64,000 nt of DNA from Methylobacterium nodulans ORS 2060 (GTDB lineage: Bacteria; Pseudomonadota; Alphaproteobacteria; Rhizobiales; Beijerinckiaceae), in assembly GCF_000022085.1 (NCBI RefSeq), contig NC_011894.1:6446501-6510500 (forward strand), in the 5' to 3' direction. The notes under the pieces were generated by a model. The model made no database searches, was not told the origin of the DNA, and saw only the letters and a program-made list of their open reading frames with translations. Both the position numbers and the translations under genes were made by a program. Below are positions 1-64,000 of the stretch, piece after piece; position 1 is the stretch's first letter; each line of letters starts with the position of its first letter.

Positions 1-227
1 ACCAGGAAGCCCGCCGCGAAGGCGAGCAGCGCGAAGATATTGCGGGTCGCCTCCGGGTAGGCGGAGAAGAACTGCGCGCCGATCACCGCGGCGAGCGAGC
101 CGTAGAGATAGAAGTCGTACCACTCGAAGACGGTGCCGAGGGACGAAGCCAGGATGACCCGCTTCTCCTCCCGGGTCATCGGCCGGGCGGTGTCCACCGC
201 CTGACCGACCGCGGTTGCTGTTGCCAT
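1..227 (-). CDS. MFS transporter of the metabolite:H+ symporter (MHS) type, N-terminal part only
   Basis: Only the first 75 codons are in the window; the gene runs off the left edge. The start is the ATG whose A is at 227, preceded by AGAGGAACG as a ribosome binding site. The visible protein has a short polar cytoplasmic leader, then SSLGTVFEWYDFYLYGSLAA, the first membrane helix with the FEWYDF signature typical of MHS carriers such as the proline/betaine and dicarboxylate symporters, then the beginning of a second helix. The substrate cannot be told from this fragment. The gene faces away from the rest of the window and shares no operon with anything seen here. The family call is firm for a fragment. 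Confidence 0.8.
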   Translation of the reverse strand, partial: MATATAVGQAVDTARPMTREEKRVILASSLGTVFEWYDFYLYGSLAAVIGAQFFSAYPEATRNIFALLAFAAGFL

Positions 228-234
228 GGGGCGT

Positions 235-976
235 TCCTCTATGGTGCGAGCCGCGTGGCCGGCGGGGCGTCCCGCCGGGCGGCCCGGTCGCCGCGCGATC
301 TCGATCCGCGCGGGAGGTCGGGACCGGTAGATCCGGCCTCCGCGGGGACTCCCGTCACGGTCGCAAACCGAGGGTTAATCCAGCCGCGGCCCGGGCCCAA
401 TTCTCCGTTCGTCGTCAGACTTTCGGATCATCCGGCGTCATCCCGGCCCGGGAGAGCCGCCCATGGGTCGTCGATCGTGGCACGCCCCGGGCTTTGCCAT
501 GACAGCGTCCCGCATACCGCAGAGGAATATGAACAGATCGAGGGATATCGTCTCCGCCGTTTCGGCCGAACCTGCACCGTTGCAGACAACAATACTCCGG
601 ATCAGGTTATGTTTTTTCTCTGACAAAAGGGAGCCGAGGAGCGACTCAAGCCTGGCCGTTGCGCGCGACCCTTACCGCGAGTTGCATGATCTGGATCCTG
701 CGTTGAGCCAGCTTGGCCGAATGGCCGCACCCGCGAGGGTTATTCAGCGCGGCGCCACGCATCCGCATCTCAAACCGACCTGATCCTTGCAGGTATTTAC
801 ACGATACGGCCGAATATTATTCCGGATTTTCACGCCGGAGTTGTTCCCGTTTTACACAGGTTTCAGATCGGTCGAATGCGTGCGTTCCGCTTAATAGCTT
901 GTTAACCCTAGGCCACTGGAGGGCTTGGGGGGCGCCTCCAATCACGAAGATCGGACGACGTGGGAATCGAAAGCTC
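235..976. other. Intergenic stretch without a supported gene
   Basis: About 740 bases lie between the divergent starts of the transporter and the methyltransferase. Short open frames occur on both strands, but they have arginine- and proline-rich compositions typical of out-of-frame high-GC DNA and no convincing ribosome binding site. The part around 530-620 is locally richer in A and T and could hold promoters for both flanking genes. I found no convincing terminator, RNA gene or repeat here. Confidence 0.5.
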
Positions 977-2077
977 ATGAGCCGCAATTCAGCACAGGCG
1001 ATCCGCGAGACGAGCCAAGCTCTGCTCAAGGCGCCTCGAACTCCCGCCATGGCAAATGTCGCGGTTCCGGCGGCGCGGGTCGTGCACTCACCTTCCGTCT
1101 ATACGCGCCTTCCGGTCCACTCCCGCGAGCGGCACTACGCGGCGGTGGCGTACGATGTGAACCGCGCCCTCGATCAAGTCTACGACATCGCCCTCTCGGA
1201 GGGATACGACCCCTTCATCTCCGAGTTGATCGATTTCCTCGGCCTGATGAAGGACTCGTTCAAGGAGAAGACCTGGCGCGAGGCGGTCCTTCCGGCGGCC
1301 CGCGAGCACAAGGTGGCGGCGCTCGTGCACGAATGCCCCTTCACGCGCCATTCCTACCTGCGTCCGCGCGGCTATCCGGGCGATGCCGGGCTGCTCGATT
1401 TCGTCTACCGCCATCCGGTCGCCCGTCCGCTGGAAGGCGCCGCCACGGCCGGGGGGCGGTCGGTCATGGCCCACACGGTGAACGTCACGGCCTGCGAGGC
1501 CGTCCGTCAGCGCAAGGAGATCCTCGCCCGGACGATCGACGAGGTCGCCCGCCTGCGCCCCGGGGCGGAGGTGCTCGCCGTGGCCTGCGGGCACCTGCGC
1601 GAAGCGGAATCGAGCCTCGCGCTGCGGGAAGGCCGGGTGTCGCGCCTCGTCGCCACCGATCAGGACCCGGTCAGCCTGGAGACGGTGGCCGCCTACCGGG
1701 ACACGATCTCGCCCGCGATCGAGGTCCGCAACCTCAGCGTCCGGCACTTCATCGCCGCCAAGCACGACCTCGGGAGCTTTGATCTCGTCTACGCCGCCGG
1801 CCTGTACGACTATCTGGAGGAGCGGCTCGCAGCCCGGCTGACGCGCAGCCTGTTCGGCCTCCTGAACAGCGGCGGCCGCCTGCTCGTCCCGAACTTCCGC
1901 ACCGGCGTGCGGGAGGAGGCCTATATGGAAGCCTACATGGACTGGTACCTCCTGTACCGGTCCCGGGCCGAGATCGAAGCCTTCGCGGCCGAGATTCCGG
2001 CCTCCGCGATCGCGCGCACGGCATATTTCGAGGATGCGAGCGGCCTCATCGGCTATCTGGAGATCGAGAGGCGCTGA
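977..2077 (+). CDS. Class I SAM-dependent methyltransferase
   Basis: The protein has 366 residues from the ATG at 977; an alternative start is the ATG at 1049. A helical N-terminal part contains the motif RPRGYPGDAGLLDFVYR (about residue 130), which recurs in a group of bacterial methyltransferases annotated as related to 3-hydroxypalmitic acid methyl ester synthesis. The Rossmann part follows: a degenerate glycine motif in EVLAVACGHLREAE, the acidic residue that would hold the SAM ribose in LVATDQDP, and FDLVYAAGLYDYL as the post-motif strand. The glycine loop reads ACGHLRE rather than the usual GxGxG. The substrate is unknown. The gene converges on the neighbouring GGDEF-EAL gene. The fold is fairly sure; the link to fatty-acid methyl ester signalling is inference. 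Confidence 0.75.
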   Translation: MSRNSAQAIRETSQALLKAPRTPAMANVAVPAARVVHSPSVYTRLPVHSRERHYAAVAYDVNRALDQVYDIALSEGYDPFISELIDFLGLMKDSFKEKTWREAVLPAAREHKVAALVHECPFTRHSYLRPRGYPGDAGLLDFVYRHPVARPLEGAATAGGRSVMAHTVNVTACEAVRQRKEILARTIDEVARLRPGAEVLAVACGHLREAESSLALREGRVSRLVATDQDPVSLETVAAYRDTISPAIEVRNLSVRHFIAAKHDLGSFDLVYAAGLYDYLEERLAARLTRSLFGLLNSGGRLLVPNFRTGVREEAYMEAYMDWYLLYRSRAEIEAFAAEIPASAIARTAYFEDASGLIGYLEIERR

Positions 2078-2147
2078 GGCTGCCCCTCTGCCTCCGGACA
2101 AGGCTCAGGCCGACGGCCCATGCTGCCGACGCATCGGGCCGCCGGGC

Positions 2148-4145
2148 TCATGCGACCGCGGCCCCCAGGGCGAGCCGGTCGCCCCTGGCGGCGAGCAGCC
2201 CCAGCGCGTCGGCCGACATCGGCCGGTTGAAGTAGAACCCCTGGAGCAGGCCGACCCCGTACTGCTTCAGGAGCGCGACCTGCTCGCCCGTCTCGACGCC
2301 CTCGACGACGATGTTCTGGCCGGAGTTCTGCACCAGCGTGATGATGTCCTTCAGCATCTTGGCGCCGCGCGGCGTGTCGCTGGCCTGAACGAATAGCCGG
2401 TCGACCTTGACCGTATCGAAGCTGATCCGGCTGAGGCAGGACAGCCCGGCGAAGCCGGTGCCGAAATCGTCGAGCCAGATCTGCACGCCGAGGCGCTTGA
2501 GCGCGGCGATCGTCTCGGCCACGGCGGAATCGGTCTCGATCTCCAGCCCCTCGGTGATCTCGATGGCGAGACGGTGCGGGGCGACCTTCGCCTCGCGCAG
2601 GATGGCCCCCACCGTCTCGACGAAGTTCGGCCGCCTGAGCTGCACCGCCGAGACGTTCACGCTGATCGTCGGGATCGCCTCCGTGAGGCTGAGCTGCCGG
2701 CAGGCCTGCCGGCAGGCCCAGATCCCGAGATCCACGATCGCCCCGGTGCGCTCGGCGACCGGGATGAACAAAGCCGGCGAGATCGCGGTGCCGTCGGCTG
2801 CGGACAGCCGCATCAGGGCCTCGGCCGCGCGGATCCGGCCCGCCGCGACGTCCCAGATCGGCTGGTAGACCAGCGACACCCGGTCCTGCTCGATCGCCGA
2901 CCGCATCGCCTCAATCACGCTGTCCTGCGTGCTGTTCGTGCCGAACAGCCGCTCGTCGAAGAGCTTGACGCAGTTCCGGTTGCTGTCCTTGGCGAGATAG
3001 AGGGCGCGGTCCGCCCCGGTGACGATCCGCTCCGGCTTGTCGGCGGCGATCCCCCGGCAGAAGGCCGCCCCGATGCTGACGGTGACCGTCGCCAGGTGGT
3101 CGAGCCGCGCCTCGTGCGGGATCTTCAGAACCTGGATGCTGCCGCGCACGTCCTCCGCCACCGCCGCGATCTGCGCTTCCGTCTCGGACAAGAGCAGGAT
3201 GATGAATTCCTCGCCGCCGAAACGGCCGATCCGGCAGCCGTGGCGGGCCGCCACCTCCTCCATCACCCGCGCGACCGCCACCAGGCAGGCATCACCCTTC
3301 TGGTGGCCGTAATAGTCGTTGAACATCTTGAAGTAGTCGATGTCGATCAGGATCACGCCGAACGCCGCCGACCGCTCCTTCCAGGCGCCCCAGAACTCGC
3401 TCAGCAGCTGGTCGATGGCACGGCGGTTCAACAGACCGGTCAGGGCATCGGTCGTCGAGAGCTTCAGGAGCTCCTCGCCGCGCTCCGTCGCCTGCTTCTG
3501 ACGGATCTCGGCCCGCATCGAATTGAGGAACACGCGGTACCGCTCAAGGTTCAGCTTCCAATTGATGAAAATCGTCAGAACGAAACTGAGAACGTAGAGC
3601 GACCCGATGGCCACGTAATACTGAAAGGGGAACTGAAAAAACAACAACGTCGACACGAAAAAGATGACGGTGATCAATCCGGAGGCGAGCAGCGCGACCC
3701 GGAACCGGAAATTGAAGAACAGGTTCGACACCATCATGAAGACGGTGCCGTACGCAAGATAGTAGGAGACATTCGCGCTGTGCGCACTGAACACCGTAAG
3801 CAGCAGCCATGACGCGTAGCCGACGACGACGCCGAGCGCGCATTGCAGCTCGACCAGGGCGGCATCGACATTCCGCCTGATCTGCAGGCCGATGCAGAGA
3901 ATATAGACGGCGCCGATGGCCAGCCGCGACAGGACTGCGTAGAAGATGACATCGCCGATCAGGAGCGCGTCGGTGATCGAGAACAGAATGTAGAGAGCGC
4001 CGACGAACCAGATCGCCAGCCGCGCATCCTGGCGCTGCACCTGCCGCTGCTGCGCATCGTAGAGCTTCTTGAGAATGCTAAATCGCCGATCATACCAAGA
4101 TTTGGCGATCTCAGCATCGAGCAACTTGGCGAAGTCTGCTTGCAT
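2148..4145 (-). CDS. Membrane-bound diguanylate cyclase/phosphodiesterase (GGDEF-EAL)
   Basis: This 665-residue protein turns over cyclic di-GMP. The chosen ATG at 4145 has AGGA seven bases upstream; the frame stays open further upstream but that part is low-complexity. The N-terminal third holds about six hydrophobic segments (roughly residues 38-205) forming a membrane sensor unlike MHYT or MASE1 at first sight. The GGDEF domain follows, with an intact GGEEF active site (cyclase-competent) and the DIDYFKMFND strand. The C-terminal EAL domain has EALMRL, NVSAVQLRR, LDDFGTGFAG and VEGVET, so its catalytic residues look present. Both activities may be functional. The signal sensed cannot be inferred. 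It stands alone, convergent with the methyltransferase. Confidence 0.93.
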   Translation of the reverse strand: MQADFAKLLDAEIAKSWYDRRFSILKKLYDAQQRQVQRQDARLAIWFVGALYILFSITDALLIGDVIFYAVLSRLAIGAVYILCIGLQIRRNVDAALVELQCALGVVVGYASWLLLTVFSAHSANVSYYLAYGTVFMMVSNLFFNFRFRVALLASGLITVIFFVSTLLFFQFPFQYYVAIGSLYVLSFVLTIFINWKLNLERYRVFLNSMRAEIRQKQATERGEELLKLSTTDALTGLLNRRAIDQLLSEFWGAWKERSAAFGVILIDIDYFKMFNDYYGHQKGDACLVAVARVMEEVAARHGCRIGRFGGEEFIILLLSETEAQIAAVAEDVRGSIQVLKIPHEARLDHLATVTVSIGAAFCRGIAADKPERIVTGADRALYLAKDSNRNCVKLFDERLFGTNSTQDSVIEAMRSAIEQDRVSLVYQPIWDVAAGRIRAAEALMRLSAADGTAISPALFIPVAERTGAIVDLGIWACRQACRQLSLTEAIPTISVNVSAVQLRRPNFVETVGAILREAKVAPHRLAIEITEGLEIETDSAVAETIAALKRLGVQIWLDDFGTGFAGLSCLSRISFDTVKVDRLFVQASDTPRGAKMLKDIITLVQNSGQNIVVEGVETGEQVALLKQYGVGLLQGFYFNRPMSADALGLLAARGDRLALGAAVA

Positions 4146-4485
4146 AACGGGATCCTGAATGGCGCCTGTAATAGCAGCTCCCGTCTCAAGAAACGTTAAC
4201 GGCCGGGTGAGGAACGTCTCCCCGGGCTTATGGACAGCCGAACGACCGGTCGAGGCTGCGGCCGGCGCAGTTCGGTACGAGGAAAGACCTTCCGGACCCA
4301 GGGGCCCCGGCGGGGCACGGCTGGACCTCCGCCCATGTCCTGCGCAATCTGCCACGGTTGGCGCTTGCGCGCGGTCGGAACGACCATGGGCGCCGCGCGA
4401 TTGGAGTCATGTCCAGGAGACGCCGGCACCGGTTCTCCGGCCGGACAGACTCGAAGGGGCGAATTCTCCGGGAGGCGTGGCATTC

Positions 4486-4986
4486 ATGCGTCGTGACCTG
4501 ATCGGCCTCGGCTTCGCCGTGGCGGCCCTGAGCGTCGCGGGCGAGCCCGCTCTGGCCGGCCCGCCGGCGGCTCCCGTCGCCGGGCCTGCCTTACGGCCGG
4601 CGCCCGGCTCGCATCCTGTGGCCAGACATCCCGGATTCCGCCGCGGGCGCTTCGCGGGGGCACCGGTCGGCCTCGTCGGAGGCGTGGCGGCGAGCGAGGC
4701 CCCGCCCCCCGCCGTGGCGGCCGAACCGCTCCTCACCCTGCCGCGGCCCGCCGAACTCGTGCCGTCGGCCTGGGGCTACGGCACCTACGGCATCCCGACC
4801 GTCGCGGGCATCGCGAGCCCGCCCCGGGCCGAGCCGGTGGTCTACGTCATCGACGGGGTCGGCTCCCGTGGGCCGGCGGAACTCGGCCGGCGCCGGAACG
4901 GCTCCTGGCAGGCGGCGGAGAAGGGACCGGCCTTGCGCCGATCCGAGCCGGCCCGGGTGGTGGGGATCGCCGTCCCGCGACGCTGA
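4486..4986 (+). CDS. Predicted exported protein of unknown function
   Basis: The 166-residue product begins MRRDLIGLGFAVAALSVAGE and has a plausible Sec signal peptide with cleavage after the ALA at about residue 25. The ATG at 4486 is preceded by GGGAGG. The mature part is rich in Pro, Ala, Gly and Arg, with a middle section around WGYGTYGIPTVAGI and a basic C terminus. No catalytic motif was recognised. It is transcribed away from the GGDEF-EAL gene, with which it shares an upstream region of about 340 bases. Reading frame and signal peptide look genuine; function is unknown. Confidence 0.6.
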   Translation: MRRDLIGLGFAVAALSVAGEPALAGPPAAPVAGPALRPAPGSHPVARHPGFRRGRFAGAPVGLVGGVAASEAPPPAVAAEPLLTLPRPAELVPSAWGYGTYGIPTVAGIASPPRAEPVVYVIDGVGSRGPAELGRRRNGSWQAAEKGPALRRSEPARVVGIAVPRR

Positions 4987-5100
4987 ACAGGTTTCGGAAC
5001 AGTGCCTTGCGGTTTTCCGTCAAAAATCTGCGACAAAAATCTGCGACACAGCAAAAGCCTGAGCGGACGAAGCGTCGGCCTGCCACCGCTTCGTCCGCTT

Positions 5101-5249
5101 AGAGCCCGTTTGAGCGTCGAGGACAAGCTTATGATGACTTTATATTTCATGTAGTTTATCCCACCCTCGCCCTCATCCTGAGGTGCTGCCGCAGGTGGCA
5201 GCACCTCAGGATGAGGGCGAGGGTGGGATAAACTGCTCAAACAGGCTCT
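5101..5249. repeat. Palindromic dispersed repeat, copy 1
   Basis: The element is bounded by the inverted ends AGAGCCCGTTTGAGC (5101-5115) and GCTCAAACAGGCTCT (5235-5249), which differ at one base. Inside is a perfect 36-bp stem (5155-5190 with 5197-5232) closed by a 6-base loop. A second copy at 20653-20873 has the same ends and left arm but a longer stem. As RNA either strand would fold into a very stable hairpin, so it could act as a terminator or processing site. It lies between the exported-protein gene and the remnant receiver domain. Confidence 0.85.
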
Positions 5250-5257
5250 TAGAGACG

Positions 5258-5450
5258 GCCGGGCACTGGGGATTGCTCCTTCGCCATTCGACCCGGCGGG
5301 ATCGCCGTCGAGGACGGGCCGGAGCGCGCCTACAGTCTGATGCGCATCGCCGAGACGAAGCCCGACCTGATCCTCCTCGACGTCATGTTGCCGGTGATGG
5401 ACGGTCCCGCCATGTGGCGGCGGCGCTCGGCCAGGCGGGCGAGGGGTGAG
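5258..5450 (+). pseudogene. Remnant of a response-regulator receiver domain
   Basis: Read in the frame of the ATG at 5340, this stretch encodes AVEDGPERAYSLMRIAETKP followed by DLILLDVMLPVMDGPAMWRR, the middle of a CheY-like receiver including the phospho-acceptor Asp in LLDVMLPVMDG. The N-terminal acidic pocket (the usual DD) and everything after the third beta strand, including the conserved Thr and Lys, are missing; the frame runs into unrelated residues and no start codon with a ribosome binding site is present. The left edge abuts the palindromic repeat, suggesting that a rearrangement there removed the rest. It precedes a large hybrid kinase, so it may once have been part of the same signalling locus. 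Confidence 0.7.
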
Positions 5451-5573
5451 CCGGTATCCGGCCCCGGGCCGGGGCTGTCCTCGCGCTGTCCCGCCTCGCC
5501 GGTTCCCGCCGTTAGACCTTTCCGGGCGCCCCGGATATGGTCCACCAGGAACATACCCGGGGGGAGCTAGGCC

Positions 5574-11077
<5,504 letters not shown>

Positions 11078-11093
<16 letters not shown>

Positions 11094-13189
11094 CATCCCT
11101 GCCGGCCGCTTCTCCGGGCGAGTCGAACGTCACCCCGCCGGGGCGGCGGGAGGACGAGCGCGTCAACATCCTGCTGGTCGACGACCAGCCGGCAAAGCTC
11201 CTGAGCTACGAGGTGATCCTGAGCGAGCTCGGGGACACGCTCATCAAGGCCACCTCCGCCCGCGAGGCGCTGGCGCATCTCCTGCGCACCGAGATCGCCG
11301 TGGTGCTGATCGACGTCTGCATGCCCGAACTCGACGGGTTCGAGCTCGCCACGATGATCCGCGAGCACCCGCGCTACCAGCATGTGGCCATCATCTTCGT
11401 CTCGGCGATCCAGATCAGCGACCTTGACCATCTGCGCGGCTACGAGGCGGGCGCGGTCGATTACGTGCCGGTGCCGGTGGTGCCCGCGGTGCTGCGCGCC
11501 AAGGTGCGGATCTTCGCCGAACTCTACCGCAAGACCCGCCAGCTCGAGCGCCTCAACGCCGAGCTGGAGCAGCACGTGGCCGAGCGCACGGCCGCCCTCG
11601 AAGCCTCGACCGCCCGCCTGCGCGAGAGCGAGCAGCGCCGCAGCCTCGCGCTCGCCGCCGGCCGCATGGGCTCCTGGGACTGGGACCCGGTGACGCGCGA
11701 ATACAGCTGGGACGAGGGCCAGTACCGCCTGTTCGGCGTCGATCCCGCGCGCTTCGTGCCGACGCCCGAGAGCGTGGACGCCCTGATCCACCCGGAGGAC
11801 CGGGAGCGGATGCGGGCGCTGGGGCGCCATGCGGCCCGCACGGGCGAGCCCTTCGACGCGGAGTTCCGCATCGTGCGGCCGGACGGCGAGATCCGCTGGT
11901 GCGTGGCAGGCGCGGCCACGACCCTCGATGCCGCCGGGCAGCGGCGCCTCAGCGGCGTCACCCACGACATCACGGCGCGCAAGCGGGCCGAGGAGGCCCT
12001 GATCGATCTCAACCGGGAGCTGGAGCGGCGCATCGAGGAGCGCACCCGCGAGCGCGAGGCGGCGCTCGCGCAGCTCTTCGAGGCCCAGAAGCTCGACACG
12101 ATCGGCCAGCTCACCGGCGGGGTGGCGCACGACTTCAACAACCTGCTGATGGCGGTGCTGGGCTCCCTCGAACTCCTTGGGAAGCGCCTCGATCCGAAGG
12201 ACGACCTGGCGCTGCGCCTGGTGGACAACGCGATCCAGGGGGCGCGGCGCGGCGCCGCCCTCACGCAGCGGCTCCTCGCCTTCGCGCGGCGCCAGGAATT
12301 GCGGCCGCAGACCGTGGCGGTGGCGGGCCTCGTCGAGGGCATGCGGGGCCTGCTGGAGCGGGCGCTGGGGCCCGGCGTCGACATCGTGACGCTTTTGCCC
12401 GCCGACCTGCCGCCGATCCGCATCGACGCCAACCAGTTCGAACTCGCCCTCCTCAACCTCGCGGTGAATGCCCGGGACGCGATGCCGCTCGGCGGCACGA
12501 TCACCCTCGACGGCAGCGGCGTGGCGGAAGCGCCCGGCCTGCCGCCGGGCTCCTACGTGCGCATCGCCCTCACGGATACCGGCACCGGCATGGATGCGGC
12601 GACCCTCGCCAAGGCGACCGAGCCGTTCTTCACCACCAAGGGACCGGGCAAAGGCACGGGCCTCGGGCTGTCGATGGTGCAGGGGCTGGTGGCGCAGTCG
12701 GGCGGGGCGCTGCAGGTGTCGAGCACGCCGGGGCAGGGGACCACGGTCACCCTCTGGCTGCCCGCCGCCGCCCCGGTCGAGGCGCCGCCGCCTGCCGCAC
12801 TGGCCTCAGCGGATCCGGCGGCGATTCCGCCCTGCACGATCCTGGTGGTCGACGACGACCCGCTCGTGCGGATCGGCACCGCCGCGATGCTGGAGGATCT
12901 CGGCCACGCCGTCCTCGAAGCCCCATCCGGGGCGGAGGCGCTGACGCTCCTGGAGGGCCGGACCGATATCGACCTCGTGGTGACGGACCACGCCATGCCG
13001 GGAATGACCGGCCTCGAACTCGCGCGGCGCCTGCGCGAGGTCTGTCCCCAGTTGCCGGTGATTCTGGCGACGGGGTTCGCCGAGCTGCCGAGCGACGACG
13101 AGGCCGCGGTGCCGCGCCTGTCGAAGCCGTTCAGCCAGGAGGAGTTGGTGATGCTGCTCGCGGCGGTGCTGGCTCCGGACGCCGCCTGA
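11078..13189 (+). CDS. Hybrid histidine kinase with N- and C-terminal receivers and a PAS domain
   Basis: This 703-residue soluble kinase starts at the ATG at 11078 inside the last codons of the poly-HAMP kinase, so the two are translationally coupled. An N-terminal receiver (about 28-150, acceptor Asp in LIDVCMPELDG) is followed by a coiled coil, a PAS domain with PAC end (about 190-310), a HisKA with GGVAHDFNNLLM (His near residue 350), a HATPase with DTGTGMD and GTGLGLSMVQGL, and a C-terminal receiver (about 590-700, Asp in VVTDHAMPGMTG). The N-terminal receiver makes it a plausible next step after the upstream kinase in a phosphorelay, with an HPt protein or output regulator elsewhere. 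No DNA-binding domain is present in either protein. Overlap and domains are seen; the relay order is inferred. Confidence 0.93.
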
Positions 13190-13200
13190 CGCGCCGTCTC

Positions 13201-13731
13201 ATGCCGATGATTCCCTTCGCCACCCTGCGCCCGGCGCAGCCCGAGGACGCCGACGCCGTGGAGGCCCTCTTGGCCGCCTCCTATCCGGTCCTCATGCGGT
13301 CCGCCTACGACGCGGACCTTCTCGCGCGCGCACTGCCGATCATGCTGCGGGCCAGCCCGACTCTGCTGCGCTCCGGCACCTACCACGTCGCGCAGACGGC
13401 CGAGGGGCAACTCGTGGGCGCCGGCGGCTGGACGCTCGCCCGGCCGGGCGCCCCGGCGCCGATCGACCCGACCCTGGGCCACATCCGACATTTCGCGACC
13501 CATCCGGCCTGGACGCGCCGAGGGATCGGCCGGGCGCTCCTGGCCCGCTGCGCCGCCGATGCGCAGGCCGCCGGCGTGCGGCAGTTCGAATGCTGGTCGA
13601 GCCGCGTGGCTGTGGCGTTCTATGCAGCTTTCGGCTTCCGAATCGTCGAACCGATTCTCGTCGCGATGGGGCCGGAGGTCGAATTTCCGGCGGTGCGGAT
13701 GCTCTGCCCGCTCGGATCGGCCTCGCCGTGA
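13201..13731 (+). CDS. GNAT-family N-acetyltransferase
   Basis: The 176-residue protein has the GNAT core: the beta-4 strand IRHFATHPAWTRRGIGRALL carries the acetyl-CoA pyrophosphate loop (RRGIGRA), and FYAAFGFRIVEP is the typical C-terminal helix-strand. It starts at the ATG at 13201, 11 bases after the hybrid kinase stop; the ATG at 13207 is an alternative. The tight spacing suggests co-transcription with the two kinases, though acetyltransferases of this size occur anywhere and a functional link is unproven. The substrate is unknown. Confidence 0.85.
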   Translation: MPMIPFATLRPAQPEDADAVEALLAASYPVLMRSAYDADLLARALPIMLRASPTLLRSGTYHVAQTAEGQLVGAGGWTLARPGAPAPIDPTLGHIRHFATHPAWTRRGIGRALLARCAADAQAAGVRQFECWSSRVAVAFYAAFGFRIVEPILVAMGPEVEFPAVRMLCPLGSASP

Positions 13732-13740
13732 CCCCCCTTG

Positions 13741-13839
13741 GAGCATTTTCCGACGAAGTGGATCCCGGTTCGTCGCAGAAAATGCGGCACAATCAAAAAC
13801 CTGGAGCAGGATCCGTTCATGGTGGAACGGATCCTGCTC
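13741..13839 (+). repeat. 99-bp dispersed mobile repeat, copy 1
   Basis: The element runs from GAGCATTTTCCGACGAAGTG to GGATCCTGCTC with short inverted ends GAGCA/TGCTC, and its right half is a hairpin (GAGCAGGATCCGTTC paired with GAACGGATCCTGCTC). A second 99-bp copy, in the opposite orientation, lies at 38650-38748; the two differ only at one base in the left half and in the hairpin loop region. It sits between the convergent GNAT and bioD genes, where the hairpin may end transcription from both sides. Confidence 0.9.
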
Positions 13840-14516
13840 TAGGCAGGAACGACGTCGAGCCCCTCCGCGGGGAAGCCTCCGCCCCGCGCCACGCACAGCA
13901 CCCGGACCCCGGCATGCCGCGCGATCGCCTCCGCCACGGTCTCGGGCGGCGTCGGGGCGCCGGGCGTCTCGCTCACCACCACGGCGCGGAGATCCACCGC
14001 GTGATGGTGAAGGGTTTCGATCGCCGTCAGCGCGTGGCTGATCGCCCCGAGATAGCTGCCCGAGACGAGGAGCACCGGCAGGCGGAGCGCCTTGAGCCAT
14101 GCAAGGCCGGTCGCCTCCGCGGTGAGCGGGCTCATCAGGCCGCCGACGCCCTCGATCAGCACGGCCGTGCCCGGGGCGGGGGCCGCGATTGCGGTCTCGC
14201 ACCACGCGACGAGATCGGCGAGCGCAAGGCTGCGTCCCTCCCGCGCGGCGGCGAGGTCGGGGGCGAGCGGCGCCGCGAAGCGCCAGGGCGTCATGGCCGC
14301 GACCGTCTCGGGCGTCACCGGCAGATCCTGCGCGGCAAGGAGCAAAGCGGTGTCGCTCGCGGAGAAATCCGGATCGGACAGGTCCGGCACGCCGCTCGCG
14401 ACCGGCTTGAGGGCACGGACCGGCCGGCCGCTCGCCCGGAGAGCGCGGGTCAGCGCCGCGGTGACGTAGGTCTTGCCGATCTCGGTGCCGGCGCCCGCGA
14501 CGAAGAGCGTGCTCAT
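13839..14516 (-). CDS. bioD: Dethiobiotin synthetase
   Basis: BioD closes the ureido ring of dethiobiotin from 7,8-diaminopelargonate, CO2 and ATP in the cytoplasm. The 225-residue product begins MSTLFVAGAGTEIGKTYVTA, with the modified P-loop GAGTEIGKT of this family; KPVASGV is the substrate-binding Lys segment and VLIEGVGGLMSPL the catalytic/Mg region. Length matches the family. The ATG at 14516 is chosen because the family starts directly before the P-loop. Its TAG stop codon uses the outermost base of the 99-bp repeat. BioF lies upstream on the same strand with 145 bases between, including a hairpin. bioB is not in the window. Confidence 0.93.
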   Translation of the reverse strand: MSTLFVAGAGTEIGKTYVTAALTRALRASGRPVRALKPVASGVPDLSDPDFSASDTALLLAAQDLPVTPETVAAMTPWRFAAPLAPDLAAAREGRSLALADLVAWCETAIAAPAPGTAVLIEGVGGLMSPLTAEATGLAWLKALRLPVLLVSGSYLGAISHALTAIETLHHHAVDLRAVVVSETPGAPTPPETVAEAIARHAGVRVLCVARGGGFPAEGLDVVPA

Positions 14517-14623
14517 ACGAAATCCGATTGATTGCTCGGCGATTGCTGTCGCAATCGCGCGGCAATGCGGATTTCGGCTTCGCTCAGGCCGGCGCGGAGC
14601 AAAGCTCCGCACCGCGCGGGCTT

Positions 14624-14661
14624 GGTGATCCGGTTTCCGAACCGATCGTCCGGAAACCGGA
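14624..14661. terminator. Hairpin between bioF and bioD
   Basis: GATCCGGTTTCCG and CGGAAACCGGATC pair around a loop of about 11 bases just after the bioF stop codon on the minus strand. There is no clear T-tract on either side. It may attenuate transcription between bioF and bioD, stabilise the bioF message, or be a further dispersed palindrome, since its shape resembles the ends of the repeats at 20875 and 31023. Confidence 0.5.
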
Positions 14662-15801
14662 TCACCCGGCCGCCCCGAGCTCGGACAGGGCCTGGGCCAG
14701 CGCGTCGACCTCGGCCTCGGCGTGGGCTGCCGAGAAGGCGATGCGCAGGCGCGCCGTGCCGGCGGGCACCGTCGGCGGGCGGATCGCCACCACGAGGAAG
14801 CCCCGCGCCTCGAGGGCCCGCGACAGGGCGAGCGCGGCCTCCGCCTCGCCGACGAGAACCGGCACGACGGCGCTCTGCGCCTCCGGAAGCCCCAGGCGGG
14901 CGGTGAAGCGGCGCGCCAGGGCGAGGGGCCGGGCGGCGCGCTCCGGCTCGGCCTCGATCAGCCGCAGGGCAGCGAGCGCGGCGGCGGCGGAGGCCGGGGG
15001 CAGGCCGGTCGTGTAGACGAAGCTGCGCGCCCGCGAGGTCAGGAGGTCGATCACCGCCCGCGAGGCGCAGAGATAGCCGCCGTAGCTGCCGAGCGCCTTC
15101 GACAGGGTGCCCATCTCGAGCGGCGCCGTGGCGTCCGGCCCGACCACGCCGAGCCCGTGCGCGTCGTCGACGAGGGTCCAGGCATCGAAGGACCGCGCGA
15201 GGTCCAGGATGTCGGCCACGGGCGCGCGGTCGCCGTCCATCGAGAAGACGCGCTCGGTCAGGATGAGCGCGTGGCGCGCCTCGCCGCGCTCGCGCGCGAG
15301 CAACGCTTCGAGATGCTTAAGATCGTTGTGGCGGAAGGGCAGGGTGCGGGCGCCCGAGAGCCGCGTGCCCGCCCACATGCAGGAATGGCCGAGTTCGTCG
15401 ATGAGGATCAGGTCGCCCGCTCCGGCCAGCGCCGGTGTGATGCCGAGATTGGCGAGATAGCCGCTGCCGAACACCAGCGCCGCCTCATGGCCCTTGCGCC
15501 GGGCGAGTTCCGCCTCGAGCTCGGCGAAGACCGGATGATCGCCCGTGACGAGGCGCGAGCCGCCGCTGCCGGCCCCGTAGCGCTCTAGCGCAGCGCGGGC
15601 TGCCGCGACCACGGCCGGGTGCGTGGCGAGGCCGAGATAATCGTTGCAGGAGAACGAGACCACCGGCCGTCCGCCCCGCTCGGCCCGGGCGCCGCCCGTG
15701 CGGGCGGTCGGAACCAGGCGGCGGCGCAGGCCCGCGGCATTGAGCCCGGCGAGCTTGGCTTCAGCGAAGGCGTCGAGGCTGGGGGTGAGGGAAGCCGGCA
15801 T
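14662..15801 (-). CDS. bioF: 8-amino-7-oxononanoate synthase
   Basis: BioF is the PLP enzyme that condenses pimeloyl thioester with L-alanine, the first dedicated step in biotin ring assembly. The 379-residue product has the fold-type I landmarks in order: SCNDYLGLATHP, GAGSGGSRLVTGDHPVFAELE, FGSGYLANLG, LIDELGHSCMWAG, LVDDAHGLGVVG (Asp for the PLP nitrogen) and TLSKALGSYGGYL with the Schiff-base Lys. The ATG at 15801 gives the usual family length; a longer frame upstream to 15906 is low-complexity. It is divergent from the MarR-GNAT gene, with a 155-base shared upstream region that contains a 13-bp palindrome. Confidence 0.95.
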   Translation of the reverse strand: MPASLTPSLDAFAEAKLAGLNAAGLRRRLVPTARTGGARAERGGRPVVSFSCNDYLGLATHPAVVAAARAALERYGAGSGGSRLVTGDHPVFAELEAELARRKGHEAALVFGSGYLANLGITPALAGAGDLILIDELGHSCMWAGTRLSGARTLPFRHNDLKHLEALLARERGEARHALILTERVFSMDGDRAPVADILDLARSFDAWTLVDDAHGLGVVGPDATAPLEMGTLSKALGSYGGYLCASRAVIDLLTSRARSFVYTTGLPPASAAAALAALRLIEAEPERAARPLALARRFTARLGLPEAQSAVVPVLVGEAEAALALSRALEARGFLVVAIRPPTVPAGTARLRIAFSAAHAEAEVDALAQALSELGAAG

Positions 15802-15906
15802 GGCGGCGCTGTGGCGCCTGCAGGCGGCCCGTGTCAAGGCGGGCGCGGATCCCACTCTCGGCGGAGGTCGGCGCAGCATCGCCGCCGCATGGGAGCGGGA
15901 CAACAC

Positions 15907-15919
15907 TTGACTCAGTCAA
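15907..15919. promoter_or_regulatory. Palindromic operator candidate between bioF and the MarR-GNAT gene
   Basis: TTGACTCAGTCAA is a perfect 13-bp palindrome about 38 bases before the MarR-GNAT start and about 106 bases before the bioF start on the other strand. TTGACT could serve as a -35 hexamer. Its size and symmetry suit a MarR-family dimer, and the nearest regulator gene is the MarR-GNAT itself, so autoregulation is plausible. The assignment rests on position and symmetry only. Confidence 0.5.
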
Positions 15920-15956
15920 CTAACATGACCACCTTCCCGCATCCCCGGGAGGGACC

Positions 15957-16937
15957 ATGACCGAGCTTTCATCCTCCGCCGACGAGGCCATCGCCGCGGT
16001 GCGGGCCTTCAGCCGCTTCTACACGCGGCAGATCGGCCTTCTCGACGAGGGGCTGCACCGGACTGCCTTCTCCCTCACCGAGGCGCGCGTGCTCTACGAA
16101 CTCGCCCATCGCGACGGGCTCACCGCGACGGAGCTCGGCCAGGATCTGGGGCTCGATGCAGGCTATCTCAGCCGCCTGCTCAAGCGCTTCGCCGCCCAGG
16201 GCCTCGTCATGCGCACGCCCTCGGCGGAGGACGGGCGCCGCCACGTGCTCGCCCTCACGCCGGCCGGGCGCGCGGCCTTCGCGCCCCTCGACGAGGCCTC
16301 CCGGCGCGAGGTCGGCGCGATGCTGGGGCGGCTCGCGGACTCGGACCGCACGGCGCTGGTGCGGGCGATGCGCACGGTGCAGCGCCTCCTCGGCGAGGCG
16401 CCCGCGTCCGTCAGGCTGCGCCCCTTCCGCCCCGGCGATACCGGCTGGATCATCCACCGGCAGGGCCGTCTCTATGCGGAGGAATACGGCTGGGACGACA
16501 GCTTCGAGGGCTTGGTCGCCGGGATCCTGGCCGGGTTCGTGGCGAGCCACGATCCGGCCCGCGAGCGCGGCTGGGTGGCCGAGCGCGGGGACGAGCCGGT
16601 CGGCAGCATCTTCCTGATGCGCCAGTCGGAGACGGTGGCGAAGCTGCGGCTCCTCTACGTCGAGGCGGCGGCACGGGGCACCGGCACCGGCCGGCAGCTG
16701 GTCGAGACCTGCCTCGCCTTCGCGCGCGAGGCCGGCTACCGGCAGGTGACGCTCTGGACCAACGACGTGCTGGTCCCGGCCCGGCGCCTCTACGAGAATG
16801 CGGGCTTCCGCCTGACCGAGCGCGCGCCGCACCGCTCCTTCGGGACGGATCTCGTCGGCGAAACCTGGACGCTCGATCTCGACGCGCGACCTCGCGACTT
16901 GACACCGCCGCCCGTTCCGCCCGACTGCGCCGCATGA
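15957..16937 (+). CDS. MarR-GNAT fusion: transcriptional regulator with acetyltransferase domain
   Basis: The 326-residue protein joins an N-terminal MarR winged helix (about 10-145; recognition segment LTATELGQDLGLDAGYLSRL, wing region SAEDGRRHVLALTPAGR) to a C-terminal GNAT domain (about 150-300; acetyl-CoA loop AAARGTGTGRQLVE, then YENAGFRLTE). Such fusions are a known architecture. The ATG at 15957 follows GGGAGGGA. Its TGA overlaps the bioA start (ATGA at 16934-16937), so the two are translationally coupled. This coupling and the divergent bioF make it a candidate regulator of biotin synthesis, which in many alphaproteobacteria is handled by the unrelated GntR-type BioR. What it acetylates is unknown. 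Domains are sure; the biotin role is inference. Confidence 0.9.
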   Translation: MTELSSSADEAIAAVRAFSRFYTRQIGLLDEGLHRTAFSLTEARVLYELAHRDGLTATELGQDLGLDAGYLSRLLKRFAAQGLVMRTPSAEDGRRHVLALTPAGRAAFAPLDEASRREVGAMLGRLADSDRTALVRAMRTVQRLLGEAPASVRLRPFRPGDTGWIIHRQGRLYAEEYGWDDSFEGLVAGILAGFVASHDPARERGWVAERGDEPVGSIFLMRQSETVAKLRLLYVEAAARGTGTGRQLVETCLAFAREAGYRQVTLWTNDVLVPARRLYENAGFRLTERAPHRSFGTDLVGETWTLDLDARPRDLTPPPVPPDCAA

Positions 16938-18181
16938 GCGAGCCCCGCGACGACCTCCTCTGGCGCCCCTACACGCAGATGAAGACGGCGGCCCCGCCGC
17001 TGCGGGCGGCGCGCACGCAGGGCAGCCGCATCGTGCTGGAGGACGGGCGCGAGCTCGTCGACGGCATCGCCTCCTGGTGGACAGCCTGCCACGGCTACAA
17101 CCATCCCCACATCAGGCAGGCCGTGGCCGCCCAGCTCGACGCCATGCCGCACGTGATGTTCGGCGGCCTGACGCATGCGCCGGCCGAGGATCTTGCGCGC
17201 CGCCTCGCCGCCCTTCTGCCCGGCGATCTCGACCACGTCTTCTTCTCGGATTCGGGCTCGGTCGCGGTCGAGGTCGCCCTGAAGGCGGCGGCCCAGGTCT
17301 GGCTCAACCGCGGCGTCGCGGGCCGCAGCCGCTTCGCCGCCTTCCGGGGCGGCTATCACGGCGACACGATGGGGGCGATGTCGGTCTGCGATCCCGAGGA
17401 GGGGATGCATCGCCGCTTCGGCCGCTACCTGCCCGAGCAGCTCTTCTTCGACCTGCCGGACACGCGCGCGCGCGAGACGGCCGTCGATGCCGGGCTCGCG
17501 CGCCACCGCGACACCCTGGCGGGGGTGATCGTGGAGCCGCTGGTGCAGGGGGCGGGGGGCATGCGCATGCATCCCCCGGAGGTGCTGGCGACCGTCGCGC
17601 GGCTCGCCCGGCGCCACGGCCTGATCCTCATCCTCGACGAGGTCTTCACCGGATTCGGCCGCACGGGCACGCTCTTCGCCTGCGAGCAGGCGGGCGTGGT
17701 GCCGGACCTGATCTGCTTGTCGAAGGCGCTCACCGGCGGCACCCTGCCGCTCGCCGCCACGGTGGCGACCGCTGAGATCTTCGCCGCCTTCTGGTCCGAC
17801 GACCCGGCCGCCGCGCTGATGCACGGCCCGACCTTCATGGCGAATCCGCTCGCCTGCGCGGCGGCGAATGCCAGCCTCGACCTGTTCGCCCGCGAGCCGC
17901 GCCTCGCCCAGGCGAACCGCATCGCGGCGCAGCTGGAGGAGGGCTTGGCGCCCCTGCGCGGCCGGCCCGGCATTCGCGACGTGCGGGTGCTCGGCGCCAT
18001 CGGGGCGGTGCAGCTCGTCCCGCCCACCGACCTCGCCGGCATGAAGGCGGCCTTCCTGGAGAGGGGCGCCTGGGTGCGCCCGTTCGGCGACATCGTCTAT
18101 CTGACGCCCGCCCTCACGATCCCGGAAGAGGATCTGGCGCGGCTCACCGGCGCCATGCGGGAGATCCTGGGGGCAGCCTGA
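16934..18181 (+). CDS. bioA: Adenosylmethionine-8-amino-7-oxononanoate aminotransferase
   Basis: BioA transfers the amino group of SAM to the BioF product, giving 7,8-diaminopelargonate for BioD. The 415-residue protein starts LLWRPYTQMK, the N-terminal signature of BioA, followed by SWWTACHGYNHP, FSDSGSVAVEVALK (PLP phosphate loop), FRGGYHGDTMGAMSV, LILDEVFTGFGRTG and LSKALTGGTLPLAAT with the Schiff-base Lys. Length is normal. It is coupled to the MarR-GNAT gene upstream by a 4-base overlap, whereas bioF and bioD are on the other strand, so the three biotin genes form two divergent units. Confidence 0.95.
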   Translation: MSEPRDDLLWRPYTQMKTAAPPLRAARTQGSRIVLEDGRELVDGIASWWTACHGYNHPHIRQAVAAQLDAMPHVMFGGLTHAPAEDLARRLAALLPGDLDHVFFSDSGSVAVEVALKAAAQVWLNRGVAGRSRFAAFRGGYHGDTMGAMSVCDPEEGMHRRFGRYLPEQLFFDLPDTRARETAVDAGLARHRDTLAGVIVEPLVQGAGGMRMHPPEVLATVARLARRHGLILILDEVFTGFGRTGTLFACEQAGVVPDLICLSKALTGGTLPLAATVATAEIFAAFWSDDPAAALMHGPTFMANPLACAAANASLDLFAREPRLAQANRIAAQLEEGLAPLRGRPGIRDVRVLGAIGAVQLVPPTDLAGMKAAFLERGAWVRPFGDIVYLTPALTIPEEDLARLTGAMREILGAA

Positions 18182-18204
18182 CGGATCGGGCCGCCCGACC
18201 CGTC
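18180..18204 (+). terminator. Hairpin overlapping the bioA stop codon
   Basis: GACGGATCGGG and CCCGACCCGTC pair with a single mismatch around a 3-base loop, immediately at the end of bioA. It lacks a T-tract, so a role as intrinsic terminator is uncertain. Confidence 0.4.
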
Positions 18205-18369
18205 ATACCAACGGTGATTCATGTGACCGTTGGTTCCGTTCTCGAATTGTCGCCAAGCCTCTTCAACAAAGCCTCTGGCTTGGCATCGACCATTCGAGAT
18301 GGTCAACGGCCCGATGCGTGAGCATGCGCGGCAGCACTTGGCTTACGTCAGCAGCCGGGGCCGTTGGGA

Positions 18370-19086
18370 TCAGACCGGGACCCGCGCCGGCAGGAGCGCC
18401 GCGGCCACCGCCTCGGGCGTGTCGAACAGGTGGCCGGGCCGCAGCGCCGCTAGCGCCTCGGGCCGGGTGTAGCCCCAGGTCACCGCTCCGAAGGCGAGCC
18501 CACAGGAGGCCGCGGCCTCCGCGTCGCGGATCTCGTCGCCGAGGCAGATGACCCGGCCGGGCGCGATCCCGCTGCCCCGCACCACGGCACGGAACCGGCG
18601 GGCCTTGCCGAACAGGGCCGAACCGCAGGCGAAATGCGCGATGCGCGCGGCGTTCTCCGGGCCGAGCACCCGGCGCACAATGTCCTCGCGGTTCGAGGTC
18701 ACGACCGCGAGGCGCACGCCGCCCGCATCGAGGCGATGCAGCAGGGCGGCGATGCCCGGAAACAGCCGGAGTTCCGCGATGTCGCGGGCGGCGAGCGCGC
18801 GCATGTGGCGCGCGATGAGCGGCAGCTTCCAGGCCGGCACCGCGAGGTGCCGCAGGACCGCCTGCGCGCCGAGGCCGCGCAGCAGCTCGATCTCCTCCGC
18901 GGCGACCCGGCGGAAGCCGTAGCGGTCGGCGACGCCGTTCAGCACCCGGCAGAACCACGGGAAGCTGTCGGCCAGGGTGCCGTCGAAATCGAGGATCGCG
19001 AGCCCGTAGGGCGCTCCTTCGGAGCGCGAAGCCCCTTCGGAGCGCGAAGCCCCTCCGGGGTGCGGGGCCCCGGTGGGGCGGCTCAC
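18370..19086 (-). CDS. HAD-superfamily hydrolase (phosphoglycolate phosphatase-like)
   Basis: The core begins at LAILDFDGTLADSFPWF (motif I DxDGT), followed by LAVVTSNRED (motif II Ser/Thr), a Lys in FGKARRF (motif III) and CLGDEIRDAEAA (motif IV Asp/Glu pair), so all catalytic residues of a subfamily IA phosphatase are present. The nearest start is a GTG at 19086 that overlaps the TGA of the upstream gene (GTGA), giving 238 residues and a short leader containing a duplicated ASRSEG segment from an 18-bp tandem repeat at 19016-19051. A start closer to motif I would need a non-standard codon. It is probably co-transcribed with the proline-rich protein gene upstream. Substrate unproven. Confidence 0.85.
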   Translation of the reverse strand: MSRPTGAPHPGGASRSEGASRSEGAPYGLAILDFDGTLADSFPWFCRVLNGVADRYGFRRVAAEEIELLRGLGAQAVLRHLAVPAWKLPLIARHMRALAARDIAELRLFPGIAALLHRLDAGGVRLAVVTSNREDIVRRVLGPENAARIAHFACGSALFGKARRFRAVVRGSGIAPGRVICLGDEIRDAEAAASCGLAFGAVTWGYTRPEALAALRPGHLFDTPEAVAAALLPARVPV

Positions 19087-19646
19087 CGGCAGTAGCGCGG
19101 CAGGCGGCGCTTCCAGCGCTCGCCGACCCGCAACTCCTCCTCGCGCCGCTTCGACCGGGGCGCCGCCTCGCTCACATTCCGCACGGCGGCGAGCGCCACC
19201 GGAGCGGGGTCGGGCGGCGCCACCGCCGGCGCTGGCGCGGCGGGCGGCTCGTCCGGCCAATCCTCGGGCCAGACGAAGCCCCGACGCGCGGGCGGCGCGG
19301 CGGGCTTGCGCGCGGCAGGCCGGCGCTGGCGGCGGAAGATCGGCTCCTCCTCGACGACGGGCTCCGGCTCGGGCGGCGGCGGCTCCGGCGGCACGATCAG
19401 GCTCGGCAGCACCCGGCGGGACGGCGCGGCGGCCGCGCGGCTGCGCGACGGCTGCGGCGCCGTGGGCTCGGGATCGAAGCGGCCGGACTGGGTCGCGGCG
19501 GCGGCCTCCTCGATTAGGCCGGTGCCGGCCCAGAGAGCGCTCGCCTGCGCCTTCGGCGCGGCCGTTTCGCTCGAGGCGGCGATGGGGGAGGTGCGGGTAC
19601 GTTTGATCTCGACCGTGAACGACGGTCTCGCGCGGTAGCGCGTCAT
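19083..19646 (-). CDS. Proline/alanine-rich protein of unknown function
   Basis: This 187-residue product begins MTRYRARPSFTVEIKRTRTS and is dominated by low-complexity Pro, Ala, Arg and Glu stretches (for example PPEPPPPEPEPVVEEE), with a more ordered segment RRGFVWPEDWPDEPP and a basic C-terminal tail ending RWKRRLPRYCR. There is no signal peptide or membrane helix, so it is probably cytoplasmic and partly disordered. Its TGA overlaps the GTG start of the HAD hydrolase. No known domain was recognised. Confidence 0.6.
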   Translation of the reverse strand: MTRYRARPSFTVEIKRTRTSPIAASSETAAPKAQASALWAGTGLIEEAAAATQSGRFDPEPTAPQPSRSRAAAAPSRRVLPSLIVPPEPPPPEPEPVVEEEPIFRRQRRPAARKPAAPPARRGFVWPEDWPDEPPAAPAPAVAPPDPAPVALAAVRNVSEAAPRSKRREEELRVGERWKRRLPRYCR

Positions 19647-19884
19647 CGAGTGTCCTGAAGCGATCTGTTCGGGATGGCGTCCGCCGCACGGTGCGCGGGC
19701 GCCTGCCCCTCACTTAGGATGAGATGCATCACTTGTCCATGCGGGGAGTTGATAAAGTGTCAACGAACATGTTGTGGCGGACTTCGCTGCGGTTAAGCGC
19801 CGCCGATAGCGCCGGGGCGGCAAGTTCTGGGCGTGTCGTCGGGTGCTTCGCAGGGTTCGGCAGGGACCGGGGAGCCGACGCGGC

Positions 19885-20598
19885 ATGAACATCTTCGTCC
19901 TGACGGGGGCCGGCATCTCGGCCGAGAGCGGGCTCGGCACCTTCCGCGACCGCGGCGGCCTGTGGAGCCGGTTCGATCCCGCACGGCTCGCCACGCCCGA
20001 AGCCTTCGCGGAGGATCCCGATACGGTCCACGCCTTCTACAACCTGCGGCGGCGGGGCGTGTGCGACGCCGCACCGAACGCCGCGCACCGGGCGCTCGCA
20101 CGCCTGCAGGCGGCGCTGCCGGCGCGGGGCGGGCGCCTGTTCCTGTGCACGCAGAACATCGACGACCTGCACGAGCGCGCCGGCGCGTCGGACGTGGTGC
20201 ACATGCACGGCGAGATTTTTCGGGCGCGCTGCCTGTCCTGCGGGGCGTCGCATCCCTGGCGCGCGAATCTCGGCGTCGCGACCGCCTGCCCCGCCTGCGG
20301 GCGCGCGGGCGGGATGCGGCCGGACGTGGTGTGGTTCGGCGAGGTGCCGCTCCACCTCGACGCCATCGACGCGGGCCTCGCGGCGGCCGACCTCTTCGTC
20401 GCCATCGGCACGTCGGGGGTGGTCTATCCGGCTGCGGGCTACGTCGCGCAGGCCCGCCGCCGGGGCATCCCGACTCACGAGATCAACCTCGCGCCCTCCG
20501 ACACGGCGCATGTCTTCGACACCGCCGCCTACGGCCCGGCGACCGAGACGGTGCCGGCCTGGGTCGAAGCGGTGCTGGCCCGCCCTCGAAGTCCTTGA
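19885..20598 (+). CDS. cobB: NAD-dependent protein deacylase (class III sirtuin)
   Basis: CobB removes acetyl and other acyl groups from protein lysines using NAD. The 237-residue protein shows GAGISAESGLGTFRD (NAD-binding), TQNIDDLHERAG, the catalytic His in VHMHGE, a four-cysteine zinc site (CLSC and CPAC), VVWFGE, and IGTSGVVYPAA. YNLRR supplies the Tyr-x-x-Arg pair that in SIRT5 and E. coli CobB accommodates succinyl and malonyl groups, so desuccinylase activity is plausible. The ATG at 19885 follows GGGGAGCC. It is divergent from the proline-rich protein gene and stands alone. Confidence 0.95.
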   Translation: MNIFVLTGAGISAESGLGTFRDRGGLWSRFDPARLATPEAFAEDPDTVHAFYNLRRRGVCDAAPNAAHRALARLQAALPARGGRLFLCTQNIDDLHERAGASDVVHMHGEIFRARCLSCGASHPWRANLGVATACPACGRAGGMRPDVVWFGEVPLHLDAIDAGLAAADLFVAIGTSGVVYPAAGYVAQARRRGIPTHEINLAPSDTAHVFDTAAYGPATETVPAWVEAVLARPRSP

Positions 20599-20652
20599 TG
20601 GGTCGAATGTCCGGACGGGAATAAGATGTCCACGTCTCCTGGGTGTTCTCCA

Positions 20653-20873
20653 AGAGCCTACTCGAGTGTCGAGGACACACTTATGATGACTTTATGCTTT
20701 ATATAGCTTGTTCTTTCCCACCCCACGACCTCATCCTGAGGTGCTTGCGAAGCAAGCCTCGAAGGAGGGCTCCAGTTTTCTCAGCGGGTTCTGGAACCCT
20801 CCTTCGAGGCTGCCGCAAGCGGCAGCACCTCAGGATGAGGGCGAGGGTGGGATAAACTGCTCAAACAGGCTCT
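20653..20873. repeat. Palindromic dispersed repeat, copy 2 (long stem)
   Basis: This copy shares with 5101-5249 the end AGAGCC, the GTCGAGGACA..CTTATGATGACTTTAT left arm and the right end GGTGGGATAAACTGCTCAAA plus CAGGCTCT. Its inverted arms are extended to about 60 bases each, adding GCCTCGAAGGAGGG and its complement around a loop near 20780-20795. The longer stem is imperfect. It sits downstream of cobB and downstream of the convergent AsmA gene, where the structure could stop transcription from both. Confidence 0.85.
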
Positions 20874-20874
20874 A

Positions 20875-20909
20875 ATACGGTCTCCGAACGGATCAACCGG
20901 AGACCGTAT
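20875..20909. repeat. Short palindrome ATACGGTCTCCG...CGGAGACCGTAT
   Basis: A perfect 12-bp stem flanks an 11-base loop containing GGATCAAC. The outer sequence matches the ends of the larger inverted repeat at 31024-31272 (ATACGG...GATCAACCGG...CCGTAT), so this looks like the terminal part of that repeat family, directly abutting the palindromic element to its left. Confidence 0.65.
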
Positions 20910-21006
20910 AAGCAGACTTGCATTGGCGTGCCAACACTTCGCTGAGGCTTTTGGTCTATCGCAGGTCTTCGCCGGAAAACCGCAAAACTCTTGTCCGAAA
21001 CCTGCT

Positions 21007-22761
21007 TCAAGGCGCGTAGGCGCTGGCCGCGGCGGGCAGGGCCGGGGAGGCCGGACGGGGCGGGGACAGGAGGCGCAGGCGCGGCGCCCCCCAGGGGCCG
21101 GCGAGCTCATACCGGGCCGGCCGGCCTTCCGCGCTGCGTAAGGGATCACGCGCGGACGGCTCGACCTCGGCGGCGAAACGCTGCTCGGGCAGGACGACCC
21201 GGCCGCGCAGGGTGAGGGCGGAGGAGGCGGTGCGGATCTGGCCCTGCGTGATCTCGCCGAGGCCGGCGCTGAGCCCGAGCGTCACCTGCGCCCGCTCGAA
21301 GGGAAGCCGGCCGCCGCGGCGCAGGGCCGGCTCGGCCCCCGGCGTCTCGGCGAGCGCGACGCCGGCGATCTCCCCGTCATCGACCGTGACGGAGACGCGC
21401 CCGCCGACCCGGCGGGTCATCTCGGCGAGGTCCGCCCCCGCCGCGTCGAGCGCGAGCGAGCCCTGCACCCGCCCGAGGATGGGGCGGGCGAGGCCAAGAT
21501 CCGTCAGGAGGGAGCCGAGATCGACCCGGTCGGCCGTGCCCTGGAGCTTCGCTTCGAGCCCCGCCGATCCGGCATCGACCAGCACCGCCCGCCCCTTGAC
21601 GGTGCCGCCCTGCAGGGTCGCGCGCCCGAGGCTCGCCTCGACGGCGCCGGCCCGGACGAGGAGGCCCGCCGCGACGTCCTCGGCCTGGAGCGGGCCGATC
21701 CGGGCTGCCGCCGCCGAGACCCTGAGGTCGAGGTCGCCGCCCGTCCAGGGGGCGAGGGCGAGCGGCGCATCGGCTGAGCCCGCCTCCGCGCGGCCGGGGA
21801 GCAGCGCCGAGAGGTCGAGGCGCTCCGCCGCGAGGGTGCCCGAGAGGGCGAGCCGGCCGTCCGGCCCGAGGGTTGCGGCGCCCGCACCGTCGAGCACCGT
21901 ATCGGCGAGGACGAGGCGCAGGGACGGCATCGCGAGGGTGTCGGGCCGCGCCTCGAAGCGGCCCTCCAGGGTGACGCGGCCGAGGGCCGGCGCGAGCGGC
22001 GCCCGGGCGCCGACCCATGCCAGGGTCTCGGACAGCGCACGGGTCGTGAAGCGGCCCTCGCCGGCGAGGGCAGGCCCGCCCTGCCAGGATCCCGTCCCGT
22101 CGAGGTCCAGGCTGCCCGAGGGCCAGGCGATCGTCGCCCTGACCGGGCTCGGGGTCCCCATGGCGAGGTCGAGGGGGCGTGCGGCGGCAAACACCACATG
22201 GGTCGGCACCCCGCGCCAGGAGAAGCGGCCGGAGAGGTCGAGCCCGGCGCCCGCGCGCGGCCAGCTCACCGAGAGGGTGAGATCGCCCAGGCGGTCGGAT
22301 CCGGATTCACCGGCCGTGATCCGTCCCTCGGTGACAGAGAGGCGGCGCAGGGGCCGGGCCCCGTCGGCGAGGCGCGCGGTCAGCCGGGCGAGGGGGCCCG
22401 CCCAACGGTCGTCGTCCTCGGGCAGGACGAGGCGGGTGCCCGCGAGCGTCAGCGCCGCAGCTTCGGCCTGCCCGGTCAGCAGAGCGCCGAGGCCGAGCTG
22501 CACCTCCAGGCTCCGGCTTTCGGCGAGCAGCCGCCCGCCGTTCAGGACGCGCACATGCTGGAAGCGCAGGCGCGGCGCCGGCAGCAGGGCGAGCGTGGTC
22601 GGCCCCTGGGCCTCGAAGGTGAGGCCGTAGGCCCGGGCGAGATGGCGTCCGACGAAGGCGCGGGCCGCCGGCGTCGCCACGGTCCAGGATTGACAGGCCG
22701 CGGCGGCCAGCACCAGCGCCGAGGCGCCGCCGCAGAGGACCAGGATGGATCGGCGCGACAT
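21007..22761 (-). CDS. AsmA-family protein
   Basis: The 584-residue product starts MSRRSILVLCGGASALVLAA, a single N-terminal membrane anchor or signal segment, and continues as a long beta-rich repetitive protein typical of AsmA/YhdP-like proteins that span the periplasm and are linked to lipid transport and outer-membrane homeostasis. Typical features are the early FVGRHLARAYGLTFEAQGPT segment, repeated GxLxLDGxG strands, and a C-terminal AsmA-like stretch around DGEIAGVALAE and QIRTASSALTLRGRV. The ATG at 22761 has GGGGAG upstream. It is divergent from the CoA-transferase operon, with about 330 bases between. Confidence 0.85.
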   Translation of the reverse strand: MSRRSILVLCGGASALVLAAAACQSWTVATPAARAFVGRHLARAYGLTFEAQGPTTLALLPAPRLRFQHVRVLNGGRLLAESRSLEVQLGLGALLTGQAEAAALTLAGTRLVLPEDDDRWAGPLARLTARLADGARPLRRLSVTEGRITAGESGSDRLGDLTLSVSWPRAGAGLDLSGRFSWRGVPTHVVFAAARPLDLAMGTPSPVRATIAWPSGSLDLDGTGSWQGGPALAGEGRFTTRALSETLAWVGARAPLAPALGRVTLEGRFEARPDTLAMPSLRLVLADTVLDGAGAATLGPDGRLALSGTLAAERLDLSALLPGRAEAGSADAPLALAPWTGGDLDLRVSAAAARIGPLQAEDVAAGLLVRAGAVEASLGRATLQGGTVKGRAVLVDAGSAGLEAKLQGTADRVDLGSLLTDLGLARPILGRVQGSLALDAAGADLAEMTRRVGGRVSVTVDDGEIAGVALAETPGAEPALRRGGRLPFERAQVTLGLSAGLGEITQGQIRTASSALTLRGRVVLPEQRFAAEVEPSARDPLRSAEGRPARYELAGPWGAPRLRLLSPPRPASPALPAAASAYAP

Positions 22762-23092
22762 CGCTCCCCGGCTGATGGTGTGTGACCTCAGGTGCCCCCT
22801 GCACGGTCGCGCCGCCTCGCGGGCGGGCGGCGCACGCGCCATCCCTCGGCCTTCCCTTACTCCCTCGCGGACGGTTTGTCTTCAGCCCGGCGCAGCGCGA
22901 CCCCGGCGATCCAAAGCTCAGGCGCCGCCAGGCCACGTCTGTGCCGGATCGACGCAGTTTTCGCCCACGCCCCCGTGACCGCCCGCCCGAACGGTGCTTA
23001 AGAAGGAGCCTGTCGAGACTCGTCTCATGCGGGAGACGGGCACGGCAGGCGCCGGCTCCGCGTGAGGCCCGGCGTCCAGGAGAGGGATCGAG
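22762..23092. other. Divergent intergenic region between asmA-like and scoA genes
   Basis: The 331 bases contain no supported gene. A small hairpin (CGTCTC...GAGACG, about 23022-23038) lies in the probable 5' leader of the CoA-transferase operon, about 55 bases before its start, and GGAGAGGGA precedes the scoA ATG. No promoter could be assigned with confidence. Confidence 0.4.
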
Positions 23093-23830
23093 ATGAAGAA
23101 GGTATATCCCGACGCCACGGCGGCCCTGGCGGGCCTGCTGCGGGACGGCATGACGATCATGGCCGGCGGTTTCGGCCTGTGCGGCATCCCCGACGTCCTC
23201 ATCGACGCCGTGCGCGAGAGCGGCGTGAAGAATCTCACCGTCATCTCGAACAATGCGGGAATCGACGGGGTCGGTCTCGGCGTCCTCCTGGAGACGCGCC
23301 AGATCCGGAAGATGATCTCGTCCTATGTCGGAGAGAACAAGACCTTCGCCCAGCAATATCTCGCGGGCGAGCTCGAGATCGAGTTCAACCCGCAGGGCAC
23401 GCTGGCCGAGCGCATCCGGGCGGGCGGCGCGGGCATCCCGGCCTTCTTCACCAAGACCGGCGTCGGCACGCTGATCGCCGAGGGCAAGGAGGTGCGCGAG
23501 TTCGACGGCGAGCAATACGTGATGGAGCGCGGCCTCTTCGCCGACATCTCGCTCGTGCACGCCTGGAAGGGCGACACCGAAGGCAACCTCGTCTACCGGA
23601 AGACCGCGCGCAACTTCAATCCGATGATGGCGACGGCCTCGCGCATGACGGTCGCCCAGGTCGAGCACCTGGTCGAGCCGGGCGAGATCGACCCCGACCA
23701 CATCATCACGCCGGGCGTGTTCGTGAAGCGCCTCATCCACGTCGCCCACCCCAACAAGCGCATCGAGCAGCGCACCACCCGCAAGCGTTCCGACGCGGCC
23801 TCCGCCGCGACCGGCGGCGGCGCCATCTAG
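23093..23830 (+). CDS. scoA: 3-oxoacid CoA-transferase, subunit A
   Basis: With subunit B this enzyme moves CoA from succinyl-CoA to acetoacetate, feeding ketone bodies from polyhydroxybutyrate breakdown into acetyl-CoA. The 245-residue product has [77 protein letters not shown] and [20 protein letters not shown], all typical of the alpha subunit. The 14-base gap to subunit B contains its strong GGAGGAGA ribosome binding site, so the two are an operon. A butyrate-acetoacetate CoA-transferase is the main alternative, since this family is hard to split by eye. Confidence 0.93.
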
Positions 23831-23844
23831 GAGGAGACCGCACC

Positions 23845-24510
<666 letters not shown>

Positions 24511-24523
24511 GCGGGGCGCAAGG

Positions 24524-24560
24524 GGCCGCGGGCGATCGACGACCGCCCGCGGCCTTTGTC
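24524..24560 (+). terminator. Intrinsic terminator after scoB
   Basis: GGCCGCGGGCG (24524-24534) and CGCCCGCGGCC (24544-24554) form a perfect 11-bp GC stem with a 9-base loop, followed by TTTGTCT. Confidence 0.75.
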
Positions 24561-24789
24561 TCCACCGATCACCCGGCCGCGCCTCCTGCGCGTCAGGGCC
24601 ATCGCTTCAGAGCGCTTGCCCTGGCTGTGCACCGTCCCCCCTTGAACCAGCCCGCGGAGCGGTTACGCTTGCGCGCGATGACCGGCCTTCAGACCATCCA
24701 CCCGATCCTCTGGTGGCGCTTCCTCTAGGAAGCGGCCGTCGTCATCCTGCTTGCGACCGATGCCGCCGCCTTGGCGGCCGGATCGAGGG

Positions 24790-25077
24790 CAACGTGGTGT
24801 TCACCTATCTCGACGCCTTCGACCCGACCCGGAGGCCGTGGCCGCGCTCAAGGCGCAGTACCGGCGGGGCGGCCTCGGCGATGCGGCCCTCAAGCGGCGT
24901 CTCGACGGCGTGCTGAAGGACCTCCTCGGGCCGATCCGCGAGCGGCGAGCCGAGGTCGCCCGCGACCCGGACTTCGTGATGGACGTGCTGCGCACCGGGA
25001 CCGCCCGCGCCCGCGCGATCACCGCCGCGACCCAGGCCGAGCTGCACGCCGCCCTCGGCCTGTTCACCTGGACCTGA
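24790..25077 (+). pseudogene. trpS: 3' fragment of tryptophanyl-tRNA synthetase gene
   Basis: The fragment encodes the C-terminal helical part of TrpRS: NVVFTYLDAFDP, then PEAVAALKAQYRRGGLGDAA, LKRRLDGVLKDLLGPIRERR, AEVARDPDFVMDVLRTGTAR and a normal ending AALGLFTWT. Everything before, including the HIGH and KMSKS catalytic motifs, is absent. The two halves are in different frames; one missing G in the run coding for FDPDPEAV (near 24827) explains the shift. It is therefore a decayed remnant; a working copy must be elsewhere. It lies between the CoA-transferase terminator and an MFS gene. Confidence 0.8.
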
Positions 25078-25166
25078 TTCATCTGGATCCGAGCCGGCGG
25101 CCGCCTCCCCGAAACGCCGGTCCGGGTTGCGCCCGCTCCGCTATCCGCGCGGCGGGCCCGCTGCTA

Positions 25167-25209
25167 GAGCCGTCCTCCTGCCTGAACCGGCCCCAAGAAA
25201 CCGGCTCTA
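25167..25209. terminator. Inverted repeat TAGAGCCG...CGGCTCTA
   Basis: An 8-bp perfect inverted repeat with a loop of about 27 bases that itself contains short GC complementarity. It lies between the trpS remnant and the MFS gene. No T-tract follows, so the role is uncertain. Confidence 0.3.
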
Positions 25210-25240
25210 AGACCGGTCGGCCTCGCCCGAGGATGCGCCC

Positions 25241-26470
25241 GTGATCGCTCCATCGCTTCCGGCCGACGGGCCGGATTCCGCCGCCGCGTGGCGGCGCCTC
25301 GCCGTCGCCGTGCTGCTGACCACTATCGGCGGCGTCGGCATGTGGTCCGTCGTCGTGGTGCTGCCCACCGTCCAGGCGGAGTTCGGCATCGCCCGCGCGG
25401 CCGCCTCGCTGCCCTACACGCTGACCATGGTGGGCTTCGCCCTCGGCGGGGTGCTGATGGGGCGGCTCGCCGACCGGTTCGGCATCGTCGCGCCGCTCGT
25501 CCTCGGCAGCCTCTGCCTCGCGGCCGGCTACGGGGCCTCCGCGCTCGCCGGCAGCCTCTGGCCCTTCACCCTCGCGCACGGGCTCCTCATCGGGGTCGGC
25601 AGCTCGTCGGCCTTCGCGCCGCTGATGGCCGACACCTCGCTGTGGTTCGCGCGGCGGCGCGGCATCGCGGTCTCGCTCTGCGCCGCGGGCAACTACCTCG
25701 CCGGAACGATCTGGCCGCCGATGGTGCAGCACGCCGTCGCCGCCTTCGGCTGGCGCACGACGCAAGCCGGGCTCGGCCTCCTCTGCCTCGCCACGATGCT
25801 GCCGCTCGCCCTGCTGATGCGCCGTCCTCCGCCGCAGGCCGGCGCGGCGGCCCCGACGGCCGGTGGCACCGGCCGGAGGACGGTCGGGCTCTCGCCCGGC
25901 GCGCTGCAGGGGCTGCTCGCCCTCTCGGGCCTGTCCTGCTGCGTCGCCATGGCGATGCCCCAGGTCCATATCGTCGCCTATTGCGGGGACCTCGGTTACG
26001 GCGTCGCCCGCGGCGCCGAGATGCTCTCGCTGATGCTCGGCTTCGGCATCGTCAGCCGCATCGCCTCCGGCTTCCTCGCCGACCGGATCGGCGGCACCGC
26101 CACCCTGCTGCTCGGCGCCGTACTCCAGGGCGTGGCGCTCGTCCTCTATCTCCTGTTCGACGGGCTGATCTCGCTCTACGTGATCTCGGCCCTGTTCGGC
26201 CTGTTCCAGGGCGGCATCGTGCCGGCCTATGCGATCATCGTGCGGGAGCTTTTTCCGCCCCGCGAGGCCGGCGCCCGGGTGGGCATCGTCATCATGGCGA
26301 CGCTGTTCGGCATGGCGCTCGGCGGCTGGTTCTCGGGTGTGATCTTCGACCACACCGGCACCTATGCGGCGGCCTTCGCGCACGGGCTCCTGTGGAACCT
26401 CGTCACGGTCACGATCGCCCTGTGGCTGATGCAGCGGCAGGCGCTGCGGGGGCGCGTGGCGGCCGCGTAG
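25241..26470 (+). CDS. MFS transporter
   Basis: The 409-residue protein has about twelve hydrophobic segments. Typical MFS features are GRLADRFG between helices 2 and 3, WFARRRGIAVSLCAAGNYLAG around helix 5 and GFLADRIGG in the second half. The short proline-rich loop at about 200-215 is the central cytoplasmic linker. The general look (monocarboxylate/oxalate-formate-like helix pattern) suggests an organic anion carrier, but the substrate cannot be called. Translation starts at a GTG at 25241 with GAGGA upstream; no in-frame ATG gives a better start. It converges with the iron permease gene. Confidence 0.85.
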   Translation: MIAPSLPADGPDSAAAWRRLAVAVLLTTIGGVGMWSVVVVLPTVQAEFGIARAAASLPYTLTMVGFALGGVLMGRLADRFGIVAPLVLGSLCLAAGYGASALAGSLWPFTLAHGLLIGVGSSSAFAPLMADTSLWFARRRGIAVSLCAAGNYLAGTIWPPMVQHAVAAFGWRTTQAGLGLLCLATMLPLALLMRRPPPQAGAAAPTAGGTGRRTVGLSPGALQGLLALSGLSCCVAMAMPQVHIVAYCGDLGYGVARGAEMLSLMLGFGIVSRIASGFLADRIGGTATLLLGAVLQGVALVLYLLFDGLISLYVISALFGLFQGGIVPAYAIIVRELFPPREAGARVGIVIMATLFGMALGGWFSGVIFDHTGTYAAAFAHGLLWNLVTVTIALWLMQRQALRGRVAAA

Positions 26471-26489
26471 CCGGAGCGGTGGAGGCTCG

Positions 26490-28214
26490 TCACGCCTTCG
26501 GCGTCGAGGTCCGCAGCAGCACCGCGACCGGAGCGAGCCCCACCGCCACGATGAGGAGTGCTGCCACCGCCCCGTCCTCATAGGTGCCGCGCGCGGCCTC
26601 GCCATAGAGGTGGGTCGCCAGCGTCTCGACGTTGAGCGGGCGCAGCAGAAGCGTCGCGGGCAGTTCCTTCACGCAATCGACGAAGACGAGGAGCGCGCCG
26701 CCGAGCACCGCGGGCCAGGTCAGCGGCAGATGCACCTGCGCCAGCGTGGCGGCGGCGCTGCGGCCGAGCACCCGGCTCGCATCGCCGAGCGAGCGCGGCA
26801 CCTTGGCGAGCCCCGCCTCGCTGGTGCCGACCGTGATGGCGAGGAAGCGTACCACATAGGCGTAGACGAGGGCGACGCCGGTGCCGAGGCCGACGAGCCC
26901 GAGCCCCGCCCCGGTCAGCGCCCGGCTCGCCCCGTCGAGAGCCGCGTCGAAGCCGGCGAGCGGCGGCATCAGGCCGATCGCCAGGATCGCGCCCGGCATC
27001 GCGTAGCCCAGCGTCGCGCAGCGCACGAGCGCCGCCCGCCACGCGACCGGCCCCAAGAACAGTCGCGGGCCGGCCGCCACCAGGAGCCCAAGCGCGGTCG
27101 CGACCAGCGTGGCGAGGGATGCGTAGAGAAGCGTGTTGAGCGCCTCGTCGAGGAGATGCGGCGAGAGACCGGCGAAGTGCAGCCGGTGGAGGGCCTGCAC
27201 CACGAGGTAGCCCGCCGGCGCCAGGAAGCCGACGGCCACCGGGAGGAGGCCGAGGCCGCAGGCCGCGAGGGCCGGCAGGCCGGCGAGGGGCTGGCGGCTC
27301 ATCCGCCGCGGCCGTTGCGCTGCGCCCGCATAGCCCCGGCGGCGGCGCGCCGCCCGCTCGAGCGCCATCAGGGCGAGCACGAAGAGGAGCATCACGAGGG
27401 CGATGGAGGCCGCGCCCGGCAGATCCGAGCGGTTGACCCAGGTCGCGTAGATCGAGACCGTGAGGGTGCGCACCCCGAGGAATTCCGCCGCGCCGATGTC
27501 GTTGAGCGCTTCGAGCAGCGCGAGGCTGGCGCCGAGCGCGATGGCCGGCCGTGCCAGCGGCAGCGCCACCCGGCGGAACACCGCGGCCGGGGTGAGACCG
27601 AGGCTGCGCCCGGCCTCGACCAGCGTCGCCGACTGCATCAGGAACAGCGCCCGCGTCGGCAGATAGACGTAGGGGTAGAGCACGAAGCCGAGGAGCAGGA
27701 TGCAGCCGGGCAGCGAGCGCACGTCCGGCAGCATCAGGTCGCGCGGGCGCGCGATGCCGAGAAGCGCCCGGATCCCGCTCTGCACCGGCCCGACCGGATG
27801 CAGCAGGTCGAGATAGGCATAGGCTACGATGTAGGTGGGAACTGCGAGCGGCAGCAGCAGCGCCCAGTCGAGGAGGCGCCGCCCGGGGAATTCGTAGGCC
27901 GCCACCAGCCATGCGGCGCCCGTGCCGATGGCGATGACGAGGAGGCCCACGCCCGCGAGCAGCAGCCCCGTGTCGAGGACGGCCTGCGGCAGCACGTAGG
28001 CGAGGAGATGCGGCCACAGCCCGCTCGACGCCTGGACCGCCTCGGCGGCGAGGGCCACCAGCGGCGCGAGCACGAGCAGAGCCGCGGCGCCGGCGGCGAG
28101 CGTCCAGGGCAGCAGGCCGGCGGCGGGCACGGGGGCAGGGGGCCTGTGCACCCTGCGCTCCCGCCAGAGGGCCGGGAGGCCCTTCTGGATGCCGCTACTT
28201 GTCGAAACCGACAC
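26490..28214 (-). CDS. fbpB: Ferric iron ABC transporter, permease
   Basis: The 574-residue membrane protein is a tandem fusion of two permease domains, as usual for FbpB/AfuB/SfuB. Each half carries an ABC-permease EAA-type loop: EAGRSLGLTPAAVFRRVALP in the first half and SLGDASRVLGRSAAATLAQVHLP in the second. It moves Fe(III) across the inner membrane with FbpA and FbpC. The GTG at 28214 overlaps the fbpA stop by 20 bases, so the genes are coupled. About twelve membrane helices are visible. A wider substrate such as thiamine or phosphonate is less likely given the partner binding protein. Confidence 0.9.
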   Translation of the reverse strand: MSVSTSSGIQKGLPALWRERRVHRPPAPVPAAGLLPWTLAAGAAALLVLAPLVALAAEAVQASSGLWPHLLAYVLPQAVLDTGLLLAGVGLLVIAIGTGAAWLVAAYEFPGRRLLDWALLLPLAVPTYIVAYAYLDLLHPVGPVQSGIRALLGIARPRDLMLPDVRSLPGCILLLGFVLYPYVYLPTRALFLMQSATLVEAGRSLGLTPAAVFRRVALPLARPAIALGASLALLEALNDIGAAEFLGVRTLTVSIYATWVNRSDLPGAASIALVMLLFVLALMALERAARRRRGYAGAAQRPRRMSRQPLAGLPALAACGLGLLPVAVGFLAPAGYLVVQALHRLHFAGLSPHLLDEALNTLLYASLATLVATALGLLVAAGPRLFLGPVAWRAALVRCATLGYAMPGAILAIGLMPPLAGFDAALDGASRALTGAGLGLVGLGTGVALVYAYVVRFLAITVGTSEAGLAKVPRSLGDASRVLGRSAAATLAQVHLPLTWPAVLGGALLVFVDCVKELPATLLLRPLNVETLATHLYGEAARGTYEDGAVAALLIVAVGLAPVAVLLRTSTPKA

Positions 28215-29232
28215 GGTCGACGAGGAGGCTGGCGGCCTTGCGGTTGCGGGCGATCTCCACGAGCGGGATCGCGTCCACCTTGAGGGTCCCGAACTCGGCG
28301 AGCAGCGGATCGACCGCGACGCCCGGCTTGACCGGATACTCGTAATCGGCCTTGGCGTAGAGCGCCTGCGCCTCGTCCGAGACGAGGAATTCGAGGAGCT
28401 TCACGGCATTGTCGCGGTTGGGCGCGTTCTTGGCCACCACGGCGCCCGAGACGTTCACGTGGGTGCCCCCGCCCGCGAAGACCGGCAGCACCACCTTGAT
28501 CCCGTCGCCCCACTTCTTCTGCTCGGGGCCGCCCCGCCCGCCGCGCATCAGGCCGACATAGTAGGAATTGCCGAGCCCAAGCTCGCAGAGATCGGCCACG
28601 ATGTCGCGCGCCACGTCCCGGTCGCCGCCGCCGGGCTTGCGCGCGAGGTTGGCCTTGAGGCCCTTGAGCCACGCCTCGGCCTTCTCCTCTCCGTGATGGG
28701 CGATGAAGGCCGCGATCAGCGCCGTGTTGTAGGGATGCTGGCCCGCCCGCAGGCAGATCTGCCCCTTCCATTTCGGGTCGGCGAGATCCTCGTAGGTGAT
28801 GCCCTCCAGCCCCTTCGTGTCGGGATCGGCGTAGAGCACCCGCGCGCGGGTCGAGAGCGCGAACCAGCGCCCGTCCGCGTCGCGCAGGGGCGCCGGGATC
28901 GCCGCCTCCAGCACGGCCGAGCGCACCGGCTGGCCGAGATCCTTGTCGACGAGTTCGATCAGGTTGCCGACATCGACCGTCATCACGAGGTCGGCGGCGG
29001 AACGGGCGCCCTCGGCGGCCACGCGCTCGGCCAGGCCCTTGTCCACGAACACGGTGTTGACCGCGATGCCGCTCTTGGCCGTGAAGGCCTCGAGGAGCGG
29101 CCGGATCAGGCCCGGCTCGCGGGTGGTGTAGAGGTTGACCTCACCCGCCGCCCGCACGGCGGCCGGCTGCCCCAGCACGGCACCGATCAGCGACGCAAGG
29201 ACGACGAGCGGACGAATAGGCGTTCGCGACAA
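28195..29232 (-). CDS. fbpA: Ferric iron ABC transporter, periplasmic binding protein
   Basis: The 345-residue protein has a signal peptide (MSRTPIRPLVVLASLIGAVL to an AAVRAAG cleavage region) and the iron-binding mature start GEVNLYTTREPGLIRPLL. Later motifs YEDLADPKWKGQICLRAG, LGNSYYVGLMR (double-tyrosine iron ligand motif of the FbpA class) and VSGAVVAKNAPNRDNAVKLL are typical. Translation begins at TTG at 29232 with GGGGAGGGA upstream; the nearby ATG at 29239 is out of frame. It heads fbpA-fbpB, with fbpC upstream on the same strand. I could not recognise a Fur, Irr or RirA site in the 135-base upstream gap. Confidence 0.92.
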   Translation of the reverse strand: MSRTPIRPLVVLASLIGAVLGQPAAVRAAGEVNLYTTREPGLIRPLLEAFTAKSGIAVNTVFVDKGLAERVAAEGARSAADLVMTVDVGNLIELVDKDLGQPVRSAVLEAAIPAPLRDADGRWFALSTRARVLYADPDTKGLEGITYEDLADPKWKGQICLRAGQHPYNTALIAAFIAHHGEEKAEAWLKGLKANLARKPGGGDRDVARDIVADLCELGLGNSYYVGLMRGGRGGPEQKKWGDGIKVVLPVFAGGGTHVNVSGAVVAKNAPNRDNAVKLLEFLVSDEAQALYAKADYEYPVKPGVAVDPLLAEFGTLKVDAIPLVEIARNRKAASLLVDRVGFDK

Positions 29233-29367
29233 GGACCATCCCTCCCCAGAATCTCCCGCCCGTAGAGAAGCAGATCGCAGAAAAAAGCAAGCGCGATAGA
29301 TTGGACTTGTTTTAATGTGAAAGTTGGCGGCGTGATTCCGCGATGCGGCGGAGCGCTCGACCGAGCA

Positions 29368-30459
29368 TCAGTCTTGCCCGGAATCTGCGTCATCTTCCTC
29401 GGGCAGGACGAGGACCCTGTGTTCGCACAGGGTCAGGCCGACCGCGTCGCCGGGGCCGAAGGGCTCCGCGCCGGGAAGCCGCACCCGCAGCGGCTCCGCG
29501 AGGCCCGGGACCGCGAGGTGGAGCAGGGCGGAGGAGCCGAGGAAGACCCGACGCGTCACCTGCGCGGTCGGGCCCGTGCCGGGGGGACCGACCCGCAGCG
29601 CCTCCGGCCGCAGGCAGACCCGCACCGCGGCCCCGTCGGCGAAGCCCCCGGCCGGCACGGTGCCGAGAGGCGTCTGCGCGGCCCCGCCGCGGATGCGGGC
29701 CGGGATCTCGGTCGCGTCGGCGAGGAAGCGGGCGGCGAAGAGGGTGGTGGGGCGGCGGTAGAGCGCCTCGCCGGTCGCGACCTGAAGGATGCGGCCGTGC
29801 CGCATCAGGGCGATGCGGGTCGCCACGGAGAGCGCCTCCTCGGGATCATGGGTCACGAGGAGCGCTGTCGTGCCGGTGCGGCGCAGGAGCGCGACCGTGT
29901 CCTCTCGCACCCGGTCGCGCATCCGCCGGTCGAGGTTGGAGAAGGGCTCGTCGAGGAGGAGGAGCCGCGGCCCCGGCGCCAGGGCCCGCACCAGCGCCAC
30001 CCGCTGCTGCTCGCCGCCGGAGAGGGTCTGCGGATAGCTCCCCGCCCGCGCGCTCAGGCCCACCTGCTCCAGCAGCGAACCGGCCACGGCCTGCGCGGCG
30101 GAGGGCCGGCCCGCGAGGCCGAACCGGATGTTCTCGGCCACCGTGAGGTGCGGGAACAGGGCGTAGTCCTGGAACACCAGGCCGACCCCGCGGGCCTCGG
30201 GCGGCACCGCGATGCCGGGCCCGGCGACGAGGCGCCCGTCGAGGAGGATGCGGCCGCGGGCCGGCCGCTCCAGCCCCGCCACGATGCGCAGCAGGGTGCT
30301 CTTGCCGCAGCCCGAATCGCCGAGCAGCGCCATGATCTCACCGGACCGCACCTCGAGCGACACGCCGTCGAGGGCCAGCACCCGGCCGAACCGGCAGGCG
30401 ATGTCCTCCGCCGCGAGGGCCGGAGGAGCCGGGCGGATCCGCGGTGCCGCGTCGGGCAT
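29368..30459 (-). CDS. fbpC: Ferric iron ABC transporter, ATP-binding protein
   Basis: The 363-residue ATPase has Walker A GDSGCGKST, Q-loop VFQDYALFPHLTV, signature LSGGEQQRVALVRAL, Walker B LLLLDEPFSNLD and the switch His in LLVTHDPEEAL, followed by a C-terminal TOBE-type domain (about 260-350). Architecture and length match the CUT1/Fbp class. It lies upstream of fbpA and fbpB in the same direction, separated by 135 bases, so it may be the first gene of one operon. A related spermidine or sulfate ATPase would look similar; the neighbours decide. Confidence 0.92.
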   Translation of the reverse strand: MPDAAPRIRPAPPALAAEDIACRFGRVLALDGVSLEVRSGEIMALLGDSGCGKSTLLRIVAGLERPARGRILLDGRLVAGPGIAVPPEARGVGLVFQDYALFPHLTVAENIRFGLAGRPSAAQAVAGSLLEQVGLSARAGSYPQTLSGGEQQRVALVRALAPGPRLLLLDEPFSNLDRRMRDRVREDTVALLRRTGTTALLVTHDPEEALSVATRIALMRHGRILQVATGEALYRRPTTLFAARFLADATEIPARIRGGAAQTPLGTVPAGGFADGAAVRVCLRPEALRVGPPGTGPTAQVTRRVFLGSSALLHLAVPGLAEPLRVRLPGAEPFGPGDAVGLTLCEHRVLVLPEEDDADSGQD

Positions 30460-30612
30460 GGGCTTCTAGCGCTCCGTTCTGGGACAGGCCGGCCGCGTGA
30501 CGCGGCCCGCAGGGTCAATCGGACGTTAAGCGGATCGGTCGAAAGCTCCGCATCGCCAGGGCGGCCTTACCCGGCCGGCCGGGCCCCGAGCAACCGTCAG
30601 GGTGAGTGGCGT

Positions 30613-31023
30613 ATGCGTAGCGTATCGAGCGAGGCCGGCAATGTGGTGCCGTTCCGGCGGTCGAAGTTTCCGGCCGGAGGCTACCATCCGGAGGATCTGG
30701 CCGCACCGAGCCCTGCGCTCGCCCGCTCCCGCCGCGACCAGCGCAGCCTGATGGACACGGTCTACGAGGCCGGCCATCTGCCGGTGGCGGCCGGCGACCG
30801 CGAGACCAAGCTCGTGGCCGCGCGGCTGCAGGTCTACGGCTTCCTGATCATCGAGGCGGTGGAGGAGGACGGACATCTGCGCCGCCTGCGCCCCTCGGAG
30901 GCGGTGCGCGCCGCCTGCGACCGGCCCTGGCGCCTGTCGCGCTCCTCCTACGGCGTGAACCTTGCGGTCTCGATCCCGCGGGTGGACGACTTCCTGTTCG
31001 AGCCCGTGGGCATGACGGTGTGA
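30613..31023 (+). CDS. Conserved-looking hypothetical protein
   Basis: The 136-residue protein starts at the ATG at 30613 (MRSVSSEAGNVVPFRRSKFP). The N-terminal third is basic and Pro-rich; the rest reads as a compact alpha/beta fold with KLVAARLQVYGFLIIEAVEE and SYGVNLAVSIPRVDDFLF. No signal peptide, membrane segment or known motif was recognised. It is divergent from fbpC, and its stop codon at 31021-31023 directly abuts the left end of a large inverted repeat. Confidence 0.6.
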   Translation: MRSVSSEAGNVVPFRRSKFPAGGYHPEDLAAPSPALARSRRDQRSLMDTVYEAGHLPVAAGDRETKLVAARLQVYGFLIIEAVEEDGHLRRLRPSEAVRAACDRPWRLSRSSYGVNLAVSIPRVDDFLFEPVGMTV

Positions 31024-31272
31024 TACGGTTTTCGGTTGATCTGTCCGAGACGAGGATGCGCGGGGAACCCCTCTCCCGTGCGGGAGAGGGGCAGGGGTGA
31101 GGGCCCAGGTGGTGCAGCAAGCATCCTGACCCGGGCCGCTGCCAGCACCACGGTCAGTGATCTAAAACTGATCCGTCCGGGACCCTCACCCCTACCCCTC
31201 TCCCGCACGGGAGAGGGGATCCCGCGGTTCCCGCGCCCTCTTGTCTCCGAACGGATCAACCGGAAGCCGTAT
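31024..31272. repeat. Nested 249-bp inverted repeat
   Basis: The ends ATACGGTTTTCGGTTGATC (31024-31042) and GATCAACCGGAAGCCGTAT (31254-31272) are inverted copies with two mismatches. Inside, each arm carries its own palindrome, CCTCTCCCGTGCGGGAGAGG near 31070-31089 and the matching one near 31198-31217, followed by a GGGGTGAGGG tract and its complement. The centre (about 31110-31180) is not symmetrical. The structure abuts the stop codon of the preceding gene and lies upstream of the ArnT-like operon. Confidence 0.8.
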
Positions 31273-31446
31273 GATACCAACGGCCCAAGATGCTGACGCA
31301 GCGGGTGCTGACGCGCGCCGCCCGCCGCGCGCGCCGGCCACCTCCGGAAAATTGACTTTCTGAATCGGATCATCGACACGGGCGCCCATCGCGGCGACCG
31401 GGGGCGGAGTGCCGTCGCGGGCCCGCTGCCGGTTCGGAGCGACGTG

Positions 31447-33249
31447 ATGACGAGCCTTGCTGCCGGGAAGAAGCCCGGTGCCGGGAAGAAGCCCGGTGCC
31501 GGGAAGAAGCCCGGTGCCGGGAAGAAGCCCGGTGCCGGGAAGAAGCCCGGCGCCGGGGAGCGCCCCGGCCGCGCCGCCGGGGCCTTCGCCGACCGGCTGC
31601 TGTCGCTCGGCGCCCGCAGCCATGCCGCGGCCTGCGGGCTCCTCGTCCTCCTCTGCCTCGCCTGCTTCCTGCCGGGCTTCGCCTCGCTCCAGCCGATGGA
31701 CCGGGACGAGCCGCGCTTCGCGCAGGCCTCCAAGCAGATGCTGGAAACCGGCGACCTCGTCGACATCCGCTTCCAGGGCGAGGCCCGGCACAAGAAGCCG
31801 GTCGGGATCTACTGGGCGCAGAGCGCCGTGGTGGGGGCCGCTGAGGCGCTCGGCGTGAAGCAGGCCCGCACCACCATCGCCCTCTACCGCATCCCCTCGC
31901 TCTTCGGTGCGGTCGCCGCCGTGCTGCTGACCTACTGGGCCGCGCTCGCCTTCCTGCCGCGGCGCCACGCCTTCCTGGCCGCGGCGTTGTTCGGGGCCTG
32001 CGCGATGCTCTCGGCCGAGGCGCGGCTCGCCAAGACGGACGCGCTCCTCGCCGCCACGGCCGTGGCGGCCATGGGGGGGCTCGCCCGCGCCTGGCTGCGC
32101 GGCCGGGCCGGGCGCCTGCCGGGCGGCACCGTGCTGGCGTTCTGGCTCGCCGTCGCCCTCGGCATCCTGATCAAGGGGCCGATGGTGCCGCTCTTCGCGG
32201 GGCTCGCCGCCCTCGCGCTCTCGGTCAAGGCGCGGTCGGGGGCGTGGCTCCGCTCCTTGCGCCCGGGGCTCGGGCTCCTCATCGTGCTTGCCGTCGCGGC
32301 ACCCTGGTTCGTCGCCATCGCGGTCAAGAGCGGTGGCGCCTTCTTCGGCGAGGCAGTGGGGCACGACATGCTGGGCAAGGTCGGCACGGCCCAGACCCAG
32401 CATTGGGCGCCCCCGGGCACCTACCTGCTCGTCATCTTCGGGACCTTCTGGCCCGCCGCCGCCTTCGCCGCCATGGCCGTCCCCTTCGCCTGGCAGGCCC
32501 GGCGCGAGGATGCGGTCGCCTTCCTGATCGCCTGGGTGGTGCCCGCCTGGCTCGTCTTCGAGGCGGTGCCGACGAAGCTGCCCCACTACGTGCTGCCCCT
32601 CTGCCCGGCGCTGGCGATCCTGGCCGTGATGGCGGTCGCCCGCGGGGCGGTGCATCGCGGCCGGCCGGGTGCGCGGCTGGTGGCCCTCCTGGTCCCGCTC
32701 GTGCCCCTCGGCCTGACCATCGGCCTCTGCGCCGCGGCCTGGCGGCTCGACGGGGTGCTCCCGGTGGCCGGGCTGCCGCTCCTCGTCGCCGCGACCCTGG
32801 TCGCCGCCGCGGCCTGGCACCTCTTCGCGGCCGGGTTTACCGAGCGCGCCCTGGCGGTGTCGGTCCTCGCCGCGATGCTGCTCAGCCCCGCCGTGTTCGG
32901 GCTGACCCAGCCGGTCCTGGCCTCCCTCAAGGTCTCGCCGCGGCTCGCCGCCCTGCGGGCGGAGCTCCCCTGCGCCCCCGCGGAGGTGGCGACGCTGGGC
33001 TACCGTGAGCCGAGCCTCGTCTTCCTCACCGGCACCGACCTCGCGATGCTCGATTCCGGCGACGAGGCGGCCGCGTTCCTGGCCGCGGGCGGCTGCCGCC
33101 TCCTCTACGTGGAGGACCGCTTCCGCGAGCCCGTCCGGGCCGCCCTCGCCGCGCGGGACCTGCATCCCCGGACGATCGGACGCGTCGCGGGCTTCAACAT
33201 CAACGGCGGCAAGCCGGTCGGGCTCGACGCCTACGCGGTGACGCCGTGA
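31447..33249 (+). CDS. ArnT-like membrane glycosyltransferase (GT-C fold)
   Basis: The 600-residue protein is a polytopic transferase that would move a sugar from a polyprenyl phosphate onto lipid A or core on the periplasmic face. After a low-complexity N terminus comes a first helix, then the GT-C motif QPMDRDEPRFAQASKQMLET with its acidic catalytic residue and the following DIRFQGEARHKKPVGIYW, as in ArnT and Rgt enzymes. About ten more helices and a small C-terminal periplasmic domain follow. The ATG at 31447 is preferred to the GTG at 31444. Residues 8-37 are five copies of GKKPGA from an 18-bp tandem repeat. It overlaps the GT2 gene (GTGA), making a three-gene operon. Confidence 0.88.
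   Translation: MTSLAAGKKPGAGKKPGAGKKPGAGKKPGAGKKPGAGERPGRAAGAFADRLLSLGARSHAAACGLLVLLCLACFLPGFASLQPMDRDEPRFAQASKQMLETGDLVDIRFQGEARHKKPVGIYWAQSAVVGAAEALGVKQARTTIALYRIPSLFGAVAAVLLTYWAALAFLPRRHAFLAAALFGACAMLSAEARLAKTDALLAATAVAAMGGLARAWLRGRAGRLPGGTVLAFWLAVALGILIKGPMVPLFAGLAALALSVKARSGAWLRSLRPGLGLLIVLAVAAPWFVAIAVKSGGAFFGEAVGHDMLGKVGTAQTQHWAPPGTYLLVIFGTFWPAAAFAAMAVPFAWQARREDAVAFLIAWVVPAWLVFEAVPTKLPHYVLPLCPALAILAVMAVARGAVHRGRPGARLVALLVPLVPLGLTIGLCAAAWRLDGVLPVAGLPLLVAATLVAAAAWHLFAAGFTERALAVSVLAAMLLSPAVFGLTQPVLASLKVSPRLAALRAELPCAPAEVATLGYREPSLVFLTGTDLAMLDSGDEAAAFLAAGGCRLLYVEDRFREPVRAALAARDLHPRTIGRVAGFNINGGKPVGLDAYAVTP
31462..31569 (+). repeat. 18-bp in-frame tandem repeat, five units plus one diverged
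   Basis: The unit GCCGGGAAGAAGCCCGGT is repeated at 31462, 31480, 31498, 31516 and 31534 (the fifth ends in C), followed by a diverged unit at 31552. Each unit encodes AGKKPG and contains the internal inverted repeat CCGGG/CCCGG. Gain or loss of units would not change the frame. Confidence 0.92.
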
Positions 33250-33989
33250 CCGAGACCCTGCGGCTCAGCGTCGTCGTGCCGGTGCGCAACGAGGCGGGCA
33301 ACATCGCCCCCCTGGTAGCCGAGATCGCGGCCGCCTGCGCGCCGCTCGCCCCCTTCGAGATCATCTACGTGGACGACGGCTCCACGGACGCCACCCCGGC
33401 TGCTCTCGCAGCCGCGCGGCAGGCGCACCCTGTCTTGCGCGTGCTGCGCCACCGCGACAGCTGCGGCCAGAGCGCGGCGGTGCGCTCGGGGACCCGCGCC
33501 GCGCGGGCGCCCCTCGTCGCCACTCTCGACGGGGACGGGCAGAACGACCCGGCCTTCATTCCCCGGCTCGTCGCGGCCCTCGAAGCGGCCGGGCCGGCGG
33601 CCGGCCTCGCGCAGGGGCAGCGGGTGGGCCGCAAGGACGGGCGCCTCAAGACCCTGCAGTCGCGCATCGCCAACGGGGTGCGCAGCCGCATCCTGCGCGA
33701 CGCCACCCGCGACACGGGCTGCGGCCTCAAGGTCTTCCGCCGCTCCGTCTACCTCGCCCTGCCGTATTTCGACGCGCTGCACCGCTTCATGCCCGCCCTC
33801 GTCGCCCGCGAGGGTTTTCGTGTGGTCCATGTCGACGTGGTCGACCGGCCGCGGCTGAGCGGGCGCTCCAATTACGGCCTGTTCGATCGGCTCTGGGTCG
33901 GTCTCCTCGACCTCGCCGGGGTGTGGTGGCTGATCCGGCGCCGCCGCCGCGTGCCCGATCTCGTCGCGGCCGACGGGGAGGCGGGCTGA
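33246..33989 (+). CDS. GT2 polyprenyl-phosphate glycosyltransferase (RgtE/ArnC-like)
   Basis: The 247-residue protein has the dolichol-phosphate-mannose-synthase type GT-A fold: VVVPVRNEAGNIAPLV, IIYVDDGSTDAT, the DxD region ATLDGDGQNDP, and RFMPALVAREGF. A single C-terminal membrane helix (WVGLLDLAGVWWLI) would tether it. It would charge undecaprenyl or dodecaprenyl phosphate with a sugar from a UDP-sugar. The GTG start at 33246 overlaps the ArnT-like stop, and its own stop overlaps the next ATG. In rhizobia, RgtE of this family makes dodecaprenyl-phosphate-galacturonate together with the small LAB_N protein RgtF; the same pairing here makes galacturonate the best guess, though not proven. 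Confidence 0.87.
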   Translation: MTETLRLSVVVPVRNEAGNIAPLVAEIAAACAPLAPFEIIYVDDGSTDATPAALAAARQAHPVLRVLRHRDSCGQSAAVRSGTRAARAPLVATLDGDGQNDPAFIPRLVAALEAAGPAAGLAQGQRVGRKDGRLKTLQSRIANGVRSRILRDATRDTGCGLKVFRRSVYLALPYFDALHRFMPALVAREGFRVVHVDVVDRPRLSGRSNYGLFDRLWVGLLDLAGVWWLIRRRRRVPDLVAADGEAG

Positions 33990-34327
33990 TGGTCGCCGAC
34001 ATCATGCACGGGCTCGGAGCCTACCTCGCCTCGCTCTTCACCGGCCCGGTCGACCTCATGGTGCTGGTCGGGCTCCTCGGGCAGACGCTGTTCACCGCCC
34101 GCTTCCTGGTGCAGTGGATCGCGAGCGAGCGGGCCGGGCGCAGCGTGATCCCGCTGTCGTTCTGGTTCTTCTCGCTCGGCGGCTCGGCGGTGCTGCTCGC
34201 CTATGCGCTCTACCGGCGCGATCCGGTCTTCATCCTCGGCCAGAGCCTCGGCACGGTGATCTACCTGCGCAACCTCGCGCTGATCTTCCGCGAGAAGCGC
34301 CGCGCCCGCGAGGACGGTCCGGCCTGA
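33989..34327 (+). CDS. Small LAB_N (lipid-A-disaccharide synthase N-terminal domain) membrane protein, RgtF-like
   Basis: The 112-residue protein has three or four membrane segments and the LAB_N signature: LMVLVGLLGQTLFTARFLVQ, WIASERAGRSVIPLSFWFFS and DPVFILGQSLGTVIYLRNL. Stand-alone proteins of this family accompany polyprenyl-phosphate sugar synthases, and in Rhizobium RgtF is reported to be needed with RgtE. The ATG at 33989 overlaps the stop of the GT2 gene (TGATG). A terminator hairpin ends the operon about 30 bases downstream. Confidence 0.9.
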   Translation: MVADIMHGLGAYLASLFTGPVDLMVLVGLLGQTLFTARFLVQWIASERAGRSVIPLSFWFFSLGGSAVLLAYALYRRDPVFILGQSLGTVIYLRNLALIFREKRRAREDGPA

Positions 34328-34356
34328 GCCGGTCGGTCCGGCCCCAAGCCGGACAC

Positions 34357-34377
34357 CCCGGCCCGAGCCGGGCTTTT
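34357..34377 (+). terminator. Intrinsic terminator after the LAB_N gene
   Basis: CCCGGC and GCCGGG form a 6-bp stem with a CCGA loop, followed by CTTTT. Confidence 0.6.
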
Positions 34378-34436
34378 GGCATCGCTTCGGAACGTGTATG
34401 CGGGGTTGACTGCAGCCGCAGCGGGAACTTCTCCGC

Positions 34437-34934
34437 ATGGCCCGGCGATTCCTCGCCCTTCTTCTCCTCGCCGCCCCGGCCGGCCCCGCCCCCGGCCAGT
34501 CCTCCGCCATCCCGGTCTGCCGCGATCCCGGCACGGAGCCGCCTGCGCCGGGAGTCGGCGAGGGCCTCGTGAGCGTATCGAGCCCCGGGTCGGTCGCCGA
34601 GACGGTGGCGCGCCTCACGGCGGCGATCCGGGCCGGCGGCGGCACCGTCCATGCGGAGATCGATCCGGCGCGCGGAGCCGGCATCCCGTTGCGCCCGGCG
34701 CGGCTCATCCTGTTCGGCGACGCCCGCACGGACGCGCCCCTGATGCGCGCCGCCCCGACGGCGGGCCTCGACCTGCCGCTCAGGATCCTGGTCTGGGAGG
34801 ATTCCGCGGGGCGGGTGCGCGCGACCGCCACGGATCCGGCCTGGATCGCCCGGCGGCACGGCCTCGACCCGGACGGGGCGCCCATGCGGGACACCCGCGC
34901 GTCGTTCACCCGCATCCTCGATGCCGCCCGCTGA
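34437..34934 (+). CDS. Exported DUF302-domain protein
   Basis: The 165-residue protein starts MARRFLALLLLAAPAGPAPG, a signal peptide. The mature part has the DUF302 pattern: VSVSSPGSVAETVARLTAAI, then GGGTVHAEIDPARGAG, RPARLILFGDARTDAPLM, GLDLPLRILVWEDSAGRVRA and an ending with RHGLD. DUF302 proteins are small alpha/beta proteins of unknown role. The ATG at 34437 fits the signal peptide. It stands alone and converges with the metC-like gene. Confidence 0.82.
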   Translation: MARRFLALLLLAAPAGPAPGQSSAIPVCRDPGTEPPAPGVGEGLVSVSSPGSVAETVARLTAAIRAGGGTVHAEIDPARGAGIPLRPARLILFGDARTDAPLMRAAPTAGLDLPLRILVWEDSAGRVRATATDPAWIARRHGLDPDGAPMRDTRASFTRILDAAR

Positions 34935-35007
34935 GGCGACGGCGGGGAGAGAGTGACGGTCCGTCGGGCGCCTCCATGAGCGCCCGCCGGACCCTGCCGG
35001 GACAGCC

Positions 35008-36195
35008 TCACCCGGCCGCCCGCAGCCGGGCGAAGCCCGCATCGAGGTCCCGCTTCAGGTCCTCCAGATCCTCCAGCCCGATGTGGAAGCGCAGGGCCGG
35101 CCCGCCCGGGGCCCAGGCGGTGGCGGTGCGGTAGGTCCGGCAGTCGAACGGGATGACGAGGCTCTCGAAGCCGCCCCAGGAGAAGCCCATCCCGAAGAGT
35201 TCGAGCCCGTCCAGCATCGCGGCGACCGCCGCCTCCGAGCAGGGCTTCAGGATCACCGAGAACAGGCCCGAGGCGCCCTTGAAGTCGCGGGTCCAGATGG
35301 CGTGGCCGGGATCCTCCGGCAGGGCCGGGTGGAGCACGCGCGCCACCTCGGGCCGGGCCTTCAGCCACTCCGCCATGGCAAGCGCCTGCCGCCCGTGCTC
35401 GGCGAGACGCAGCGGCAGGGTGCGCAGGCCCCGCAGGGCGAGGAAGACGTCCTCCGGCCCCGCGCACATGGCGAAGAGCGCGAAGGTGCGCTGGAGGGCC
35501 GGCCAATATTGCGCATTGGCGGAGGTGAGGCCGAGGAGCAGGTCCGAGCCGCCCGACAGGTACTTGGTGCCGGCCTCGATGGCGATGTCGACGCCGCGCT
35601 CGTGCGGCGGGAAGAGCAGGGGCGTCGCCCAGGTATTGTCCATGAGCACGCAGGCGCCCCGGGCATGGGCCACGGCGGCGATGGCCGGGATGTCCTGCAT
35701 CTCGAGGCTCTGCGAGCCCGGCGCCTCGGTGAGCACCGCCGCGGTGTTGCCGCGCATCAGCTCGGCGATGCCCGCCCCGATCGTCGGATCGTAATAGGTG
35801 GTCTCGACCCCGAACCGGGCCAGGAACCCGTCGCAGAAGGCGCGGGTCGGCCGGTAGGCGGAATCCGTCACCAGCAGGTGGTCGCCCGCCTTGAGGCAGG
35901 CGAGGAGCCCGACCGTGACCGCCGCGAGCCCGGAGGGTGTCAGCACGGTGCCGGCGGCGCCCGCGAGCTGCGTCCAGGCCTGCTCCAGCGCCCGCGTCGT
36001 CGGCGTGCCGGCCGTCCCGTAGGTGTATTCCGCCCGCCGGTGCTGCAGGGCGTCGTAGCTCTCGTAGAGCACGGTCGAGCCGCGATAGATCGGCGTGTTC
36101 ACGAAGCCGTGCTGGCGCGAGGGGTCGCGGCCGGCATGGACGAGGCGGGTGCGTTCGCCGAGACGGCTCGGATCGCGGGGGGGCGTGGTGCTCAT
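35008..36195 (-). CDS. metC: PLP-dependent cystathionine beta-lyase family enzyme
   Basis: The 395-residue protein belongs to the Cys/Met metabolism PLP family and would cleave cystathionine to homocysteine, ammonia and pyruvate. Landmarks are [59 protein letters not shown] (PLP Asp) and [16 protein letters not shown], where Lys forms the Schiff base. YGTAGTPTT rather than the YGRxGNPT of gamma-synthases supports the beta-lyase branch. The ATG at 36195 gives a normal length. It is divergent from the aapJ gene. Related lyases acting on other S-conjugates cannot be excluded. Confidence 0.9.
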
Positions 36196-36426
36196 CGGAC
36201 CTCGGGATGCGGGGGCGGGAGGAGGGCGCGACCACAGCCCGGCCGGCCTTCCCGCGTCAAGCCGCGGGCGCCCCGCGGCGGATGGCGCAACCCCTTGACC
36301 GGGCACCGGGCTTCGCCTCGAATGCCACTCGCTTAGGCAGAATCCTTGCTTGGGGCGGAGTGAGGACGCAGGCCGGCCACCCCGACAGTGCAACCGGCCG
36401 CGGCCGAGAGAAGACACGGGGATCGG

Positions 36427-37449
36427 ATGAGGACGATGATCGCGGCACTCGGCCTCAGTCTGAGCGTCTGCCTGCTGTCGGGAGCCGCGCAGGCTCAGGC
36501 GACGCTGGCCAGCATCAAGCAGAAGGGGTTCATCGCCTGCGGCTCGAATCCGGGCCTCGCGGGCTTCGGGGTGCCGGACGCGCAGGGGCGCTGGACCGGC
36601 CTCGACGTCGATTTCTGCCGGGCCCTCGCCGCGGCGATCTTCAACGACACCACCAGGGTCCGCTTCATCCCGCTCTCGGCCAAGGACCGCTTCACCGCGC
36701 TCCAGTCGGGCGAGGTGGACGTGCTGTCGCGCAACACCACCTGGACGATGTCCCGCGACACCTCGCTCGGCCTCGATTTCCCGTCGGTCAACTTCTACGA
36801 CGGCCAGGGCTTCATGGTGAAGAAGAAGCTCGGCGTGACCTCGGCCAAGCAGCTCGACGGCGCCTCGATCTGCACCCAGCAGGGCACCACCACCGAGCTC
36901 AACCTCGCCGACTATTTCCGCGCCAACAAGCTGAAATACGAGGCCGTGGCCTTCGCCACCGCGGACGAGACCTTCAAGGCCTACGATTCCGGCCGCTGCG
37001 ACGCCTTCACCACCGACGCGTCGGGCCTCTACGCCGAGCGGCTGCGGGCCTCGAACCCGGACGACAACGTCGTGCTGCCCGAGGTGATCTCGAAGGAGCC
37101 GCTCGGGCCGGCGGTGCGCCACGGCGATTCGCAATGGGCCGACATCGTCCGCTGGACCCATTTCGCGATGCTGAACGCCGAAGAGGCCGGCATCACGCAG
37201 GCCAATGTCGACCAGATGCTCAAGTCGACGGACAATCCCGACGTCAAGCGCATCCTCGGCACCGAGGGCAAGTTCGGCGAGGGGATCGGGCTCACCAACG
37301 ATTGGGCCTACCGGATCATCAAGCTCGTCGGCAATTACGGCGAGGTGTTCGAGCGCAATGTCGGCCAGGGCTCGCAGCTCAAGATCCAGCGTGGCGTGAA
37401 CGCCCTGTGGTCGAAGGGCGGCCTGCAATACGGCCCGCCGATCCGCTGA
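36427..37449 (+). CDS. aapJ: General L-amino-acid ABC transporter, periplasmic binding protein
   Basis: The 340-residue protein has a signal peptide ([20 protein letters not shown], cleavage near AQA) and the AapJ-type mature start [20 protein letters not shown]. Further family sequences include [66 protein letters not shown] and SDTNDWAY-like [19 protein letters not shown]. It would bind a wide range of L-amino acids. In rhizobia the operon order is aapJQMP; here aapP follows after only 56 bases and neither permease gene is present. Confidence 0.93.
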
Positions 37450-37456
37450 CGGAGCC

Positions 37457-37478
37457 GCCCGGCGGAAGGCCGCCGGGC
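37457..37478 (+). terminator. Hairpin in the aapJ-aapP gap
   Basis: GCCCGGCGG and CCGCCGGGC form a perfect 9-bp stem with a 4-base loop 7 bases after the aapJ stop codon. There is no T-tract, so partial attenuation or mRNA protection is more likely than full termination. It fills nearly half of the 56-base gap where aapQ and aapM would be expected. Confidence 0.55.
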
Positions 37479-37505
37479 GCCCCCGCATCCAAAACGGTGA
37501 TCCCG

Positions 37506-38327
<822 letters not shown>

Positions 38328-38330
38328 AGA

Positions 38331-38835
38331 TGCGCTCCACCCTGGCAAGCTGGCAGGTCTGGGCCCTGCTCTCGGCCCTCTTCGCCGCGCTGACGGCGAT
38401 CTTCGCGAAGGTCGGGGTCGGGAGCCTCAACTCCGACTTTGCCACCTTCGTTGCGTACGCTGGTGATCGTCTGCGTCCTCGGGGCGATCCTCGCCGGCAC
38501 CGGCCAGTGGCAGGCGCCCGGCACGGTGCCGGCCCGCGCCTGGCTGTTCCTCGTCCTGTCGGGGCTCGCGACCGGGGCCTCCTGGCTCTGCTATTTCCGC
38601 GCCCTCAAGCTCGGCGACGCGGCGCGGGTGGCGCCGCTCGACAAGCTTAGAGCAGGATCCGTTCACGGTGGACCGGATCCTGCTCCAGGTTTTTGATTGT
38701 GCCGCATTGTCTGCGACGAACCGGGATCCACTTCGTCGGAAAATGCTCTAGCGTCGTGATGGTGGCGCTCTGCGGGGCCGCCTTCCTGGGGAACGCCTCT
38801 CCGCCTGGAACTGGCTCGGCGTGGCGCTGATCGGG
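38331..38835 (+). pseudogene. EamA-type small transporter gene, broken by frameshifts and a repeat insertion
   Basis: The first frame reads WQVWALLSALFAALTAIFAK and NSDFATFV; after an extra base near 38450 the second frame continues RTLVIVCVLGAILAG, then LSGLATGASWLCYFRALKLG and RVAPLDKL. The 99-bp repeat follows directly, and beyond it the sequence resumes with SVVMVALCGAAFLG, then after a lost base ERLSAWNWLGVALIG. Joined, these match the roughly 140-residue EamA half-size transporters (RVAPLDKLSVV.. is continuous in the family). The gene thus has two frameshifts plus one insertion and should be dead. It was probably cotranscribed with aapP. Confidence 0.88.
38650..38748 (-). mobile_element. 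99-bp mobile repeat, copy 2, inserted in the EamA gene
   Basis: This is the reverse orientation of the 13741-13839 element, with the same length and the same GAGCA/TGCTC ends. It splits the codons for DKL and SVV of the EamA gene. Removing the 99 bases plus one copy of a flanking TA (left TA 38648-38649, right TA 38749-38750) restores GACAAGCTTAGCGTCGTG, coding DKLSVV. This supports a real transposition event with duplication of TA; a 3-base TAG duplication with slightly shifted ends is equally compatible. Confidence 0.85.
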
Positions 38836-38959
38836 CGACGCGGCGGCCAGGATGATCCGCCCGACCGGCGTCGCGGCGATGATCGCCACGCCGAGCCCGC
38901 CGCCCACGGCACTTCGCGCGTGAACTCACGGGCTCGTGAGCGCCGCCGGAGCGGGCCGC

Positions 38960-39001
38960 CGAGAATCCGTCCGGCTCTTCGGGAAGCGCCCGACGGATTC
39001 T
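38960..39001. terminator. Hairpin GAGAATCCGTC...GACGGATTCTC
   Basis: A perfect 11-bp stem with a 20-base loop lies between the end of the EamA remnant and the 3' end of sseA (minus strand), so it could end transcription from either side. No T-tract is present. Confidence 0.45.
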
Positions 39002-39061
39002 CAGTCTTCGACGGGTCGGATGTCCGGAATGGAGAAAAGCCGTCCCTGTCTCCGACAGATT

Positions 39062-39904
39062 CTATCGCCCCGTCGCCACCGGCAGGTCCTGGCGCGAGCC
39101 CCATTCCGCCCAGGAGCCGTCGTAGAGGGCGCGCGGGGGGCGGCCCAGGGTTTCGAGGGCGAGGGAGATGATCGCCGCAGTAACGCCCGAGCCGCAGGTC
39201 GTGACCACCGGCCGGTCGAGATCGACGCCCGCCTCCCGGAAGATCTGCCTCAGCGCACCCTCGTCCTTGAACCGGCCGCCCTCCTGCAGGGCGGCGTAGT
39301 GGACGTTGAGGGCGCCCGGGATGTGGCCCGGCCGCACGCCGGGGCGGGGCTCGGGCTCCTCGCCCGCGAAGCGGGATGCGGAGCGCGCATCCACCACCTG
39401 CGCCGCCCCCGCCAGCGCCCGCTGCACGTCGGCCACATCCGCCACCGCCGAGTGATCGAGCCGCACCGTGAAGTGGCGCCGGTCGCGGGACCGCGGCTCG
39501 CCCTCCTCGACCGGGTGGCCGCCCGCCACCCAGGCCGGGAAGCCGCCCGCCAGGACGGCCACGTCGCGGGCGCCGAAGACCTTGAACATCCAGCGCACCC
39601 GCGGCGCCGAGAACAGGCCCATCCCGTCATAGACCACGATGGTCATGCCGTCGCCGATGCCCATGATGCGCATCCGGGACGCGAAAACCTCCGGCCGCGG
39701 CAGCATGTGGGGCAGGGGGTTCGTCTCGTCGCTCAGCGCATCGATGTCGAGACGGATGGCCCCGGGGATATGGCCCGCGCGATACTCGGCCTCCGCGTCG
39801 CGGTTCATTGCCGGCAGATACCACGAGCCGTCGACGACCACGATGTCGGGAGCGTCGAGCCGCTCGGCCAGCCAATCGGTCGAGACGAAAGGTCCTGTCG
39901 CCAT
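39062..39904 (-). CDS. sseA: 3-mercaptopyruvate sulfurtransferase
   Basis: The 280-residue protein has two rhodanese domains. The N-terminal inactive domain starts [20 protein letters not shown] and contains [11 protein letters not shown]; the C-terminal one carries the catalytic loop [12 protein letters not shown], where CGSGVT marks a mercaptopyruvate sulfurtransferase rather than a thiosulfate rhodanese (CRxGx[RT]). It transfers sulfur from 3-mercaptopyruvate to cyanide or thiol acceptors in the cytoplasm. The ATG at 39904 follows a poor ribosome site; GTG codons slightly upstream are alternatives. Confidence 0.93.
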
Positions 39905-40278
39905 GCTGTTCACCCCCTTCGCGAGCGCACCATCGCAGCCCTGTCGCGGTGATCTTGTAAGGCGCATCGGCAGGCGGGTCGACCGGCGACGCAAGTGGCG
40001 CGGCGGAGCGATCCCCGCTAAACCAGGGCGTGCGGCGCCGTGAGACGACCGGCGCTGCGAGGGGGGGTCATGATCGGACGAGCCACGCCGGATCCGGCCG
40101 GACGGCGCCGCATGGCACGACTCGTGCTTCGCTTCGATCGCTGCAACCGCCGTGTCCACTCTCCCTTGCACGGCCGGACGCGGCCGACGGGCCAGGCAGT
40201 AAGACTCCGAGGGCTGCCTGGCCCGCCCGGCCCGCGTTGCAGATCGGGTCGGTCCGCCTCGGTTCCTGCGAGGTCGCG
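39905..40278. other. Intergenic region upstream of sseA
   Basis: These 374 bases hold no gene I can support. Several open frames cross it on both strands but have no family resemblance and no ribosome binding site. The promoters of the divergent sseA and the small gene at 40279 must lie here; I could not place them. Confidence 0.4.
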
Positions 40279-40506
40279 ATGAACGCCATGGCACGATTCG
40301 TGTACCCGCTCCGCCCGGATTCGGTTCGGGTGATGTCCAGCGGCTATCTGGCCGCGGCGATCTGGTGCGCCGACCTGGCGGCCGCCGCCGCGCCGCCGCG
40401 TCCGCGCAGCGCCACGGTGCACCGCCTGGTGCCGAAGGCGCAGGCACGCGCTCCCGTCACCCGCCCGGCCGCGATCCTGCCCTTCGCACGGGTCGCCGCA
40501 CGCTAA
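40279..40506 (+). CDS. Small hypothetical protein
   Basis: A 75-residue product from the ATG at 40279: [20 protein letters not shown], then an Ala-rich hydrophobic stretch [16 protein letters not shown] and a basic, Pro/Ala-rich C terminus. Upstream GCGAGGTCG could be a weak ribosome binding site. No domain was recognised. Codon use is like the neighbours, but the short length and simple composition leave doubt. Confidence 0.4.
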
Positions 40507-40517
40507 AGCCGTCGCGC

Positions 40518-40730
40518 TCAGACGCGGCGGCCGCGGTCGCGGGGCGGAGCGCCGCAGCGCCATTCGGTGATCCGGTATTCCGGGTGGCTGCCGATCCAGC
40601 GCGCGAGCTGCGGCTGCGCAAGCCGCAGGCAGATCCGTGCCTCGTCGACGTCGAGGGGCAGGCGCCGCATCTCGCAGCTCTCAGGCGCGCCCGCGAGACA
40701 TGCGGTGAAGTAGAGGAAGAAGGCGGCCAT
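40518..40730 (-). CDS. Small cysteine-containing hypothetical protein
   Basis: A 70-residue product, MAAFFLYFTACLAGAPESCE, followed by LPLDVDEARICLRLAQPQLA and HPEYRITEWRCG. Three cysteines and the pattern hydrophobic start, ESCE, C in the middle, WRC at the end recall small rhizobial proteins of unknown role, possibly secreted. It ends 11 bases from the convergent gene at 40279-40506. The assignment is from composition and pattern only. Confidence 0.5.
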   Translation of the reverse strand: MAAFFLYFTACLAGAPESCEMRRLPLDVDEARICLRLAQPQLARWIGSHPEYRITEWRCGAPPRDRGRRV

Positions 40731-40877
40731 CGGGGTCTCGCCGGAACGCCTGCCCGGGATATGGGGAGCGCGGCTTGGGCCGGCAAGGCGGAGCGGAGGC
40801 CGTGGGCCGGGCGCCCCTCACGAGAAAGGGCGGCCGAAGCCGCCCCGTCCTGTCACATGCCGATCCGCTTCACGCCG

Positions 40878-41054
40878 TCATACCCGCGGCGAGCGCCCGC
40901 GCATCAGGCCGAAGATGGCGGAGACGGCGAACAGCACGATAGCGACGAAGAACACGATCTTGGCGGCTTCCATCGCGGTGCCGGCGATGCCGCCGAAGCC
41001 GAGCAGCGCCGCGACGAGCGCGACGACCAGGAACGTAATGGCCCATCCGATCAT
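40878..41054 (-). CDS. DUF1328 small membrane protein
   Basis: The 58-residue protein [54 protein letters not shown] is a typical DUF1328/YtjA-type protein with two membrane helices separated by a GGIAGTA turn. Its role is unknown; in related bacteria such genes are often stress-induced. The ATG at 41054 has GGAG upstream (AGGAGACCTCC on the minus strand). It stands alone. Confidence 0.9.
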
Positions 41055-41229
41055 GGAGGTCTCCTGTCTGTCATGACGCTGCCGACCCGGACCGATCAGT
41101 CCAAAGCGTCGCAGCAAGTTGCAGGGAGAACCTCGTGCGGCGGGAGGAGTTCCGGCAATTTTTCGCGGTCCGTCCGGGGAACCCGCCCGGTCTCGACTGG
41201 TGGATCCGCAGGGGCCGGAGGTGAGCGGA

Positions 41230-41305
41230 TGGCTCCCCGAGCAGGACTCGAACCTGCGACAAGGCGATTAACAGTCGCCTGCTCTACCAACTGAGCTATC
41301 GGGGA
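41230..41305 (-). tRNA. tRNA-Asn (GTT)
   Basis: On the minus strand the sequence starts TCCCCGATAGCTCAGTTGGT, has the anticodon loop CTGTTAATC with anticodon GTT, a GGTTCGAGTCC T-arm, and an acceptor stem TCCCCGA/TCGGGGA followed by GCCA, so CCA is encoded. The 76-base length and all four arms fit. Confidence 0.97.
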
Positions 41306-41489
41306 ACGACGCGGACCGCTTAGCGCATGCTCCCCAGCGGGCGCAAGCGCGATTCTGCCGGGGCTGCGAAAATTCGCCGGCTTTATCCCGGTTGCCGAGC
41401 CGGGCCGGGCTCTGTTAAAGAGCCCTCGTTCCCGGGCCGGCCGCCCGTCCCGGGAGGACGGCGCGCCTTCAAGGGCCTGCCGCCCGGAC

Positions 41490-41563
41490 GGCCTCGTGGC
41501 GGAGTGGTTACGCAGAGGACTGCAAATCCTTGCACCCCGGTTCGATTCCGGGCGAGGCCTCCA
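41490..41563 (+). tRNA. tRNA-Cys (GCA)
   Basis: The gene begins GGCCTCGTGGCGGAGTGGTT, has the anticodon loop CTGCAAATC (anticodon GCA), the T-arm CGGTTCGATTCCG and acceptor end GAGGCCTCCA with encoded CCA; 74 bases. A remnant of a tyrosine recombinase begins about 320 bases further on, so this tRNA is a likely integration site. Confidence 0.97.
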
Positions 41564-41608
41564 CCCTTTCTCCTAAGCATCTGAACTTATACAGATTAAC
41601 GCGTCAGA

Positions 41609-41894
41609 CTTCCAAACTTTCCGGACCGGGTTGGAACCGAGACGGCGCCCTGTTGCTGCTCCTCAATCCACACCTGAAGCATGCCGCGCCGGTCGAACCA
41701 CTCTCCTCGTAGCCGGTATTCCGTGACTCGGCGGTGCAGCGGATCTCGTCAGCCTGCCGGCCGGGCAGCGTCGAAATGACCTCGATTGGCATGGGACAGC
41801 CGGTGCTCAGCGTCCTGATGCGCTCCTCGACCGATTGAGCCGTGAAGCCGATCTTGACGAAGCGGTCATAGCCAGCGGCATAGATCAGCCCCAA
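41609..41894 (-). pseudogene. T5orf172/GIY-YIG-like gene, frameshifted
   Basis: From the ATG at 41894 the frame reads MGLIYAAGYDRFVKIGFTAQ, SVEERIRTLSTGCPMPIEVI and STLPGRQADE, the first half of a T5orf172 (Mug113-type GIY-YIG) domain. The second half continues in another frame as LHRRVTEYRLRGEWFDRRGM and LQVWIEEQQ, with the conserved EWF motif. A single-base shift around 41735 is enough to explain it. Such genes are common in phages and islands. Confidence 0.75.
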
Positions 41895-42091
41895 CGGGAG
41901 CTAGGGCGCGCTTCCGGACGCGGGGCGGAGGATCCGTGAGATCGCCCTGTATCGTCCCAGAAGGTGTGATTCGGCTCAGGGCGGTCGCCTGGATCGGGAA
42001 GGGGGTAGCGCACCTTGTTCAGCTTCACGTAGAAGCGAGGGTGGCCGTGCCGATCCACGAAGGTGTCGAGGTGTTTGAGCTTCAGCCTCAT
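41885..42091 (-). pseudogene. N-terminal remnant of a tyrosine recombinase (integrase)
   Basis: The frame starts MRLKLKHLDTFVDRHGHPRF and continues YVKLNKVRYPLP, the N-terminal start of integrases found in rhizobial and Methylobacterium islands. After about 35 residues similarity stops and the frame runs on as unrelated sequence. Core-binding and catalytic domains (R..HRH..Y) are absent. Its position near the 3' end of tRNA-Cys, pointing at the tRNA, matches a degraded integration module. Confidence 0.65.
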
Positions 42092-42291
42092 CGCCGGCCC
42101 TCGCTCGCATTCCCGTCAGCCCCGCAACGGTGTCCGGCCCATCGCCACGTGTCCTAAGTTAAGTTCCGTGCATGCACGACGCCCCGGCTACCGATCTTCC
42201 TCCCACCGTCCTCGAAGGGAGCCGCGGACGTCCGAATTGACGGTCCGACGCGCTATGGTACGGGCGCGTACGTCAGAGCGGAGAGGGTGCT

Positions 42292-42828
42292 GTGTCCGAG
42301 GATGATACTCTCGCGCGGGCCTTGACCGACGTGAGCGAACGGCGAGCCGCGCTTCAGGCCGAGTACGAGCGCATCGGGGCAGAGTTGGCGAAGGTCCGCC
42401 AGGCCGAGAATGCCCTGCGGGCGATCGTCGAAAATGCTCCGCTTCCAGATCCGGCTCTCGATGCGAGCCCTGCTGTCGGGCGGGCATCGCGTATGGAGGC
42501 GCCGCGCGCCTCCGGCCGTGGCAGCCGCGGGCCTCGGGCGAACTCGGCCAAGGGCCGCCTGAGAGCACTCCTGGAAGGCGCGGGTCCGCTGGGACTCTCG
42601 CATGCTCAGATCGTGCAGCGCTTGCCAGACGTGGCGCCGGCAACGCTGAACGCGTACCTCAGCACGATGGTCGCGAGCGGCGAGGCGATCCGCAACGGCG
42701 ACGTCTATAGGGGCGGCCGGTCGGACCAGCAGGAGCGGTCTGGGCAGAACACGGATGCCCGCTCTGCGGAGGAGGATGGTGGCACTGAACCGGCCGATCC
42801 TGGCGAGGAGGCCAGAGCCGCCGAGTGA
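42292..42828 (+). CDS. Unknown island protein with coiled coil and winged-helix-like segment (cluster gene 1)
   Basis: The 178-residue product starts at GTG 42292 with GGAGAGGG upstream. Residues about 5-48 (VSERRAALQAEYERIGAELA onward) form a coiled coil. A basic linker follows, then SAKGRLRALLEGAGPLGLSH AQIVQRL and LNAYLSTMVASGEAIRNGDV, which looks like a winged helix of the kind used in DNA binding. The C terminus is acidic. Its stop overlaps the next GTG start. No known family was recognised; a DNA-binding role is a guess from the fold pattern. Confidence 0.65.
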   Translation: MSEDDTLARALTDVSERRAALQAEYERIGAELAKVRQAENALRAIVENAPLPDPALDASPAVGRASRMEAPRASGRGSRGPRANSAKGRLRALLEGAGPLGLSHAQIVQRLPDVAPATLNAYLSTMVASGEAIRNGDVYRGGRSDQQERSGQNTDARSAEEDGGTEPADPGEEARAAE

Positions 42829-43175
42829 CCGCTGCCCTCGAATGGAGCCGCCGGCTCGCCAGCCTCTCGCCCGGCCAGCCGCCGTGCCCAGGCTTCCGAC
42901 CCGACCAGTGGGTCGAGATCCTGAGCAACGCCCGGCGCTTCGTGGACGATTTCGGGCCTGAGGCCGACCGGCTCGGCTGGGACACTCTGACGCTGTTTGG
43001 CTACCACCCACAGCACGGCGTGATCCGCAGCGACTGGACGGGCGTCCTGCTGACCAGCCTCTACCCGGTCCTGGAAGTGGAGGCCGACTACCTGACGAAG
43101 TATCCCTGGACGATTCCGCGGCACAAGCCGGGGCGGTATCGGGGGATCCCGGTGTGGGAGTTCGGGCGTGGCTGA
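42825..43175 (+). CDS. Unknown island/prophage-type protein (cluster gene 2)
   Basis: The 116-residue product begins at GTG 42825 within the GTGA overlap with gene 1. The sequence LEWSRRLASLSPGQPPCPGF and RPDQWVEILSNARRFVDDFG, then LGWDTLTLFGYHPQHGVIRS and a C-terminal GRYRGIPVWEF, resembles small proteins seen in alphaproteobacterial prophages and plasmids next to terminase or replication genes. Function unknown. Overlap on both sides shows strong coupling. Confidence 0.68.
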   Translation: MTAALEWSRRLASLSPGQPPCPGFRPDQWVEILSNARRFVDDFGPEADRLGWDTLTLFGYHPQHGVIRSDWTGVLLTSLYPVLEVEADYLTKYPWTIPRHKPGRYRGIPVWEFGRG

Positions 43176-43425
43176 CACCCCGATGATCGGCGAGCTCTAC
43201 AAGCTCAAGCACGTCACGGACGAGCAGATTGATGCGGCCGTCGCTGACTACCTGAACGACCCCACGTCCGGCATGCGGCTGATCGCGGAAGGAGTCGCTC
43301 TTGATCTTGCCGCGGTCGTACTGGCCCACCCCTACGCCCGCGCGGTGCTCGCCTGGGAGAACGCGACCGAGGCGCAGCGGCGCATAGTGGTGAGGACCGC
43401 GATCCTGCTGGCGAGGCCGGCATGA
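43168..43425 (+). CDS. Unknown small island protein (cluster gene 3)
   Basis: An 85-residue, mostly helical protein beginning at GTG 43168, overlapping gene 2 by 8 bases: MADTPMIGELYKLKHVTDEQ, then IDAAVADYLNDPTSGMRLIA and a C-terminal helix TEAQRRIVVRTAILLARPA. No domain recognised. The three overlapping genes plus the short one that follows form a compact unit with no permanent gaps, as in phage-derived operons. Confidence 0.6.
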   Translation: MADTPMIGELYKLKHVTDEQIDAAVADYLNDPTSGMRLIAEGVALDLAAVVLAHPYARAVLAWENATEAQRRIVVRTAILLARPA

Positions 43426-43460
43426 GGTATGCTTCGTCGATGCGACCGTGAGGTGTGCCG

Positions 43461-43580
43461 ATGCCGATCTATCTCGACGACGCGTGGCTCCCCACCGTTG
43501 ATGGCCACACCCACGTGAAGCAAGTCTACCACGGCCAAGAGAACGTGATCGGCCGCGTGCGGCGCTGGCAATCGGCCTGA
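43461..43580 (+). CDS. Very small island protein (39 residues)
   Basis: The ATG at 43461 opens a 39-codon frame, MPIYLDDAWLPTVDGHTHVK then QVYHGQENVIGRVRRWQSA, ending TGA at 43580. GAGGTGTGCC upstream can serve as ribosome binding site, and it follows cluster gene 3 by 35 bases in the same direction. The composition is balanced and not like an out-of-frame shadow. Function unknown. Confidence 0.45.
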   Translation: MPIYLDDAWLPTVDGHTHVKQVYHGQENVIGRVRRWQSA

Positions 43581-43803
43581 CAGCCTGGGGCTAAGTGGTT
43601 CATCCGGCAAGTTATACGGCCTTGGCCAGGAGCGCGATGCCGGGCGAGCGGCGTGGGCGATGATGCCGCCGCTGGCCCACCGTTTCCTCTGCTCCGCATC
43701 CCCATCAGCCGCCGGAGTGAGCTGCGTTTAAAAGATATTTCTCCCGCTAAACAGTTGTGTACAAGCGTTTTGGGCGTGGCTGGGTTGCGCTTCCGAAGAT
43801 AGC

Positions 43804-43820
43804 ATGCTGCGATGCAGCAT
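43804..43820. promoter_or_regulatory. PhaR-type operator candidate upstream of the sRNA
   Basis: ATGCTGCGATGCAGCAT is a palindrome containing CTGC-GAT-GCAG, matching the CTGC-N3-GCAG pattern reported for the polyhydroxybutyrate regulator PhaR/AniA. It lies just before the presumed 5' end of the MmgR-like RNA. A related site (TTGC-AGT-GCAG) lies at the same relative place before the second sRNA copy. Confidence 0.6.
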
Positions 43821-43827
43821 GGCACAA

Positions 43828-43925
43828 AGCAGATGCACCGCCGCGATGGCGTCGCAGCGGTGCTTGCCCTCCATGGGCGTTTCCTCCCTAGACTCCGGGC
43901 CGCCCGCGAGGGCGGCCCTTCTTTT
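43828..43925 (+). ncRNA. mmgR: MmgR-like (alpha-r8/suhB family) small RNA, copy 1
   Basis: The region has three parts in the order known for this family: a 5' hairpin (GCACCGC/GCGGTGC, about 43834-43862), a single-stranded linker with the invariant 10-mer TTTCCTCCCT (43880-43889), and an intrinsic terminator (GGGCCGCCC 43897-43905 with GGGCGGCCC 43910-43918, then TTCTTTT). In Sinorhizobium MmgR limits polyhydroxybutyrate storage and phasin levels; the 10-mer can pair with ribosome binding sites. Here a phasin gene begins 267 bases downstream on the same strand. The 5' end is estimated. Family identity is from motif recognition, not from a covariance-model search. Confidence 0.8.
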
Positions 43926-44127
43926 ATTCACCCGGCAGGAACGCGCCGATCGGCGAAATTGCTGTGTTTTCGTAATTGGTTGGAGCTTCACCTTGAGCCC
44001 AGTTGTCGGCGTTCAAGCACCAGCCGGTCAGCATGTCAGGACTCACCGTTCCTTCACACCGGGCGCATAGACACCTTGGTCATTATCTCTTTTGGCCTAA
44101 TCCGAACGGTTGGGTTGCATCTCATTG

Positions 44128-44136
44128 TGCGTCGCA
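44128..44136. promoter_or_regulatory. Possible PhaR half-site pair upstream of the phasin gene
   Basis: TGCGTCGCA (TGC-N3-GCA) within TTGTGCGTCGCAGCAT keeps the core of the CTGC-N3-GCAG pattern and lies about 55 bases before the phasin start, a common place for repression of phaP by PhaR. The match is imperfect (GTGC for CTGC). Confidence 0.4.
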
Positions 44137-44191
44137 GCATCTACGGTGCGCCGCACAAGAAGGCGGTGCGTACCCCCGTGGAGAAACGTCT

Positions 44192-44542
44192 ATGACGATC
44201 CAGAACCCCTTCGAGGTCCCCGCCGAGCTGCGCAACTTCGCCGACAAGAGCCTCGCGCAAGCCCAGCAGGCCGTCGCGGCCTTCTTCCAGAACACCCGCA
44301 AGCTCAACGAGACCGTCCAGTCCTCGTTCAAGACCGCCCAGCTGCCGGTTAGCGTCGCTTACGCCCGCAGCCTCGACTTCGCCGAGCAGAACGCCAACGC
44401 TGCCTTCGCGGTCGCCCATAAGATCATCCGCGCTCGTGATCTGCAGGAGGCCGGTCAGGTCCAGGCGGAGTACCTCCGTGCTCAGTTCGACACGTTCCAG
44501 GCTCAGGCCAAGGAAATCTATTCGGTCGCCAAGGCCGCGTAA
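44192..44542 (+). CDS. phaP: Phasin (polyhydroxybutyrate granule coat protein)
   Basis: The 116-residue all-helical protein starts MTIQNPFEVPAELRNFADKS and continues LAQAQQAVAAFFQNTRKLNE, SLDFAEQNANAAFAVAHKII and YLRAQFDTFQAQAKEIYSVA, the usual pattern of small alphaproteobacterial phasins (Phasin_2 family). It coats storage granules and controls their size. The ATG at 44192 follows GTGGAGAAA. Upstream are a PhaR-like core site and an MmgR-like sRNA. Two further helical proteins follow on the same strand, the next after about 120 bases. Confidence 0.92.
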   Translation: MTIQNPFEVPAELRNFADKSLAQAQQAVAAFFQNTRKLNETVQSSFKTAQLPVSVAYARSLDFAEQNANAAFAVAHKIIRARDLQEAGQVQAEYLRAQFDTFQAQAKEIYSVAKAA

Positions 44543-44662
44543 CCTGGTGCGACTGGCGAGAGCCCGCGCCTCCCGGGCGCGGGCCCGCCTCTGACGTGAG
44601 AGAGCGGCGACATGGCAGCGCGACGCGGTAGGCGTTCAACATCAGCCCAACGGGGAAGCTCC

Positions 44663-45256
44663 ATGACCGAGGCAGTGGCTCCTGGCGAGCAAATCACCGA
44701 GGCTGGTGACGAGCAGGCTGTTCTGCCGCCGACCGAGGGTGAGCAGACGTCGCTCGAAGCTGTCCCCGTCTACGACCCTGAGCCGTTGCCCGCGCAGGAA
44801 GAGGCTCCTGAGGCTCTCATGTCAGAAGCGGCGCAATCCGAGGCTGATGAGCCGGCGAGCGCTTCTGAGATCATCGCGGCGGAGCCAGAGCCGATCGCGG
44901 TTCACTCGCTCGAAGTGAGCGCGCCAGAGATCTCGGGCGAAATACCCGCTCCTGCGCCAGCCACGAACGAGCATGCGGTTGCCGGTGTGAGTGCCGCCCC
45001 CCAGCCTGCAGCCACTCAGGCGAGCGTGTACTCTATCGCTACTCGTCTTCTCGAGAAGGCAGGTGCGCAGCAGAGGATCTGGTTCTCCTACGCTGAGAGC
45101 GAGCTTAAAGCCAAGCTTACTTACGGTCGCGTTCTATCCAAGTCGCGGACGCCGGTCGATGTGATTTTAGCGTCCAATGCTGAGTATCTCCGTGCGCTTG
45201 TGGCGAGCAGCAATGTACTGAGTGAAATTGTAGCGGATGGAATCACGCTGGCATAA
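44663..45256 (+). CDS. Phasin-like protein with long acidic Pro/Glu-rich N-terminal tail
   Basis: The 197-residue product starts at the ATG at 44663 (GGGGAAGC upstream). Residues 1-125 are disordered-looking and rich in Glu, Ala and Pro. The C-terminal part is helical: YSIATRLLEKAGAQQRIWFS, YAESELKAKLTYGRVLSKSR, TPVDVILASNAEYLRALVAS, resembling the phasin helix pattern of the preceding gene (SRTPVDVILASNAEYLR recalls the phasin C terminus). The tail may be a surface brush on granules, but that is a guess. Codon usage is slightly less GC-rich than the chromosome core. Confidence 0.65.
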   Translation: MTEAVAPGEQITEAGDEQAVLPPTEGEQTSLEAVPVYDPEPLPAQEEAPEALMSEAAQSEADEPASASEIIAAEPEPIAVHSLEVSAPEISGEIPAPAPATNEHAVAGVSAAPQPAATQASVYSIATRLLEKAGAQQRIWFSYAESELKAKLTYGRVLSKSRTPVDVILASNAEYLRALVASSNVLSEIVADGITLA

Positions 45257-45300
45257 ACGCCAACGGCTGACCTGATACATTGCTCTGACTGAGACATGCC

Positions 45301-45582
45301 GTGCTCATGTCTTGCCTTGAAGCGACGTTGCTGCTGATAGAGGCGCAGAAGGTTGTTGAACTTCGGCTCATGAAGCTGGCCCGGGGCGGCTTGGAAGCCT
45401 GGCTCGAGGCTCAGCTCATGGTGAGCGAGAAGGTGAGTGCCGCCTTTGAAGCAGCCGGCATGCTGGTGGTGGGCAAGGGGTTCGAAGCCGTCATTGTCCG
45501 CTATCGCGAACATGTGGCTGCAAACACGCAGAGATTATCTACGGCAACCACTTCTGATCTGCACCCGCAAGCTTGGTCGTGA
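45301..45582 (+). CDS. Small helical protein of the phasin cluster
   Basis: The 93-residue frame opens at GTG 45301, with an ATG at 45307 as the alternative start. It encodes LEATLLLIEAQKVVELRLMK, LARGGLEAWLEAQLMVSEKV, SAAFEAAGMLVVGKGFEAVI and VRYREHVAANTQRL, an amphipathic helical protein of a type often seen near phasin genes in Methylobacterium relatives. No catalytic residues are apparent. Granule association is inferred from context only. Confidence 0.6.
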   Translation: MLMSCLEATLLLIEAQKVVELRLMKLARGGLEAWLEAQLMVSEKVSAAFEAAGMLVVGKGFEAVIVRYREHVAANTQRLSTATTSDLHPQAWS

Positions 45583-45716
45583 GCGATGCGCCACAGCTCG
45601 CTAGTGCGCCGAAGTGAGATGGTCGGGTGGCAGGCTGTTCGTGGCGTCCACCGAGAAGCTCAAGTCCCAGAGGATTACCCCCAGTCCGCACTAAAGCTGG
45701 TTCACAAGGGTGTATC

Positions 45717-45860
45717 ATGAAGCCGTCCGCTAGAGCGCTCATCAAGTGCCATGTGCTGCGTGATCTGGATCGCGCTCTAGCGCAACGCAACCTAGAGCGC
45801 GTGATGATTTTACTTGGTCGTCAGCTTAGGCTTGAAGAGTTCGGTTCCGCCGCAGCATAG
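45717..45860 (+). CDS. Small hypothetical protein (47 residues)
   Basis: The ATG at 45717 follows AAGGGTGTATC. The product MKPSARALIKCHVLRDLDRA continues LAQRNLERVMILLGRQLRLE EFGSAAA and is predicted helical and basic. It lies 134 bases after the phasin-cluster gene on the same strand. Balanced composition makes it more credible than a random frame, but nothing identifies it. Confidence 0.4.
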   Translation: MKPSARALIKCHVLRDLDRALAQRNLERVMILLGRQLRLEEFGSAAA

Positions 45861-45997
45861 CAGTCCGCTACGCCGCAGCAGGTGCCGGCGGGCTTGCCCG
45901 CCGACCGTGTCGAAACTGGCAGGATGATCGTGCATCGCGCGCCGTCAGAACCCAGTCCGTAAGCGACCTCGGCCCCGAGGTTGAAGCACTCGAGCAG

Positions 45998-46189
45998 CTA
46001 CCGCGCGTTGGCCGCCGCCTCGGGCCAGGTCGCGGCCTCTGCCGCGAACAGATTGGCCTCGAGCGCCTGCTGACGCGCAGCCAGCGCCGCGTGCTGGGCT
46101 TTGACTTCAGCGCGCTTGCGGCAAAGGTTTGTTGCCTTCTGAGCGGCCATCCCGCGCCGCTCGTCCGGTTCGATCGAGCGGTCCGTCAT
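45998..46189 (-). CDS. Short coiled-coil hypothetical protein, possibly truncated
   Basis: The 63-residue frame MTDRSIEPDERRGMAAQKAT, then LCRKRAEVKAQHAALAARQQ and ALEANLFAAEAATWPEAAAN AR, starts at 46189 with AAAGGACGG upstream. The same frame stays open for more than 40 codons beyond the TAG at 45998 (LLECFNLGAEVAYGL...), so a nonsense mutation in a longer gene is possible. Unknown function. Confidence 0.4.
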   Translation of the reverse strand: MTDRSIEPDERRGMAAQKATNLCRKRAEVKAQHAALAARQQALEANLFAAEAATWPEAAANAR

Positions 46190-46285
46190 CGGCCCTGCCC
46201 GTCCTTTCCGAGGGCCGGGATGACACGGTTTGCTCTCCGCATCCGAAAACTCGCAGAAGGCCGCCGAGGCGTTGCCCGCGCGGGA

Positions 46286-46492
46286 TCAGCGCCGCCGCAG
46301 TTCTGCGCCCGCACGGAACGCCCGCTCTACCGCTGCGAGCGCCTGAGCGTGCGCCTTGGCCTCACTCTCGTGCGGCCGGTCCGACCGCTCCAGGAGCTTG
46401 CCGTGCTTGCGGATCGCCCAGCCAAACTTGCCCTTAGGCGATATCAGCGGTGAGACTTCGATGCTGAAGGGATGGAGGCTGGTGTCGGTCAT
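46286..46492 (-). CDS. Small hypothetical protein (68 residues)
   Basis: From the ATG at 46492: MTDTSLHPFSIEVSPLISPK, then GKFGWAIRKHGKLLERSDRP and HESEAKAHAQALAAVERAF. The pattern of a short beta region (GWAIRKHGKLLERSDR) and a C-terminal helix resembles small proteins common in Methylobacterium accessory regions. Function unknown; no partner nearby on the same strand. Confidence 0.55.
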   Translation of the reverse strand: MTDTSLHPFSIEVSPLISPKGKFGWAIRKHGKLLERSDRPHESEAKAHAQALAAVERAFRAGAELRRR

Positions 46493-46690
46493 TGCGGGGA
46501 GCATCGCACGATCGGGCTGTCCTGGCCAACTCCGGCGCCCTCAGGGAACGGGGCCGGAGATGACGTTGTCGATCCGGGCGGAGGATCAGGGTGCGCCACA
46601 AACCGGTCGCGCAGGGTTGGGTCCTTTGTTGGACACCGCTCCGCAGCGGAGCGGTGCGCTGGCCCTGTGCCCTTCTGGAGGCTCCATTCT

Positions 46691-47380
46691 TTGACACCAT
46701 GGGTTCAAGTCGACACTGCCACCATTCCCGGTGAGCGCGAGCCGATGCGCCTCCTGCAGCGGGGCAGCGAGTTCACGATCTGCGTCGGCACGATCGAGCT
46801 GATGAACAATCGTGCGTGCACATCCGAGGCCGCCTTGGCTGCCCTCACCTGCGCTCGCTTGCAGGATCGCCCGCACGCCAAGGTGCTGATCGGCGGGCTC
46901 GGCATGGGCTTTACCCTGCGCGCCGCCCTCGATGCACTCGGACCGGACGCACGGATCGTGGTGGCGGAACTGGTGCCTGCCGTTGTGGCCTGGGCCCGCG
47001 GCCCGCTGGCTCATCTGTTCGCCGGGAGCCTCGATGATCCGCGCGTCGAAGTGCGAGAAGAGGACGTCAAGCGTGTCATTCAACAGGTGCCCGCGTGCTA
47101 CGACGCGATCCTGCTCGATGTCGACAACGGGCCCGAGGGGCTGACGCGGCTGGAGAACGACCGGCTCTACGACGCCTGGGGCCTGAAGCGTGCCCGATAC
47201 GCGCTGCGCCCGAGCGGGATCCTGGGGGTGTGGTCGGGCGGACCGGACCGGAAGTTCAAGGCGCGCTTGCGGAACACGGGTTTCGAGGTGGACGAGATCC
47301 GGGTGCACGCGAACGGCAGAAGCGGCCGTCGCCATGTCCTCTGGCTCGCAACGCACGCGGATGCTCCGTCCAAATTGTGA
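46691..47380 (+). CDS. Spermidine-synthase-like protein (SAM-fold)
   Basis: The 229-residue protein begins LTPWVQVDTATIPGEREPMR at a TTG start (46691) with CTGGAGG nine bases upstream; starting at the ATG at 46742 would cut the conserved first strand. It continues IELMNNRACTSEAALAALTC, VLIGGLGMGFTLRAALDALG (nucleotide loop GGLGMGFTLR), VVAELVPAVVAWARGPLAHL, YDAILLDVDNGPEGLT and RYALRPSGILGVWSGGPDRK. This is the spermine/spermidine synthase-like fold; the family includes members with no proven polyamine activity. It stands in the accessory region without an associated speD-type gene. Confidence 0.8.
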   Translation: MTPWVQVDTATIPGEREPMRLLQRGSEFTICVGTIELMNNRACTSEAALAALTCARLQDRPHAKVLIGGLGMGFTLRAALDALGPDARIVVAELVPAVVAWARGPLAHLFAGSLDDPRVEVREEDVKRVIQQVPACYDAILLDVDNGPEGLTRLENDRLYDAWGLKRARYALRPSGILGVWSGGPDRKFKARLRNTGFEVDEIRVHANGRSGRRHVLWLATHADAPSKL

Positions 47381-47568
47381 TCCGTAGCGAGAACCGGGCT
47401 CTGGTTCCCTACGCCGCTCTTATGCGAATGGGCCGGCGTGACAGGCGGGCAGGGAACCGCGAGCATCCGAGCTCACGGGCGATCGTTCGGTCCTGACTGT
47501 GATAGTGCTCCGAGGCGGCCGGCTGAGCCACTCAGCGCCCGATCGGCACCTATCGAGGAAGGCAGCGG

Positions 47569-48843
47569 ATGCCCGCAACAACAGGTCGCCATGTCGTCAT
47601 CATCGGCTCCGGCGCCGTCGGGACGGTAAGCGCGATCGAGTGCCTGCGGGCAGGACACCGCGTCACGGTGGTCGATCCGGGTCAACCAGGTGGCGAGCAA
47701 GCCTCAAGCTACGGCAATGCCGGCTGGCTCTCCTCGCATTCCGTCATCCCACCGGCCGAGCCCGGGATGTGGAAGAAGGTCCCATCTTTCCTCCTCGATC
47801 CGCTTGGCCCGCTCTCGATCCGATGGGCCTATCTGCCGAAGGTCCTGCCCTGGCTGATCCGCTTCCTTCTGGCGGCCAGGACCTCCGCGCAGATTGAGCA
47901 TACGGCTCAAGCCATGAGGACGCTGCTCGTCGACGCGCCCAAACTCCATGCGAGCCTTGCCGCCGAGGCCGGCGTGCCACAGCTGATTGAGCGCCGCGGC
48001 GTACTGCACGTCTATCCTGATCGAACAGCCTTCGAAGGCGATGCCCGATCCTGGGCAATCCGTCGCAAGGTCGGCGTCGAGTGGCTCGAACTCTCAGCCG
48101 AAGAACTACGGCAGCGCGAGCCCAATCTGCATCCGCGCTATACCTTTGGCCTTGTGGTCGAAGAGGCGGGGCATTGCCGCGATCCGGGAAACTATATAGC
48201 CGCTCTGTCCAAGCTAGCCTGCGAGCGGGGTGCCACATACGTCACGACCCGCGCAACGGGTTTCCGTCTCGAAGGAAGCCGTCTCACTGCCGTTACGACG
48301 GAACAGGGTGAGATTGCCTGTGACTGCGCCGTTGTGGCGGCGGGCGCTCGCTCGAAGACGCTTGCCGCATCGCTCGGCGACGCGCTCCCCCTGGAAAGCG
48401 AGCGCGGCTACCACGTGATGATCCCTGACGCCAAGGTAGGTCCACGCACGCCGATGATGGCCTCCGATGCCAAGATGATTGCCAATTTTATGAACGGAGG
48501 GCTGCGCGCTGCCGGCCAGGTTGAGTTCGCGGGCTTAGCGGCGGTGCCCAACTGGAAACGCGCGGAAATCCTGCGCAATCATCTGATCTCGATGTTTCCG
48601 GGACTGGCCGGGACCGTGCCGGCCGACCGCCTGCGCGTGTGGCTCGGGCATCGTCCGAGCATGCCGGACGGTCGTCCCTGCATTGGACCTGCGCGGAAGA
48701 CCTCCGACGTGATCTATGCCTTTGGACATGGCCATGTCAGCCTGGTGGGCTCGGCCCGGACTGGGCGCCTTGTTGCTCAGCTCGTTAGTTGCTCTGCACC
48801 TGAAATTCCTCTTGCCCCTTTTGATCCTCGGCGCTTCTTATGA
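47569..48843 (+). CDS. FAD-dependent D-amino-acid dehydrogenase-like oxidoreductase
   Basis: The 424-residue DAO-superfamily protein starts HVVIIGSGAVGTVSAIECLR, the Rossmann FAD loop, followed by SYGNAGWLSSHSVIPPAEPG (the YGNAG segment of DadA), ELSAEELRQREPNLHPRYTF, the second FAD segment VVAAGARSKTLAASLGDALP, LESERGYHVMIPDA, and a C-terminal LGHRPSMPDGRPCIGP and FGHGHVSLVGSARTGRLVAQ, where G-H-G is conserved in DadA. It would oxidise an imino or amino acid in the cytoplasm or at the membrane and pass electrons to quinone. The ATG at 47569 follows GAGGAAGG. The substrate is not certain. Confidence 0.9.
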   Translation: MPATTGRHVVIIGSGAVGTVSAIECLRAGHRVTVVDPGQPGGEQASSYGNAGWLSSHSVIPPAEPGMWKKVPSFLLDPLGPLSIRWAYLPKVLPWLIRFLLAARTSAQIEHTAQAMRTLLVDAPKLHASLAAEAGVPQLIERRGVLHVYPDRTAFEGDARSWAIRRKVGVEWLELSAEELRQREPNLHPRYTFGLVVEEAGHCRDPGNYIAALSKLACERGATYVTTRATGFRLEGSRLTAVTTEQGEIACDCAVVAAGARSKTLAASLGDALPLESERGYHVMIPDAKVGPRTPMMASDAKMIANFMNGGLRAAGQVEFAGLAAVPNWKRAEILRNHLISMFPGLAGTVPADRLRVWLGHRPSMPDGRPCIGPARKTSDVIYAFGHGHVSLVGSARTGRLVAQLVSCSAPEIPLAPFDPRRFL

Positions 48844-48921
48844 GGCCGACCAGGGCTGGATACGATCGACCTAACAACACTTTGATTTCCTGACACGCAA
48901 TCCTTACAGGTTTAAGCGTCT

Positions 48922-49074
48922 GAAAAACCGTCGGATGCTGTTGGCGAATTCCGACTGGGGCCTCCAGGAAGCAGGCGCATTCAGGGATTTCGCACTCGCA
49001 ACGCAGCCGCGCGAGACGCCCAGCCGAAGAGCCGCTGGAATTCGCCGACAGTATCCCGTCGTTTTTCGGACATG
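48922..49074. repeat. MITE-like element, copy A
   Basis: Inverted ends of about 30 bases, reading GAAAAACCGTCGGATGCTGT TGGCGAATTCC on the left and its near-complement ending GACGGGATACTGTCGGCGAATTCC on the right, enclose about 85 internal bases. The right half (GCAGCCGCGCGAGACGCC, then GCCGCTGGAATTCGCC and ACAGTATCCCGTCGTTTT) is almost identical to copy B at 54497-54641. No coding capacity. Boundaries are estimated to within a few bases. Confidence 0.8.
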
Positions 49075-49286
49075 CCGCTTCGGCCGGGCCGGAACGGTCC
49101 ACTCGAGCAAGGTCGATTGGACACCCTCAGGACAAAAAGAGACCGGCACGAGGGTGGTATGGCTCGGCCGGCTCAGTGTGATGCTCTCAAACGCAACGTC
49201 GGATAATCGTCTCAATCGCAGTTAGTTCCTTGCAAACTCGCCACCAGCTCAAATCATCCGCACCAGAGGTCTCATCAGTGACGTGA

Positions 49287-49508
49287 CTACTTAAGTAGCA
49301 AGCTGGCCCAGGTTCTGCATTTCATTGCAACCACCCTAGTGGATCTTGATACTGCCTCAAGCTCTTCAGCCTTCTGAGTAAGACCACGTCTTCTGAGACT
49401 CGCCGCATCTTGCCATAATCTGTTGGCTAGCAGGTCCTCCTCAATAACCATCTGCATCAAGGCTTCATAGGGAGTTCTCGGAGGTCTGTGTGCGTGGTCT
49501 AACGGCAT
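49287..49508 (-). CDS. Small hypothetical protein (73 residues)
   Basis: From the ATG at 49508: MPLDHAHRPPRTPYEALMQM, then VIEEDLLANRLWQDAASLRR and RGLTQKAEELEAVSRSTRVV. It is helical and charged, with GGCAGGAGAGAC as upstream sequence on that strand providing AGGAGAG. No family recognised. It lies between MITE copy A and the next small gene. Confidence 0.5.
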   Translation of the reverse strand: MPLDHAHRPPRTPYEALMQMVIEEDLLANRLWQDAASLRRRGLTQKAEELEAVSRSTRVVAMKCRTWASLLLK

Positions 49509-49822
49509 GGAAGTCTCTCCTGCCTGTCTGCCAACCATGACTCGCATTAGTCTTTGTGTCTCTTACAAAGGCGAAAGCAGGTGGGCCACGCCCGAAGGGC
49601 CACTGATGGTGATCCGAGGGGCAGGACGCACCATGACTGAGCTTTCGCTTCGTGATGCTGCCAGAGCCTGCGGGGTGAGGGCCGAGACCGCTTGAGATGC
49701 GTATATGCGGCCCAGGGCCGGAGACCGATCGCGCTCGCCTCAATGCGCTCAGGGGGCGTTGCGGTCGGTGACCCTATCTCTCGAAGCTGCCCGTTCCCGT
49801 AACTCCACTGGCGCGCACGAGG

Positions 49823-50086
49823 TTATGCGAATTCCGGCGCCTCGCGCTCGTCATCAAGCTCGGTGAGCGTGGTCTCCGTCCCAAAGAAACGAGCAAGCCT
49901 CTTGGCCTCGGCGACCGCCAGCTTCCGATTGAGGCTCTCCTCGCCGGAGTCGGAGATCACCACACCATGCATGGTGAAGCCCTGCTGCGGACCGCCGAAC
50001 TGCACCGTGATGTCGGCTGAAAGCTGATCCTGCCCTATGGGGGCAAATTCGATCGCTTCGACCGAGATGCGCGGCTTCTCATCCAT
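49823..50086 (-). CDS. Small hypothetical protein (87 residues)
   Basis: From the ATG at 50086: MDEKPRISVEAIEFAPIGQD, then QLSADITVQFGGPQQGFTMH, GVVISDSGEESLNRKLAVAE and AKRLARFFGTETTLTELDDE. An acidic alpha/beta protein; GGAGAACCGGA on the minus strand just upstream supplies GGAG. A longer frame upstream has low-complexity sequence and was not used. Function unknown. Confidence 0.55.
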   Translation of the reverse strand: MDEKPRISVEAIEFAPIGQDQLSADITVQFGGPQQGFTMHGVVISDSGEESLNRKLAVAEAKRLARFFGTETTLTELDDEREAPEFA

Positions 50087-50536
50087 TCCGGTTCTCCAGG
50101 TTGCGGATCGGCTCCGCCTGCGCCCCTTCTTTGAGCTTGTCGGGGCAGGGGGCATGACGCAGCAGCGTCCCGCGCCCCGCGCGCGATCCGGAGTGGCAGT
50201 CACCGGCCGCACCCGTTTCCCTTTGATGTGGCGTCCCGGTCGCTGACCCTGCCGGCCGGCGGGGTCAGCCGCCGATCTGCGGGGTCTTCGTCGGGGGCAC
50301 CGTCGACCCGAAGAGTTAACGGATCGTTACCGGCTCCCCAAACCCACAGGGTGTCTCGTTTGGGTCTGGACCTCTCGCGAGAGACGAATGCCAACGGTCT
50401 CTTGCCGGGCCTGATGGTGTGGACGGCCCATGCTACGGCATCGCTGTGCCAGGATGAGGTCGTCGCCTCTCATCTTCAGGAGCCGTCCACACAATCAAGC
50501 CCTCGGCCGGCAGCATCCAGACGGCAAGGCGCTCGC
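50087..50536. other. Intergenic region with a GC-rich hairpin
   Basis: About 450 bases with no supported gene. A hairpin CTGACCC-T-GCC / GGC-G-GGGTCAG at 50243-50268 is nearly perfect and might terminate transcription of the GntR-type gene, which ends at 50537 reading leftward. Nothing else stands out. Confidence 0.45.
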
Positions 50537-51184
50537 TCAGTTGTCCTGGTAGAGGCGGATGCGTGCCTTGAACGCGGCGCGGATATGAGCGCGCGCGGCC
50601 GCCTCCGCTCCGTCGCGATCGTGCGCGCGGATGCGGTCAACGATCTGCTGGTGCTCTTCAATGGACTGCGCGGCGCGGCCCGGGACGGCGAGGGTGGTGC
50701 CAGCCAGGAGCACGAGCGAGAGGCGCATGTTCTCCAGCATCGCCTGGAGGAAGCGGTTGCGCGTGCAGGCATGGATCTGGCGATGGAACAGCCGGTTCGT
50801 CCGGGCGAGATCCGCCGCCGTGTCGGCCATCTCGCGGTCGCGGACGACCATCTCCTCCAGGAGATCGATCTCGATGTCGCTGGCATGGATCGCGGCGAGG
50901 CGGGCTGCCATGCCCTCCAGGACCTCGCGCAGGTCGTAGAGCTCGGTCACCTGCGCGTAGTCGAGCTGGGCCACGCTCGCGCCCCGGTGCGGCTCGTGCA
51001 CGACGAGCCCCTGCGCTTCGAGCCGGCCGAGCGCTTCACGCACCGGCGTCCGACTGATGGAGAATCGCTCGGCCAACTCCGCCTCGCGTAAGCGGCTACC
51101 CGGCGGCAACTCGCCGTCCTCGATGGCGCGCAGAAGCATCTCGTAAGCGGAGCCGTTCCGCTGGTCGGATCTCCGCGCCTTCAT
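50537..51184 (-). CDS. GntR-family transcriptional regulator (FCD/FadR-type)
   Basis: The 215-residue protein has an N-terminal winged helix ([60 protein letters not shown]) and a C-terminal FCD effector domain ([16 protein letters not shown], the metal/ligand His-containing [14 protein letters not shown], and [14 protein letters not shown]). FCD regulators usually repress nearby catabolic genes and are released by an organic acid. It is divergent from the tricarballylate-type transporter, with a palindrome between them. The ATG at 51184 directly precedes the winged helix by normal spacing. Confidence 0.92.
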
Positions 51185-51257
51185 CCCTGCTCTCCCCGAA
51201 CGACCATGAGGCCCGCTGTAGCGCAGTCCAGGACCAGGCGCGACATGGCGTGGGCAA

Positions 51258-51277
51258 TTGCATACAAGGGTATACAA
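51258..51277. promoter_or_regulatory. GntR-type operator candidate
   Basis: TTGCATACAAGGGTATACAA is a near-perfect inverted repeat (TTGCATAC and GTATACAA around a 4-base centre), of the GTATAC type bound by FCD-GntR regulators. It lies 73 bases from the GntR start and 131 bases before the transporter start, and TATACAAT at its right edge could be a -10 box for the transporter gene. Confidence 0.65.
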
Positions 51278-51408
51278 TGCTAGGGAACGCGTGCGGCAGG
51301 CAGCGCACGCCATCGCCACGGGCCGCAGCGGGGGATGCGTCGGCGGACAGGCCACCCCGGCCTTGCAAGGCTGCCGCAAAGCGAAAAAGGCCATCAGGGA
51401 GGACCAGA

Positions 51409-52704
51409 ATGACTCACATCGACGCCGATCCGCCGCCGTCCCGCCTCGGGGACATCCTGCGCGCAACAAGCGGCAACTTCCTGGAGATGTTCGACTTCTT
51501 CCTGTTCGGGTTCTACGCCTCGCACATTGCACAGGCGTTCTTCCCGCCGGTGAACGAAGTCACCGCGCTGCTCTTGACTTTCACGACCTTCTGGCTCGGC
51601 GCCCTGATGCGCCCGGTCGGCGCGATCGTGCTCGGCGCCTATATCGACCGGATTGGTCGCCGCCGCGGCCTGATCGTCACCCTGTCGATCATGGCGCTCG
51701 GCACGGTCCTGATCGCGATCTGCCCGACCTACGCGAGCATCGGCCTCGCGGCCCCCGTTATCGTGCTGATCGGCCGTCTGCTGCAGGGCTTCTCAGCCGG
51801 CGTCGAGCTCGGCGGTGTCTCGATCTACCTGTTCGAGATCGCGACGCCCGGCAACAAGGGCTTCTACACGGCCTTCCAGTCGGCCAGCCAGCAGGTGGCG
51901 ATCTTCTTCGCCGCGGTGATTGGCTACCTGATGCATGCCGGCCTGAGCGGCCAGCAGATCGCGGACGGCGGCTGGCGGCTTCCCTTCTTCATCGGCTGCC
52001 TGATCGTGCCGCTGATCTTCGTGATCCGGCGCTCGCTCCAGGAGACCCCGGAATTCCTGGCCCGGCGGGCGCATCCCTCGACTGCCGAGATCTTCCGCTC
52101 GGTGGCGGCGAACTGGCCCGTCATCCTGCTCGGCACGCTGCTCACCGTGCCGACGACGGTGACCTTCTATCTGATCACCGTCTACACTCCGACCTTCGGC
52201 AAGGCGGTGCTCCACCTCGGCGAGGGCGAGAGCCTTGCCGTCACCGTCTGCGTCGCGATCAGCAACTTCATCTGGCTGCCCATCGGCGGCGCGGTCTCGG
52301 ACCGGATCGGCCGTAAGCCCGTCCTGATCGCGATCGCGATGCTGGCGCTCGCCACCGCCTACCCGGCGCTCGCCTGGCTCACAGCGTCGCCGAGCTTTGC
52401 CAAGATGCTCGTCGTCGAGCTGTGGTTCTCGTTCTTCTTCGGCGCCTACAACGGCGCCCTGGTGGCCGCCCTGTCAGAGATCGTTCCGGCACATGTGCGG
52501 GCGACAAGCTTTTCCCTCGCCTTCAGCCTGGCCGCTGCTCTGTTCGGCACGGCCACGCCGATGGTCTCGACCTGGCTGATCAGCACCTCCGGCGACCGGG
52601 CCGCCCCCGGATACTGGCTCATGCTGGCCGCCGCCTGCGGCCTTGCCGCCACCCTGACCCTCTACCGCTCCGGCGCCGCGGCGCGCGTGCCGGCGCAGGC
52701 CTGA
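51409..52704 (+). CDS. tcuC: Citrate/tricarballylate-type proton symporter (MHS family)
   Basis: The 431-residue MFS protein starts with [20 protein letters not shown], then [20 protein letters not shown], the N terminus typical of CitA and TcuC, followed by [40 protein letters not shown] and [20 protein letters not shown]. It would import citrate or tricarballylate with protons. AGGGAGGACC precedes the ATG at 51409. It forms an operon with the dehydrogenase downstream (35 bases apart) and is divergent from the GntR regulator. Substrate inferred from the pairing with a TcuA-like enzyme. Confidence 0.85.
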
Positions 52705-52739
52705 CCGATCCTCTCGACCTCTATGCGGAGACACTTACC

Positions 52740-54248
52740 ATGCAGACATCCTGGGACATCGTCGTCGTCGGCTCCGGCAATGCCGCGATGAGCGCGGCGA
52801 TCGCGGCACGCGAGCAGGGCCGGAGCGTCCTCGTCATCGAGAAGGCCACGGAGGAACTGGCGGGCGGCAACACCGCCTACACGGCTGGCGCCATGCGCTT
52901 CGTCTACAACGGGAACGACGACCTGCTGCCGCTGCTCGCCGACCCGGACGATCCGCGCCTCGCCCGCACCGATTTCGGCGCCTACACCGCCGAGCGCTTC
53001 ACCGCGGACCTCCTCGGCTTCAACGACAGGCGGCCGCTGAGCCGCGAGCAGCAAACGCTGATCGCCGAGAGCTACGATGCGGTCCGCTGGCTGGCTTCGC
53101 AGGGCGTTAAGTTCGAGCCGATCTACTCCCGCCAATCCTTCGAAAAGGACGGGCGCTTCATCTTCTGGGGCGGACTGACGCTCGCCACGCACAACGAGGG
53201 CTTCGGCCTCGCCGAGGCCGAGCGCGCCGCCTTCGCGGCGCTCGGCGGCGAGATCCGCTACGATTGCGCCGCGACCGATCTCGTCACGGAGGGCGGGCGC
53301 GTGCGCGGCATCCGGGTGCGCAACGGCGCGGGCGAGGCGGGCGTGATCGCCGCCAAGGCCGTCGTTCTCGCCTGCGGCGGCTTCGAGTCGAATGCGCAGA
53401 TGCGGCGCGAGCTCATCGGACCAGGCTGGGAGGCCGCGAAGGTGCGTGGCACGCCGTATAACCAGGGCGACGGGATCGCGATGGCACTGCGCCTCGGCGC
53501 AAAGCGGCACGGTTTCTACGGCGGCTGCCACGCTACGCCGATGGACCTGCACACGCCCGACTACGGCAACCTCGACCTGCCGCACCTCGAGCGCAAGCAC
53601 TACCGCAAGATCTGCTACTTCCTTGGCGTGATGCTGAACGCGCGCGGCGAGCGCTTCGTCGACGAGGGCAGGGACTTCCGCAACTACACCTACGCCCAGT
53701 TCGGGCGCGCCATCATGGAGCAGCCTGGCCATGTCGCGTGGCAGATCTTCGACGCGAAGGTCGATCACCTGCTCTACAGCGAGTATCGCTTCCATGACGC
53801 GCACTTCGTCGAGGCCGATACGCTGGAGGCTTTGATCGACAAGCTCGACGGCATCGATAAGGCGCAGGCTCTCGCCACCATCGCGCAGTTCAACGCCGCG
53901 GTCGATCCGGCCGTGCCGTTCGATCCGACGGTGAAGGACGGTCGCGCCACGAAGGGGCTCGCCCTGCCGAAGTCGAACTGGGCGCAGGCCATCGAAACCG
54001 GCCCGTTCAAGGCCTATCCGGTCACCGGCGGCATCACCTTCACCTATGGCGGCGTCGAAGTGGACGAGGCCGGCGGCGTGATGCACGAGAACGGCAGCCC
54101 GATTCCCGGCCTCTATGCCTGCGGCGAGATGGTCGGCGGCGTGTTCTTCAACGGCTATCCGGGCGGCTCGGGCCTGACCTCGGGCGTGGTGTTCGGCCGG
54201 CGCGCCGGAGCTGGGGCCGCCGCATGGACGGCTCGCGCCGCCGCCTAA
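52740..54248 (+). CDS. tcuA: FAD-dependent tricarballylate dehydrogenase-like protein
   Basis: The 502-residue flavoprotein starts WDIVVVGSGNAAMSAAIAAR (FAD loop) and follows the fumarate reductase/succinate dehydrogenase flavoprotein plan: GGNTAYTAGAMRFVYNG, VLACGGFESNAQMRRELIGP, HGFYGGCHATPMDLH, GVMLNARGERFVDEGRDFRN, and the end SIPGLYACGEMVGGVFFNG-type sequence before GYPGGSGLTSGVVFGRRAG. In Salmonella TcuA oxidises tricarballylate to cis-aconitate and needs TcuB to reoxidise its FAD. No tcuB is present here. The ATG at 52740 lies 35 bases after the transporter stop. Another substrate for this family is possible. Confidence 0.85.
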   Translation: MQTSWDIVVVGSGNAAMSAAIAAREQGRSVLVIEKATEELAGGNTAYTAGAMRFVYNGNDDLLPLLADPDDPRLARTDFGAYTAERFTADLLGFNDRRPLSREQQTLIAESYDAVRWLASQGVKFEPIYSRQSFEKDGRFIFWGGLTLATHNEGFGLAEAERAAFAALGGEIRYDCAATDLVTEGGRVRGIRVRNGAGEAGVIAAKAVVLACGGFESNAQMRRELIGPGWEAAKVRGTPYNQGDGIAMALRLGAKRHGFYGGCHATPMDLHTPDYGNLDLPHLERKHYRKICYFLGVMLNARGERFVDEGRDFRNYTYAQFGRAIMEQPGHVAWQIFDAKVDHLLYSEYRFHDAHFVEADTLEALIDKLDGIDKAQALATIAQFNAAVDPAVPFDPTVKDGRATKGLALPKSNWAQAIETGPFKAYPVTGGITFTYGGVEVDEAGGVMHENGSPIPGLYACGEMVGGVFFNGYPGGSGLTSGVVFGRRAGAGAAAWTARAAA

Positions 54249-54296
54249 AGTCGGGCGCCACACGCCGTGAAGCTCGAGGATCCGGAATGAAGAGGT

Positions 54297-54324
54297 GCGG
54301 GCACCGGCTTGGGCCGGCGCCCGC
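54297..54324 (+). terminator. Hairpin after tcuA
   Basis: GCGGGCACCGGC and GCCGGCGCCCGC pair with one bulge around TTGG, followed by AGATTTC. A second hairpin AAGGGAACCTCA/TGAGGTGCCCTT lies at 54406-54433. Together they likely end the tcu operon. Confidence 0.5.
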
Positions 54325-54496
54325 AGATTTCGGTCGAGCTCGATTTTTCGACCGGCGGCTCGCTCCTGAGCCAAGCCGCGTTGCATGCGTGGTCATGCAA
54401 AACAAAAGGGAACCTCATTTCTGAGGTGCCCTTCTGCTTAGAACAGCCGCGCCAGAAGCATCATCGAAGCCATCTGATGCCGCTGCATCCGATCGC

Positions 54497-54641
54497 CAGA
54501 CGGGATACCGTTGGCGAATTCCCACTGGCGCCCCACGAAGCACGCCGACGCAGGGGCTTCATGCTCGTGAAGCAGCCGCGCGAGACGCCTGGCCGAAGGG
54601 CCGCTGGAATTCGCCAACAGTATCCCGTCGTTTTCTGTACA
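54497..54641. repeat. MITE-like element, copy B
   Basis: The ends ACGGGATACCGTTGGCGAAT (left, from 54497) and its inverted partner (GAATTCGCCAACAGTATCCC GT, right) form terminal repeats of at least 23 bases around a core of about 90 bases, in the same orientation as copy A at 48922-49074. The right 60 bases are nearly identical between copies. No coding capacity. Confidence 0.8.
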
Positions 54642-54736
54642 TTCGGATGATGAGTTTTGTGCGGTCAGGGCAGCTACTGTTGGCCCATCGAGGAGAATGG
54701 CGCACAAGAGAAAGGCGAAGCTTTCACGAGAGAGAG

Positions 54737-55750
54737 ATGCAAAGCTTTGAAGGATCGGCCTACGGCACCCTCGATCACTTCGAGTTGGTCGACCGGGATA
54801 TCCCAGAACCGGGCGCCAGACAGGTCCGCATCCGCGTGGCGGCGGCGGCACTCGGCTTCGTGGACGGCCTGATCATTCAGGGCCGCTATCAATACAAACC
54901 GCCGCTGCCCTACGTGCCCGGCGGCGAGATCGCTGGGGTCGTGGACGCGGTGGGCGCAGAGGTTCACCACCTTTCCGCAGGCGACCGGGTCGCAACGTGG
55001 CAATTCGGCGGAGGCTTGGCGGAATACACCCTCGCGCCTGCTGACGAGGTCGAGCCGATCCCGGCAAACCTCGCCTTCGCCGACGCCGCCGCCATTCTGC
55101 TCGACTACCAGACCGCCCAGTACGCGCTGTTTGGACGGGGCGGGGTCCGGGCCGGTGAGACGGTGCTGGTCGCAGGGGCGGCAGGTGGGGTCGGCGCGGC
55201 TGCCGTTCAGCTTGCTGCAAAAGCGGGGGCATACGTCATCGCCGCCGCCTCAACACCGGAGAAGCGCGACCGCGTCCGCGCCTTGGGAGCACAGGCAGCG
55301 ATCAACTCCGCCGGCCCGGACATCCGGGCCGAGATCAAGGCCGCTGCGCCGCGCGGCGTCGTTGACGTCGTGGTCGATCCGGTCGGCGGGCCGACCTTCG
55401 AGGCGCTGTTCCGATCATTAGCCAAGGAGGGTCGGCACCTCGTGATCGGTTTTGCCGCGGGCAGCATTCCGGCGCTGCCAGCCAACCTGGCGCTGCTGAA
55501 AAGCGCGGCGCTGATCGGCGTCGAGATCCGCCACTTCCTCGCCTCCCGGCCAGCGGAGGCCCGCGCAGCGCGGGCGGCCCTTTTCGAGCAGGTCGCGTCC
55601 GGTGCGTTAGCACCGCCGCCGCTCATACCGTTCCCACTGGTACAGGCGCGAGAGGCATTAGCTACGGCCTCCTGTCGCGACAAGACAGGCAAGGTGGTCG
55701 TCATCCAACAGCCGGATGCCCTCGCATCTGATGCCTCTCGGAATTCTTGA
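54737..55750 (+). CDS. Zinc-free quinone oxidoreductase / MDR-family dehydrogenase
   Basis: The 337-residue protein follows the medium-chain reductase plan without the structural zinc cysteines: VRIRVAAAALGFVDGLIIQG, YVPGGEIAGVVDAVGAEVHH, YQTAQYALFGRGGVRAGETV, the nucleotide loop VAGAAGGVGAAAVQLAAKAG and VDVVVDPVGGPTFEALFRSL. It is of the NADPH:quinone reductase (Qor) type. The ATG at 54737 follows GAGAGAG and starts the family N terminus; the longer frame from 54647 reads through the edge of MITE copy B. It stands alone. Confidence 0.88.
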   Translation: MQSFEGSAYGTLDHFELVDRDIPEPGARQVRIRVAAAALGFVDGLIIQGRYQYKPPLPYVPGGEIAGVVDAVGAEVHHLSAGDRVATWQFGGGLAEYTLAPADEVEPIPANLAFADAAAILLDYQTAQYALFGRGGVRAGETVLVAGAAGGVGAAAVQLAAKAGAYVIAAASTPEKRDRVRALGAQAAINSAGPDIRAEIKAAAPRGVVDVVVDPVGGPTFEALFRSLAKEGRHLVIGFAAGSIPALPANLALLKSAALIGVEIRHFLASRPAEARAARAALFEQVASGALAPPPLIPFPLVQAREALATASCRDKTGKVVVIQQPDALASDASRNS

Positions 55751-55871
55751 ATATGGCGGTTGCCATCACCCTCAATCGTGTCCGCCAATCAAAAATGCGG
55801 TCAAAGATGCTGCCCTGGGGCTGAAGTGCCAAGCGCACGTGACGCCCGGCGTTTGACCGGCAACTGTAATC

Positions 55872-56111
55872 CTAGACCGGCTTCACATATACCGTCGTGT
55901 CGATGCCGTGCCTTGCAGCTTCCTCGCCGGCGGCCTCGACGGCGTCTTCAATGATCGACTTAAAGGCGATGCCCGTGTGAACGGTCCCACCTTCGGTAAG
56001 TATTACCTCATACCTAGGCGAGGAAAACTGGTAGTCATGCTCAAGCACCATTACATGGTTGTATGGATCTGATGGCTGCTGTCCGTCCTTCCAGATCTTA
56101 ACTTCAAGCAT
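55872..56111 (-). CDS. Small hypothetical protein (79 residues)
   Basis: From the ATG at 56111 with GAGGATGAACC upstream: MLEVKIWKDGQQPSDPYNHV, then MVLEHDYQFSSPRYEVILTE, GGTVHTGIAFKSIIEDAVEA and AGEEAARHGIDTTVYVKPV. An alpha/beta protein with a good ribosome site and lower GC than the core genome, typical of the accessory region. Function unknown. Confidence 0.55.
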   Translation of the reverse strand: MLEVKIWKDGQQPSDPYNHVMVLEHDYQFSSPRYEVILTEGGTVHTGIAFKSIIEDAVEAAGEEAARHGIDTTVYVKPV

Positions 56112-56676
56112 GGTTCATCCTCACATTCCTGACCGTGTTTCAAGACATAGTTACACTCCACGGCTCTGCGCGCTGATTTGCTCGCATCTCGTTAGCGGAA
56201 GCGCGATGGATACCGCCTCACCCCTCGATAGCCCTGCGCCAGCGGGCCAAGGCCGCTTCGAGTGGAGCTTCAGGCACTTCGGCCCGTAGCGGGCGCTACT
56301 CACCCATACGCAGAACGGCTTCCGCCTCGTGCTTATGGGAAGGAAACGCGCGAAGGTCGGGCGGGTGCGATCGGCCGGCGGGCGGTTTGCGGGCGCTTGT
56401 TCGCCAGGGCGAAGGCCGGCAGGTCTGCGTCCCGCAATGCCTCACGCGCGAACGGCACCTCACCCAATCAGGTCCGCCAGGGGCGCAGGCACGGGGCAGG
56501 GCTCAGATGGGCTTGAGCGGCGGCGTGGGACCGACACTGCGGTTAGGTTTCCCGCTTTGCCGCCCTCGCCCCCCTCGCTACCATCCCTGAAGGCACGAGA
56601 TAAGCGCCCTTCCGAGCGCCTGCCGCGCCTGCTCTTATTCGTCCGCTGCCCGCTCCATGCCGATCCGCCCCCGCCG
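56112..56676. other. Intergenic region upstream of the FUSC gene
   Basis: About 565 bases. The frame of the downstream gene is open from 56329, but its upstream part is Arg/Pro-rich without family resemblance. No RNA gene, terminator or repeat was recognised; the promoter of the FUSC gene must lie here. Confidence 0.4.
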
Positions 56677-58755
56677 ATGAAGCCCGTCCCAAGCCGCCGG
56701 GGGACGCTGCGCAACCCCGGCCCCGACCTCGCTCGCCTGCCGCTGGCGCCGGACCTCGCCGGCATCAGCCTCGCGGAGGGACTGCGGGCGGCGGTCGCCT
56801 TCGCGGCCATCATCCTTCTCAACGAGTGGCTGGCCTGGCCGCCGCTCCTCACCATGGCCCTCGCCGCCAACCTCACCTGCTTCTGCGACATCGGCGGGCC
56901 GATCCGCCCCAGGCTGCGGGCGCTCGTCGCCTTCGCGGGTCTCGGCGGCGTGGTCTGGGGCGCCTTCGGGGTCATGCAGGCCTCCGGCCCGGCCGTGGTG
57001 CTGCCCGCCGCCTGCGCGGTGATCTTCGGCTGCACCTTCGTGCGCATCTGGGGCGTGCCCGCCCAGACCGTCGGCAACGTGCTGGTGGTGGTGCTCTGCC
57101 TCGCCCTCGACCGGGCGCTGAGCCCCGGCGAGGGCGCCGTGGTGGCGGCGATGTTCTGGGCCGGCGGGCTCTGGGCCGCCTTCCTCGCCCTGGCGGTCTG
57201 GCGCCTGCACCCCTACCGGCCGGCTCACGCGGCCATCGCCTCCGTCTGGTCCGGCCTGGGGCATCTCGCCCGCGACCTGCGCCGGCTCTCCGCCGGCCCG
57301 CACGGGGCCGACCTCGCCGGGTGGGAGCAGCACGCCCGCGCCCACCGCCGGGCCGTGCGCGACGCCCTCGAGGCCGCTCGCACCCTGGTTCTCGACCTCG
57401 CCCGCAGCCGCGCCCGCCTGTCGGAGCGCAACGCCCGGGCGCTGATCCGCCTGGAGGCCGCCGAGCAGCTCTTCGGTGTGCTGATCGCCCTGTCCGACTA
57501 CCTGGAGCGGGCGGAGCCGGCGCGCCGGGCCGAGGCCGCGCGCGTCCTGCGCCTGCTGCCGCCCCTGCTGCGCCTCCTGTCCCGCGCGATCCGCCAAGAC
57601 CGGCCCGTGGACCTCGCCCGGATCGAGCGCGCGCTCGCCCGCGCCCGGCCGCGGCCCGAGGCCGATCCGGCCCTGCGGCGGATGGCCGAGCGAGCCTTCG
57701 ACCGCCTGCGCATCGGCGTCAAGCTCTCGGGAGCAGAGGACCTCGCCGGCGGTAACGGCCTCGCCGGTGCCCCGGCCCTGCCCTGGCGCGAGCGGCTGCT
57801 GCAGCCCTTGCGGGCCAACCTGACCTGGTCGTCGGCCAACCTGCGCCATGCCGTACGGGCGACCGTGGTGGCGCTGCCCGCCCTGCTGGTGACCGTCCTG
57901 TGGCCCGGCCCGTTCACCCACTGGCTCACCATCACGGTGGTGCTGACCATGCAGCCCTTCTACGCCGCCACCTGGCAGCGGGCGCTGGAGCGCATCGGCG
58001 GCACGGTGCTCGGCGGAGTGATCGGGGCGGTGCTCGCCTTCTTCGCCACCTCGCCGCCGGTGCTCGCCGCCCTGATGGTGCCCCTGAGCATCATCGGCTT
58101 CGCGGCCCGGGGGGTGAGCTACGGCACCTTCATCGCCTGCCTCACGCCCCTGGTGGTGGTGCTGGTCGAGCTGGTCGAGCCCGGTCATTCGTCCTGGGAG
58201 ATCGTCGGGATGCGCGCCCTGTTCACGGTTCTGGGCGGGGCCGTCGCGGTGCTGAGCGGCCTGGTGCTGTGGCCGCTGTGGGAGCCGGCGCGGGTGCGGG
58301 GCGAGATGCGCAACGCGCTTCTGAGCCACGCCCGCTACGCCGAGGCGGTGGTCGCGGAGCGCCTGGGCGAGGGCGCCGTCGGGGCGGCCGAGGCTGCGGC
58401 CCGCACGGCGGGCCTGGCGACGAACAACCTCGAAGCCTCCCTGGCCCGCGCGCTCCAGGAGCCGCGGCGGCGCGGACGCTCGCGGATCGAGGCCGCGCTG
58501 ATCGCCGACGCCACGCTGCGGCGGATGGCCGGCCGGCTCGCGAGCCTGCGGCACGATCCGGAGCCCCGCGGTCTCGACCCGGAGGCCTGGCGGGCGTGGC
58601 GCGACTGGATGTCGGCCTCGCTCGCCCGGGCCGCCCGCGGCGAGGCGCTGCCGCCCCGGCCTGACGGCTCCGAGGCCGAGCCGCTCACCCGCATCGCCGC
58701 TCAGATCGACCTGCTCGCGGTCACGCTGAAGCGAGCCGGGATTGGCGCGGCGTGA
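56677..58755 (+). CDS. FUSC-family inner-membrane transporter (AaeB/YccS-like)
   Basis: The 692-residue protein has two blocks of about five to six membrane helices separated by a long cytoplasmic helical region (about 180-380), as in FUSC proteins (fusaric acid resistance, aromatic acid efflux). Visible landmarks: an N-terminal block from LAEGLRAAVAFAAIILLNEW, and a second block HAVRATVVALPALLVTVLWP, GPFTHWLTITVVLTMQPFYA and ATWQRALERIGGTVLGGVIG, the last being the most conserved FUSC signature. A C-terminal soluble helical domain follows. The ATG at 56677 gives a normal N terminus; the frame is open further upstream. It has no HlyD-type partner next to it. Confidence 0.88.
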   Translation: MKPVPSRRGTLRNPGPDLARLPLAPDLAGISLAEGLRAAVAFAAIILLNEWLAWPPLLTMALAANLTCFCDIGGPIRPRLRALVAFAGLGGVVWGAFGVMQASGPAVVLPAACAVIFGCTFVRIWGVPAQTVGNVLVVVLCLALDRALSPGEGAVVAAMFWAGGLWAAFLALAVWRLHPYRPAHAAIASVWSGLGHLARDLRRLSAGPHGADLAGWEQHARAHRRAVRDALEAARTLVLDLARSRARLSERNARALIRLEAAEQLFGVLIALSDYLERAEPARRAEAARVLRLLPPLLRLLSRAIRQDRPVDLARIERALARARPRPEADPALRRMAERAFDRLRIGVKLSGAEDLAGGNGLAGAPALPWRERLLQPLRANLTWSSANLRHAVRATVVALPALLVTVLWPGPFTHWLTITVVLTMQPFYAATWQRALERIGGTVLGGVIGAVLAFFATSPPVLAALMVPLSIIGFAARGVSYGTFIACLTPLVVVLVELVEPGHSSWEIVGMRALFTVLGGAVAVLSGLVLWPLWEPARVRGEMRNALLSHARYAEAVVAERLGEGAVGAAEAAARTAGLATNNLEASLARALQEPRRRGRSRIEAALIADATLRRMAGRLASLRHDPEPRGLDPEAWRAWRDWMSASLARAARGEALPPRPDGSEAEPLTRIAAQIDLLAVTLKRAGIGAA

Positions 58756-59165
58756 TCTGCTTTGTGGCCTGACCCGCTCCGAGGAGTCCAGCTTTTACCC
58801 TGTTCTGGCCAGGACGAAGCGGAGGAGCCCTGCGGGCCACTGAATGGGCGCACCCCGACGGTGCCTTCCGAGGCGGGCGTGTCCGGCGCCGTAAGTGTAG
58901 CCGCCCACGCCACCGTCTGCTTCCACCGCGCAAGCGGATCGAAAAGGAATGCCGGAGGGTGATCCCGAGCTGGCAACCGGGATTGATCACGCCGGGCTGC
59001 AGGCTGCCGCTGCGCGTCTGAGAAGCCCGCACGAGGCGCGTCTGGAGATCACGCGTGCGGCGCCCGATGTTGCGCTGCAACAAAAATCTACAAACCTAGC
59101 GCGTACGCCGGCCGCACACGCCCACGCGCGTGCACAATCTGCATGCAAGATGCCGCTTATTTGAG
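58756..59165. other. Intergenic region between the FUSC gene and the second sRNA
   Basis: No gene is supported here. The sequence is moderately GC-rich with scattered short frames; no clear terminator for the FUSC gene was seen. The last 70 bases contain the likely promoter of the small RNA that follows. Confidence 0.4.
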
Positions 59166-59176
59166 CTTTTAAGATG

Positions 59177-59187
59177 TTGCAGTGCAG
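59177..59187. promoter_or_regulatory. PhaR-type operator candidate upstream of the second sRNA
   Basis: TTGCAGTGCAG (TTGC-AGT-GCAG) within ATGTTGCAGTGCAGCGT differs by one base from the CTGC-N3-GCAG pattern and aligns with the perfect site upstream of the first sRNA copy. Confidence 0.45.
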
Positions 59188-59194
59188 CGTAATA

Positions 59195-59293
59195 AGTAGT
59201 GGCCAGATCGCGATCGCGTCCCGATCTGGCAGCCCTCCTTTGGGCGTTTCCTCCCTAGACTTCGGGCCGCTCCGCAGGGGCGGTCTTTTTTTG
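59195..59293 (+). ncRNA. MmgR-like (alpha-r8/suhB family) small RNA, copy 2
   Basis: The same plan as the copy at 43828: a 5' hairpin (CCAGATCG/CGATCTGG, about 59202-59228), a GCCC-TCCTTT-GGGC mini-stem, the invariant TTTCCTCCCT (59247-59256) directly followed by AGACTTCGGG, and a terminator (GGCCGCTCC with GGGGCGGTC, then seven T, 59265-59292). Between the mini-stem and the terminator the two copies are nearly identical, while their 5' hairpins differ in sequence but not shape. The 5' end is estimated. Confidence 0.78.
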
Positions 59294-59471
59294 TCTAGCT
59301 CGCCAATTTCTATGGCCGTACAGCAGCTTGGATCGCGCTGCAAGTGTGCTGGTGCAACGATTTATCTAGGCCTGATGGCCTAATCCGCCGGCCGGTGGGT
59401 CGTGATCGGCTTACTAGGAACCGTTGTTGTTCTGCCGCAGCGCGACTGCGGACCCACAGTGAGAGTGGAGC

Positions 59472-59600
59472 TTAGAAGGGCGCTCCGCTGCGCTGCACCG
59501 GATCGGTCGGCGGCTCCTGATTTCGACTGGCCGCGGTGAGGAGCGCGACAAGCGCGACGCTGCCCGCAAGGCATGACGATACGACCATGACGAGTTCCAT
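59472..59600 (-). CDS. Single-pass small membrane protein (42 residues)
   Basis: The ATG at 59600 is preceded by AGGATAGCGCTG on the minus strand. The product is MELVMVVSSCLAGSVALVAL, then LTAASRNQEPPTDPVQRSGA PF: one hydrophobic helix and a short polar tail, possibly a small lipoprotein-like or membrane-anchored peptide. It lies just outside the left end of the IS6-like element. No family known to me. Confidence 0.5.
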   Translation of the reverse strand: MELVMVVSSCLAGSVALVALLTAASRNQEPPTDPVQRSGAPF

Positions 59601-59694
59601 CAGCGCTATCCTGCAAGTCTGCGAGACAGCCAAGGTAGCGGGGCGTGTCGCAAACTCGGGTGTGGGCCGCAGAAGGGGCTACGCCGTCTCACTT

Positions 59695-60140
59695 TCATGC
59701 TTTGTTCGTGACAGGAAGTCCGAAGCAGTGCGCGAGCAGCTGGTTCTGCTCCCGCACGGTCCACTCGCCCGCGAACCCAAAGCCCTTGCGCAGCCACAGC
59801 ATCGCTTCGAAGCCCTGGATCGTGCGCCGCGCGGTTACGAACGATCGGAACCCGCCCACGCGCGGCATCGCCCGTTTCACCCGGAAGTGATCGCTCTCGA
59901 CCCCCTGCTGCAGGTGCTTGGTGACGTGGTGGGTCGGTGCCCGGGGCAGCAGGCCCTCCTTGCGGCTCTCGGCGATCGCCGGCGGGTACGGGCCAGCGCC
60001 ATCCGTGCCGATCCGATCTGGGGCGAGGAGCGGCTGATCCTGCAGCATCTTGCGGAAGAAGCGCTTGGCCGCATCGAGGTCGCGGTGGGCCGTGAGCAGG
60101 AAGTCGACCGCCTCGTCATGCCTGTCGATTGCCCGGTAGA
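59695..60140 (-). pseudogene. IS6-family transposase, C-terminal part
   Basis: Reading left from the IS66 insertion point, the frame gives YRAIDRHDEAVDFLLTAHRD, LDAAKRFFRKMLQDQPLLAP, DRIGTDGAGPYPPAI (second catalytic Asp), HLQQGVESDHFRVKRAMPRV, GGFRSFVTARRTIQGFEAML and a normal C terminus. The N-terminal part is at 62838-63113 and a short middle piece (GIYIRVRGQWRYLYR) at 61568-61610, so the gene is cut into three pieces by two insertions and cannot make an intact enzyme. Confidence 0.88.
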
Positions 60141-61559
60141 GTAATTACCCACGGGGTGCGCGCGAGCGCGGCGTGACCCACAAGCGAGGCCGCTAGAGGG
60201 AGTTCGCCGCGCCTCTTGCCGGGAGGCGATTTGGCTGATTCCCTCGTGGGATGGGCCGCAGCGAGCTGGAACGCCTGAGCAAGCAGGAGCTGATCGAGCT
60301 GGTGCTGCGGCTGCAGCGCCCCGAGAAGACCTCGCGCACCTCGTCCAAGCCGCCCTCGACCGACCGCAAGGAGCGGCGCGAGCAGGCCAAGCCCGGCGGC
60401 GCCAAGCCGGGTCACGAGGGACATAGCCGAACGCTCAGCCCCGATCCCGACGAGATCGTCGCTCACCGCCCGGGTCACTGCCCCTGCTGCGGAGGTGTTC
60501 TGGCTCCGGATCTGCCGGCCGAGATCGTCAGCGTGTGCGAGCAGATCGACTTGCCCGCGGTGGCACCGATGGTCACCCAGCATCAACGGCTCGCCGTCCG
60601 CTGCCCGGCTTGTGGCACGCGCGTCGTCGCTCCAGTGCCGCAGGCCGCACGCGGCACGCCGTTCGGCCCGCGCCTGCACGCGGTGGCGGTGTATCTGAAG
60701 ACCTTCCAGGCTCTGTCCTACGAGCGGCTGCAGGCCGCGTTGTCGGACCTGTTCGGGCTCACCTTGAGCCAGGGCGGGCTGATGAACCTGCTGCGTCGGG
60801 CCCAGAGGCAGTTCCGTGCCGATCGCGAAGCTGCGGTCTCGGCGCTGCGCCGGGCCGCGGTAGTCGCCTCGGATGAGACCGGCGTGCGCATCGAGGGCAG
60901 CAACTCGTATCATTGGGTGTTCCGCTCGGACGCAGCGGTCGTTCATCACGCGGCCTCGACGCGGGCCGCCGCGGTGGTGCACGCGATGATGGACGGACAC
61001 CGGCCGTCCGTGTGGCTGTCGGACCGCTACACCGCCCAGCAGGGCCACGGTGAGCATCACCAGACCTGCCTGGCGCATTTGGCCCGTGACGTCGCCTACG
61101 CGGTCGAGGTCAGCGACGACCCCGTGCCGCTGCGCCTACAACTCTGGCTGGGAAGCGTGTTCAGCCTGGCCGAGCGCGTCACCGACCTGGCCGCCTCGAC
61201 GCTCTCGGCCAAGCGCCGGGCCCTGGATCGGCAGCTGTCCGCCATCCTCGCTGCACCAAGCCGCTGCGATCTGACCCGCGCTCTGCAAGCCAAGATCGGC
61301 CGAGCCCGCGACCAGCTCCTGGTCTTCCTCGACCATCCCGGCCGCGTGGCGGTCACCAACAACGCTTGCGAGCGCGCGCTGCGCCCGGCAGTGGTGCAGC
61401 GGAAGGTGACGAACGGCTATCGGGCCATGTGGGCGGCCGCGGGTGAGGCGGACGTGCGCACCGTCGTCGACACGGCCCGCCTCTCGGGGGCCGGCACCTT
61501 CGCCACTATCCTCAACATCATCCGCGCCTGATCCTACCGCCACGGGCGTGGGTAATTAC
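60141..61559 (+). mobile_element. IS66-family insertion sequence with 8-bp target duplication
   Basis: The element begins GTAATTACCCACG and ends CGTGGGTAATTAC, terminal inverted repeats starting with GTAA as in IS66. It is 1419 bp long and flanked by the direct repeat CCGGTAGA (60133-60140 and 61560-61567), the 8-bp duplication expected for this family. It carries a single transposase gene and no tnpA/tnpB, like the ISBst12 subgroup. The host is the IS6-like transposase gene. Confidence 0.93.
60251..61531 (+). CDS. IS66-family transposase (TnpC type)
   Basis: The 426-residue protein has an N-terminal leucine-rich helix (LERLSKQELIELVLRLQRPE), the conserved KTSRTSSKPPSTDRKERREQ segment, a zinc-binding region (CPCCGG and CPACG), then the DDE domain: VVASDETGVRIEGSNSYHWV (first Asp), VWLSDRYTAQQGHGEHHQTC LAH (second Asp) and NNACERALRPAVVQRK (Glu). 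All look intact and both ends are present, so the element may be active. Confidence 0.95.
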   Translation: MGRSELERLSKQELIELVLRLQRPEKTSRTSSKPPSTDRKERREQAKPGGAKPGHEGHSRTLSPDPDEIVAHRPGHCPCCGGVLAPDLPAEIVSVCEQIDLPAVAPMVTQHQRLAVRCPACGTRVVAPVPQAARGTPFGPRLHAVAVYLKTFQALSYERLQAALSDLFGLTLSQGGLMNLLRRAQRQFRADREAAVSALRRAAVVASDETGVRIEGSNSYHWVFRSDAAVVHHAASTRAAAVVHAMMDGHRPSVWLSDRYTAQQGHGEHHQTCLAHLARDVAYAVEVSDDPVPLRLQLWLGSVFSLAERVTDLAASTLSAKRRALDRQLSAILAAPSRCDLTRALQAKIGRARDQLLVFLDHPGRVAVTNNACERALRPAVVQRKVTNGYRAMWAAAGEADVRTVVDTARLSGAGTFATILNIIRA

Positions 61560-61567
61560 CCGGTAGA

Positions 61568-61610
61568 GATACCGCCACTGACCGCGAACCCGGATGTAGA
61601 TACCGTCTGC
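61568..61610 (-). pseudogene. IS6-family transposase, middle fragment
   Basis: Only about 43 bases of IS6-like sequence remain between the IS66 target duplication and the IS110 element. On the minus strand they read GIYIRVRGQWRYLY, which joins the N-terminal piece (ending RVDET) to the C-terminal piece (starting YRAIDRH). Confidence 0.8.
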
Positions 61611-61614
61611 GCGG

Positions 61615-62619
61615 TCAAGGCTTGCTGGCTGCGCCGGGGCGGTAGCCACCTTCGTCCTTCAGCACACCGAAACAGAGGTGGACGAGCTTACGCATGGCGG
61701 CCCCGAGTGCCGCCATTTTGCACTTCCCGCGACCGAGCAGATGCTCATACTGCGCCTTGATGTCGGGGTTTTTGCGGGTGCCCACCACGGCGGCCATGTA
61801 GAGGGCGGCACGCAGTCGAGGATTGCCAGCCCTGGACAAGCTCGGCCGACCGCGGACGCTTGTCCCTGATGTGCGCTCAACCGGCACCAGGCCGAGGAAG
61901 GCTGCCGCCTGTCGAGCGCTGTCAAAGGCGCGCATGCGCAGCATCAGCAGCATCCTTGTTGCAGTCTTCGGGCCGACGGCAGGGATCGTCATCAGCCGCT
62001 CCAGGCCTGATTGGAGATCGGCATCTGCAGCGATGTGGGCGGCGATGCCCTGCTTGATCTCAGCGGCCTGGGCCTTCAGCTCTGCGATGCTTGTCAGCAA
62101 GGACCTTTCAACAAGATCGGGACAGCCACGCGTCCGCGCCTGCTCCAGACGGTTCTCCTCTCGCCGGAGATCGGCTTCCAGGTCATCGAGACGGGCGATC
62201 AGGCTCTGAAGGTCAAGCAGGGCCTTGGCCGGGGGCGACCAGAGTTTTGGGCGCACCAACAGGCCGTAGCGGGCCAGAAGATGGGCATCGATCCGGTCAG
62301 TCTTGCCGAGAATGCCGAGGGCCTTGGCGAAGCTGCGCACCCGCGCCGAGTTGACGATGGAGACCCGCAGGCCCGCTGCGGCAAGCCGCTGTGCGGCCAC
62401 CTCATGGTAGGCTGCCGTATGGTAGGCTGCCGTGGCCTCGACGATCAGATGCGTGTCTGCCGCCTCTGCTCCAGACACTTGGGCGACCCAGCGTGCGACC
62501 CGATCAGCGCCTTCCGGGCTGTTGGGGAACGAGCGTCGGCCCACTAGCTTGTCACCTACCGACGTTAGGACCGCGCAATCCAGGCTAGCCTTCGCGACAT
62601 CCATGCCAAGAAGTACCAA
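61615..62619 (-). CDS. IS110-family DEDD transposase
   Basis: The 334-residue protein begins LLGMDVAKASLDCAVL (first catalytic Asp of the RuvC-like DEDD domain), followed by HLIVEATAAYHTAAYHEVAA (Glu) and KTDRIDAHLLARYGLL (the Asp pair). The C-terminal serine domain has MTIPAVGPKTATRMLLML and VRGRPSLSRAGNPRLRAALY MAA with the conserved Ser. The TTG at 62619 is the longest start; the ATG at 62604 is more likely. All catalytic residues are present. Confidence 0.95.
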   Translation of the reverse strand: MVLLGMDVAKASLDCAVLTSVGDKLVGRRSFPNSPEGADRVARWVAQVSGAEAADTHLIVEATAAYHTAAYHEVAAQRLAAAGLRVSIVNSARVRSFAKALGILGKTDRIDAHLLARYGLLVRPKLWSPPAKALLDLQSLIARLDDLEADLRREENRLEQARTRGCPDLVERSLLTSIAELKAQAAEIKQGIAAHIAADADLQSGLERLMTIPAVGPKTATRMLLMLRMRAFDSARQAAAFLGLVPVERTSGTSVRGRPSLSRAGNPRLRAALYMAAVVGTRKNPDIKAQYEHLLGRGKCKMAALGAAMRKLVHLCFGVLKDEGGYRPGAASKP

Positions 62620-62836
62620 GGCGTTGTCTCCTCGTTCGAGGTGCCCCTACGCTGATCCACCTTGTTGATGCAGGCTCATCCCCTGCGGGGAGGCCTTCGC
62701 TACCGTCCAATCTCGTCAGGGGCGCAGTGGGAGAGGCCGGGCGCACGATCTACGTCTCAGACTCGTGGTCTCACGTCTCATTCGGGCTGACCCGGCCTCA
62801 TACCTCAGGAGAGACCTGGGGCGCCGATCAGATACA
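62620..62836 (-). ncRNA. Candidate bridge RNA region of the IS110 element
   Basis: In the IS110 group, the non-coding stretch on the 5' side of the transposase gene encodes the bridge RNA that pairs with target and donor DNA. Here that position is filled by about 210 bases with several inverted repeats (for example CATCCCCTGCGGGGAGGCCT near 62675 and GACTCGTGGTCTCACGTCTC near 62760). The RNA boundaries and guide loops were not worked out; the call is by position. Confidence 0.45.
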
Positions 62837-62837
62837 A

Positions 62838-63113
62838 CGTCTCGTCGACGCGCACCGATCCGCAGTGCGGCTTGCGGAACCGACGCAGCCGGCGCTCGAT
62901 GGCGGGCGCGTAGGCCAGCACCCACCGATTGATGGTGGAGTGGTCCACCTCCATCCCGCGCTCGAGGAGCATCTCCTCGATGTCGCGGTAGCTGAGGGCA
63001 TAGCGCAGGTACCAGGAGACGGCCTGCACGATCAGGCTGGCCTCGAAGTGCCGCCCCCTGAAGTCGCCGCGGGCCTCTCTCTTCAGCTTGAGGGCGAGGG
63101 CGTTCAGGATCAT
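62838..63113 (-). pseudogene. IS6-family transposase, N-terminal part
   Basis: From the ATG at 63113: NALALKLKREARGDFRGRHF, EASLIVQAVSWYLRYALSYR, DIEEMLLERGMEVDHSTINR and WVLAYAPAIERRLRRFRKPH, then SVRVDET with the first catalytic Asp. Similarity ends at the IS110 insertion; the frame then runs a few codons into the inserted DNA. Confidence 0.88.
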
Positions 63114-63200
63114 GGGCCGGCTCCGAAGCGGAGGCGGCAAGCTGAGCAGGGATGGCTAACGAGCCGTGAACGCGGGCCCGTTCGCGTTTGCGACAGGCCC

Positions 63201-63826
63201 CCATGCTCTTCCCCGTCGCCGGGCGCGGCCGGCCGCGTCAGCATGACGGGCCGGATCAGCCCTCGGTCGCGGCCGAGACCGCGCTGGAGACCATGGCCGG
63301 GCGCGTCGTGACGTGGCGGCGCGGCACCAAGGGCCGGCTGAGCGCCCGCTTCTGCGCCGTGCGGGTGCGTGCCGCCGATGCTCCAACCCAACGGATCGGA
63401 GCGATGGGCAACCAGCACCGGCCGGGCGAGGAGGTCTGGCGGGTGGGCGAGTTCCGGACATCGGGCGAGCGGAAGTACTATCTCTCGAACCTGCCGCCTG
63501 ATGCGACGCTCAAGCAGCTCGCCGGCCTCATCACGGCACGTTGGATCTGTGAGCAGGCGCACCAGCAGAGGAAGGCAGAACTCGGCCTCGACCACTTCGA
63601 GGGCCGCTCGTGGACCGGGCTGCACCGGCACGCGCTGATGACGATGATGGCCTATGCCTTCCTTCAGTTGCGCCGTCTCGCGGCCGTTGGCCGGAAAAAA
63701 AGGAACGGCTGCCCGCCGCCACAGCCGACCTTGCCAGCGGTCCGGCAGGCCATCCTAGATCATCTCAGCCGGCCGCCGCTGCGGAGATGTCCGCACTGTG
63801 ACGCCCTGCTCCCGCGGCCCTCGTGA
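63201..63826 (+). pseudogene. IS701-type transposase, C-terminal remnant
   Basis: The frame is open from the IS6-like end and encodes FPVAGRGRPRQHDG, VVTWRRGTKGRLSARFCAVR, KYYLSNLPPDATLKQLAGLI and TARWICEQAHQQRKAELGLD HFEGRSWTGLHRHALMTMMA, the C-terminal half of an IS701-type DDE transposase including the catalytic Glu region (EQAHQQ). The N-terminal half, with the first Asp residues, is missing and is not found on the far side of the IS6-like element. The last 170 bases of the window beyond it show nothing recognisable. Confidence 0.8.
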
Positions 63827-64000
63827 ACACGACCTGCCAAAGTAGTGCTAATCTGAGGCGTGTTGCTAAATTGCAACTGCCTTTATAGCTTGAGCATTGG
63901 CCGGAACCGCTATTCGTCAAAAATCGAAATGCCTGTGCGCACCTCCCAATCGTTTCCGGTGCGCCCGATCGAAGACAGGGCCCCGACGGCTCGATCGAGC

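Follow-up and report, generated by a model that had tools for sequence, protein, structure and literature searches.

A PhaR-type dyad, an alphaR8 small RNA, and a phasin gene adjoin one another in Methylobacterium nodulans ORS 2060

Introduction

In Sinorhizobium meliloti, PhaR associates with PHB granules and represses phaP1 and phaP2 (PMC12542648; PMC8401924). In EMSA, it binds the promoters of mmgR, phaP1, and phaP2; phaP1 and phaP2 have two palindromes each, and loss or mutation of the palindrome abolishes PhaR binding (PMC12542648). The published PhaR motif of S. meliloti has the core YGCRNYGCR (PMC12542648). Deletion of mmgR increases the PhaP1 and PhaP2 proteins and leaves their mRNAs unchanged (PMC8401924), and a review words the effect of MmgR on phasins as "preserves synthesis" (PMC7143759). 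In Methylobacterium extorquens, two phasin genes are up in a phaR mutant (PMC6520949); the same paper cites an earlier phaR mutant study in which phasin transcripts were unchanged.

MmgR belongs to the alphaR8 family of small RNAs (sRNAs). According to PMC12559287, direct base-pairing has not been identified for MmgR. The paper also names as open whether alphaR8 siblings are redundant or separate and whether all of them act in carbon metabolism. Here we describe a locus of M. nodulans ORS 2060 in which an alphaR8 sRNA, PhaR-type dyads, and a phasin gene lie close together, and compare it with these systems.

Results

An alphaR8 sRNA upstream of a phasin gene

A sequence-only reading of the window (the whole stretch of 64,000 nucleotides that was analysed) had described a palindrome, a hairpin, a 10-mer, and a strong terminator, followed after a 267-base gap by a phasin gene on the same strand. 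All of these elements are found as described. The features of the locus are as follows.

43807-43817, no strand assigned: CTGC-GAT-GCAG dyad CTGCGATGCAG, presumed PhaR operator of the sRNA promoter (exact match)
43835-43863, + strand: 5' hairpin of the sRNA (MFE fold and covariation)
43859-43933, + strand: sRNA core, suhB/MmgR (alphaR8; RF00519)
43866-43878, + strand: weak stem-loop of 4 pairs, 5' of the 10-mer (fold)
43876-43887, + strand: GGCGUUUCCUCC, seed predicted to pair with the phasin ribosome site (duplex and permutation tests)
43880-43889, + strand: 10-mer TTTCCTCCCT, unpaired in the MFE structure
43897-43925, + strand: intrinsic (Rho-independent) terminator of the sRNA (stem 43897-43918, 9 G-C pairs, T-run)
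44128-44136, no strand assigned: TGCGTCGCA, the farther of two PhaR-type dyads in the phasin promoter (distal site), 64 nt upstream of the ATG
44147-44155, no strand assigned: TGCGCCGCA, the nearer of two PhaR-type dyads in the phasin promoter (proximal site), 45 nt upstream of the ATG
44180-44190, + strand: GGAG (Shine-Dalgarno) and the adjoining AAACGTC, where the sRNA is predicted to pair
44192-44542, + strand: phasin gene, 116 residues, ATG at 44192 (PF09361)

When the whole window is searched with cmscan, the suhB/MmgR model RF00519 matches at 43859-43933 (+) with 65.9 bits, above the gathering score of 41, in agreement with the suhB identity that had been proposed. The E value is 2.3e-11 for the window against all Rfam, indicating that the sRNA is not due to chance. 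As is characteristic of alphaR8 sRNAs, the 10-mer (UUUCCUCCCU, 43880-43889) is single-stranded and follows a weak hairpin. The predicted seed overlaps the 10-mer and the 3' arm of that weak stem. The predicted fold of 43828-43925 has an energy of -52.9 kcal/mol (z -3.4), and 2 of 200 shuffles are equally good. The sRNA is predicted to be transcribed from a promoter at the dyad 43807-43817; a scan for the sigma-70 consensus found no -35/-10 pair.

The genome has three matches to N-formylglutamate amidohydrolase (C7:6060000, 1108955, and 6073811), none of them close to the window sRNA. MmgR proper is linked to this gene. Such linkage is usual for single-copy species and for SisA (PMC12559287). 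As all three genes are distant, the window sRNA is a member of alphaR8, and synteny does not make it the MmgR orthologue.

The gene downstream of the sRNA matches PF09361 (Phasin_2) with 43.9 bits, above the cut-off of 24.9. The match to the NCBIfam equivalog TIGR01985 is a close miss (91 bits; cut-off 99.7), with an E value of 7.8e-26 over profile positions 1-108 of 123. No relative with an E value under 0.7 was found in the PDB by sequence. There are 13 Phasin_2 matches in this genome. The frames behind the phasin gene (44612-45256 and 45301-45582), which lie in a duplicated block, have no family match, and frame 44612-45256 was accordingly rejected as a second phasin.

The 5' hairpin is supported by covariation

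The 77-position Rfam model starts past nearly all of the 5' hairpin. In an alignment of 48 sRNAs (MAFFT, structure not used), which omits weak and repeat-borne copies as well as those that lack the 5' hairpin and thus speaks for the hairpin class only, 9 of the 12 pairs of the 5' hairpin show two-sided changes. Taken together, the 5' hairpin and the small stem contain 82 two-sided cells versus 29.8 in shuffles, and all nine changing pairs are in the 5' hairpin. None of 500 shuffles is as high on any of five measures, and slid controls are all far lower. The small stem (43866-43878) is paired in 97% of the cells over the 48 copies and shows no two-sided change. By eye, copies of the L032/L038 kind do not show the 5' hairpin. 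Since the predicted fold of MmgR consists of three stem-loops according to the review PMC7143759, our claim is that the RNA is longer and contains a covarying hairpin; in hairpin count it may equal MmgR.

The window sRNA is one of many copies

The genome (8.84 Mb, 8 contigs) contains 32 suhB matches at E <= 0.001, 21 of which are over the cut-off. In the genus, suhB is found in 111 of 111 genomes, with 2 to 30 matches each under stricter filters and the most in this genome; these per-genome counts are complete, and the places of the copies are those of the best 150 or so matches. The window copy is therefore one local pairing among 32 family matches, and the idea that it is the MmgR with its own target has to be abandoned. 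A second suhB copy lies in the window itself (59225-59300, 59.6 bits), with the dyad TGCAGTGCA at 59178 and an IS66-type transposase frame downstream (60251 onward).

Thirteen of the 32 matches lie in repeats. Seven are in longer repeats (L042, L043, L044, L046, L048, L053, and L054; 72-94% identical, with up to ~2.8 kb of flanks alignable), and four frames of L048 have no Pfam match. The other six are in a short repeat family. Three of these repeat-borne matches score over the cut-off, so that 18 of the 21 over-cut-off copies are not in repeats. The short repeat is dispersed over 10 places, with 79-100% identity to the query over 103-241 nt. It resembles the promoter and sRNA of the window copy, and the sRNA copies nearest to it are that of the window and one on contig C5. 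Its six suhB matches (L041, L045, L047, L049, L051, and L052) lack the dyad at the usual place.

The likeness of these ten places to the window copy and the C5 copy, together with the missing dyads of the six suhB matches, would be expected if the window copy were itself a decaying member of a dispersed repeat family with no function at the locus. We consider this very unlikely. The window copy retains the dyad, the hairpins, an intact 10-mer, the terminator, and a score of 65.9 bits, and the sRNA is better conserved between species than the spacer. Compared with Methylobacterium sp. WSM2598 (G049) and a second relative (G050), identity is 85-93% in the sRNA parts, 72% in the dyad region, and 60-63% in the spacer between sRNA and phasin gene.

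PhaR-type dyads precede the sRNA family and the phasin genes

The dyad at 43807-43817 has exactly the CTGC-N3-GCAG form of a PhaR-type operator, as the sequence-only reading noted, and lies at a distance from the sRNA that is shared in the family. The dyad core begins at -51 relative to the Rfam core; within the range -59 to -45, no other single position is used as often in the family. At -51, G049 and G050 have the relaxed dyad TGCGCCGCA and not the strict CTGCN3GCAG. The claim that the bare CTGCN3GCAG is rare was rejected, as one occurrence was found versus 3.09 expected in 64 kb; the significance of the dyad is its place, not the bare motif.

In this genome, YGCRNYGCR starts at -60 to -26 of the sRNA core in 13 of the 21 over-cut-off copies (background 4.0%) and in none of the 11 sub-cut-off copies (background 3.7%). 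The same is found in 29 of 41 copies from other genomes (background 3.8%), which were hand-chosen from 137 matches, come from G030, G047, G049, G050, and G109, and are mostly high-scoring, one (L116) being under the cut-off. For the stricter TGCRNYGCA, the counts are 8 of 21 here (background 0.7%) and 21 of 41 elsewhere (background 0.4%). Over these 62 copies, 33 dyads start at -59 to -45 and 13 at -29; the latter are a weaker class of evidence, because their second half-site runs into the first bases of the 5' hairpin. The 64-kb window contains eight TGCRNYGCA, three of them at the sRNA-phasin locus (43808, 44128, and 44147) and three around the second sRNA copy.

Dyads are also placed regularly upstream of phasin genes. 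Among five close homologues, window included, a dyad is located at -63 to -65 from the ATG in all five and at -44 to -46 in four, L096 being the one without. Across the order, 29 of 30 phasin genes have a dyad no more than 160 nt away, versus 144 of 934 background stretches. Together with the EMSA in S. meliloti, this ties the dyad to phasin control and to PhaR. By analogy, PhaR would bind the dyads of the window.

The PhaR homologue that had been anticipated is present in the genome (PF07879, 107.7 bits, C7:6036459), ~454 kb from the locus. The locus thus contains a presumed PhaR site and not the regulator, and the suggestion that sRNA, regulator, and target are assembled together holds for the sRNA and the phasin gene but not for the regulator gene. 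A shorter PHB_acc_N match (40.9 bits) is located at C7:2419283, ~6 kb from the phasin gene C7:2425662, which has no upstream sRNA.

Another palindrome, TGTGCG-N4-CGCAC, occurs at 24 distinct sites in the genome (32 matches, with overlapping strand pairs merged). It lies just upstream of five suhB copies (C1:405728, C6:15074, C7:6611065, C7:7127304, and C7:7567300).

To some extent, these observations accommodate a different reading, in which a regulator other than PhaR acts on the dyads and the sRNAs exert general carbon or nitrogen control through the anti-Shine-Dalgarno 10-mer, phasin being no special target. TGTGCG-N4-CGCAC marks another subset of copies. In Caulobacter, SisA of the same family represses many targets, and SisA-D have no promoter motif in common (PMC12559287). 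Moreover, no phasin is encoded by 20 scanned frames from 17 loci beside other copies, taken from 36 flanking frames that were picked by length and GC3, so that some may be wrong, and that leave out two downstream phasins already known; one of the 20 is a short-chain dehydrogenase of unstated kind and three have no match. However, the dyad is the published PhaR consensus and precedes 29 of 30 phasin genes of the order, and we regard general control by another regulator as improbable.

Adjacency of sRNA and phasin gene

The phasin ATG (44192) is 267 nt past the sRNA end (43925), both on the + strand. Assuming an intergenic share of 100% or 15%, 0.008-0.08 sRNA/phasin pairs within 500 nt are expected in this genome, and two are seen. 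The probability of at least two by chance is 3e-5 to 0.003, and that of at least one is 0.008 to 0.075. One pair alone could therefore be luck; two pairs together with conservation are less so.

A phasin homologue search that drew on 110 of the 111 genomes, G049 being the one left out, returned the best 150 or so matches. Among the matches listed, the closest homologues are C1:406049 (94%) and C7:2425662 (78%) in this genome and C1:6280340 (77%) and C1:1416593 (74%) in G050. A further close homologue (75%) is encoded by WSM2598. An sRNA on the same strand is located directly upstream in four of these six close phasins (window, C1, G050:1416593, and WSM2598) and was not found directly upstream at C7:2425662 and G050:6280340. 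The same-strand order and the spacing are kept in G049 and G050, with DNA ~74% identical to G050. The pairs in these two genomes are orthologous to the window pair.

The second pair of this genome is on contig C1 (458 kb). Here, a different sRNA copy, whose flanks are unrelated, is followed after 203 nt by a 1.86-kb block (L100 5979-7836) that is 98.3% identical to window positions 44120-45978 and includes the phasin gene, indicating that the juxtaposition arose a second time. The C1 sRNA is of a different subfamily, its nearest relative being the C6 copy, and has TGTGCGCTTACGCAC in place of the PhaR-type dyad. The second pairing is thus not the same module and has another kind of promoter.

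Elsewhere, the arrangement is absent. No adjacent sRNA is found at 11 of the 13 phasin matches of this genome or at 56 of 58 phasin matches in eight sRNA-rich relatives, the remaining two being the orthologues. Likewise, all 30 phasin loci of the order and all 10 further Methylobacterium loci that were scanned lack an sRNA within 1.5 kb. The sequence-only reading had not met a description of the module as adjacent genes. We found no published description of sRNA-phasin adjacency in the open-licence literature, a body that leaves most subscription papers outside; the link between PhaR and mmgR, in contrast, has been demonstrated by EMSA in S. meliloti (PMC12542648).

The adjacency might itself be functional, either through co-located and co-timed synthesis or through terminator read-through that gives the phasin mRNA an sRNA leader. 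The order and spacing kept in G049 and G050, the renewed juxtaposition with a different sRNA copy on C1, and the presence in four of the six close phasins, window included, are what such a function would predict, whereas the absence at the great majority of the phasin loci above is not. The C1 copy has another palindrome instead of the PhaR-type dyad. The sRNA has a strong, conserved terminator (over 43897-43920, 22 of 24 bases are the same in G049, and likewise in G050). In addition, a single pair may be due to chance (P 0.008-0.075), and the neighbouring sRNA in G050 has a weaker seed. We therefore think a function of the adjacency itself unlikely. The adjacency is real but probably secondary, a by-product of many copies, and regulation would work in trans.

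Predicted pairing between sRNA and phasin mRNA

In the predicted duplex, the sRNA contributes GGCGUUU-(C)-CUCC and the phasin leader GGAG-AAACGUC, such that the pairing extends beyond the Shine-Dalgarno sequence. The sRNA could thus pair with the phasin ribosome site, which is partly paired in one predicted fold. With the anti-Shine-Dalgarno part held constant, the first seven letters of the seed can be arranged in 140 orders, and no order but the native one reaches its energy with the window phasin (0.007). The permutation fraction is at or below 10% at 13 of 24 Methylobacterium phasin sites (34 start sites minus 10 near-duplicates removed by hand) and at 14 of 127 control start sites, which are unverified frames at the loci of this genome; relatedness among the 24 sites makes the Fisher P of 8e-6 an overstatement.

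Plain duplex energy gives a different picture. By this measure, the 34 phasin sites have a small advantage over 128 controls (means -14.8 versus -13.7, P 0.02), but the window phasin is not special, being matched by 64% of 74 start sites and 38% of the 128 controls. We do not accept plain duplex energies as proof of pairing. The pairing of seed and ribosome site, also suggested by the sequence-only reading, is in line with the seed permutation.

Across the order, with phasins drawn from the best 150 or so matches, the fraction is at or below 10% at 1 of 30 phasins versus 2 of 31 controls, and the mean fractions (0.58 for phasins and 0.43 for controls) are inverse to expectation for pairing. 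Direct pairing is accordingly a hypothesis at the level of the Methylobacterium lineage. In G050, a seed change in the neighbouring sRNA weakens the predicted pairing with its own phasin (-13.0 versus -15.3 for the canonical seed), and no compensating change was found in this sRNA/phasin pair.

Discussion

We regard the locus as a sound variant of a known storage-control circuit, one that is restricted to its lineage. With moderate confidence, we favour a reading in which PhaR represses phasin and also a multi-copy sRNA family that damps phasin translation, PHB relieving both; adjacency is probably not required. In the absence of PHB, PhaR would repress the sRNA and the phasin gene. When PHB builds up, it would draw PhaR off, and sRNA and phasin would both be transcribed. 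The sRNA and its sister copies would then pair via GGCGUUU-(C)-CUCC with GGAG-AAACGUC and cap phasin translation. The resulting circuit would be an incoherent feed-forward loop.

The array of sRNAs that share an operator is the more interesting part, compared with the adjacency. Tentatively, and with slightly less than even confidence, we suggest that Methylobacterium has a large, dispersed alphaR8 array of 2-30 matches per genome, in which most copies of the genomes examined have a PhaR operator at a fixed promoter position, a PHB-sensing repressor frees many sRNAs, a second subset is under TGTGCG-N4-CGCAC, and copies have come to lie beside phasin at least twice. If this is true, sibling sRNAs released together would cap the translation of phasin and of other genes. 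Most copies examined have a PhaR-type dyad in front of them, which predicts that they are regulated together by PHB state and bears on the redundancy of alphaR8 siblings. With the predicted phasin pairing, there is also a specific candidate for a direct target of an alphaR8 sRNA.

The locus resembles S. meliloti MmgR in the sRNA core, the 10-mer, the terminator, the PhaR-type dyad in the promoter, and the link to phasin and PHB. The two differ in length, MmgR being 77 nt (PMC8401924) and the window sRNA a predicted ~98 nt that include a covarying hairpin 5' of the Rfam model. They also differ in number and place: MmgR is described as the sole alphaR8 sRNA of S. meliloti (PMC12559287), whereas the genome studied here has 32 matches, with one copy beside a phasin gene. 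Dosage thereby departs from the S. meliloti wiring, as many sibling sRNAs here have the PhaR-type operator in common. SisA-D of Caulobacter crescentus are similar in that several alphaR8 siblings with one 10-mer occur in a single genome. SisA-D have no common promoter motif according to PMC12559287, whereas the PhaR-type dyad is common to 13 of the 21 over-cut-off copies here. The Qrr sRNAs of Vibrio, as portrayed in PMC12559287, are likewise scattered, co-regulated siblings, with an RNA and a regulator unrelated to those of the window.
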